Made by a program: the position numbers and the translations under genes
Assembly (NCBI GenBank): GCA_029210805.1
Contig: JARGGA010000004.1
Coordinates: 1 to 34,987, forward strand
DNA from: Candidatus Thorarchaeota archaeon
GTDB lineage: Archaea > Asgardarchaeota > Thorarchaeia > Thorarchaeales > Thorarchaeaceae
Reading direction: 5' to 3'
Length of the DNA stretch: 34,987 nucleotides
Part shown: in pieces, positions 1 through 34,987 of the stretch
How the letters are laid out: every line of letters starts with the position of its first letter
Numbering within the stretch: position 1 is the first letter of the stretch
Notes under the pieces: model-generated
Seen by the model: the letters and a program-made list of their open reading frames with translations, nothing else
Database searches by the model: none
What the model was told of the DNA's origin: nothing

Positions 1-239
1 ACCGAACAACATCTTGGACTCGATGTCTAGGATTGTATAGGTTTCGGGAAACGGTGAAAATCAGGGAGCAACCACGATTTTCGCATCTGGAGGAGTTGGA
101 CCAATCCATGAAGACGAGTATGTCTGGGTTCTTAGATTTCTAGATGTAGCTGGACAAACCGAAGGTAGGTTGAGAATCTCATTACGTGTTGTCATTACTG
201 CCCAAGGCAGATGATGAAAATAAAAAGGATGGAATACAC

Positions 240-770
240 ATGTCAGCGAAGACAGGAAATGTGGAAGAAGAAAGAGAATCATTTCAGCTAGGGGGATTGG
301 AATATGCAATGTTCGCGTTGCTATTCTTTGTACTTCCGTTTGGTCTTGAAATTCGAACATTGGAACTCGGTAGGTATGAGAGCATTCTTCTGTCCTTTGG
401 ATATTGGACTGTGTTCAGCTCCCAAGGAATAACTGTAGAACTGCCCTATTGGTCAAACATCTCAGCTTTCTGGGTTTTCCTATACTACATGGGTATGCAA
501 CTGGTCTTTGTGTATGCACTCAAAAAACACTACGATGGAAAGGTATCAAGGAAATCGACCCTCATATTTGGAGTAGTAAGCACATTTCCGGGATTGTTGC
601 CATTCGTTACTGGTGCACTGATCATATTCGTCATTCAGGGACCTCCATATTTTATTGCTTTATTTCTTACCTTCTCTCTCCCCGCACTTTTTGGATTGTG
701 GATATTGAAATCCAAACCATCACCCATACATACAACGTGGGTAGACGAATCGCAATCGGAACAATGGTAG
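240..770 (+). CDS. multi-pass membrane protein of unknown function
   Basis: ORF with several hydrophobic segments; ATG at 240 (MSAKTGN...) preferred over the upstream GTG at 186; similar layout to the next ORF. Confidence 0.6.
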   Translation: MSAKTGNVEEERESFQLGGLEYAMFALLFFVLPFGLEIRTLELGRYESILLSFGYWTVFSSQGITVELPYWSNISAFWVFLYYMGMQLVFVYALKKHYDGKVSRKSTLIFGVVSTFPGLLPFVTGALIIFVIQGPPYFIALFLTFSLPALFGLWILKSKPSPIHTTWVDESQSEQW

Positions 771-852
771 GAAACGCCTGCGAATGGAACACCAAAGACA
801 TGAGTGAAATGGTTATGACCCAAAAATCAATCGAAGTGATAATCTCGGATGA

Positions 853-1338
853 ATGGAGGCTGACATAATGGAGATAGAGGCATTCACTAGAAGGCAAGTG
901 GCATATCTCATGACGGTCTTGACACTTATAGTACCATTTGGTGTATTCTGGCAAGGAGCCAGAAGTGGCAATGTTCAAACCGCCATTTACTCGATGATAT
1001 GGGTTCTTAGACTTGTACACGGTGAGTTCTACTCTTTTCACGCATTCGACCTCACATACTCGTTCACAGCGGTGACAAACGGTGTCTTTAGCATTCTCTT
1101 TGCAATTCAGGTCGTGCGTTGCTTCAAAGGAGATGCCTCAAGAAGAATTGCATACGTACTGGGAGTTCTTACCATGCTCATTCCAGTAGGTCTGGGTGTT
1201 CCCTTGATGTTCAGCGCACTTGAACAATATGAGATATTGCTCTACATGGGACCAGTTCCTATTCAGCTAATTATAGGGATACAACTTCTTCGGAAAACAG
1301 AACCAGTAACGGTAACTGCTCCTTGGAAAGAAGCCTAA
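853..1338 (+). CDS. multi-pass membrane protein of unknown function, probable relative of the upstream gene
   Basis: 161-aa ORF, about 4 hydrophobic segments, same strand and similar architecture as 240-770. Confidence 0.6.
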   Translation: MEADIMEIEAFTRRQVAYLMTVLTLIVPFGVFWQGARSGNVQTAIYSMIWVLRLVHGEFYSFHAFDLTYSFTAVTNGVFSILFAIQVVRCFKGDASRRIAYVLGVLTMLIPVGLGVPLMFSALEQYEILLYMGPVPIQLIIGIQLLRKTEPVTVTAPWKEA

Positions 1339-1353
1339 GACGCAACAAGGTGG

Positions 1354-1377
1354 TTCTATTGGATCAACCCAATAGAA
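1354..1377. terminator. stem-loop downstream of the membrane protein gene (possible 3'-end hairpin)
   Basis: TTCTATTGG-ATCAAC-CCAATAGAA, perfect 9-bp stem with 6-nt loop just after the stop codon; a T-rich stretch follows at ~1391. Confidence 0.3.
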
Positions 1378-1587
1378 TAGAAAGAAATCATTTTTGAATC
1401 GTGCAACCTAACATTGAAAGGTGTGGCCGGAGGAGTGTCTTGACCGGTTGATTTACTGTTTTGCATCTATATGGAAGTTTCTTTCAGTTGAGGTTCACTC
1501 ACCTTCTGAGGAACAGGTCAGAAGTCTGTCTGTCTGTCGCTTAACCTTATTACAGACAACCATTCCGTGAGATAAATAGGTGCACAG

Positions 1588-2456
1588 ATGAAAGTTGAAG
1601 GCTATTGGCTGGCTTCTGGTATTCTTGGAGTGACTGGTTCTGTCATGCAGCGTGTGCGTGATGCCGGTGCTGATGCCATCGTCACAAAGTCAATAGGATG
1701 GATTCCTAGAAAAGGACATTCAGGACCGGTCCTAACAACTTCTCATGGTGGACTGTTGAATGCAGTTGGTCTTACCAATCCCGGTATTGACATGTTTGAA
1801 AGTGAGGTTGTCGCTCTAAAAGAAGCAGGAGTGTCAGTAGTGTTGAGTATCTTTGGTTCGTCCGTAGAGGAAGTAACCAAAGTTGCTGAAAAAGGGATTA
1901 GTTACGGACCGGATGCCATTGAACTGAATCTATCTTGCCCCCATGCAGAAATTGCGCAAATTGCACACAATCCAGAACTAACTTTTGAATATGTCAGTGC
2001 TGTAAAAGATGTTGTCAACTGCAAGGTCTTTGCCAAACTAACTCCCAACGCCTCGGATTATGTATCAGTAGGCAAGGCTGCTGAAAGGCAGGAGCCGATG
2101 CCATTGTGGCTATCAATACTGTGAGGGCTATGAAAATCGATATCCATCAACAACGTCCGGTGCTTGGGAACAAATTGGGAGGGTTATCAGGACCCCCGAT
2201 ATTTCCTATTGCGATACGATGTGTCTATGATCTCCATAAGGCATTAGATGTGCCAATAATTGGTGTTGGTGGTGTAGCAACATGGGAAGATGCAGTGGAG
2301 ATGCATCTTGCTGGGGCGAGTGCGATTCAGATTGGAACGGCTTTGTTGGACGGTATGCATGTTTTTGAAAAAGTAAAGGAAGGAGTGCAAAACTATCTTC
2401 AAGAAAAGGGATACTCCAAAGTGTCGGATATTGTAGGACTTGCTGGGAGGGAATGA
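1588..2456 (+). pseudogene. pyrD: dihydroorotate dehydrogenase catalytic subunit (PyrD), split by an apparent 1-nt deletion
   Basis: ORF 1588-2124 carries the N-terminal part (ELNLSCPHAE, KLTPNASDYVSVGKAAE); ORF 2106-2456 carries the C-terminal part (AINTVRAMKIDI, LGGLSGPPIFPIAIR, IGVGGVATWEDAVEMHLAGASAIQIGTAL). The reading frame changes in GCTGCTGAAAGGCAGGAGCC at ~2083-2090. Confidence 0.85.
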
Positions 2457-3280
2457 TTGTGGATGTAGAGAAGCTAATGGGTTCACCTAGTTCAGTCCAG
2501 ATAACTGAGGTAACTAAAGAAAATAGCTCGACAACCTCTTTGCGATTCGAGTTACCAACCGCTATCAAACACATTGAAGCCGGACAATTTGTAATGGTGT
2601 GGGTTCCGGGAATTGATGAGATCCCTATGAGCGTTTCATATTGGAAGGCTCCGGAGGTTGAGATAACAGTCAAATCAATTGGCGAAGCAACTGAAAATCT
2701 ATGCAAATTGAAGAAAGGGGATTGGATTGGGATTCGAGGTCCTTTTGGGAAGAGCTTCTCATCCGATTCGAACAATGCACTTCTTGTTGGGGGAGGCATT
2801 GGAATTGCACCGCTTCGGCCACTTGTATACAATCTGCTTGAAAAATCAACCAAGGTTACTCTACTAATTGCGGCTAAAACAAAGGAAGAACTAGTGATGT
2901 ACGACTTCAAGGAATCTTCCAATCTTGGGTTTTCACTAAGACTAGCAACGGATGATGGATCAGCAGGATACAAGGGGTTCGCTACTGAGGCAGTTCATGA
3001 TATCATCAATGAGAATGCCTTTGATAGAATGTACACATGTGGCCCTGAGCTCATGATGAAGGGGCTTCATACGATTGCAAAGGAGAACGGGATTGCTTTC
3101 GAAGCGTCACTTGAACGCTATATGAAATGTGGATGCGGGCTATGTGGAACATGCGGTATGGACCCGAATGGTGAACTGGTATGCATAGATGGACCTGTAT
3201 TTTCTGGTAACCAGCTTGCCAAAATGGAAGACTTTGGCCAATCTTATCGTGACTCGACTGGAAAAAGAATGCAATATTGA
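2453..3280 (+). CDS. pyrK: dihydroorotate dehydrogenase electron transfer subunit (PyrK-like, FAD/2Fe-2S)
   Basis: Ferredoxin-reductase-like fold (GGGIGIAPLRPL) and C-terminal Cys cluster CGCGLCGTC...C; ATGA overlap with pyrD. Confidence 0.88.
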   Translation: MIVDVEKLMGSPSSVQITEVTKENSSTTSLRFELPTAIKHIEAGQFVMVWVPGIDEIPMSVSYWKAPEVEITVKSIGEATENLCKLKKGDWIGIRGPFGKSFSSDSNNALLVGGGIGIAPLRPLVYNLLEKSTKVTLLIAAKTKEELVMYDFKESSNLGFSLRLATDDGSAGYKGFATEAVHDIINENAFDRMYTCGPELMMKGLHTIAKENGIAFEASLERYMKCGCGLCGTCGMDPNGELVCIDGPVFSGNQLAKMEDFGQSYRDSTGKRMQY

Positions 3281-3291
3281 ATAGACGAGGT

Positions 3292-3453
3292 CTATTTCTT
3301 GACTCCCACGACCTGTCCTTTCACGAATCTTTTCACGTAATTGTTCTTGTTGCGAATGCGTGGAATTGGTGTGTGTCGCTCACGGCCTCTTACCTTAGGA
3401 GTTGATTCTCTGACCTTTCCGGCCTTTGTTAGTGATCCATGTGAGCCTGGCAT
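3292..3453 (-). CDS. ribosomal protein S30e
   Basis: MPGSHGSLTKAGKVRESTPKV...NNYVKRFV matches the S30e signature (HGSLARAGKV..TPKV...RR..YNRRFV). Confidence 0.85.
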   Translation of the reverse strand: MPGSHGSLTKAGKVRESTPKVRGRERHTPIPRIRNKNNYVKRFVKGQVVGVKK

Positions 3454-3530
3454 ATTGATTTCCTCAAATAGCGATTCCAAACCATTCGAATATAAACATA
3501 TTCAATGGACGGTGTCTTTGGACTCGTTTT

Positions 3531-5552
3531 TCACTCTTTGACGCTGTCTGCGCGATACTCTTCTACAATACCAATCAGTTGTTTCTCGCTTCGTTGGCGG
3601 GCCTTCTCTTTGGCATCTATCATAAAGTTCTGCATCTGCTTCTCGAACTTCTTTCGGCTAATGAAAGCAAACTCGTCTATTCGTTGCAGTTCTACTGATT
3701 CTGCATCTATAACAGGAATGACTGCTTCAATTAGAGCCTCGCCTGATAGGTGTGATATGGGGGTATCAATAATGACTGCACGAATTTCACGTTCGATTAG
3801 GAGGTTTGCTGTCTGGGGGCCAGCACCTGATGCATCTTCAAAGAGTACTATATCTCCAGGTCTTAATCCAACTTTTCGAAGATATTCTTCTATGCTCTCC
3901 CGTGTGAAGTGAGGTATTGTCTTAATTGCAAGCATGTCGCCTCGCATCTCAAGTCGTTTGACTCCAACCAGGCGGTCTAGTCGTTTCTCAAGCTGACGAA
4001 CTTGGTCACGTAGTTTCTCATCCTCACGTTTCACAGTCTTCAGTTCTGATGCCTTCTTCGTTACCTCTCTATCTCGTTTTACACGCCAATAGTTGTCACG
4101 ATTGATTATCTCAAGGCTTTGAGCTAGTTCGTCTTCTCTAAAACGAAGATATTCAATGAATCTATTTGCATCTTCTAGTTTCGCATCTAGACTCTCGTAA
4201 TCATCTTGTAAATCGTTGTACTTCTTCATCAGGGCATCATATCGATCTTGTGTCAGAGGTTCTTCAGACACTGGTTCTTCGGGGATGGGCTTAATTTCCT
4301 CAGATTCTTCATGAGTTATCTTGGAGATTGCCTCGGCCATTGGCATACCTCTGATTACTAGGGCTTTGAGGTGATTTCGATTGAGTTGGAGCTGTTCTTC
4401 ACGTATCTTTCGATCAATTTGATCCATTTTGGGTTTGATACTTCTGTACGCGTATACTGCGGCAGTCAATGCATCTCGTTCATGTGCGTTTCGAATCTTA
4501 GTGTGCTCAGAATATTCACGTGCAAGTTCCTGTTTATCAGAAACAGCAATGGGTCGCTCAGGAGTATATACTGATGCATTGATTGAACTGGCAATTTTCT
4601 CAACAAGGTTAGGGGCTTGGGGAACGTCGGATGCTACAAGGACTGGCATTCCCCTTTCGTATACTGTCTTAATGATATCAGCTCTTGTCAACCCTTTTCG
4701 ACTGATGAGAGTATGTATGCTTCCATTCAATGTAAGAAGACAGATTGCAGCAGTAGTGCCTGGGTCAATTCCAAGAATGAAGTACTTTGGCGCGGATTGC
4801 GTAGGAATGGCTTTTGGTTCAAGCGGAACGAACTCGGTTCGTTTGCGTACTGGAGATACTAACACATTAAAATCACCACCTCGGTTGCGTTCAACCATCG
4901 TGGTGATAGTAGGCAGTGGTGCATATGCTACAATTCGCGCACTTGCATAACCAAAGTCAGAAGCTCTGACATCGATATCGTAGTCAATTTGAGCGGTCTT
5001 AAGCGTACCTTCAATATGACGAGTCATCTGTTGAATCTCAGAATGTAATTTACGACGATATCTGTTGGCACTTTGTCCACCCTTTCCCATCTTCCGTCCA
5101 CGGGTTACCTTGACTTCGGTTTGTTCACTGAAGCATTCGACACTATGCCCTACTCCTAATCCCGCAAGCTTTGCGGAGATTATCGCAGCTTGTATTGGTG
5201 TTGCTTTGCCACGAAGAGGTATCTTGTAACGTCGTGCAAGCGTTTTGAGCGGAATTTGGCGTGGTGGGACTCCTGTGACTTGGACTATTCGTGTGGAGGG
5301 AGGTATTCTTTCTGCAAGACGATATAATGACGTACTATCTGGTACTATCTCAAAGATATTATCAGTACATAGCCACTTTGGCTCGATTTCCGACACAAGT
5401 CGAAGTAGAGCTCCTCTTGATATCTCCAAAAATTCATTTAACACAATACCATCTTTAACGATGGCACAAGCAAATTTTGGTGCAGTCTTGGATTTGGGAC
5501 TGTGTGATGGTAGTATGTCAAACCCAATGATGAATTCATTCTCATCACTCAT
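3531..5552 (-). CDS. DUF460 family protein with RNase H/RuvC-like domain and coiled coil
   Basis: FILGIDPGTTAAICLL...NAHERDALTAAVYAYRS plus a long coiled coil and a C-terminal domain; probable start MSDENEF at 5552. Confidence 0.75.
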   Translation of the reverse strand: MSDENEFIIGFDILPSHSPKSKTAPKFACAIVKDGIVLNEFLEISRGALLRLVSEIEPKWLCTDNIFEIVPDSTSLYRLAERIPPSTRIVQVTGVPPRQIPLKTLARRYKIPLRGKATPIQAAIISAKLAGLGVGHSVECFSEQTEVKVTRGRKMGKGGQSANRYRRKLHSEIQQMTRHIEGTLKTAQIDYDIDVRASDFGYASARIVAYAPLPTITTMVERNRGGDFNVLVSPVRKRTEFVPLEPKAIPTQSAPKYFILGIDPGTTAAICLLTLNGSIHTLISRKGLTRADIIKTVYERGMPVLVASDVPQAPNLVEKIASSINASVYTPERPIAVSDKQELAREYSEHTKIRNAHERDALTAAVYAYRSIKPKMDQIDRKIREEQLQLNRNHLKALVIRGMPMAEAISKITHEESEEIKPIPEEPVSEEPLTQDRYDALMKKYNDLQDDYESLDAKLEDANRFIEYLRFREDELAQSLEIINRDNYWRVKRDREVTKKASELKTVKREDEKLRDQVRQLEKRLDRLVGVKRLEMRGDMLAIKTIPHFTRESIEEYLRKVGLRPGDIVLFEDASGAGPQTANLLIEREIRAVIIDTPISHLSGEALIEAVIPVIDAESVELQRIDEFAFISRKKFEKQMQNFMIDAKEKARQRSEKQLIGIVEEYRADSVKE

Positions 5553-5682
5553 AGTACTGCACTCAATGATGATTTCTCGGTGTGCGCTATAAGCATTAAC
5601 ATGAGACCATTGGAAAGTCCAATTTTGATGATTGCTAAACAACAACTATAATAAACCGAAGTTTGAACGAAAGCTTCACTTG

Positions 5683-5976
5683 ATGCGAGGTGTGACTTTG
5701 TCAGAAACCCAAGAACTAAGTAACGACGACGAGATCCTTCGAATTGGCCGTGCGCTCTCATCAGGAACACGCCTGAAGATTCTCAAATTGCTCCTTAACG
5801 GAGAGAAAGACGTAACACGAGTAGCAACCCACCTCGGAGGCACTGAGGCAAACGCTAGCGCTCAGATTAAGATTCTATTTGAAGCAGGTCTATTGGAATG
5901 CCGATATGAGCCTGGTCAACATGGATTGAAGAAGATTTCAAAGACTAAGGTCAAAAGAATCATCATTGACCTGTAG
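5683..5976 (+). CDS. ArsR-like winged-helix transcriptional regulator
   Basis: LSSGTRLKILKLLLNGEKDVTRVATHLGGTEANASAQIKILFEAGLLE typical wHTH; start MRGVT at 5683. Confidence 0.7.
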   Translation: MRGVTLSETQELSNDDEILRIGRALSSGTRLKILKLLLNGEKDVTRVATHLGGTEANASAQIKILFEAGLLECRYEPGQHGLKKISKTKVKRIIIDL

Positions 5977-6023
5977 TGTGAGCTATTATCTAGCTCACCA
6001 TCATTTTCATAGCCCATCAAAAT

Positions 6024-6596
6024 TCATTTTACGAGATGGACTTGCCATCTTTTGATTCGTCTGAGGATATTGTCTCTTTCTTCAGGACGTATACTACGCC
6101 TACCTCTCGCCCGAAGGAATTTGAGAACAATGTCCATATCGCGCGAAACTTTCTCATTTGGAGTAGAGGTAGTTATCAGTTCGTCTTTTGCTGATTGGAG
6201 ATACTCTGCAATTACTTCTGCAGGAGAATCACCAGTTCTCAATTCATGAGTTATTGGATCTAAGAGGTGAGAAACTCTAACATCTGATGGGGGAGAGGCT
6301 TCATCTGCTGATGGAGAAATTGTTTCAGTGGTATCGTTCTTAGTGTCTGGAAGAATAGATGTTTCTTTTTCAGAGTGTGTTTTCTCAGGTACCGGCGTTG
6401 TTATTGAAACAGGTGCGATAGGCGATTCATTTACCTTTGAAAATAGAGGTAAAACTGAACCAGTCTCTACTGGGATAACGCGATGGTCGAGGTGTGTTCG
6501 TAATTCTCTGAGCTGGTCAAATAGCTCTACTAATCGTGCCTGCATATTATCGATGATTTGGTGAATTTCATCTACGTCCTTACTTGGTTCAGACAT
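6024..6596 (-). CDS. hypothetical protein: N-terminal coiled coil, low-complexity linker, basic C-terminal domain
   Basis: ORF downstream of herA on the same strand; start MSEPSK at 6596. Confidence 0.6.
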   Translation of the reverse strand: MSEPSKDVDEIHQIIDNMQARLVELFDQLRELRTHLDHRVIPVETGSVLPLFSKVNESPIAPVSITTPVPEKTHSEKETSILPDTKNDTTETISPSADEASPPSDVRVSHLLDPITHELRTGDSPAEVIAEYLQSAKDELITTSTPNEKVSRDMDIVLKFLRARGRRSIRPEERDNILRRIKRWQVHLVK

Positions 6597-6669
6597 TGAC
6601 CTGTTAGTCCCCACTAATCATTCCCATGTTTTTGACTTATCATATTATTGATTACGAATACCAGAAAAC

Positions 6670-8187
6670 CTACTTCTTTTCCGCTTTTCTTATTGCTTCA
6701 GTAAGATTTGCGGCCATTCCTTGTGGTTCAAACCGTCTGGTTCTGATTTTCACAAAAGTTGGTACAGATACAGTTTCACCAACAAACAATGCCTCACCAA
6801 CCTCCAATGTGGTAATTGCATTCAATGAGGCGCGATCAATACCCTCACTCGACCTTCCTATATGGTCTAAATCATAGGGGTTTGTGCATCTTAGAATTGC
6901 TTGGTTGCTGCATTGACTCAGGACTGTCGTCGATAGCTTCACAGGCCGTTGTGTTATCAGGCATAGCAATGCAAAGAACTTTCTACCTTCTCTTGCAATG
7001 GTTTCAATTCGTGCTTTTGGTAGTGCTAGCTCTTGCCGGCTTTCTGGACAAAACTGATGTGATTCCTCTAGAACCAATAGAAATGGTGGGATTCTTCCCT
7101 GACGACGATAATAAAGCAGCTCTCCAGCCAAATGGGAGACAATAATTTGCTTCTTCTTAAGACTAACAAAGTCACTCAGATCAATCAAAGTGATTTTTCC
7201 AGGACGTATTATGTCTATAATCTCTGGAGAGGCCTCCTTACCGAAGAGACCCGTGTCTTCAAGGGTGATAAGCCATCCAACTAAAGCTTCTCTAGTGTTC
7301 TTGCTAATTGTTTCATCGTCTTTTACCAAGTTAATGATATCAGTAATTGTGTATCCATCTTTGAATCGAGTACGGATGTCGGATATTGAACGACGTAAAT
7401 CGCGTATCTGTACACCTGACATCCCTGCGATATAAGAGCTGAATGATTCTGCACTAAGAGAATGGACAGGAATTTGAATATGGGAACCTCGAATGTGTTC
7501 TACCTCGAATGCGCCCTCTGGAAGTCCTAGACTCTTTGGATCGACATCTTTGAGGTAGGAGTATTCTCCATGAACGTCCACGACTACTACACTAAGACGA
7601 CCTGTATCCTGAGACCTGGACAATATTTCTTCTAACATCACTGATACGAAGTAGCTTTTTCCAGCACCTGACATTGCCAAGATTGCTAGATGTTTGGAGA
7701 GCAATCGGTCAATTGAAGCTCTAAATTCCAAGTTATGGTTTGCTACCGTTCCAAGTTTCAGACCTTCATCCATATCTAGTTTGAGGAATTTTGCTAACAT
7801 TTCTTCATCTGCCCGTGTAACAATCGCTCCTGGAGATACTGTGGTATAAGGTCGAACTGTGCGTCCTTCTATCCAAAAGCCCACCACACGGGTTTGTGCG
7901 ATTGTATACTGCCAACGATTAGTCGGGAATATCGATCGTAAAGGCTCACCCCTTGATTGGTATTCTCTCACAGCCTCAGCATGCTGGAAGTATCGGTTAG
8001 TACGAACTAGGTCCTGTACTCTCGCAACAACAAGACCAAATTCAGCTTCAATAGTTACAAATTCACCACGGCGAACTGTGGTTTCATTGGTCCCCCCTTC
8101 CAAAACAAAGGAGAATTCAGAGACATTGGGACCTTCATTGGTACAAACTACCGTCCCAAGTTGATGTCTTTGTTGATGTGATTCCAT
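6670..8187 (-). CDS. herA: HerA-type DNA translocase/helicase
   Basis: Walker A MSGAGKSYFVSVMLEE, VVDVHGEY, LEESHQFCP, ITQRPVKLS; adjacent to NurA. Confidence 0.9.
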   Translation of the reverse strand: MESHQQRHQLGTVVCTNEGPNVSEFSFVLEGGTNETTVRRGEFVTIEAEFGLVVARVQDLVRTNRYFQHAEAVREYQSRGEPLRSIFPTNRWQYTIAQTRVVGFWIEGRTVRPYTTVSPGAIVTRADEEMLAKFLKLDMDEGLKLGTVANHNLEFRASIDRLLSKHLAILAMSGAGKSYFVSVMLEEILSRSQDTGRLSVVVVDVHGEYSYLKDVDPKSLGLPEGAFEVEHIRGSHIQIPVHSLSAESFSSYIAGMSGVQIRDLRRSISDIRTRFKDGYTITDIINLVKDDETISKNTREALVGWLITLEDTGLFGKEASPEIIDIIRPGKITLIDLSDFVSLKKKQIIVSHLAGELLYYRRQGRIPPFLLVLEESHQFCPESRQELALPKARIETIAREGRKFFALLCLITQRPVKLSTTVLSQCSNQAILRCTNPYDLDHIGRSSEGIDRASLNAITTLEVGEALFVGETVSVPTFVKIRTRRFEPQGMAANLTEAIRKAEKK

Positions 8188-8190
8188 TAT

Positions 8191-9354
8191 TTAGCCTCCA
8201 AAGGGGTTTCTTGATCTTCGTTTCTCAAGGGTTGAATAAGTGAGTCCTGAGAGAGCCATTAGGCGATCGATGATGAGGCGGGCCTCATTGTTACTAATTC
8301 GGGCACGAGCATCAGCCTCAACAATAGGACTTGGTAGCCCGTACTCAGGATGTTGATATGACAGCGGAAGTATTGCTGACAGAGTTCGATTGAGCTGTTG
8401 AATGCCTTCTTCTCCATCTGATTTGACCATAATTTCAACGCGTAGCGGTAAGTCATCCCTTGCAGTCTTCAGATAAGTTACCCAAATTTTGGATGCGTAG
8501 ACACCTAAATCATTATGCAGCGAGTTTGAATTCTGAGGAAGTTCACCAGAATATCGGAATGCAAAGGTCCGTTCACCCTCCTCAAGAAACGTGTCCAGCA
8601 AATCTCCGTCTCTTGATACTTTTAGAAGCCATCGATAGTCAACACCCTGCATTAGTTCATAGATTGCAGGGTCTCTTAGGATATGAGGAAGGATATCGCC
8701 CAGTGTGTTTACTATTCTTGTAGAACGACTGTCCTTCACTATTCCAACCAACGTTGTCTGTTTCTTTGCTATCTTATTGTAGAGCTGCCTATATAGGGCC
8801 AATACTTCTTGAAATTTATCATGTGCTACAGTACCAGGGGGAGGGCGATCGCGAGGGTGATAAAACAGACTGCCATCTACGAGAATAATATCTGTATGAA
8901 ATTGATCAAGGGCAGAAATTGTTACTTTTAGCTCTGCGGCCATACGCTCCAAAGATGCCAACTGATCAAGTTCAGGACCAGACATAGAAAGCAGAACTAA
9001 TCGTGCATTTGGTTCTGGGAATGCGTCTGGATAGAATTCTACCAAAGGTCCTTCGGTCGACATAAATTCGAAAACTACCGCAACCGCACGAGTAAGCAAT
9101 AAATCCATAGACCTGAACCGTTTTCGTATGAGCCCACCATCCACACCAGCAATTTTCAGACCGTCTAGGCGAACTGGTGTGATTTGGGTTATGAACTGAG
9201 ATTCAACAGCGTCAGAGGTGAGAGCCGGAAAGCGGCTCAATTCTATTTTTTTCTTAATCTCATTCATTACATTTCCAAAACGTGCTCTTGTGACCTCAAC
9301 TCTCTCTATTTCTTCCACCAGAAGGGAGAGCATTTTATCGAGGTTCTTGTCCAC
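8191..9354 (-). CDS. nurA: NurA 5'-3' nuclease
   Basis: IAGVDGGLIRKRF, DIILVDGSLFYHP, VGIVKDSRST are NurA-domain motifs; next to herA. Confidence 0.88.
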   Translation of the reverse strand: MDKNLDKMLSLLVEEIERVEVTRARFGNVMNEIKKKIELSRFPALTSDAVESQFITQITPVRLDGLKIAGVDGGLIRKRFRSMDLLLTRAVAVVFEFMSTEGPLVEFYPDAFPEPNARLVLLSMSGPELDQLASLERMAAELKVTISALDQFHTDIILVDGSLFYHPRDRPPPGTVAHDKFQEVLALYRQLYNKIAKKQTTLVGIVKDSRSTRIVNTLGDILPHILRDPAIYELMQGVDYRWLLKVSRDGDLLDTFLEEGERTFAFRYSGELPQNSNSLHNDLGVYASKIWVTYLKTARDDLPLRVEIMVKSDGEEGIQQLNRTLSAILPLSYQHPEYGLPSPIVEADARARISNNEARLIIDRLMALSGLTYSTLEKRRSRNPFGG

Positions 9355-11054
9355 TATTTTTTCCTCTCACTCTTGTATGCCAGTGCAGCCTTTATTAAAC
9401 CAAGATAAAGTGGGTGTGGTTCGCCAGGCTGTGATTTGAACTCAGGATGGTACTGTACACCAATCCAAAAGGGATGGTCAGTAAGTTCAATTGCATTGAT
9501 TATATCTCCAGTAGTATCGTGGGCAGAAACTACCATTCCTTTCTCGCTCATCCTACTAACGTATCGTTCTATCAGATGGTAACGATGTCTAAATCTCTCC
9601 CTTGTGTCAGTTGTTTTGTAGAGATTGAAAAGATTGGTTCCCTCACGAATTTTTACTTCATGACCACCAAGTCGCATCGTTCCGCCTTTATTCTCAGTTG
9701 ATTTCTGCTCGTCCATAAGATCAACTACAGGGTACAAGCTGTTGCTATCTACCTCAGTTGTGTGTGAGCCTGGCCAACCCATAAGATGGCGAGCAAATGC
9801 TACTGTTCCAAGCTGTGCCCCGTAACAGATACCCAAGAAGGGAATTTTAGAATCCAAACTAATCACTGCTGCATTAATCATACCTTCTACGCCGCGTTCA
9901 CCAAACCCCGGAGTAAGTAGAATGCCATCCACATCACATAGGTCTTCATTCAAACAGTCAATGTCACATCTTTCTTCAGTTTCAATCCACTTAACTTCAA
10001 CTTGAGCGCTACACATTGCAGCTGCATGAGTTAGTGCTTCGTTTATGCTCTTGTAAGAATCACTTAATGTTGTATATTTTCCTGGCATTGCAATACAAAC
10101 TGATTCCGTAGGGTTCTCAAAGGATTCAGCAATTTTGCTCCAAGATGCAGTTTCAGGTTCACGCTGTTCTAATCCAAGATGACTAACAATTATACGTCCT
10201 AGGTCTTGTTTTTCGAATGAAAGCGGTAGTTGATAGATGCTAGGAATATCAGGATTGGATATTACGCGTTCTTCTGGAAGATTACAGAAGAGAGCAACCT
10301 TCTTCTCTGCTTGTTCTGTAAGTTCCCTTTCGGCTCGACATACCACAATATCTGGCTGTAAGCCTAATCCCTGGAGGGTTCTAACGCTATGCTGTGTGGG
10401 CTTTGTCTTGAATTCACCAACTGATGCCATGTATGGAACTAACGTGACGTGCACAAACGCAACTCTACTTCGACCTTCCTCTCGAGCCAGTTGACGTACT
10501 GCCTCTAGGAAGGGCATTGCTTCGATGTCACCTACAGTGCCTCCAATCTCAACTAAAATCACATCCAATGAGGGGTCGCGGGAAGCTACATCCCATATTC
10601 TCTGTTTGATATAGTCGGTAATGTGGGGTATGATCTGTACTGTCCGACCAAGATAGCTTCCTTTTCGCTCTCTGAGAATGACGGACAGGTAAATTTGCCC
10701 TGATGTTATGTTCTCTGAAGGATGTGCCTCAATACCTGTGAACCTCTCATATGTCCCGAAGTCCAGGTCAATTTCACATATATTGAACTTGGAATCATCT
10801 ACTGGTTTGAAGGTCCATGTTTGATCCGTGACAAAGACCTCTCCATGCTCTATTGGGTTCATTGTCCCTGGGTCGATGTTCAGGTAGGGATCGATTTTCA
10901 TAATTTTGATATTGTAACCCCTAAATTGTAGAAGCTTTGCAATTGATGCAGTGGTGACTCCTTTGCCAATCCCGGAGAGTACTCCACCTGTAACAAATAT
11001 GAATTTGACATTATTTTCGTTCGATTCCAATAGCACAGCCTCATGTTGTTTCAT
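9354..11054 (-). CDS. pyrG: CTP synthase
   Basis: KFIFVTGGVLSGIGKGVTTASIAKLL, KIDPYLNIDPGTMNP, GEVFV, glutamine amidotransferase domain (PFLGICYGAQL, QYHPEFKSQP). Confidence 0.97.
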   Translation of the reverse strand: MKQHEAVLLESNENNVKFIFVTGGVLSGIGKGVTTASIAKLLQFRGYNIKIMKIDPYLNIDPGTMNPIEHGEVFVTDQTWTFKPVDDSKFNICEIDLDFGTYERFTGIEAHPSENITSGQIYLSVILRERKGSYLGRTVQIIPHITDYIKQRIWDVASRDPSLDVILVEIGGTVGDIEAMPFLEAVRQLAREEGRSRVAFVHVTLVPYMASVGEFKTKPTQHSVRTLQGLGLQPDIVVCRAERELTEQAEKKVALFCNLPEERVISNPDIPSIYQLPLSFEKQDLGRIIVSHLGLEQREPETASWSKIAESFENPTESVCIAMPGKYTTLSDSYKSINEALTHAAAMCSAQVEVKWIETEERCDIDCLNEDLCDVDGILLTPGFGERGVEGMINAAVISLDSKIPFLGICYGAQLGTVAFARHLMGWPGSHTTEVDSNSLYPVVDLMDEQKSTENKGGTMRLGGHEVKIREGTNLFNLYKTTDTRERFRHRYHLIERYVSRMSEKGMVVSAHDTTGDIINAIELTDHPFWIGVQYHPEFKSQPGEPHPLYLGLIKAALAYKSERKK

Positions 11055-11129
11055 TGGTTCTGATAAAGGAACTAATTCATTTGAGCGACCATTTCAGAGT
11101 CGTATAAACTAATCGCTGAAAATACAAAA

Positions 11130-11711
11130 TCATTGTATTGGTTGCATTGTTGCACTTGCTCGCATAGCATCATGGAAGAGGATTTCGAATGCCTCAAGAA
11201 CATTCAATCCATTCATTGCAACACTCTTCAGTACTGGGATTGAAGATGGAAGGTGCAGATGTGTTCGTATTCTTTCTTCATCAATAGCGTCGGGAAGGTC
11301 TTGCTTGTTGAGGCAGATGACTATTGGAAATGGTCTTTCCTCCTCTGAAACTAGAGACATCAATTCATTCCAGCTTGCCAAATTCTCATCCAATAGTGAC
11401 TCTTCTGAATCGGCAACAAAGATAATACCATCTGCGCCTACAAGTACGACCTCTCTAGTTGAGCGATAGAAATCTTGACCTGTTGCAGACCACACATGAG
11501 TATTGATTGTCCAGCTGTTTCCAAGAGTAAAGGGAATAGTTCCGAAATCACAAAACATGGTTCGACCAACGGTGTTTTCAATTGATGTTAGTCGATCTGC
11601 ACAGTCCAGACTCTTAAACAGCCATCTGATTGAGGTTGTCTTTCCACTCATTGCAGGTCCAAAGAATACTATTTTCAATCCAACAGTTCGGTTGCCGTAG
11701 TCTACTATCAA
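11130..11711 (-). CDS. MglA-like Ras-superfamily small GTPase
   Basis: P-loop GPAMSGKTTSIRWL, ENTVGRTMFCDFGTIPF, G3 WSATGQDFY (TxxGQ rather than DxxG, as in MglA), NKQD G4. Confidence 0.82.
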   Translation of the reverse strand: MIVDYGNRTVGLKIVFFGPAMSGKTTSIRWLFKSLDCADRLTSIENTVGRTMFCDFGTIPFTLGNSWTINTHVWSATGQDFYRSTREVVLVGADGIIFVADSEESLLDENLASWNELMSLVSEEERPFPIVICLNKQDLPDAIDEERIRTHLHLPSSIPVLKSVAMNGLNVLEAFEILFHDAMRASATMQPIQ

Positions 11712-11723
11712 TAACCAGACCTC

Positions 11724-12641
11724 CTAACCCCACATGCTGTCTACCCAAGCTCCAAGCCCGGATAATGTTCCAAGTTTAATACAATCGGAGAAATCTTCGT
11801 GCCATTCACTATGAATAAATCTAATGATATCTAAGAGGGATCCTCCTTCCCATCCAATTGCTTCGTATAGATTGCGTTCAGTGAGAACAGTGTTTGTACC
11901 AAGCTCTCTAGCAAGACGTACTCGTGAGAGAAGTGTGACTGCTCTTCGAGCTGCATGAACAAAGCTGTTAATTTCTTCAACAAACATATCATGAGTGATT
12001 TTCTCAGATTCGTCATCTAGCTTCAGTACCGCATTCATAATTCCATCCGATACTTTGGCCTCACGTAGTGATTTGGCCAAAAGCCTTCTAATACGTTCAA
12101 GAGATTGATTCTTTCTTGTAAGGATCTTGTCGACGATTCGTTTCTCAACTTCAAGATTACCTTGTTCAGTGTTTACAAGAGAGAATTCCATCACGGATGG
12201 AGAAGACACATTTAGAATACCACAAGTCTTTGTCGTTTGTGAGATGTGGGTGGTTACCTCATCTAACGTTTCTTCAGTGACATGCATTCCAAGTGATAGG
12301 TTGCCGAGAGGGATTCCGACAATCCATCCTGTGAAGTGTCTAATTCTCTCTAAGGCCAATCGCAAATTGGAAGCGAGGCAACATACCGTAGTTCGATTGA
12401 CTTCGTAGTTGTGTTTTTCTTCTTCCCAAACTGAAAGAATCTCATCTTCGGAAGTGAAATCTCTCCAGAAGACCATTTTATGTCTGTGTGGGCTTAATAG
12501 TGCAAGGCTCTCTACAATGTCATCTACTATCTCGATATCATTTCCTGTTACTAGAATTGGAAGACGGTTCAATATCGAATTTAGCAGAAGGGGAAAATCT
12601 TCACCCATTAGCTCGATTAGGCGCATTACTGAATAATTCAT
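11724..12641 (-). CDS. conserved-looking protein of unknown function in the Roadblock-GTPase operon
   Basis: 305-aa ORF, ATGA overlap with the Roadblock gene, 12-bp gap to the GTPase gene. Confidence 0.7.
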   Translation of the reverse strand: MNYSVMRLIELMGEDFPLLLNSILNRLPILVTGNDIEIVDDIVESLALLSPHRHKMVFWRDFTSEDEILSVWEEEKHNYEVNRTTVCCLASNLRLALERIRHFTGWIVGIPLGNLSLGMHVTEETLDEVTTHISQTTKTCGILNVSSPSVMEFSLVNTEQGNLEVEKRIVDKILTRKNQSLERIRRLLAKSLREAKVSDGIMNAVLKLDDESEKITHDMFVEEINSFVHAARRAVTLLSRVRLARELGTNTVLTERNLYEAIGWEGGSLLDIIRFIHSEWHEDFSDCIKLGTLSGLGAWVDSMWG

Positions 12642-13585
12642 GTTCGTTTCCTCGCTACAAGAAGGTCCCTCTTGGGGCGTTCAGAAAGCAGCAGTTCACG
12701 CAGATCTTGAGGCAAAGCAGGGCGAGTCACTGAAGCGGAACTTAGAACTCTCTGCGTTTCTGCGATATAGTGTTTTAGAAGAAGACGCATCAGTCCCAGC
12801 TTTTGATTGTCTTTTTTCACCCATAGACTGAACACGCCGTTAGGGACTGCATAGATAAAGTGACGGTTCTCTCCTGTTTCGCATAATACTGTCTGAAGTG
12901 AACTGTTGCGTAGTGTGCGTACAACTCTCTCAGATGCATCGTGTAACGCAAATGACATTGCAGCAAGGCGGTCATTTGTGAAGCCCTCAAGGGATACCCT
13001 GACACCTCCACTCAGTGAGAGAAAAACGGATTCGATATTAGGAATACTATCATGAAGTTGGCGAAGTACAGATCTAAGAGCTAGAGCTTGGGAGCGATTC
13101 AGTGAAATAGTGGAACGGGAGGTTGAATAAGTTGGTGCAGCTCCATCAGCGACTGCGAAGCCGCTCAATACTTGTTGTGTTTCCTCTACGCTATATGAAC
13201 GAAGTGGAGGAAGGCGCCCATCAACATGTTGTCGTAGTATGAATGAAACTCGTGCCATACTATCTCTCATTTCTATAAAGAGTGCTGCAAGGTTGACCCT
13301 TGGTGCTGTAGTGATTGTGAGAAAATAATCGGGATTGTTTGGAAGTGATGCAAGAAATACCTTAGATGTTTCAGATTCCATCAAAAGGTACTTGAAATCA
13401 CCGTGAATCAGTCTAGCGACTCCAAAAATAGCACAGGTTGATGATGCCACTGCAAAGACCTCCTCTTTGCTAAACCATACTCCTGCACTCGCAACTGGGA
13501 GTCCATCTTTCTGAATAAGAACTACATTCTCAACTCCAGTAATCATCTTGATGTTTTGCAGGGATTCATTGAGATCATCAGTCAA
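12638..13585 (-). CDS. double Roadblock/LC7 domain protein
   Basis: N-terminal LQNIKMITGVENVVLIQKDGLPVAS...FLASLPNNPDYFLTITTAPRVNLAALFIEMR and a second divergent copy (LRQLHDSIPNIESVFLSLSGGVRVSLEG...YAVPNGVFSLWVKKDNQKLGLMRLLL). Confidence 0.75.
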   Translation of the reverse strand: MTDDLNESLQNIKMITGVENVVLIQKDGLPVASAGVWFSKEEVFAVASSTCAIFGVARLIHGDFKYLLMESETSKVFLASLPNNPDYFLTITTAPRVNLAALFIEMRDSMARVSFILRQHVDGRLPPLRSYSVEETQQVLSGFAVADGAAPTYSTSRSTISLNRSQALALRSVLRQLHDSIPNIESVFLSLSGGVRVSLEGFTNDRLAAMSFALHDASERVVRTLRNSSLQTVLCETGENRHFIYAVPNGVFSLWVKKDNQKLGLMRLLLKHYIAETQRVLSSASVTRPALPQDLRELLLSERPKRDLLVARKRT

Positions 13586-13666
13586 GGGCTCAGCTCCAGA
13601 ACCTAAAGTCCACTGATGAATCTCGGTATTGACTATATAACCCCCACAAATTTGGAGGGAGGAAAA

Positions 13667-14986
13667 TTACATGTGTATCATAGCGGCATCAGGAGACTCT
13701 TGGAAAATTTCTCGTGCAGCACGTCCGACTTTGGCTCGATGTTTATCGAATGTGTAGACTCGTATCACATCAAGATAGACCTTCATCATTTCTGCAAATT
13801 TTGAGAATTCAGATAACTTTCTTTGAACGCGCTTTCCCTCGATGAGTTCAAAGATTGCAATCTCCATCGGATTGAGTTGGTGTGGATTGTAAGGCACGGA
13901 TGGTAGAGTAGGTACATCTACTATGACTTCATCTTTCGGAACCTTGGCTGATTCTGCAATCTCCTCTTCTAGGCTCTCTCGAACTTTTCTCTTGGTTAGT
14001 ACTTTGGATACGAATCGATCGTCTGTATGTAGAACCTTTTCAAAGGCAGACTTGTAGAGGATTCTAGAATCCAGCATCTGCATTATTTTCGATGCCTCAC
14101 ATGCATCTTCAGACTCGGTGGGATCTATTCGTCGTATACGAGAAACAAGTGACATATCATCAAGAGATAGGAACTCTTCTGGTGTTTCGAATGCCGTAAG
14201 ATTTAGAACTTTATCAGCGGCGCCGATGAGTCTGATTAGCATTACCTCCACGCTACGTACTGTTTTGTGGTAATAGACATTCAAGAACATCTCATAACGT
14301 GCCACCAGAAATGATTCTAATGCACCCCGTGCAGCTAAATCAAAATGCAATTCATGATCACGTGATATCTCCATACTATTAATCAGTCGATGGATATCAA
14401 CCAATCCATAGTTTACGCCACAGTAAAATGAATCTCGAATCAGATAATCCATCTTATCTGCATCTACCTGACCGGCGGCAATGGCACTGACAATACTGTC
14501 CTTCTTCTGTGTTCTGCGCCCTCGGACCAGATCACCTATTCTGTTCTTTGAGATTCCACCATTTTCGAGAATGTCACCAACTTCACTTTCACGAATGATC
14601 CACTCGGTCACATCTTCATGGTTTTTCCCCTGTCGTTCAATTAACGGTTCTTCAAACACATGACTGAATGGTCCATGCCCTAGATCATGCAAAAGCCCTG
14701 CAAGTCGTACCTCTTGTAGTGTATCTTCACCAAGACCCAGTTGGCCCAGAAGTCGTCTACCAACAAGACCTGACAGATACATTGCTCCTATACAGTGTCC
14801 AAAACGAGTGTGCTCAGCGGCAGGATAGACGTAATGTGCACCTGAGAGCTGCTTGATTCTACGAAGTCGTTGATATGGTTCGGAATTTATTATCTTCATT
14901 TCTATATCGGTCAGTCCTATGAATCCGTGGACTGGGTCATTTATTTCCATGTCGAAATTCATGAGATTCACTTCTGTAGTAATCAT
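13667..14986 (-). CDS. HD-domain phosphohydrolase (SAMHD1/dNTPase-like)
   Basis: INDPVHGFIGLTDIEMKIINSEPYQRLRRIKQL, HTRFGHCIGAMYL, LLHDLGHGPFSHVFE, DADKMDYLIRDS. Confidence 0.88.
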   Translation of the reverse strand: MITTEVNLMNFDMEINDPVHGFIGLTDIEMKIINSEPYQRLRRIKQLSGAHYVYPAAEHTRFGHCIGAMYLSGLVGRRLLGQLGLGEDTLQEVRLAGLLHDLGHGPFSHVFEEPLIERQGKNHEDVTEWIIRESEVGDILENGGISKNRIGDLVRGRRTQKKDSIVSAIAAGQVDADKMDYLIRDSFYCGVNYGLVDIHRLINSMEISRDHELHFDLAARGALESFLVARYEMFLNVYYHKTVRSVEVMLIRLIGAADKVLNLTAFETPEEFLSLDDMSLVSRIRRIDPTESEDACEASKIMQMLDSRILYKSAFEKVLHTDDRFVSKVLTKRKVRESLEEEIAESAKVPKDEVIVDVPTLPSVPYNPHQLNPMEIAIFELIEGKRVQRKLSEFSKFAEMMKVYLDVIRVYTFDKHRAKVGRAAREIFQESPDAAMIHM

Positions 14987-15726
14987 CTGTGCGGCTCGAA
15001 CCCTCGTATCTCGCGTACTAGTTCTTCAGGTGTCTGTATCTCTGATACGCAGAGTGGAAGATGGATGCTGTCAGCAATTTTTACCGCAAGGGGGTCAAGT
15101 TCCTTTACACCCTGCAATATAACAACTGCGGGTTTCACAGCTACTGACGTGCCAATCTGGCTTGCCTTGATTGCCACCATTGGAGACCTACCTGTTGTAA
15201 CGTTGGTTAGGATTGCGGCTCTCTGCGTTGTGCCGCCATAGAGACGTAAGAGCTGTTGCGGGGTCAGTGTCACAATTGCTTTCACACTGTCAAGTACAGT
15301 ATATCCATAGATATCCCGGTCTAGGAAACTCTTGTGTGTCAGGACTTTGCAATCAAGCTTCTCAACTAACATACGAGCTGGTATTGGAACTCCGAATTCC
15401 CGGCTATCCAATATTGCATCGGATGCTATCTCAGGTGTCACCAGCTTTTCCAGAGCCATGGCAATTCGACCGCCGCTAGCTGCATCCATGCTAATTAGAC
15501 CTTCTACAAACCGTTTGATGGTTTCTACACGGGGAGACTTTCGTCTGCCGCTCTCATAGTCGCTTATTACCGAGGGGGATACTTCAAGGTGTTTTGCCAA
15601 GTGCTTTTGAGATATTTGAAATCGCTCTCGCCACCGTTTCATCACTTCACCTGGGTCATTCTCCGCTAGGCAGATTTCACCCGCCATCGCTTCTGCAAGC
15701 CGCTGAAGTGCTTCACTTTGGTCCAT
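14983..15726 (-). CDS. XRE-family HTH transcriptional regulator
   Basis: WRERFQISQKHLAKHLEVSPSVISDYESGRRKSPRVETIKRFV; start MDQSEAL; ATGA overlap with the HD gene. Confidence 0.82.
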   Translation of the reverse strand: MDQSEALQRLAEAMAGEICLAENDPGEVMKRWRERFQISQKHLAKHLEVSPSVISDYESGRRKSPRVETIKRFVEGLISMDAASGGRIAMALEKLVTPEIASDAILDSREFGVPIPARMLVEKLDCKVLTHKSFLDRDIYGYTVLDSVKAIVTLTPQQLLRLYGGTTQRAAILTNVTTGRSPMVAIKASQIGTSVAVKPAVVILQGVKELDPLAVKIADSIHLPLCVSEIQTPEELVREIRGFEPHR

Positions 15727-15855
15727 ATGCTGATACTCTCTCTGGAGAAGATAAGCATTGTTCAAAGACTATACCTGGAAATCGTCGTGCGTCGAATTTT
15801 CCGCCTACACGTCCCAACCAAAGCACTCAAAGCACCTCAGGATTAGGTCTGGTTC

Positions 15856-16620
15856 ATGTTCTTCATGTTCGTTGTCGGGACTGCTGGTGCAGGTAAGTCC
15901 CTCCTTTCCGCCGCTCTCGAGGACTGGCTAGTGTCGTCCGAGATCAGTGTTGCTATTGTGAACCTTGATCCGGGAGTCGAGTCCCCTCCCTATACATCGG
16001 ATGTTGATATCCGCGAGTATGTGGATTATGGTGACATCATGCAACAATTTGGCCTCGGACCTAATGGTGCTCTTGTCGCTTCCTTGGATATGGCAGTCAG
16101 TAGTGCGAATGACTTACGTGAAGAGATTGTAGACCTAGGTAGAGACTATGTCATTGTTGATTGTCCAGGACAGATGGAACTCTTTGCCTACCGTAACTCA
16201 GGCCCTCTCATGGTTTCCTCTTTGGCCGATAATGACCCGGCTCTGTCATTGTATCTTCTTGATTCCAATATCGCACGACAACCAGATGGCTATCTCGCTT
16301 CCATGCTCCTTGGTATGTCTCTCAATATTCGCTTTGGTCTTCCTCAGCTCAATCTCCTTAGTAAGGCTGACATTCTCTCCGATGTAGAGATTGCTGATAT
16401 CGTTGAGTGGTCTACAGACCCGTACCGTCTTGAGGAGGCTCTTAATGCCTCCTCAAGCGGATTGGCACGTGAGTTCTCGGCGTCTGTGCTAAGAATGTTG
16501 GATGATATGGGAGGCGGACCAAGTGCAATACCCGTTTCTGGTAAGCAGGTAACTGGTTTTGAAACGCTTTATGGCGAATTTCAGAGGATGCTCCTTGGTG
16601 GCGATAATCTCTACGAGTGA
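15856..16620 (+). CDS. GPN-loop GTPase
   Basis: VVGTAGAGKS, VNLDPGVESPPY, GPNGALVASLD (GPN loop), DCPGQMELF, LNLLSKADIL. Confidence 0.9.
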   Translation: MFFMFVVGTAGAGKSLLSAALEDWLVSSEISVAIVNLDPGVESPPYTSDVDIREYVDYGDIMQQFGLGPNGALVASLDMAVSSANDLREEIVDLGRDYVIVDCPGQMELFAYRNSGPLMVSSLADNDPALSLYLLDSNIARQPDGYLASMLLGMSLNIRFGLPQLNLLSKADILSDVEIADIVEWSTDPYRLEEALNASSSGLAREFSASVLRMLDDMGGGPSAIPVSGKQVTGFETLYGEFQRMLLGGDNLYE

Positions 16621-16627
16621 TGCGTCA

Positions 16628-17653
16628 GTGTCCAAATATTATGTACATATTTCCGGAAGTGATATCGAACTAGCGAGAGCTGAAATTGAATCGTTAGTCG
16701 ACCTTCACTCTATCGGTGTTGGTATTCTTTGGTATGGAAGATTAGGGTTTATTGATTGTAAATCCAATCCTATTCCCTTTCTTCTTAGTAGAGCGGCCCT
16801 AGTAAGGGAAGTTGGAAATGTCTTACATGAGGGTAGTGACCCTGAAACCTTACTTAATCGAATAACAAAGGGGCCTTTGACAGAGATTCTGAACTCGAAA
16901 CGAAGCTTTTCTGTGAGAATTTACACAACGGATTATTATTTCGAAGAAGAAGAGAAACAACAATTCATAATTGATGTAGGAAAAAGAATTCAGGAGGTTA
17001 CCCGAGCTTCTGTTTCACTTAATCATGCAGACGTGAATATTGTTGTTAATGTTATACACAATAAAGTAGTCCTATGTGAGGCATTCAAATCGTATCAACG
17101 ACAGGTACTTACACAGCGAACTCCAAGTGCAAGAGCGTTTTTCCATCCGAGCATGATGAATGCATTGCTTGCCCGAGTCATGTGTAACATAGCAAGTGTG
17201 CAACCAGACCAGTCTGTTTTGGACCCTTTTTGTGGAGGTGGTGGTATTCTCTGCGAGGCCGCGCTAATTGGTGCACAAGTAACTGGGATTGATATGAATT
17301 GGAGACTTCTCAAAGGAGCTCAGAAGAACCTTATTGATCTCAATATTTCTGATTTTTCATTAATTCAAGGAGATTCTAGGAAAATTCCTGTCAGTTATAT
17401 GGATTCTATTGTTACTGATCCTCCATATGGTAGAACAAGCTCAACTCGTGGAGAGAATGCAATTCGTCTTGTTAGCTCATTGATAGAGCAATCAATTGAG
17501 TTTGTTGAAAATGGGGGTAGACTCTGTATATGTGGAAGTCAAGAAATGAATATGAGAAATCTTTTCGATCAAGTTGGATTGAGTGTAAAATATGATATTC
17601 TGATTCCAATACACAGTGGATTGACTCGTAACATTTTGGCCGTGGAACTCTAA
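16628..17653 (+). CDS. THUMP-domain tRNA (guanine-N2-)-methyltransferase (TrmG10/Trm11-like)
   Basis: DPFCGGGGILCEAALIGAQVTGIDMN, VTDPPYGR; GTG at 16628 gives VSKYYVHISGSDIELARAEIE; the ORF track start at 16559 would overlap the GPN gene. Confidence 0.85.
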   Translation: MSKYYVHISGSDIELARAEIESLVDLHSIGVGILWYGRLGFIDCKSNPIPFLLSRAALVREVGNVLHEGSDPETLLNRITKGPLTEILNSKRSFSVRIYTTDYYFEEEEKQQFIIDVGKRIQEVTRASVSLNHADVNIVVNVIHNKVVLCEAFKSYQRQVLTQRTPSARAFFHPSMMNALLARVMCNIASVQPDQSVLDPFCGGGGILCEAALIGAQVTGIDMNWRLLKGAQKNLIDLNISDFSLIQGDSRKIPVSYMDSIVTDPPYGRTSSTRGENAIRLVSSLIEQSIEFVENGGRLCICGSQEMNMRNLFDQVGLSVKYDILIPIHSGLTRNILAVEL

Positions 17654-18072
17654 CCTCTTACAATTTTTCCATCTTTCGTTGGGGGTGTAAACCATGTTAG
17701 AAAACCATCGTATTGAGTGTCATCCTCAAAGGAGATTGTGATATCAATTGTACCTAGGGGCGGACTTTCGGCTTGGTCGACCAATCGTAGCTTTTGACGA
17801 CATGCGGCTTGTTTGTCTAACTTCATGATTGTAGTACTCCCAGTCCAACTCTTCCTGAGCATCTTTCTTGCGGCATCAATCACTCTATTTTCATGTATCA
17901 TTTCTCGGAGAGGAACCAGAATCGTTTCATTCGTTCCCTCACTTTGTATCCATGTGCATTTAGCTTCTTCTACAAGCTCCATTTCCATATTTGGAACTAA
18001 ATGATGAATTGAATTGATGACTATATCAGTTGCTTCTGTTGGAAAAATGGGACAGCGGATGGTTATTCGCAT
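17650..18072 (-). CDS. UPF0201 family (RNA-binding-like) protein
   Basis: LVPLREMIHENRVIDAARKMLRKSWTGSTTIMKLDKQAA...VDQAESPPLGTIDI. Confidence 0.8.
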   Translation of the reverse strand: MRITIRCPIFPTEATDIVINSIHHLVPNMEMELVEEAKCTWIQSEGTNETILVPLREMIHENRVIDAARKMLRKSWTGSTTIMKLDKQAACRQKLRLVDQAESPPLGTIDITISFEDDTQYDGFLTWFTPPTKDGKIVRG

Positions 18073-18073
18073 G

Positions 18074-18613
18074 TCATATGAACCTCTTCACTGTACCCCG
18101 TGTAGCTTTTTGAAATTCCTCAAGAGAACCCTCATTCACCAGCATGATATCGCTTAGTGCTATAACTCCGCCAAGGCCCACCGATATTTCGCGCAAGTCA
18201 CGTTCTCTAAATGTTTCCCACTCTTGAGGGGCGTCATCTCTACCACGAGTTTTCAGACGCTCAAATCTTACTGTTGGGGATGAATGAACACATATTATTT
18301 TCAGGTCCTCTGCATAATCATCAAAAACATCAATCTCGGCAATACTTCTGCATCCCTCAATAGCAACTATACTGGTTTTTTCATCTTTGAGAGCAGTCAC
18401 ACATCGTTTAGCTACTGCTCCCATTCCATCCTGTGCTCGTAGATCAAGCATTACCTTCTTTGTATTGGCAGGATTGGGTTCCAAACCTCTTCGTCTTGCC
18501 TCATTTCGGATGACATCTCCCATAACAATGACTGGAAATCCTGCAGATCGAAACTCTTCTGCTAATACACTCTTTCCAGCCCCAGGCATTCCAGATATCA
18601 ATACAAGTTGCAT
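18074..18613 (-). CDS. UPF0200 family nucleoside/CoA kinase-like protein
   Basis: LISGMPGAGKSVLAEEFRSAGFPVIVMGDVIRNEARRRGLEPN; adjacent to UPF0201. Confidence 0.85.
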   Translation of the reverse strand: MQLVLISGMPGAGKSVLAEEFRSAGFPVIVMGDVIRNEARRRGLEPNPANTKKVMLDLRAQDGMGAVAKRCVTALKDEKTSIVAIEGCRSIAEIDVFDDYAEDLKIICVHSSPTVRFERLKTRGRDDAPQEWETFRERDLREISVGLGGVIALSDIMLVNEGSLEEFQKATRGTVKRFI

Positions 18614-18645
18614 GTCTTTTTCCCCATTGGTATAGAGATAAAGAG

Positions 18646-19773
18646 TTACACCATATAGGCTGGACTCTTTCTCTTTTCCAGTCCTTTGATTATGTTGGTG
18701 ACTGTTTCAAAGGATATCTCTGTAGCGTCCTCAGATATTGTTTGATGTAAAGCCTCCTTAAGCACCTTATCCCTGAGGTCTCTGCCAGAAAACCCATCTG
18801 TTAGGTTAATCAATGAATGCAAATCAAAGTTTATCGGAAGTGGAAGCCGTTTGGTGTACATTTTTAGAATTTCTAGGCGTTCTTCAGCATTGGGTAGCTG
18901 GAACACGAATGCAGAATCAAATCTACTCTTTATTGCAGCATCGATCAATGGCAGAGCATTGGTGGCACCAATGACAACAACACCGGAGTCCTCATCGGAT
19001 TGATCAAGCTCCCCCAATAGAGCGGTGACAACTTCTGAAACATCACCACGAATGGATTGAAATGAACGCGCCAAGCCTATCGCATCCAGTTCGTCAATGA
19101 ACACAATACAGGGTGCCTTTTTCCTCGCTTCTTCGAATAGCGAGCTTATTCGACGTCCACCATCACCGACATGTGTTCCAATAAGATCCGATGCCTTTGA
19201 AATCATAATGCTTGCATCAGCCTCATGTGCTAAAGCTCTTGCAGTTAATGTTTTTCCTGTTCCTGGAGCACCATGAAAGAGGATTGCTCGGGGAGCCCAT
19301 TCTCCGAAACGCGATGGGTCTGCAAGATAACTGAGAATTATACGGCACTTTTGCTTCACAGTTTCATGCCCAATGACATCACCCAACCCAATGATGCGAC
19401 CAGGGATAGCTGAGTCTGTTTTGTTTGATTTCAAGATTATCTTAGTCTTTCTTGTGACAATAGATTCTGGTGGATCTGCGTGTAATACTTGAAATGCGAA
19501 ATCGGGAATGATGTACCTATCAAACAAATACATATCCTTTCGAACAACAGTACCAGTCCACTGCTCTTTTGCATAGTCTGCAAAAAGCTCCTCATTATCT
19601 ACTTCTAAGCCAGCCGGTTTTGGATCTCCCTTCATCCTGAACGGATACCCAATATCACTAAGAACCAACTCTTTGGTTTCGGGGACTTCAAGATTATGTT
19701 TCTTTACAGTTTTTGTTCCTGTATCTCGTGACGGAGCAACAACATCGATTCCAGACTCTTTTCGCTTCTTCAA
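18646..19773 (-). CDS. AAA+ ATPase (Cdc48/PAN-like module)
   Basis: LFHGAPGTGKTLTARALAHEA, IVFIDELDAIGLAR, second region of homology IGATNALPLIDAAIKSRFD. Confidence 0.85.
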   Translation of the reverse strand: MKKRKESGIDVVAPSRDTGTKTVKKHNLEVPETKELVLSDIGYPFRMKGDPKPAGLEVDNEELFADYAKEQWTGTVVRKDMYLFDRYIIPDFAFQVLHADPPESIVTRKTKIILKSNKTDSAIPGRIIGLGDVIGHETVKQKCRIILSYLADPSRFGEWAPRAILFHGAPGTGKTLTARALAHEADASIMISKASDLIGTHVGDGGRRISSLFEEARKKAPCIVFIDELDAIGLARSFQSIRGDVSEVVTALLGELDQSDEDSGVVVIGATNALPLIDAAIKSRFDSAFVFQLPNAEERLEILKMYTKRLPLPINFDLHSLINLTDGFSGRDLRDKVLKEALHQTISEDATEISFETVTNIIKGLEKRKSPAYMV

Positions 19774-19893
19774 CTGCCTTGTTACACCAACCGAACGATA
19801 GCTGATTGTGCTTTAAGAATTACCTTAGGGGATTCTACCACTAGCCTAATGAAGTAATAGTTGTTCAGTACTATCTAACTGGAGTGGGTCTAT

Positions 19894-20460
19894 TTGACTG
19901 ATAATGTTCGTGTCTTTCTAAGTGTCGATATCGATGATGATGATTTACTATCTAGAATTCAATTACTCCAGTCCCAACTTGATTCCCAATCAGCTAGAAT
20001 GAAGTTGGTCGAACGCGAAAATATTCATTTTACTTGGCGCTTCATTGGAGATACTCCAATGAAGAAAGTGAATGCTATTTATTCAGAACTGAATCATCTC
20101 GAGTTAGTCCCATTTGATATTGTGATAGGTGGTATTGGTTCTTTTCCGAGTATTCGACGACCAAGAATCATTTGGGTTGGTGTAAAACACAACACTGAGT
20201 TGGTGGTAAATCTGAAAAATCAAACGGATTCTCTGCTAGCTAAACTTGGATACAAGATTGAGAAGAAAAAATTCATTCCTCATGCCACAATTGCTCGGGT
20301 GAGAGCAGTAAACAACCATGATGGCATTTTTGAGAATTTACAGAGTCTGTCCGACGAAACTGTGGGGAGGATGTCTGTCAATGGTATCAGAATGACAAAA
20401 AGTACGCTAACGTCATCGGGCCCTATCTATGAAACCCTATGGGAAGTGCCCAATCGATAG
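19894..20460 (+). CDS. thpR: RNA 2',3'-cyclic phosphodiesterase ThpR (2H family)
   Basis: Two HxT/S motifs: NIHFTWRFIGDT and FIPHATIARV; TTG start. Confidence 0.9.
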   Translation: MTDNVRVFLSVDIDDDDLLSRIQLLQSQLDSQSARMKLVERENIHFTWRFIGDTPMKKVNAIYSELNHLELVPFDIVIGGIGSFPSIRRPRIIWVGVKHNTELVVNLKNQTDSLLAKLGYKIEKKKFIPHATIARVRAVNNHDGIFENLQSLSDETVGRMSVNGIRMTKSTLTSSGPIYETLWEVPNR

Positions 20461-20474
20461 TTCTTGTAGAAATT

Positions 20475-20487
20475 TGGTGGGCCGGGG
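20475..20487. repeat. distal direct repeat (att-like), exact copy of the tRNA-Pro 3' end
   Basis: TGGTGGGCCGGGG, reverse complement CCCCGGCCCACCA, 15 nt after the thpR stop. Confidence 0.75.
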
Positions 20488-20509
20488 TTTATTGATGCAA
20501 AGTAATCTC

Positions 20510-21121
20510 TTAGAATTCGAATGAGCTTTCACGCAGTTCCTTATCTCTACTCCTCTGTAGCATTTCTTCTTCATCTTTCAAGTAATCCTCTCTTTTATCA
20601 TACTCTGGAATCAAATGATACCATTTTACTCTCATTCCATTCTCGTTTGTAAAGAAAAGTGATACTTTGTCAGGGATTAGTGGAATGTGAGTGATACTAA
20701 AGCCCATTTCTTCAAGTAATTCTATTGCTATAGTTTCTCGAATAGCACCGAGTCGTTTTGAATCTGTGTTCATGGTATAGAGTATTCTCAGGAGAGCTTT
20801 CTGTATTGGTTGAAGCTGAGATATTTGTGACTTTTCTCTTTCAGTTACAAGCTTCAGCTGCCATTCAGGATATCCTATAGGAATTCCTTCATCATAGGAT
20901 GGAAAGTCTATCACTTTCTGTACAGCCATTCTTTCAATTCCCAGATCAACTATTTGCTCCACAGTTGGAGAAATCTCTTTTGCAGCATCTGATGACTCAA
21001 TCCAAGTCTTCAATAATCTCTGAATCTTAGATAATCTAATTTGATGGTTTTCTTCTTTTTGTATGATTTGAACAAGCTCATTGACACAATCAGTTAGTAC
21101 CTCAGTCATTATTTTAGTCAC
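20510..21121 (-). CDS. orphan protein, third gene of the cassette
   Basis: 203-aa ORF starting 3 bp after the upstream ORF; no recognised motif. Confidence 0.6.
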   Translation of the reverse strand: MTKIMTEVLTDCVNELVQIIQKEENHQIRLSKIQRLLKTWIESSDAAKEISPTVEQIVDLGIERMAVQKVIDFPSYDEGIPIGYPEWQLKLVTEREKSQISQLQPIQKALLRILYTMNTDSKRLGAIRETIAIELLEEMGFSITHIPLIPDKVSLFFTNENGMRVKWYHLIPEYDKREDYLKDEEEMLQRSRDKELRESSFEF

Positions 21122-21124
21122 TTC

Positions 21125-22096
21125 CTATAGTTCAAAACCTTCACTTTTTAACTCGTTCATTATTCTTTCAACAGCATCCTTTCGTTTCTCTAAAAATTTC
21201 TCTACCTTGAATTTTTTGCGAACATCGTTTGGAGGGCAAAGAAGAGCCCATCTGATCGTGTCGTCTACCGATGCAGTTCTTGCGACCCAAGCCACTGTAA
21301 CCTTTCCAGTTTTTGGATAGTATCGAACTTCTCTAGGAACCTCATTGACTTTGATGTCTGCACGTTCTGCAATCTCTTTTTCATCGAGGATAAGGTTGCA
21401 TGGAAAATTGAATACGGCACTCATTATTTCTTCAGCAATGGCAGCTATTTCGGGGTTATCATTTTGTAGCAGTGTATCTAGATTTCTTATAGTAATTCTG
21501 TGGTTCCCTTTAGAATCTATTTTTGTATATTCATGGCTTTTTAGAAGATTCACACATCGATCCGATATTTTCGATTCAAATCCATAGGGGATTCCTTCTC
21601 TTCCACCACGAATAGCGATACAGCGAGTCCATTCAAAGGCACTGCTAAAGGACCCATCTTGTGGAATTAAATCTTCAAGGTATTTCAAGGCGGCTTCCAA
21701 TGAACTTCCCAGAACAGCGGGAGATAGTCCTGTATTATGGAAAGATTTGTTTCCAGGTTGTACTCCCCAATATTCAAGGACTTTCCCCATTGGACTAGGA
21801 ACGTTTTGCTGGATGTAACCATCTCGTTGTTGCTCATTCAATTTCATTTCACCAAAATTCCTGAGCGTTTCCTTGAATATTCCGAGTCTATCTAAATCAC
21901 CCTCATAATACTCAGCACGTCCATCTTCTCTAAGGTGAAAATCGCTGTTTGCAGTAGCGACCAGTCTTGCTCGAAGTGATTCGAGTTCCTTTCCTTCGAC
22001 GAATCTTGGATTTCTGATTCCACCTTGTCTATTAATTCCAGTTATGCGTTCTATTTTTTCGTTCAAATAATCAGTTTTTACCCCGTTAACATCCAT
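21125..22096 (-). CDS. putative degenerate LAGLIDADG-like (homing-endonuclease-fold) protein
   Basis: Two helix-acid motifs ~95 aa apart: LRARLVATANSDF (aa ~41-53) and LKYLEDLIPQDGSF (aa ~137-150), with intervening YYEGDLDRLGIFKETLRNFGEMKLN...VPSPMGKVLEYWGVQPGNKSFHNTGLSP typical of LAGLIDADG repeats. Confidence 0.5.
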   Translation of the reverse strand: MDVNGVKTDYLNEKIERITGINRQGGIRNPRFVEGKELESLRARLVATANSDFHLREDGRAEYYEGDLDRLGIFKETLRNFGEMKLNEQQRDGYIQQNVPSPMGKVLEYWGVQPGNKSFHNTGLSPAVLGSSLEAALKYLEDLIPQDGSFSSAFEWTRCIAIRGGREGIPYGFESKISDRCVNLLKSHEYTKIDSKGNHRITIRNLDTLLQNDNPEIAAIAEEIMSAVFNFPCNLILDEKEIAERADIKVNEVPREVRYYPKTGKVTVAWVARTASVDDTIRWALLCPPNDVRKKFKVEKFLEKRKDAVERIMNELKSEGFEL

Positions 22097-22150
22097 CTGA
22101 AATCTTAGTGATTCACCTTGAATTCGATTTTCGTTGATGTGCCTTGATTT

Positions 22151-22999
22151 CTATATCTTCGAGCTATCCGTTTCACTCAATAGTTGGTCCATGATTTTGT
22201 TATAATGTTCAATCGACTCGGTTTTCTGTGGACTAAGGCCTAGCTTGTCCAGAGTGCTATCAGTCATTCGGGCAAGTTCTCTGGAATCCTTTGGATAGAA
22301 GTACTGATTTGCCCATGCATTGAGCATATCATTCTTGGACTGGTCCTGAATCCACATGTACATCCGACCTTCCACATTAGCGACTTTGACGATATTCTCT
22401 GTATGTTCTAGCCCAAGTCTGCGTTTCAATTCGGTTTCTACGAGTTCCTTGTTTTGGCGAAGTGATTCTTCTAATGTTTTCAATTCATCAGATGAATATA
22501 CTGTAGAAAGATTGGAATGGAAAATTCGCTCATCTTCTCTATCTTTTGGATACATCTTTTCGAATCCCTTGACCAATCGTTCATGGTCAAGTTGCGCCTC
22601 TGTGATATTCCCAAGACCTTCCTTCACGTCCTTTGGTTCTATCTTCTTTGCTTCAGAAAAGTCTGGTCTAAGTGGCTCAAGAGTAGTCTCTTTCATTGAT
22701 TCAGCATAGTTTCTGGCTGCTTCCGACAAGTCTTCATTTTTCTGAATCTTTGCCCATTCCTGAATGATACTATCTTCCTCAAGAGACCTAAGCACTCTAA
22801 CTAATCCTTGTTCATAACTACTACGCCAGTAGCCAACCAGACTCTGTGACACATTGTGTTCTTCTGCAAGTTCTATTTGTGTCTTGGACCAATCATTGTG
22901 GATTGCGACATACTTTTCGCATCGTTCATAGTTTTTTGAAACATATTGAATATCTAATGCATCTTCATGCTTCTTGATTAGCTCGTCAACCTCTTTCAT
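22151..22999 (-). CDS. HTH-containing protein, first gene of the cassette
   Basis: NDWSKTQIELAEEHNVSQSLVGYWRSSYEQG resembles a helix-turn-helix; the rest is unrecognised. Confidence 0.55.
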   Translation of the reverse strand: MKEVDELIKKHEDALDIQYVSKNYERCEKYVAIHNDWSKTQIELAEEHNVSQSLVGYWRSSYEQGLVRVLRSLEEDSIIQEWAKIQKNEDLSEAARNYAESMKETTLEPLRPDFSEAKKIEPKDVKEGLGNITEAQLDHERLVKGFEKMYPKDREDERIFHSNLSTVYSSDELKTLEESLRQNKELVETELKRRLGLEHTENIVKVANVEGRMYMWIQDQSKNDMLNAWANQYFYPKDSRELARMTDSTLDKLGLSPQKTESIEHYNKIMDQLLSETDSSKI

Positions 23000-23469
23000 C
23001 GATTCAATAGAAACTTCTGGAGGGGTAGGCAGCTGCCACCCAAAATCGCGACAAATCTAGACATTGAATAGATAGTCCTTTGAAGGAATGCCATGTTCTC
23101 AGTATCACAAGCTGCACTCAGATTATTATCATTTAGTCGCAACTAAGTACACTTACAAGCTCGCTACCGGGAATTCACTCTAACCTCAAACTCCTTTGGC
23201 CTCATCTACATGGAGTGATTTGCTAACGAATAGTGTTTAGGGAGATGGAAAGTTGGATAAAAAGCATTATTTTCTTTCAAATAGGATGATGAGTGCTTCA
23301 TATCAGATTATGAGTTCATTTGTGTCCTTTTTTCTGATTAATGGTATATAATCACTTTTTACGTGAAAAATGTCGAAAATTGGTGCAATGGCTTGAGCAA
23401 TACAGTAGATTTCTCACGAATTGCATGGAATCTGCATCAGGCTAATAAAACAAATTAACAATAGTTAGG

Positions 23470-23482
23470 TGGTGGGCCGGGG
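23470..23482. repeat. proximal direct repeat (att-like), within the tRNA-Pro 3' exon
   Basis: TGGTGGGCCGGGG, identical to 20475-20487. Confidence 0.75.
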
Positions 23483-23607
23483 GAGATCCTCACCCAACAG
23501 GGAAATCCTGAAGGGATTTGAACTCCCGATCTCATGCATGTTGGGATACTGACGAAAAGTTCGGTACCACCCCAAGCATGAATCATACCAATCTAGACTA
23601 CCGACCC
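23470..23607 (-). tRNA. tRNA-Pro(GGG) with two introns (37/38: 23539-23569, 31 nt; 59/60: 23487-23516, 30 nt), CCA encoded
   Basis: Acceptor GGGTCGG/CCGGCCC, anticodon stem CATGC/GCATG with loop TTGGGGT after splicing, T stem GGGAG/CTCCC with loop TTCAAAT after splicing, A73-CCA; both introns fold into a bulge-helix-bulge; spliced length 77 nt. Confidence 0.87.
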
Positions 23608-23616
23608 ATGTTTGAA

Positions 23617-23630
23617 AGCCTGTACAGGCT
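23617..23630. promoter_or_regulatory. 14-bp perfect palindrome just upstream of tRNA-Pro
   Basis: AGCCTGTACAGGCT, 10-23 bp upstream of the tRNA 5' end. Confidence 0.4.
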
Positions 23631-23704
23631 AACACTAGCCTGAGGCAAACTGAAGATAAAGATTGCCAAACACCGTTTGTTTCCACTTGAAAAAAGTGCA
23701 TATG

Positions 23705-23724
23705 TTTAGAACACGTGTTCTAAA
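23705..23724. promoter_or_regulatory. 20-bp perfect palindrome upstream of the HDAC-family gene (candidate operator)
   Basis: TTTAGAACACGTGTTCTAAA, fully self-complementary. Confidence 0.5.
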
Positions 23725-23757
23725 TAAGTTGGTATTTATGTGGGGGGACAACATTGT

Positions 23758-24840
23758 ATGGGTGACCCAGATGGTGTAATTGCAATGACTACAGATATCG
23801 TATTTCACGAATTATTCACAAAACATGTGCTACAACTAGGTCATCCGGAAAGCCCAGAACGTTTGATTACTGCTTTGAAATATATCAGGGAAGCAGGTCT
23901 CTTCGATACAGACAGTGTGAATCTTGTTACAGCTGAGAGTACAAACTTGAATGCTATCCACCCTTTACATCATCAGTCATACCTGGAACAAATACGTGAG
24001 AAGTCAGAGAAAGGAGGAGGGTTTTTCACACTAGATACGTCTGTCAATGAGTACACCTACGAAGCCGCGCTTCTGGCAGCGGGAGGCGGAATTATGGCGG
24101 TAGACCGAGTGGTTGAAGGCCTTAGCACAAACGCCTATGTTCTGTGTCGTCCCCCAGGACACCATGCAGAAACTGCTCGTGCTTTTGGTTTTTGTTTTAT
24201 CAATAACATTGCAGTAGCTGCACATCATCTTACTTCTGAATGTGGAGTCGAAAGAGTGCTGATTCTAGATTATGATGCTCATCATGGTAATGGTACTCAA
24301 AATGCATTCTATGATAGAGATGATGTTCTATATATCGGGATGCATCAAGATGGACGGACTCTTTTCCCAGGTTCGGGATTTCCAGATGAGATTGGTAGTG
24401 GTAAAGGCAGAGGTTACAACGTCAATCTGGCAATGTATCCAGGTGCTGGAGATGTATCGTACCATTTAGCCTTTGAAGAGGTAATCGAACCCCTTGCAGA
24501 TTCATTTGTACCAGACATTGTTCTGGTTTCAGCTGGGTTTGATGCCCATTTTGAAGATCCATTAACTAACTTGGGTTTGACTACAGCTGGTCTTGCTATG
24601 ATTAACTCAAAAGTGAAAAATATTGCCGATAAGCACTCTAAAGGGAAGATTGTCACATTTTTGGAGGGAGGGTACAATCTCACGGCAATGGGACGGGGTT
24701 CGCTTAACCTTGTTGAGGTAATGTCTGGTAGCAATGTCACACAATTTAACGATAGCCACAAGGAAAGCAACACTTGCACTGAATATAATGAAAAACTCAT
24801 TGAGGTTCTCAAAGGAAGCATTCTAGATATGCACCTGTGA
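23758..24840 (+). CDS. histone deacetylase / acetoin utilisation family amidohydrolase
   Basis: RPPGHHAETARAFGFCFINNIAVAAHHL, LDYDAHHGNGTQNAFY, VSAGFDAHFEDPL, EGGYNL; start at 23758 or 23785 more likely than GTG 23740. Confidence 0.92.
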   Translation: MGDPDGVIAMTTDIVFHELFTKHVLQLGHPESPERLITALKYIREAGLFDTDSVNLVTAESTNLNAIHPLHHQSYLEQIREKSEKGGGFFTLDTSVNEYTYEAALLAAGGGIMAVDRVVEGLSTNAYVLCRPPGHHAETARAFGFCFINNIAVAAHHLTSECGVERVLILDYDAHHGNGTQNAFYDRDDVLYIGMHQDGRTLFPGSGFPDEIGSGKGRGYNVNLAMYPGAGDVSYHLAFEEVIEPLADSFVPDIVLVSAGFDAHFEDPLTNLGLTTAGLAMINSKVKNIADKHSKGKIVTFLEGGYNLTAMGRGSLNLVEVMSGSNVTQFNDSHKESNTCTEYNEKLIEVLKGSILDMHL

Positions 24841-24849
24841 GGGGGGGCT

Positions 24850-26976
24850 CTAAAAATCCTCTAGCAGCGTTTGAAGAGAGCCAGTATTTTCATCATTAGA
24901 TGTAGTGGATTCATCTTCCGAGGTAGTAATGGTGTCTAACCCTAGCTGTTTCTTGATCGAGGCTGCTATGACCGTGCCGATAGCTGGGATTCGTGCAAGA
25001 TCAGGCAGTGGTATACTATAGAGATCTACTAGGCCTTTGATACCGTTTGAATACATCATTCTTGCACGAACTCTACCAATTCCTTTTAGATTTGCAAGCT
25101 CCAGTAATTCGTTTTTAATTCCGTATTTTACTCTGGATCTAAGTGCCTGTAAGATTGGTATGTGTTCAGATAGTCCTACTACCCTTGCTATTTCTGCCGC
25201 GGAATATAGAAGCCATTCTGCAGATCTTACGTATCGGTGGATATCACCCATACCGACGTTATATTGTTCTGTTAGCTGGGATTCAGAAGTTTCAGAAATC
25301 CAGCCTTGTAATACGTATGCTGTTTTTACTTCTGCCAGTAACCGGGAATACCCCTCAGGGTCTTCCCAACTATCTGGTACCGGCACCAGAAATTTGTCAT
25401 GATTGGTTTCTATATATGCGGTAATTTCTTCCATTTCGGACTGTGTTACGTAAGAGAGTGGTTGATCAGGACAATGAGCGACTAATTGCAAAATACCAAT
25501 CTCAGTGAGTTCTTCAGCTTTCACTAAAGTATCTCTTAACATAATTGCGGTATAGGGATGAATATACAATCTGGATGTCCGTTGTCCAAGAGGGGTTGCA
25601 TACATTTGTTCTTGGTTAATTTCGATAAGTTCACCTTGCTCAAGAAAATCCAGAGCAGAAGTCACATGATGGTCTATTTCCCATCTTTCAGATTGATATG
25701 AAAAGAATGTCCCATCAATCAATTTGTCAATTTCAGCTCGGTTTCTTGTCATCTCTGTTGCGATTGCAGATAGTACGTGTGTCTGAACAGCCTCCTGAGA
25801 TGCTAGTTTAGAGGAAATTGATTCGGTTTCTGAATACAAGTAGTGTTCAAGCAAGAATTCTTGTTCACTTTCGGATTTAGCAAATATTATGGCCTCACCG
25901 TATTTGTCATATTTAGGACGGCCCGCACGACCAGCCATCTGTTTGTATTCAAGAACTGGTATGGGGTAGCTTCCACGGTTCTGTTCAAAACGGCGATAGT
26001 CCCTAATTATCGCTCTACGTGCAGGAAGATTCACACCTGCCGCTAGAGTTGGTGTTGCAACAATCACTTTCAGAAGGTCGTTTTTAAAACCTGCCTCCAC
26101 TATGCCCTGTTCTTGGTTTGTAAGGCCTGCATGATGAAATGCTACACCCATACCAACCAATCGAGAGAGGGTTTTTGTTGATTCAGGGATAGCAGGACCA
26201 CTGATAATGCGTTTTGCTATATCACTCAGCAAACCCAGCTTTTCCTTCGATAGATAAGGTCGTATAGAACTGGCAATCTTCTTGCATACTGCTATTGTTG
26301 ATTTCCGAGAGGATACAAAAACCAGAACCTGACCATCTTCTTCCAAAATATCACAGATAATATCTGCTATCTCATCTTTTCGCTTTCGGGGTATGCTTCT
26401 AGTGGATCTATCTGCAAATTTTATTTCCCCATCATAGTATACGCCCTCTTTCAATTCAACGGGTCGCCATGAGCTTTTCACAAGCTCGGCATTGAGCCAT
26501 CCTGCGATTTCATCAGCGTTCGATATTGTCGCACTTAATCCCACAACTTGGACATTCGGTAAAATTTGAAGCATTTTGGCAAGAACCATTTCCAAAGTTG
26601 GACCTCTGGATGAATCATTTATCAAATGAATTTCATCAACAACGATGATGCCAATATCATGAATCCAATCTGGATTGTGTCTGATAATTGAGTCAGCACG
26701 CTCGGTTGTTAGAATAACTATGTCGGCTTCTGCCAATTGGGTTCCCTTTGAATCGTAGTCGCCAATTGACATTGCTACTGTTATACCCAAGTTTTCGTAT
26801 TTTTTGAACTCCTCGTATTTTTCCTGTGCTAAGGACCTTAGAGGAACAAGGTATAGTGCCTTGCCCAGTCCATCCAATATATTTCGTAACATGCATATCT
26901 CTGCAACCAACGTTTTTCCTGAACTCGTGGGAACTGCAAGTATGAGGTTTTGGCCTTCAAGTACTTTGGTCGCCAA
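24850..26976 (-). CDS. hel308: Hel308-type Ski2-like DNA helicase (5' end unresolved, probably extends to ~27094)
   Basis: PTSSGKT, DEIHLINDSSRG, GLSATISN, GVAFHHAGL, QMAGRAGRP, C-terminal HhH (LKGIGRVRARMMYSNGI); in-frame codons upstream of the TTG at 26976 encode the Q-motif (LFPTQEKAL). Confidence 0.9.
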   Translation of the reverse strand: MATKVLEGQNLILAVPTSSGKTLVAEICMLRNILDGLGKALYLVPLRSLAQEKYEEFKKYENLGITVAMSIGDYDSKGTQLAEADIVILTTERADSIIRHNPDWIHDIGIIVVDEIHLINDSSRGPTLEMVLAKMLQILPNVQVVGLSATISNADEIAGWLNAELVKSSWRPVELKEGVYYDGEIKFADRSTRSIPRKRKDEIADIICDILEEDGQVLVFVSSRKSTIAVCKKIASSIRPYLSKEKLGLLSDIAKRIISGPAIPESTKTLSRLVGMGVAFHHAGLTNQEQGIVEAGFKNDLLKVIVATPTLAAGVNLPARRAIIRDYRRFEQNRGSYPIPVLEYKQMAGRAGRPKYDKYGEAIIFAKSESEQEFLLEHYLYSETESISSKLASQEAVQTHVLSAIATEMTRNRAEIDKLIDGTFFSYQSERWEIDHHVTSALDFLEQGELIEINQEQMYATPLGQRTSRLYIHPYTAIMLRDTLVKAEELTEIGILQLVAHCPDQPLSYVTQSEMEEITAYIETNHDKFLVPVPDSWEDPEGYSRLLAEVKTAYVLQGWISETSESQLTEQYNVGMGDIHRYVRSAEWLLYSAAEIARVVGLSEHIPILQALRSRVKYGIKNELLELANLKGIGRVRARMMYSNGIKGLVDLYSIPLPDLARIPAIGTVIAASIKKQLGLDTITTSEDESTTSNDENTGSLQTLLEDF

Positions 26977-27108
26977 TGCCTTTTCCTGAGTTGGAAATAG
27001 AGATGATACTCCAGATTGTTTCAGGAGGTCGATTGTTTTTTTGTTAATTGGTAAATCATCTAGTTGCGTTTCTTTCCCACTCCACAGAGTTCATCTAATT
27101 ATGCATTT

Positions 27109-29196
27109 TTAGCTCTGGACTCGGCTCCACTTGCCAGGTGCAGGATTATACAGAATGCCTTCGTCATGCAATTTTGCAATGATTTTTTCAGCATTATCCC
27201 GAGATAGGCCCATATCTTCCACTTTACGTAGTAACTCCTCTTCATTAACCACTGAGGTGCCAGCATCTTCCATGTCTTTCATAACCTTGAGAATCTTATC
27301 CGAATCACCACGTTGGGAAGCACTCATCGGGGAAATATATCTATCAATGTCAATTTTACCAGTAACGCTATCATAAGCTACCATCCTTAGAGATGCTTCC
27401 ACAAGCTCTATTGCAGCTTGAGCATCTTCTTCACTCACTTTTGGACGGAGGGCCATCTTCGCACGAGCCTCTGCAAGACGCACGAGTGCTTCTAATTGTC
27501 TAGCAGTGATGGGTACAGGACCTGCGCCTCCTTCTGCTTGTTTTCGTAACTCAACATAGAAGTTTTCTATTTTCTTGCTAGCTTCGCTAGTCAATTGTGG
27601 TTGTTCGGCATACCTATTTGCATAGCCAATGTATTTTTTCAGAAAATCTTTATCGATAGGAGGTGTTTTTGGCTCAACTGGCGTTTTTTGTGTCTGATGC
27701 ATACTTAAGATGAATTGTGCTATTTCACGATCACGCTCCGGTTCAACTGTATCAACAAGAATCCAAGTCAAATCGAATCTGGACAAAATTGTAAATGGTA
27801 ATTTGATATTCTCTTGAACAGATAGTGATGGTTCATACCGTCCTAACGTTGGATTAGCAGCGGCCAAAATAGAAGTTCGGGCATTGAGAGTAGCAACTAT
27901 ACCAGCTTTAGCAATGCTTACTGTATGCTGTTCCATTGCTTCATGAATGGCCGTTCTGTCATTAGGATCCATTTTGTCAAATTCATCTATACAGGCAATT
28001 CCCTGATCAGCTAAAACAAGGGCTCCTGCTTCAAGAGTCATTGCTCCGGTATCAGTATCATGAACTACAGCAGCAGTTAGGCCAGCTGCGGTAGTTCCTT
28101 TTCCAGAGGTGTATAGACTCCGTGATGCAAGGCCGGTTATGAATTTTAGAATCTGGCTTTTACCCGTTCCAGGGTCCCCAATCATCAATATATTGGAACG
28201 TCCACGTAGTCGTGTTCCATCAGGAAGTGTTTTCCCCACTCCTCCAAAGAGAAGTAAGGCGATTGACTCTTTGATTCTTTCATGCCCCTGAATTGATGGT
28301 GCTATTGAGGCATAAATTCGTCTGTGGACAAAGGGGTCATCGGCCAGCTTTTGGAGCTCTTCCTTGTCTTCTTCAGAGAGTTCCAACTGTTCATACTCCT
28401 TTTCAGCAATCTCAACACCATTTGCTTGAATATATACGTTGAATGTTGCTAGCTTGCCGCCCCTTCTTGTAAAATCAGGTGTTGTTAGAAGAATTCCTGT
28501 TACCTTTACAAGATCCCCAGGTCGGGATATGTCAACTATGTCACCTTCCAGTATTACATCAACGGAACGAGGCATTGAACCAGGGGGAAGCTCATCGGGA
28601 GATTCTTGTATTCTTACTTTCTGCCAGTCACGGAACTTTGATTGTTCGGGGATCAAACTCACGGGTGTTTTCTTACCGCAAACAGGACACTGATCCGGTT
28701 CCATATAACGCCCATCTTCTTGGGTTTGTAGAATAATTTCACCGCATCTTCTACACTTGAAAGTTGCATGAACTAGCAGTGGCTTTACTTCACTGGCACG
28801 CATCATGATGCCGCTGATGTGAATTAATTTCCCAATATGACGGGATCTAATCGCTCGTAGAGGTACGTGAGTTGTCTTACTCACGTAATTGATTATTCTT
28901 ACCTTGATTAGACTTTCATCAAGTCCTTCAATATATTCTGGGTCTTCTGTTTGCAGGATCGACCTAAGAACGGTGTCAAGCATATCTAGGAATTGGGATG
29001 GGGACTCCTTTGCTAGAGTGCTAAAAACAACATTATCAAAGGTGGTCATATCCTTAAAATCAATGTTTAGAGAGGTTGCTCCGTCTATAGAAAATCGTTG
29101 AATTTTTGACCAATAAACTAAGCTTCCTTGTTCATCCTTATGCGTCCGCAAGAATTCTTCGAATCGTTCTTGCGGGCCTCCCTCGTAGCCGGACAT
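27109..29196 (-). CDS. mcm: MCM replicative helicase
   Basis: IMMRASEVKPL, Zn-finger CRRC...CPVC, NILMIGDPGTGKSQILKF, IDEFDKM, SRFDLTWIL. Confidence 0.97.
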   Translation of the reverse strand: MSGYEGGPQERFEEFLRTHKDEQGSLVYWSKIQRFSIDGATSLNIDFKDMTTFDNVVFSTLAKESPSQFLDMLDTVLRSILQTEDPEYIEGLDESLIKVRIINYVSKTTHVPLRAIRSRHIGKLIHISGIMMRASEVKPLLVHATFKCRRCGEIILQTQEDGRYMEPDQCPVCGKKTPVSLIPEQSKFRDWQKVRIQESPDELPPGSMPRSVDVILEGDIVDISRPGDLVKVTGILLTTPDFTRRGGKLATFNVYIQANGVEIAEKEYEQLELSEEDKEELQKLADDPFVHRRIYASIAPSIQGHERIKESIALLLFGGVGKTLPDGTRLRGRSNILMIGDPGTGKSQILKFITGLASRSLYTSGKGTTAAGLTAAVVHDTDTGAMTLEAGALVLADQGIACIDEFDKMDPNDRTAIHEAMEQHTVSIAKAGIVATLNARTSILAAANPTLGRYEPSLSVQENIKLPFTILSRFDLTWILVDTVEPERDREIAQFILSMHQTQKTPVEPKTPPIDKDFLKKYIGYANRYAEQPQLTSEASKKIENFYVELRKQAEGGAGPVPITARQLEALVRLAEARAKMALRPKVSEEDAQAAIELVEASLRMVAYDSVTGKIDIDRYISPMSASQRGDSDKILKVMKDMEDAGTSVVNEEELLRKVEDMGLSRDNAEKIIAKLHDEGILYNPAPGKWSRVQS

Positions 29197-29311
29197 ATGT
29201 ATTTGCCTCTTGTAGTTGTGTTGTAAGTGTATGCAATCGGCCGAGCGTCTGCCTGTGCTTCATGAGTTAGACTACTCAGGTCATATTTAAGCACCTGTAT
29301 GACCAACGGTT

Positions 29312-29878
29312 TTAGTTGAAGAGTGATTTTCGCCAGTCCGAGATTAAATTGGCTAACTCCTCACAAAGCCACCGTTCTTCTAATGCCATATCCTTGCGTT
29401 TATCCGGCAATGCACCAGATTTCGCAACACGAATGATTTTGGATAAACGCGACTCAAGAAGCATAGGTACTATGCGCTGCAATTTCTCGATTTCGTCATA
29501 TAATCGTTCATCCAATGAAGATTTGTCACTTTGAAGATTCAAAATCCTCCTGCTAATTGCTGAATAAACTAGAGGGTGAAGAGATTGTAGCTGTGGACTA
29601 CCTTCTTCGTTTCTTGAGATGTTTTGGAGATTTCCTAATGATTCCAAGTCCTCATCTTGGGCCAGCTCGGCAATTCCATGAGCCACAAGTTTCTCGATAG
29701 CCCAGTTTGGTAGATCTGCTTGGGCCGTGGAAGTGAATGGCCCAATTTTTTCCCCACCAATAGTTATCTCTGGAATGTCCTTTACAAACACACATCTTCT
29801 ATTGTGATTCAAGAACTCCATTTGAGAGCGTTCAACAATTTCACTTGTTGTATTGCTAAGTCGTATCATAGACCACAC
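29312..29878 (-). CDS. GINS complex subunit
   Basis: DIPEITIGGEKIGPFTSTAQADLPNWAIEKLVAHGIAEL, a GINS B-domain signature; adjacent to mcm. Confidence 0.78.
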   Translation of the reverse strand: MWSMIRLSNTTSEIVERSQMEFLNHNRRCVFVKDIPEITIGGEKIGPFTSTAQADLPNWAIEKLVAHGIAELAQDEDLESLGNLQNISRNEEGSPQLQSLHPLVYSAISRRILNLQSDKSSLDERLYDEIEKLQRIVPMLLESRLSKIIRVAKSGALPDKRKDMALEERWLCEELANLISDWRKSLFN

Positions 29879-30048
29879 TTGTACTGTTTTGATGTTTATG
29901 CTGATAAAGCCCTTACTATTCAGTAAAACATTGAAAGCACTCGAAGATTAACTTTCGGGTAAGCTTTTTAGATTCAAACAAAGCAAATGATTAAGACGCT
30001 TGGCTGACAGTGACAATTTGCTTCAGCTATTCTGGATGGTACTTCCTA

Positions 30049-31005
30049 ATGGATATTGATCTCTGGACTGAGAAACATAGACCGCGAACTCTAACGGATA
30101 TCGTAGGTCAAAACATCATTGTTGAAAGACTGGTCAAATTTGTGGAGAAGAAGACCTTACCTCATTGTCTTTTTGCTGGTCCACCGGGAACAGCAAAGAC
30201 CACAGCAGGAGTGGCCTTGGCAAGAGATTTGTTCGGCGAGTTTTTTGAAAGAAACTTTATGGAACTCAATGCAAGTGATGAGCGTGGTATAGATGTTGTG
30301 AGAAACCAGATTAAATCCTTTGCTAGATCATTACCTGCTGGTGGCGCACCATTCAAAATCCTTGTTCTAGATGAAGCAGATCATCTTACAAATGACGCTC
30401 AGCATGCATTAAGAAGAACAATGGAGTCATATGCCTCTTCATGTAGAATGATTTTGATTTGTAACTACTCAAGCAGGATTATCCCACCCATTCAATCAAG
30501 ATGTGCGGTCTTCAAGTTTGCTCGTCTGAGTGAGGAAGATATTGCTGAAAGACTTGAATATGTTGCCAAAGAAGAAGGAGTCAAACTTAACCCTAAGGGA
30601 AGAGATTCCATCCTCTATTTGGCTAATGGGGATATGCGTGTAGCGATTAACCTTCTGCAGGCTGCATCATCTTCGACAAAAGTAGTAACTGATACTGCTG
30701 TCTTTGCAATATCAGGTCGTGCAGATCCACAAAAAATTCGCACATTATTATCTACCGCCGTTGCTAGTGACTTCGATCAGGCTCTTGGTATGCTTAGAAT
30801 CTTGATTTCTCAAGATGGTGTTGCTCCGCTTGACTTGACAAGACAAATTCACAGGGAGATACATAGTTTAGAAGTCAACACATATAGAAAACAAACTATC
30901 CTTGAAAGAACAGCTGAAGTTGAATTTCGAGTAGCTGAAGGAGCAGATGGAGAGGTGCAACTATCCGCTTTGCTTGCTCACATTGCACTAGGACAGGATA
31001 GCTAA
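30049..31005 (+). CDS. rfcS: replication factor C small subunit
   Basis: WTEKHRPRTLTDIVGQ, FAGPPGTAKTTAG, LDEADHLTNDAQHALRRTME, CNYSSRIIPPIQSRCAVFKF; ATG at 30049. Confidence 0.96.
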   Translation: MDIDLWTEKHRPRTLTDIVGQNIIVERLVKFVEKKTLPHCLFAGPPGTAKTTAGVALARDLFGEFFERNFMELNASDERGIDVVRNQIKSFARSLPAGGAPFKILVLDEADHLTNDAQHALRRTMESYASSCRMILICNYSSRIIPPIQSRCAVFKFARLSEEDIAERLEYVAKEEGVKLNPKGRDSILYLANGDMRVAINLLQAASSSTKVVTDTAVFAISGRADPQKIRTLLSTAVASDFDQALGMLRILISQDGVAPLDLTRQIHREIHSLEVNTYRKQTILERTAEVEFRVAEGADGEVQLSALLAHIALGQDS

Positions 31006-32225
31006 TGACCGATCAAAAGCTCCCTTGGCCAGAGAGATATCGTCCTAGTAGTATAGGCGCATTAGTTGGGAATGAAGATGCTATACAATCTTTTGTGAAT
31101 TGGATGAAGTCGTGGAATGTGGGAATACCAAAGAAGAGAGCGGTTTTACTTGTTGGGCCTTCTGGAACTGGAAAGACTGCCGTCGTGGGTGCTATTGCAA
31201 ATGACCTAGGTTTTGAGTTGGTTGAGTTTAACGCGAGTGATAAACGCAATAAGGGCAGTATCGAAATACAAGTGTCTCGATCCGCAATGCAACATACTTT
31301 GGATGGAAGACCTCGTGTGATATTACTAGACGAGGTTGACGGACTATCTGGAACAAGTGATAGAGGTGGAGTTAGCGCAATTCTCAAGATTATCGGTGTA
31401 TCAGCACACCCTATTGTTATGACTGCCAATGATTACGAAAGTCCCAAGCTTACGGATGTAATGAAACGTTGTCATGTATTCAAGTTTGATTTCATAGATG
31501 ATGAATCAGTAACTAAAATTCTGCAAAGAATTGCAAATGATAACGCTAATCAAGTATCAAATGAGGTGTTGGAGAAAATAGTTGCAGGTTCTCGAGGGGA
31601 TCTTAGAGCGGCAATATCAGATTTAGAAGCTATTATGGAAGGCCAATTGGATGATGATGAGAGTCTAGGTAGAAGGGATGTAAGAAGGAATGTGACTCAA
31701 ACCCTTCGCCGTTTGTTTATGTTAACCGATCCTGCTGCAGCAAGAATGATAGTTTCTGAAGCGGATGTTGATCATGATAGTTTATTATCATGGCTGGAGG
31801 AGAATATACATCTCCACTTGGTCAGCCCTTCAGAACTAGAGGCAGGCTTGGATGCACTTTCCACAGCAGATGTATACCTAGGAAGAATTATGCGCCAACA
31901 AAATTGGAAACTTCTTTCATATGTGTATGATTTTCTTTCCTCAAATATCACATCAAGTAGAAGTATAACCCGCTACCGAAAAGTAGAGTACACACAACCT
32001 GTCTGGCCTCTTCTAATATGGAAAGGAAGAAAACGGAAAGAGAAGAAGGGAGAGGTGATTTCTGTTGCTGCAGAGGTTATGGGAGTTTCCAGAGAGAAGG
32101 TGTATGAAAAATGTATTCGCACGATAGAGGTGATTGTTGATATTGCTCCCAACCAGAGAGAGGACTTTGCGGTTTGGCTTGGAGTCAATAAAGGGGCACT
32201 CGGTCAAAAAGATGGTCGGCGTTGA
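31005..32225 (+). CDS. rfcL: replication factor C large subunit
   Basis: LPWPERYRPSSIGALVGNEDA, LLVGPSGTGKTAVVGAIAND, LLDEVDGLSG; 1-nt junction with rfcS. Confidence 0.93.
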   Translation: MTDQKLPWPERYRPSSIGALVGNEDAIQSFVNWMKSWNVGIPKKRAVLLVGPSGTGKTAVVGAIANDLGFELVEFNASDKRNKGSIEIQVSRSAMQHTLDGRPRVILLDEVDGLSGTSDRGGVSAILKIIGVSAHPIVMTANDYESPKLTDVMKRCHVFKFDFIDDESVTKILQRIANDNANQVSNEVLEKIVAGSRGDLRAAISDLEAIMEGQLDDDESLGRRDVRRNVTQTLRRLFMLTDPAAARMIVSEADVDHDSLLSWLEENIHLHLVSPSELEAGLDALSTADVYLGRIMRQQNWKLLSYVYDFLSSNITSSRSITRYRKVEYTQPVWPLLIWKGRKRKEKKGEVISVAAEVMGVSREKVYEKCIRTIEVIVDIAPNQREDFAVWLGVNKGALGQKDGRR

Positions 32226-33048
32226 TTCCTTCAAGCATTGTTGCAGACCTCTTGAAATAGCCGAAACGACTATTCACTACTTTGCGTATTAACTTTAGAG
32301 CATTCATACTTGGTTTCATTCTAATCGGGACTATTGCTTCTATTAGAACAAGTCCCTCAGGAAGTGCGGGATCAATCCCTCCCGGGATTGTTTCTTTCCC
32401 GGTAAGTAAATCGGATATAATGCTTGGAGAATAGAGGCTCAGGCCAATCCACTTTAACAACGTTACAGATTTGCGCACAAGCTTCCAAAGGAATCTGACC
32501 CCGAAAAAATCGAAAACAAGTGTATCATTATTTGATCTAACGGATACATCCAGGATGGTGGTTCGAGTGTTGCGTCCTGCATCTGGTTTTGAAAGAAGTG
32601 CGTAGTTATGAGTTCCCACTAACAATTTCGCTCCTTCTTTGATTTTTTCTAAATCCATAGAATGGTTTGATTTGCTCAAATAGTACTTGTAGTGTCTGGA
32701 AAGAACATCATATCGTGGATTGAATTCAGCCGGAGCTTTTGAATACGCCCAGAGAACAATGTCTTCTGGAAGAAGTGTATTAATCTTATCAAGATTAAGA
32801 GGTTTATTGGAATGGAATTTAACAACTTGGCCTATGCTATTTACTCCTCTATCGGTCCGACCGGATATTACAACGGATTCACGAGTATATTCCTCGCCGT
32901 TCCATGAATGTAATGTATCAATCAATTCTCCTTGAATAGTGCGTACATTTGGTTGCCACTGTGATCCATGATATGATGCTCCCAGATAGAATAGACGAGC
33001 TATGTACGCTGTCACAGACGGTTCTCCTTCATGAGTCCCAGAGGTCAA
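32185..33048 (-). CDS. truA: tRNA pseudouridine(38-40) synthase TruA
   Basis: LFYLGASYHGSQWQPNVRTIQGEL, SGRTDRGVNSIGQVV, FNPRYDVLSRHYKYYL. Confidence 0.9.
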   Translation of the reverse strand: MTSGTHEGEPSVTAYIARLFYLGASYHGSQWQPNVRTIQGELIDTLHSWNGEEYTRESVVISGRTDRGVNSIGQVVKFHSNKPLNLDKINTLLPEDIVLWAYSKAPAEFNPRYDVLSRHYKYYLSKSNHSMDLEKIKEGAKLLVGTHNYALLSKPDAGRNTRTTILDVSVRSNNDTLVFDFFGVRFLWKLVRKSVTLLKWIGLSLYSPSIISDLLTGKETIPGGIDPALPEGLVLIEAIVPIRMKPSMNALKLIRKVVNSRFGYFKRSATMLEGINADHLFDRVPLY

Positions 33049-33313
33049 GGAAATTCTTTAGTGAACGAGCTCGAATATCTTCTGTTCTGTAGCGATACAT
33101 CTTAATCCGGCCATGTATTTTCTCTTCAACAAGTCCCGATTTAACCAGTGCTCGAAGGTGCGTTTTTGTTGTACTGTGATTAAGGCTGACTCGTCTGCAT
33201 ATTTCTGAAATAAGCAATTCCTTTTCTTCAGCAAGCTCTTTCAGCACTTTCATTCTGCCCCTAGATGAAAATAATTCTTCAATAGGAATTCTTGGGTATG
33301 ATTCTGCATCCAT
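33029..33313 (-). CDS. winged-helix (ArsR-like) DNA-binding protein
   Basis: GRMKVLKELAEEKELLISEICRRVSLNHSTTKTHLRALVKSGLVEEK. Confidence 0.75.
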   Translation of the reverse strand: MDAESYPRIPIEELFSSRGRMKVLKELAEEKELLISEICRRVSLNHSTTKTHLRALVKSGLVEEKIHGRIKMYRYRTEDIRARSLKNFLDLWDS

Positions 33314-33317
33314 TACC

Positions 33318-34523
33318 TTACAACCTTCCTCTATCTAATATGCCAAGTAAGTATTGTTCAAGTAGGTCAGCGGGAATGTCAGAAAGACCCAGCAGAGTTG
33401 TCTGGCCCCTTTGTCCAACACCAGAACGTTTTGTATCTATTACTCCGTGAGCATTCAAATCTTGAACCCATTCCCAAACCTGAGTGTGAGCTCGCGATTC
33501 GGAGTTATACTCTTCACAAACAGAACGATACATTTCTTCTACCTCTCCAATTGTTACATAAGCACTTTGACCTTCCTTCAGTTTTCTAGCAGCTGCAAGG
33601 AGTAGAAGCTGATTATGTCTTGGTAAACTTTCAAGAACTTCTTTCCTTATTTCGGGGTGTGTATCGGCCTTGGCCTTTCTAACGTAGTCTGGTATTATTA
33701 CAGACGACTCCAAGCTATCTGCTTGCTTACCTGCACGCCAGAGTAATTCTATTGCGTATCTTGCGTCACCTCTTTCGGATGCAATTTCGCATACCAGTTG
33801 CAATGTTTCAGGCATCACCGCACGCTCTACAAATGCCATCTTGTTCCTTTCTGCAAGTATATCATTCAATTCGGAAGCCGTGTATTTCTCGAATCTGATA
33901 ATATTCCTCTGTAATGTACTTAATGTACTATGATCAAATAGATTACTGTCAAGTGGGATATGGCGACCGACGCCAATCATGGATAGTCTTTGTTGTGCGT
34001 TGAGCTGGTCATCCATGAGTCGTGTGAGATTGTATAGAATATCTCCACCTTTCTGTTTTATGAAATAATCAAGCTCATCCAGAATTAGAAGGAGATATCG
34101 ATCTTCTGTTTCTAAGATTTCGACAATTATCTGCAGAAGTTCCTCTGGAGAATGACCTCTTCGTGGGAATTTTGGCTTGAATTGCCGTAGAATTTTGAGA
34201 TATACCAGATATGCACTCTTGTTCACTCTACAATTGATATGCAGTTTGTGAAAGCGGATATCACGACGTTGAGCAGCTTGGACAATTTGCTCTGCAAAAC
34301 GTTTTGCAACAGCGGTTTTTCCAGTTCCTACAGGACCTTCTATTATGAACTTCTGGCTTGTGCGACCAGGGGATGTTATGAGAGTCTTGAAATTTTGGGC
34401 TAATGCTCTCAGTTCTGATTCCCTATGTGGTAGATTCTCTGGGACATAATCGATCGACAAATAGTGCTCTGATTTGAATACACTCCTTCGACTGAGTTCG
34501 TCTTCTACATAATCTCTTGGCAT
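33318..34523 (-). CDS. Orc1/Cdc6 replication initiator
   Basis: VPENLPHRESELRALAQNF, IEGPVGTGKTAVAKRFAEQ, LLLILDELDYFI, C-terminal wHTH. Confidence 0.9.
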   Translation of the reverse strand: MPRDYVEDELSRRSVFKSEHYLSIDYVPENLPHRESELRALAQNFKTLITSPGRTSQKFIIEGPVGTGKTAVAKRFAEQIVQAAQRRDIRFHKLHINCRVNKSAYLVYLKILRQFKPKFPRRGHSPEELLQIIVEILETEDRYLLLILDELDYFIKQKGGDILYNLTRLMDDQLNAQQRLSMIGVGRHIPLDSNLFDHSTLSTLQRNIIRFEKYTASELNDILAERNKMAFVERAVMPETLQLVCEIASERGDARYAIELLWRAGKQADSLESSVIIPDYVRKAKADTHPEIRKEVLESLPRHNQLLLLAAARKLKEGQSAYVTIGEVEEMYRSVCEEYNSESRAHTQVWEWVQDLNAHGVIDTKRSGVGQRGQTTLLGLSDIPADLLEQYLLGILDRGRL

Positions 34524-34564
34524 CCCAAACCAGAGTAATCAAGGCAGAGCCAACTTAAAAGGAT

Positions 34565-34591
34565 TGTGCGAATTGTACGATTAATCGCACA
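34565..34591. promoter_or_regulatory. inverted repeat upstream of orc1/cdc6
   Basis: TGTGCGA-N13-TCGCACA, with an internal CGATTAATCG palindrome, just upstream of a TATA-like CTTTTAAG on the minus strand. Confidence 0.4.
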
Positions 34592-34741
34592 TTAATGGCA
34601 GAGGTTACCGAAAGTAATAGAGGCGAGCTCCTAACTCAAGATCCAAGTCATTGTCGTATCGACTCATCGGGGTCATGACATTCATCGCTCGCCATAACTC
34701 ATCATACACCTGAACTTAAATGTCATCTGAAAGCAAGAAAA

Positions 34742-34848
34742 TGGTGCGGCCACCGGGATTTGAATTCCCGCGGAACTCATTCTCTGGATTCCGTCACGGG
34801 TTGAAAGCTTGGGAAGCTTCCGTCCTAACCAAACTAGACAATGGCCGC
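34742..34848 (-). tRNA. tRNA-Gly(CCC) with probable ~30-nt T-arm intron (~34765-34794), CCA encoded
   Basis: Acceptor GCGGCCA/TGGCCGC, D arm GTCT..GGAC, anticodon stem GAAGC/GCTTT with loop TTCCCAA, TTCAAAT T-loop, A73-CCA; ~30 surplus nt between variable loop and T-loop fold as CCCG-TGA-CGGAA...TTCCG-CGGG-AAT. Confidence 0.78.
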
Positions 34849-34869
34849 TGAAAAGGTTCAGTTTTGTAT

Positions 34870-34889
34870 TACGATAAAAGAATATCGTA
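34870..34889. promoter_or_regulatory. inverted repeat over the likely TATA region of tRNA-Gly
   Basis: TACGATA-AAAGAA-TATCGTA, 22-41 bp upstream of the tRNA 5' end. Confidence 0.25.
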
Positions 34890-34987
34890 TTGTTTTGATA
34901 ATATTCATATTTCAGCGTCGAATCTCAAATCTTATCTGAGGGTCGTTTTGGTAACAGAATGGGTTTCATATGATGTCTTCTCAAGAT

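Follow-up and report, generated by a model that had tools for sequence, protein, structure and literature searches.

A decayed insertion beside tRNA-Pro in a Thorarchaeota genome, probably one of a family of homing elements that replace gene 3' ends

In the genome of a Candidatus Thorarchaeota archaeon a block of about 3 kb lies between the tRNA-Pro gene and thpR. This block is most likely (probability about 0.8) a decayed copy of a homing element that replaces the 3' end of the gene it visits. It is part of the window, by which the whole analysed stretch of 34,987 nucleotides (contig JARGGA010000004.1) is meant; its features are listed in Table 1, and related copies are cited by locus number (L). 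The observations behind the homing reading are an insertion, empty sites, the LAGLIDADG fold of the encoded protein with its conserved acidic residues, pairs of resident and remnant gene ends, and protein lineages that are specific for their target. From these we infer DNA cleavage, copying from a repair template and the donor origin of one of the two 3' ends.

Table 1. Features of the inserted block and its surroundings in the window
Feature	Position	Strand	Basis
thpR (2'-5' RNA ligase family), ancestral neighbour of tRNA-Pro	19894..20460	+	LigT_PEase, E 1.4e-23
Distal remnant of tRNA-Pro 3' end (CCCCGGCCCACCA)	20475..20487	-	beside thpR; exact 13-mer and empty site in relatives
Inserted element between both tRNA 3'-end copies	20488..23469	-	about 2,982 bp
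S gene, 203 aa	20510..21121	-	S family follows endonuclease gene in a subset of copies
C-terminal half of large gene: LAGLIDADG-like endonuclease domain (D52, D147 of ORF) and C-terminal HTH-like part	21125..22096	-	AlphaFold2, Foldseek, Pfam, conserved acids
Single in-frame TAG splitting large gene	22151..22153	-	frame comparison
N-terminal half of large gene	22151..22999	-	weak HTH match
tRNA-Pro, anticodon UGG, target gene	~23470..23607	-	sequence, tRNA-Pro of relatives, weak RF00005 match
Histone-deacetylase-family (HDAC) gene, ancestral neighbour on other side	23740..24840	+	E 7.6e-92

The initial annotation had noted an exact 13-nt copy of the tRNA-Pro 3' end beyond the cassette, and this was borne out by sequence search. 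The sequence CCCCGGCCCACCA was present at 20475-20487 and at 23470-23482, both on the minus strand. These were the only two copies in the window when up to two mismatches were allowed (0.22 expected from shuffling) and the only two exact copies in the genome (4,026,885 bases in 699 contigs); the 13-mer is thus not a frequent sequence there. The tRNA-Pro gene itself proved to be real, as judged from its sequence and from its place, which is that of tRNA-Pro in relatives. Because it carries an intron in the anticodon loop and an inserted stretch in the T-arm, it was not detected by ARAGORN and obtained only a sub-threshold Rfam score (RF00005). Its 3' end at 23470-23482 would be the restored one, whereas the copy beside thpR is better read as the displaced old end of the gene than as an att site. 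The core genes that were said to flank the cassette were confirmed by the matches given in Table 1.

In all of the 28 relatives that could be scored, among them L072 from the same genus, whose acceptor sequence differs, the 3' end of tRNA-Pro was found 3-183 nt from the thpR stop codon, and the HDAC-family gene lay on the other side of the tRNA gene. A spacing of about 3 kb occurred in the window's genome only. As the two genes are adjacent in all 28 relatives, the block is an insertion, in agreement with the earlier proposal, and synteny of the cassette genes at this place is not conserved. A second empty site was provided by another copy in the same genome (L116), which separates OTCase from a PfkB-family gene. 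These two genes are adjacent in 29 of 29 relatives. Beside PfkB, L116 contains a 106-nt remnant of the OTCase 3' end that is 77% identical to the resident end.

Three genes had been assigned to the cassette, but there are really two, a large gene and the 203-aa S gene. The two larger ORFs share one frame with a single TAG between them and align to one continuous protein of 640-1474 aa in relatives, so they are the halves of one gene. Its homology extends past the N-terminal ORF to about 23050, which suggests that the 5' end is likely truncated. In the first active-site motif the window copy has F53, whereas all other rows with a residue at this position have G or C. Given the TAG, the likely loss of the 5' end and F53, the window copy is probably inactive. 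A reading of the TAG as pyrrolysine was rejected, since TAG is a common terminator of the family's genes and since each of the three stop codons is found within copies.

Searches of the single cassette proteins with Pfam, PHROGs, NCBIfam and PADLOC gave no usable annotation, and the fold assignment came only from the family alignment and from structure. Pfam LAGLIDADG_3 was matched weakly by 2 of 17 family members (best E 8.5e-4), and a sequence profile search of the PDB gave no nuclease matches. The AlphaFold2 model of the C-terminal half of the window protein with five relatives had a pLDDT of 80. Its best Foldseek match was I-Tsp061I (E 8e-5), and the first 17 matches were LAGLIDADG homing endonucleases, intein endonucleases or WhiA, the best ones including the TliVMA intein, PI-SceI, WhiA and I-SceI. 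Aspartate was present at the position of D52 in 65 of 65 domains and aspartate or glutamate at position 147 in 68 of 68; the window copy retains both catalytic acids. The only DNA-binding-type Pfam matches of the family were of the HTH type, and the N-terminal part of the proteins bears such a domain. This points to the large gene product being an endonuclease with a LAGLIDADG fold, a nuclease by prediction. The AlphaFold2 model of the S protein was poor. As had been remarked initially, no tyrosine or serine recombinase was recognisable in the cassette, nor in the relatives examined, larger copies included, with Pfam, PHROGs and NCBIfam. The mobilisation in trans or by an unknown recombinase that had been proposed in consequence is not needed, given the endonuclease that the large gene is predicted to encode.

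The C-terminal half had seven matches in the genome to which the window belongs and as many as ten in others; the genomes are draft MAGs. Within the same taxonomic family, 31 of 47 genomes contained the endonuclease family at E <= 1e-8 (32 of 47 at E <= 1e-3). It also occurred in a second Asgard family, with weak matches in two further families, and amounted to 41 of the 232 genomes of the phylum. A GTDB scan returned six loci only, five of them titled Candidatus Thorarchaeota, the usual title of public records with relatives; a scan of IMG/VR returned no relatives of the family. In about 13 copies (among them L087, L088, L089, L090, L091, L098, L103, L138, L143, L147 and L153) the endonuclease gene is immediately preceded by a gene for a HerA/VirB4-like ATPase (850-1070 aa), and the two often touch or overlap. 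The ATPase gene may mark the full-size form of the element. Arrays of S genes lacking an endonuclease gene were seen at L113 (8044-10053) and L114 (2-1718), where one open frame of 669 aa matches S more than once. An NYN-domain gene (L090, 2393-3787) lies within a stretch of about 8 kb that runs from tRNA-Asn to its distal remnant.

Related ORFs had been suggested as a thing to look for at other tRNA 3' ends, and they were found at several tRNA genes. Many copies abut the 3' end of a tRNA gene with their stop codon, and a smaller set, which includes the window copy, shares the strand of the target. By reading of the sequences the tRNA types were assigned as Ala (L085, L089, L091, L093), Asn (L084, L087, L090, L102, L112, L117, L120), initiator Met (L092, L104, L105), Val, Glu, Phe, Met, Thr and others. 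A tRNA scanner placed a tRNA beside 10 of 76 copies and beside 10 of 338 control ORFs, a count that understates the association because tRNAs with T-arm introns are missed. Other copies are located at the 3' ends of protein genes, namely OTCase, SAHH, uS19, Lsm, NuoD/hydrogenase-like, NiFe hydrogenase, MTHFR, a cysteine-desulfurase-like gene, HDAC-like and ScpB. Two copies of the initiator-Met clade (L141, L147) are placed differently: they precede the tRNA gene on its own strand, upstream of the 5' end, instead of adjoining the 3' end. Inserted T-arm stretches were seen in the window (23470-23607), at L084, L090, L117, L120 and L137, and in the thpR-linked tRNA-Pro of several relatives. They vary between relatives, are common in tRNAs targeted by the elements and are possibly resistance alleles.

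In many copies the endonuclease gene has the intact target on one side and a fragment of the target's 3' end on the other, as the 13-mer shows for the window. When the flanks were compared, a significant same-strand duplicate was detected in 16 of 55 copies and in 6 of 110 unrelated control ORFs (Fisher p 6e-5), and in the clear cases the duplicated piece was the 3' end of the target. About half of the copies had no detectable remnant, some for lack of contig. The repeats were between 10 and more than 200 nt long. Short remnants of tRNA genes that end at CCA were identified at L102, L105 (two), L118 and in the window; among protein genes the SAHH remnant measured 112 nt, and remnants reached 74 codons (MTHFR, 74 aa) at about 69% amino acid identity. 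Remnants had often diverged from the resident end and sometimes stood in tandem. L121 contains four tandem T-arm/acceptor remnants, three of which start within a few nucleotides of one point at the 5' base of the T-stem. Four NuoD-like remnants were found at L152 and two remnants each at L159, L105 and L142; Lsm remnants occurred twofold.

Resident and remnant of OTCase at L116 show 20 differences in synonymous and 4 in nonsynonymous codons. Since a dead fragment would lose its amino acids as it decays, the two ends appear to have diverged as ends of working genes, both under selection as coding sequence until one displaced the other. The remnant was no closer to relatives than the resident end. 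In the tRNA-Val remnant at L118 the T-stem pairs at 4 of 5 positions and differs from that of the resident. The remnant in the window, being short (13 nt) and identical to the resident end, fits homing and att duplication equally well when taken alone. The mechanism for this copy therefore rests on its relatives, the window itself giving only the empty site, the 13-mer and the broken gene. Two types of OTCase C-terminus (ELTSDIMDD.. and EELTSEVMDGP..) were seen within one genus (G001, G002; loci L168-L199) and may reflect 3'-end exchange. At L103 (9409-10509) and L122 (5631 onward) a piece from the 3' end of a methylmalonyl-CoA mutase gene (profile positions 172-512) comes after the element. 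No intact chimeric mutase gene was found in these genomes apart from paralogues of 57-59%, and the two copies do not fit 3'-end replacement cleanly.

Targets were assigned from the flanks before a tree was made of 68 nuclease domains, 46 rows of which had a named target (20 kinds). The target changed 20 times on this tree (the minimum being 19), as opposed to at least 31 times in 200 shuffles, whereas the host genome changed 37 times (shuffles: minimum 34, mean 38). The SAHH, Lsm, HDAC, NuoD and Phe copies each formed clades, mostly spanning different genomes. Target specificity tracks the endonuclease lineage and the host does not. Such a tree is what site-specific homing enzymes that move between hosts would predict, and it lends indirect support to the predicted site-specific double-strand cleavage.

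According to the homing reading, the LAGLIDADG endonuclease, guided by its HTH domains, would cut a conserved gene near its 3' end, in tRNA genes around the T-arm and acceptor. An element-bearing copy of the locus would then serve as template for repair, so that the 5' part of the target would acquire the version of the 3' end that the element brings with it, and the gene would stay functional. The endonuclease gene would come after the restored end, and beyond the element the old 3' end of the recipient would persist as a remnant. With repeated visits, tandem remnants would accumulate. The S protein would be an accessory part, as would the HerA/VirB4-like ATPase where a copy has one.

Part of the initial proposal, an integrative element with a direct repeat of the tRNA 3' end, was retained, namely the insertion at the 3' end of tRNA-Pro; the repeat is read rather as a displaced gene end. 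If a tyrosine or other recombinase acting in trans had joined an attP containing the tRNA 3' end to attB, the 13-bp repeats would be attL and attR. The location, the exact short repeat and the HerA/VirB4-like ATPase of some relatives would suit such an element, whose att sites also restore the gene end. It is nevertheless improbable, as a recombinase is absent from the cassette and from the larger copies examined, target specificity follows the LAGLIDADG lineage, and there are many protein-gene targets with long remnants. Protein-gene targets and diverged pairs of ends are better accommodated by 3'-end replacement through homing than by an att site.

Little probability is likewise left for a transposon-like element, in which the LAGLIDADG-fold protein would itself be the recombinase or transposase and insert site-specifically with target duplication. 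Dispersal in multiple copies over several targets would be in keeping with this, as would an HTH of the kind present in transposases. Against it stand the conservation of both nuclease acids and repeats of such unequal length with synonymous divergence, where target duplications would have a fixed length; terminal inverted repeats were not noticed in an unsystematic look, and we know of no LAGLIDADG recombinase. That the cassette consists of resident accessory genes beside tRNA-Pro and that the repeat is coincidental has next to no probability. A 13-mer is short, but both copies in 4 Mb lie here, the same arrangement recurs at many other loci, and the adjacency of tRNA-Pro and thpR in all scoreable relatives already refutes it.

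Archaeal integrase-type elements occupy tRNA 3' ends, produce short direct repeats and restore the gene end. The family described here shares these three properties, but it has a LAGLIDADG protein instead of an integrase and includes protein-coding targets. With a 1.8-kb insertion at tRNA-Thr of Caldiarchaeum, in which a 5' tRNA fragment is accompanied by a predicted DNA recombinase (PMC3293823), it has in common an archaeal host, a small element, a tRNA gene fragment and tRNA introns, whereas the fragment here is 3' and the protein LAGLIDADG. The Aloposons of Heimdallarchaeum are Asgard mobile elements at tRNA sites too; they have giant genes of 3,000-6,000 aa and a ParA-like ATPase (PMC8813620). 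Neither was found here and identity with Aloposons was rejected.

The yeast WHO elements (Torulaspora, Lachancea) place a LAGLIDADG endonuclease gene beside a conserved gene, and their model consists of a cut, repair from an element-bearing template, a chimeric target, an old 3' end pushed outward, and repetition that gives clusters (PMC7282813). The archaeal copies resemble them in the putatively replaced target 3' end and the old end kept on the far side, in tandem clusters, decayed copies, either gene orientation and allelic divergence of resident and remnant. WHO proteins are intein-derived, contain a zinc finger and mainly target FBA1, and their cleavage was demonstrated (PMC7282813). In contrast, the present elements have an archaeal host, HTH domains, tRNA and many protein-gene targets, in many cases an S gene and in some a HerA-like ATPase gene, and their cleavage is only predicted. 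In the fungal mitochondrial mORFs (Allomyces atp6; Glomus atp6, atp9, cox2, nad3) an endonuclease ORF carries a foreign C-terminal piece, and the native end is replaced and left downstream with synonymous divergence, as is proposed here. Unlike the archaeal elements, mORFs are mitochondrial, are confined to protein genes, with no tRNA targets described, and are often in frame with the host gene (PMC3630166). By analogy, the archaeal elements are best read as working like WHO elements and mORFs, a likeness of mode that does not imply membership of the HO/WHO protein family.

A partial search of the literature gave no earlier account of such elements in archaea. On the best reading, a spread by 3'-end replacement that was so far described in fungi would operate here in archaea, often at tRNA genes. 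More tentatively, and with considerable doubt, Asgard archaea may contain a large radiation of recombinase-free homing elements that replace the 3' ends of tRNA and core genes, in the full-size form of which a HerA/VirB4-like DNA-pumping ATPase would be coupled to the endonuclease, and T-arm introns, frequent among targeted tRNA genes, would make the alleles that bear them resistant at the cut site. An archaeal family built in this way would place the mode of spreading in prokaryotes and widen its target range to include tRNA genes and about a dozen core genes. It would also account for the tRNA fragments and the chimeric 3' ends of Asgard genomes. Endonucleases sorted by their natural target would be useful for testing how specificity changes, and with this family it could be examined whether unusual introns shield a tRNA gene from insertion.

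What the first reader, a model, noticed from the sequence alone, without database searches (positions are those of the whole stretch)
23470..23607. tRNA-Pro(GGG) gene broken by two introns, one in the T-loop (59/60), both with textbook BHB folds
Seen on the minus strand. Intron 1 (31 nt, 37/38): outer helix CATGC/GCATG, central TTGG/CCAA, bulges GGT and CAT, inner GGTAC/GTATC. Intron 2 (30 nt, 59/60): outer helix GGGAG/CTCCC, central TTCA/TGAG (one T-G wobble), bulges AAT and GAT, inner CCC/GGG, then CAGG/CCTG. Cutting after the second nt of each bulge gives a regular 77-nt tRNA-Pro ending in CCA. Known: noncanonical BHB introns are best documented in Thermoproteota. A dual-intron tRNA with a T-loop intron in this gene context is notable.
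Basis: partly seen in the sequence, partly recalled or inferred. Interest (0 to 1): 0.7.

Follow-up and report, generated by a model that had tools for sequence, protein, structure and literature searches.

The report
Twice-interrupted proline tRNA gene in Thorarchaeia
This is the only gene found in this Asgard (Thorarchaeia) archaeon for one proline tRNA; it is interrupted by two roughly 30-nt introns that the cell's tRNA-splicing enzymes should remove, a known archaeal arrangement that turns out to be common but patchy in this group.

Summary
The reading is correct to the base. Window 23607..23470 (-) is tRNA-Pro(GGG) with a 31-nt intron at 37/38 and a 30-nt intron at 59/60; both form exact bulge-helix-bulge (BHB) folds, and removing both gives a regular 77-nt tRNA-Pro.

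The organism belongs to Thorarchaeia (Asgard). No other Pro(GGG) gene was found in its 93%-complete assembly. The genome encodes a catalytic EndA subunit, a second subunit lacking the catalytic His (an apparent (alpha-beta)2 enzyme), and RtcB. The catalytic subunit keeps the lysine tied to broad specificity in crenarchaeal enzymes.

Of 37 Thorarchaeia genomes with the gene, 21 have the T-loop intron and 16 have only uninterrupted T-loops. In this genome Pro(TGG), Pro(CGG) and Ile(GAT) have introns at the same site, and Gly(CCC), at the window's other end, has one at 53/54. The Pro(GGG) and Pro(TGG) introns are 22/30 identical, which suggests copying between genes.

Position 59/60 is known in other archaea, and abundant noncanonical tRNA introns were reported in two other Asgard classes in 2024. 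So this is a new member of a known kind; the patchy, possibly moving T-arm introns are the more interesting part. Splicing itself was not tested.

The parts
23570..23607 (-). tRNA-Pro(GGG) exon 1 (positions 1-37, anticodon GGG)
23539..23569 (-). Intron 1, 31 nt, at 37/38, strict BHB
23517..23538 (-). tRNA-Pro(GGG) exon 2 (positions 38-59)
23487..23516 (-). Intron 2, 30 nt, in the T-loop at 59/60, strict BHB
   Evidence: empty site in relatives
23470..23486 (-). tRNA-Pro(GGG) exon 3 (position 60 to encoded CCA)
23655..23660 (-). TTTATC, TATA-box-like stretch about 50 nt upstream (inference by eye only)
34795..34848 (-). tRNA-Gly(CCC) exon 1 (positions 1-53): second T-arm-interrupted tRNA of the window
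34765..34794 (-). tRNA-Gly(CCC) intron, 30 nt, at 53/54, strict BHB
34742..34764 (-). tRNA-Gly(CCC) exon 2 (position 54 to encoded CCA)

Best explanation
A functional tRNA-Pro(GGG) gene of a Thorarchaeia (Asgard) archaeon, transcribed as a precursor with two short introns (37/38 and 59/60), each of which folds with its exon borders into a BHB. The EndA heterotetramer cuts after the second bulge base on each strand, RtcB joins the exons, and the 77-nt tRNA reads CCC/CCU codons. Shown here: gene anatomy, in-silico splicing to a standard tRNA, genes for two EndA subunits and the ligase, empty-site alleles in relatives. Inferred: transcription, the actual cuts, and use of the tRNA. The T-loop intron is an element that is gained and lost in tRNA genes of this clade, and has probably been copied between tRNA-Pro genes in this lineage.
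For: Exact BHBs at both introns. Double splicing yields a normal tRNA-Pro(ggg); the unspliced form is not recognised. No other Pro(GGG) gene in the genome by pattern (up to 3 mismatches) or by DNA similarity. Exons are strongly conserved across relatives while introns vary. Of 37 Thorarchaeia genomes with the gene, 21 have both introns, 14 only the 37/38 intron, 2 none; one of the 21 also holds a copy with only the 37/38 intron. T-loop introns vary with their pairings kept (29 distinct introns, mean folding z -2.1; pair table). EndA: two PF01974 proteins; the C328 protein is closest to Aeropyrum pernix EndA alpha (1.8e-41), with the catalytic His and the loop lysine K44 aligned; the C439 protein has SATANQL where alpha has the catalytic His. 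RtcB E = 3.7e-176. Own Pro(GGG) and Pro(TGG) T-loop introns are 22/30 identical; 0 of 20,000 shuffles reach this and it is the best of 178 between-isoacceptor pairs.
Against: No RNA data. In 19 relatives' genes the central helix is only 3 bp with a 5-nt 3' bulge, so the strict geometry is not the rule in the clade. The copy-between-genes step rests on one pair of 30-nt introns; the Pro(CGG) intron shows no such similarity. The assembly is 93% complete with 5% contamination, so a missed second gene cannot be excluded.
Confidence: 0.92

Rival explanations
1. The gene is a decayed or mis-assembled pseudogene and another copy supplies tRNA-Pro(GGG).
For: The assembly is fragmented (699 contigs) and 93% complete; general tRNA finders miss the gene.
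Against: All exon pairings are intact; the same two-intron form is found in 21 genomes; no other Pro(GGG) gene was found.
Confidence: 0.03
2. The T-loop intron is removed at 58/59 rather than 59/60.
For: Sequence slippage makes both cuts give the same mature tRNA here; in eight relaxed-form relatives (nine with L025) the base before T60 is G, which matches the empty-site loop TTCAAGT and implies 58/59 there.
Against: In the window gene the 4-bp central helix and 3-nt bulges place the cut at 59/60.
Confidence: 0.1
3. The 59/60 introns of different tRNA genes are independent insertions at a favoured site, not copies of one another.
For: Pro(CGG) and Gly(CCC) introns show no similarity to the others; Ile only marginal; the same site is used in other Asgard families with unrelated introns.
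Against: Pro(GGG) and Pro(TGG) introns of this genome are 22/30 identical, with inner-stem differences matched on both sides.
Confidence: 0.4
4. A split (trans-spliced) or permuted tRNA gene.
For: Such genes use the same BHB signals in other archaea (PMC3218864).
Against: All exons lie in order within 138 bases.
Confidence: 0.01

Closest known systems
Noncanonical BHB tRNA introns of Thermoproteales, e.g. Pyrobaculum islandicum tRNA-Pro(UGG) with introns at 25/26, 37/38 and 56/57 (PMC4090602)
   Same: Same isotype, several introns in one gene, canonical plus T-loop intron, BHB folds; 59/60 is itself a listed position.
   Different: Asgard host, anticodon GGG, 59/60 instead of 56/57.
tRNA introns of Atabeyarchaeia and Freyarchaeia (PMC11291895)
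   Same: Asgard archaea with many noncanonical and multiple tRNA introns.
   Different: Other classes; the passages read do not treat Thorarchaeia introns or gain and loss at one site.
(alpha-beta)2 EndA of Aeropyrum pernix (PDB 3P1Z, 3AJV; PMC6379350)
   Same: Catalytic alpha with the catalytic His and the K44-equivalent lysine; a second subunit without the catalytic His.
   Different: Asgard enzyme; the second subunit matches A. pernix beta only weakly (E = 0.034); activity untested.
tRNA intron transposition in Thermoproteales (Fujishima et al. 2010, as summarised in PMC4033280)
   Same: Similar intron sequences in different tRNA genes of one genome.
   Different: Only one clear pair here, at the same site of two isoacceptor genes.

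Membership tests
Archaeal BHB tRNA intron | Exon-intron borders fold into a bulge-helix-bulge | tested here: met
   Both introns exact: 4 central pairs, 3-nt bulges
Archaeal BHB tRNA intron | Removal restores a standard tRNA | tested here: met
   77-nt tRNA-Pro(ggg) by ARAGORN after removal, nothing before
Archaeal BHB tRNA intron | Intron absent at the same place in relatives with conserved exons | tested here: met
   16 of 37 Thorarchaeia genomes lack the T-loop intron in every copy found; one more has both forms
Archaeal BHB tRNA intron | Cut by EndA and ligated by RtcB in the cell | not testable with these tools
   Both enzymes are encoded; no RNA data
(alpha-beta)2-type EndA | Two PF01974 subunits, one catalytic, one lacking a catalytic residue | tested here: met
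   Two proteins per genome in 41 of 47 family genomes; His present in C328 and absent in C439
(alpha-beta)2-type EndA | Loop lysine linked to broad specificity (K44 in A. pernix) | tested here: met
   Lysine aligned; its role is taken from PMC6379350
(alpha-beta)2-type EndA | Heterotetramer with broad cleavage activity | not testable with these tools
   Needs purified protein
Transposing tRNA introns | Near-identical introns in different tRNA genes of a genome | tested here: inconclusive
   Pro(GGG)/Pro(TGG) 22/30 identical, 0 of 20,000 shuffles; Pro(CGG) not similar

The most novel reading that the evidence does not exclude
Thorarchaeia carry a mobile family of about 30-nt T-arm introns that copy between tRNA genes (Pro(GGG) and Pro(TGG), perhaps Ile(GAT)), tolerated because their EndA has the broad-specificity loop so far described as specific to Crenarchaeota.
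Probability: 0.4. Interest if true: 0.5.

Novelty: new member of a known kind. Interest (0 to 1): 0.35.

Why it matters
T-arm introns hide tRNA genes from general tRNA finders: here Pro(GGG), Pro(TGG), Pro(CGG), Ile(GAT) and Gly(CCC) are missed or score low until spliced in silico, so Asgard tRNA sets can look incomplete. One orthologous gene with the intron present, absent or slightly shifted across 37 related genomes is a ready natural experiment on how archaeal tRNA introns are gained and lost. A crenarchaeal-type EndA in Asgard archaea bears on how broad-specificity splicing evolved near the origin of eukaryotes.

Tried and rejected
Pseudogene or assembly error: rejected (intact exons, same form in many independent assemblies, no second gene found). 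Split or permuted gene: rejected by gene order. Similarity of the T-loop intron to the 37/38 intron or to the Gly 53/54 intron: tested, not found. Several intron-allowing ARAGORN calls on precursors have odd identities or intron positions and were treated as misreadings. One parse (L173, G013) was set aside: it is a Pro(TGG) gene that my parser misread as GGG. No paper on Thorarchaeia tRNA introns was found, but only openly licensed papers are held, so that is weak evidence of absence.

Full report
What was claimed and whether it is there. Reading the strand gives exon 1 23607..23570, intron 1 23569..23539 (31 nt), exon 2 23538..23517, intron 2 23516..23487 (30 nt) and exon 3 23486..23470. Every helix and bulge in the finding is present. 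General tools miss the gene: ARAGORN, and Rfam at gathering threshold, report nothing; at a relaxed threshold RF00005 scores 21.7 bits against a cut-off of 29, because it accepts intron sequence as the T-arm. In-silico splicing settles it: unspliced, no tRNA; without intron 2, tRNA-Pro(ggg) with a 31-nt intron; without both, a 77-nt tRNA-Pro(ggg). Shuffling each intron gives an equally good BHB in about 0.13% (intron 2) and 0.25% (intron 1) of cases.

Where it is. Neighbours are archaeal housekeeping genes: a histone-deacetylase-family gene, a Hel308-like helicase, MCM, RFC large subunit, Orc1/Cdc6 and CTP synthase. The window therefore comes from Thorarchaeia, an Asgard class. The own genome is 4.03 Mb in 699 contigs, 93% complete with 5% contamination. 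The HDAC gene matches in 58 of 67 related stretches (many genomes counted twice), so these are largely orthologous loci.

Presence and absence. From a parse of the family's tRNA-Pro genes, Pro(GGG) was found in 37 genomes. In 21 it has both introns, in 14 only the 37/38 intron, in 2 neither; one of the 21 (G027) also has a copy with only the 37/38 intron. The only same-genus genome in which the gene was found (G002) lacks the T-loop intron. Uninterrupted loops read TTCAAGT or TTCAAAT (once TTCAACT), which is what splicing would leave. The T-loop intron is always 28-31 nt. The same site is occupied in Pro(GGG) or Pro(TGG) genes of other Asgard families (L040, L043, L049, L060). In Thorarchaeia, Pro(TGG) has it in at least 4 genomes and Pro(CGG) in 2, while most of those genes lack it.

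The own genome. All three tRNA-Pro isoacceptors have the T-loop intron: GGG (window), TGG (G000:C459, from 21486, with a 30-nt intron at 37/38 as well) and CGG (G000:C650, about 6901-7007, no 37/38 intron); splicing restores each. tRNA-Ile(GAT) on C498 has a 30-nt intron at the same site and is recognised only after its removal. tRNA-Gly(CCC) at window 34848..34742 has a 30-nt intron at 53/54 with a strict BHB (CCCG/CGGG, bulges TGA/AAT, inner CGGAA/TTCCG; 5 of 200,000 shuffles reach it), and its spliced form is recognised. Relatives carry introns there with changed but still pairing inner helices.

Structure of the T-loop introns. Two forms exist. The window gene, own Pro(TGG) and four other genes tabulated have the strict form, with exon TTCA paired to TGAA or TGAG. 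Nineteen others were compared as a relaxed form: TTC/GAA (3 pairs) and a 5-nt 3' bulge, with the first two inner pairs standard in 19 of 19 through C-G, G-C, A-T and T-A types. In eight of these (nine with L025) the base before T60 is G, matching the empty-site loop TTCAAGT, so their cut is probably at 58/59 (inference). The window gene fits 59/60; a 58/59 cut would give the same mature tRNA.

Machinery. The genome has two PF01974 proteins. The C328 protein aligns over 180 residues with Aeropyrum pernix EndA alpha (1.8e-41), keeping the histidine that is changed in structure 3AJV (H133A) and the lysine at chain position 44. That lysine is held responsible for broad specificity (PMC6379350). 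The C439 protein has no histidine at the corresponding place. Two such proteins were found in 41 of the 47 family genomes. RtcB is present. By published rules only (alpha-beta)2 and epsilon2 enzymes efficiently remove relaxed introns (PMC6379350), so enzyme and substrates agree. This is inference from sequence; no activity was tested.

Origin of the introns. The Pro(GGG) and Pro(TGG) T-loop introns of this genome are 22/30 identical without gaps; none of 20,000 shuffles reaches that, and it exceeds all 177 other comparisons between isoacceptors and all comparisons of this intron with those of other genomes. The inner-stem differences are matched on both sides (CAGG/CCTG against CTG/CAG). The T-stems of the two genes differ (GGGAG against CCCGG), so simple conversion of the whole 3' part is unlikely. 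Copying of the intron between genes, as reported for Thermoproteales (PMC4033280), is the likeliest reading. The Pro(CGG) intron shows no such similarity and Ile only a marginal one (p about 0.04-0.05, uncorrected), so how general this is remains open.

Known or new. Position 59/60 is listed among archaeal noncanonical sites, and Pyrobaculum islandicum tRNA-Pro(UGG) has a canonical intron plus introns at 25/26 and 56/57 (PMC4090602). In Asgard archaea, 92-95% of tRNA genes of three Atabeyarchaeia and Freyarchaeia genomes have introns, often noncanonical and multiple (PMC11291895). Hence a new member of a known kind. What is added is the clade-wide presence/absence record at one site, the recurrence in all three tRNA-Pro genes plus Ile and Gly, the likely intron copy, and a crenarchaeal-type EndA in Thorarchaeia.

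Noticed in passing
window 34742-34848 (-): tRNA-Gly(CCC) with a 30-nt intron at 53/54 and a strict BHB; the spliced form has one T52-C62 mismatch in the T-stem. Intron-bearing relatives vary at base 52 (A, G or T) but all keep G53.
   Followed up: partly
L225 (G000:C498, reverse strand): tRNA-Ile(GAT) with a 30-nt T-loop intron at 59/60; recognised by ARAGORN only after removal.
   Followed up: partly
L222 (G000:C182, reverse strand): tRNA-Tyr(GTA) that appears by eye to carry a D-loop intron in addition to one at 37/38; not found by ARAGORN.
   Followed up: no
L097 (G000:C338:300-1500): Dense array of about ten tRNA genes on an 8.5-kb contig, mostly of intronless length; may be viral or foreign DNA binned with this genome.
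   Followed up: no
L226 (G000:C148:2968-3022) and L082 (G000:C624, distal part): Partial 5' halves of tRNA genes (Thr-like, and one starting GGGCCGGTAGATCAG); fragments, integration scars or split-tRNA halves.
   Followed up: no
L223 (G000:C42:17344-17399): 3' part of a tRNA-Arg(TCG) on the same contig as an intact copy (C42:7859-7933); possible scar of an integrated element.
   Followed up: no
L173 (G013:C92): Pro(TGG) gene with a T-loop intron and an apparent intron in the variable region instead of at 37/38.
   Followed up: no
L058, L059 (G168, G169, another Asgard family): Pro(GGG) genes with about 30 extra bases just after the anticodon arm, suggesting an intron in the variable region.
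   Followed up: no
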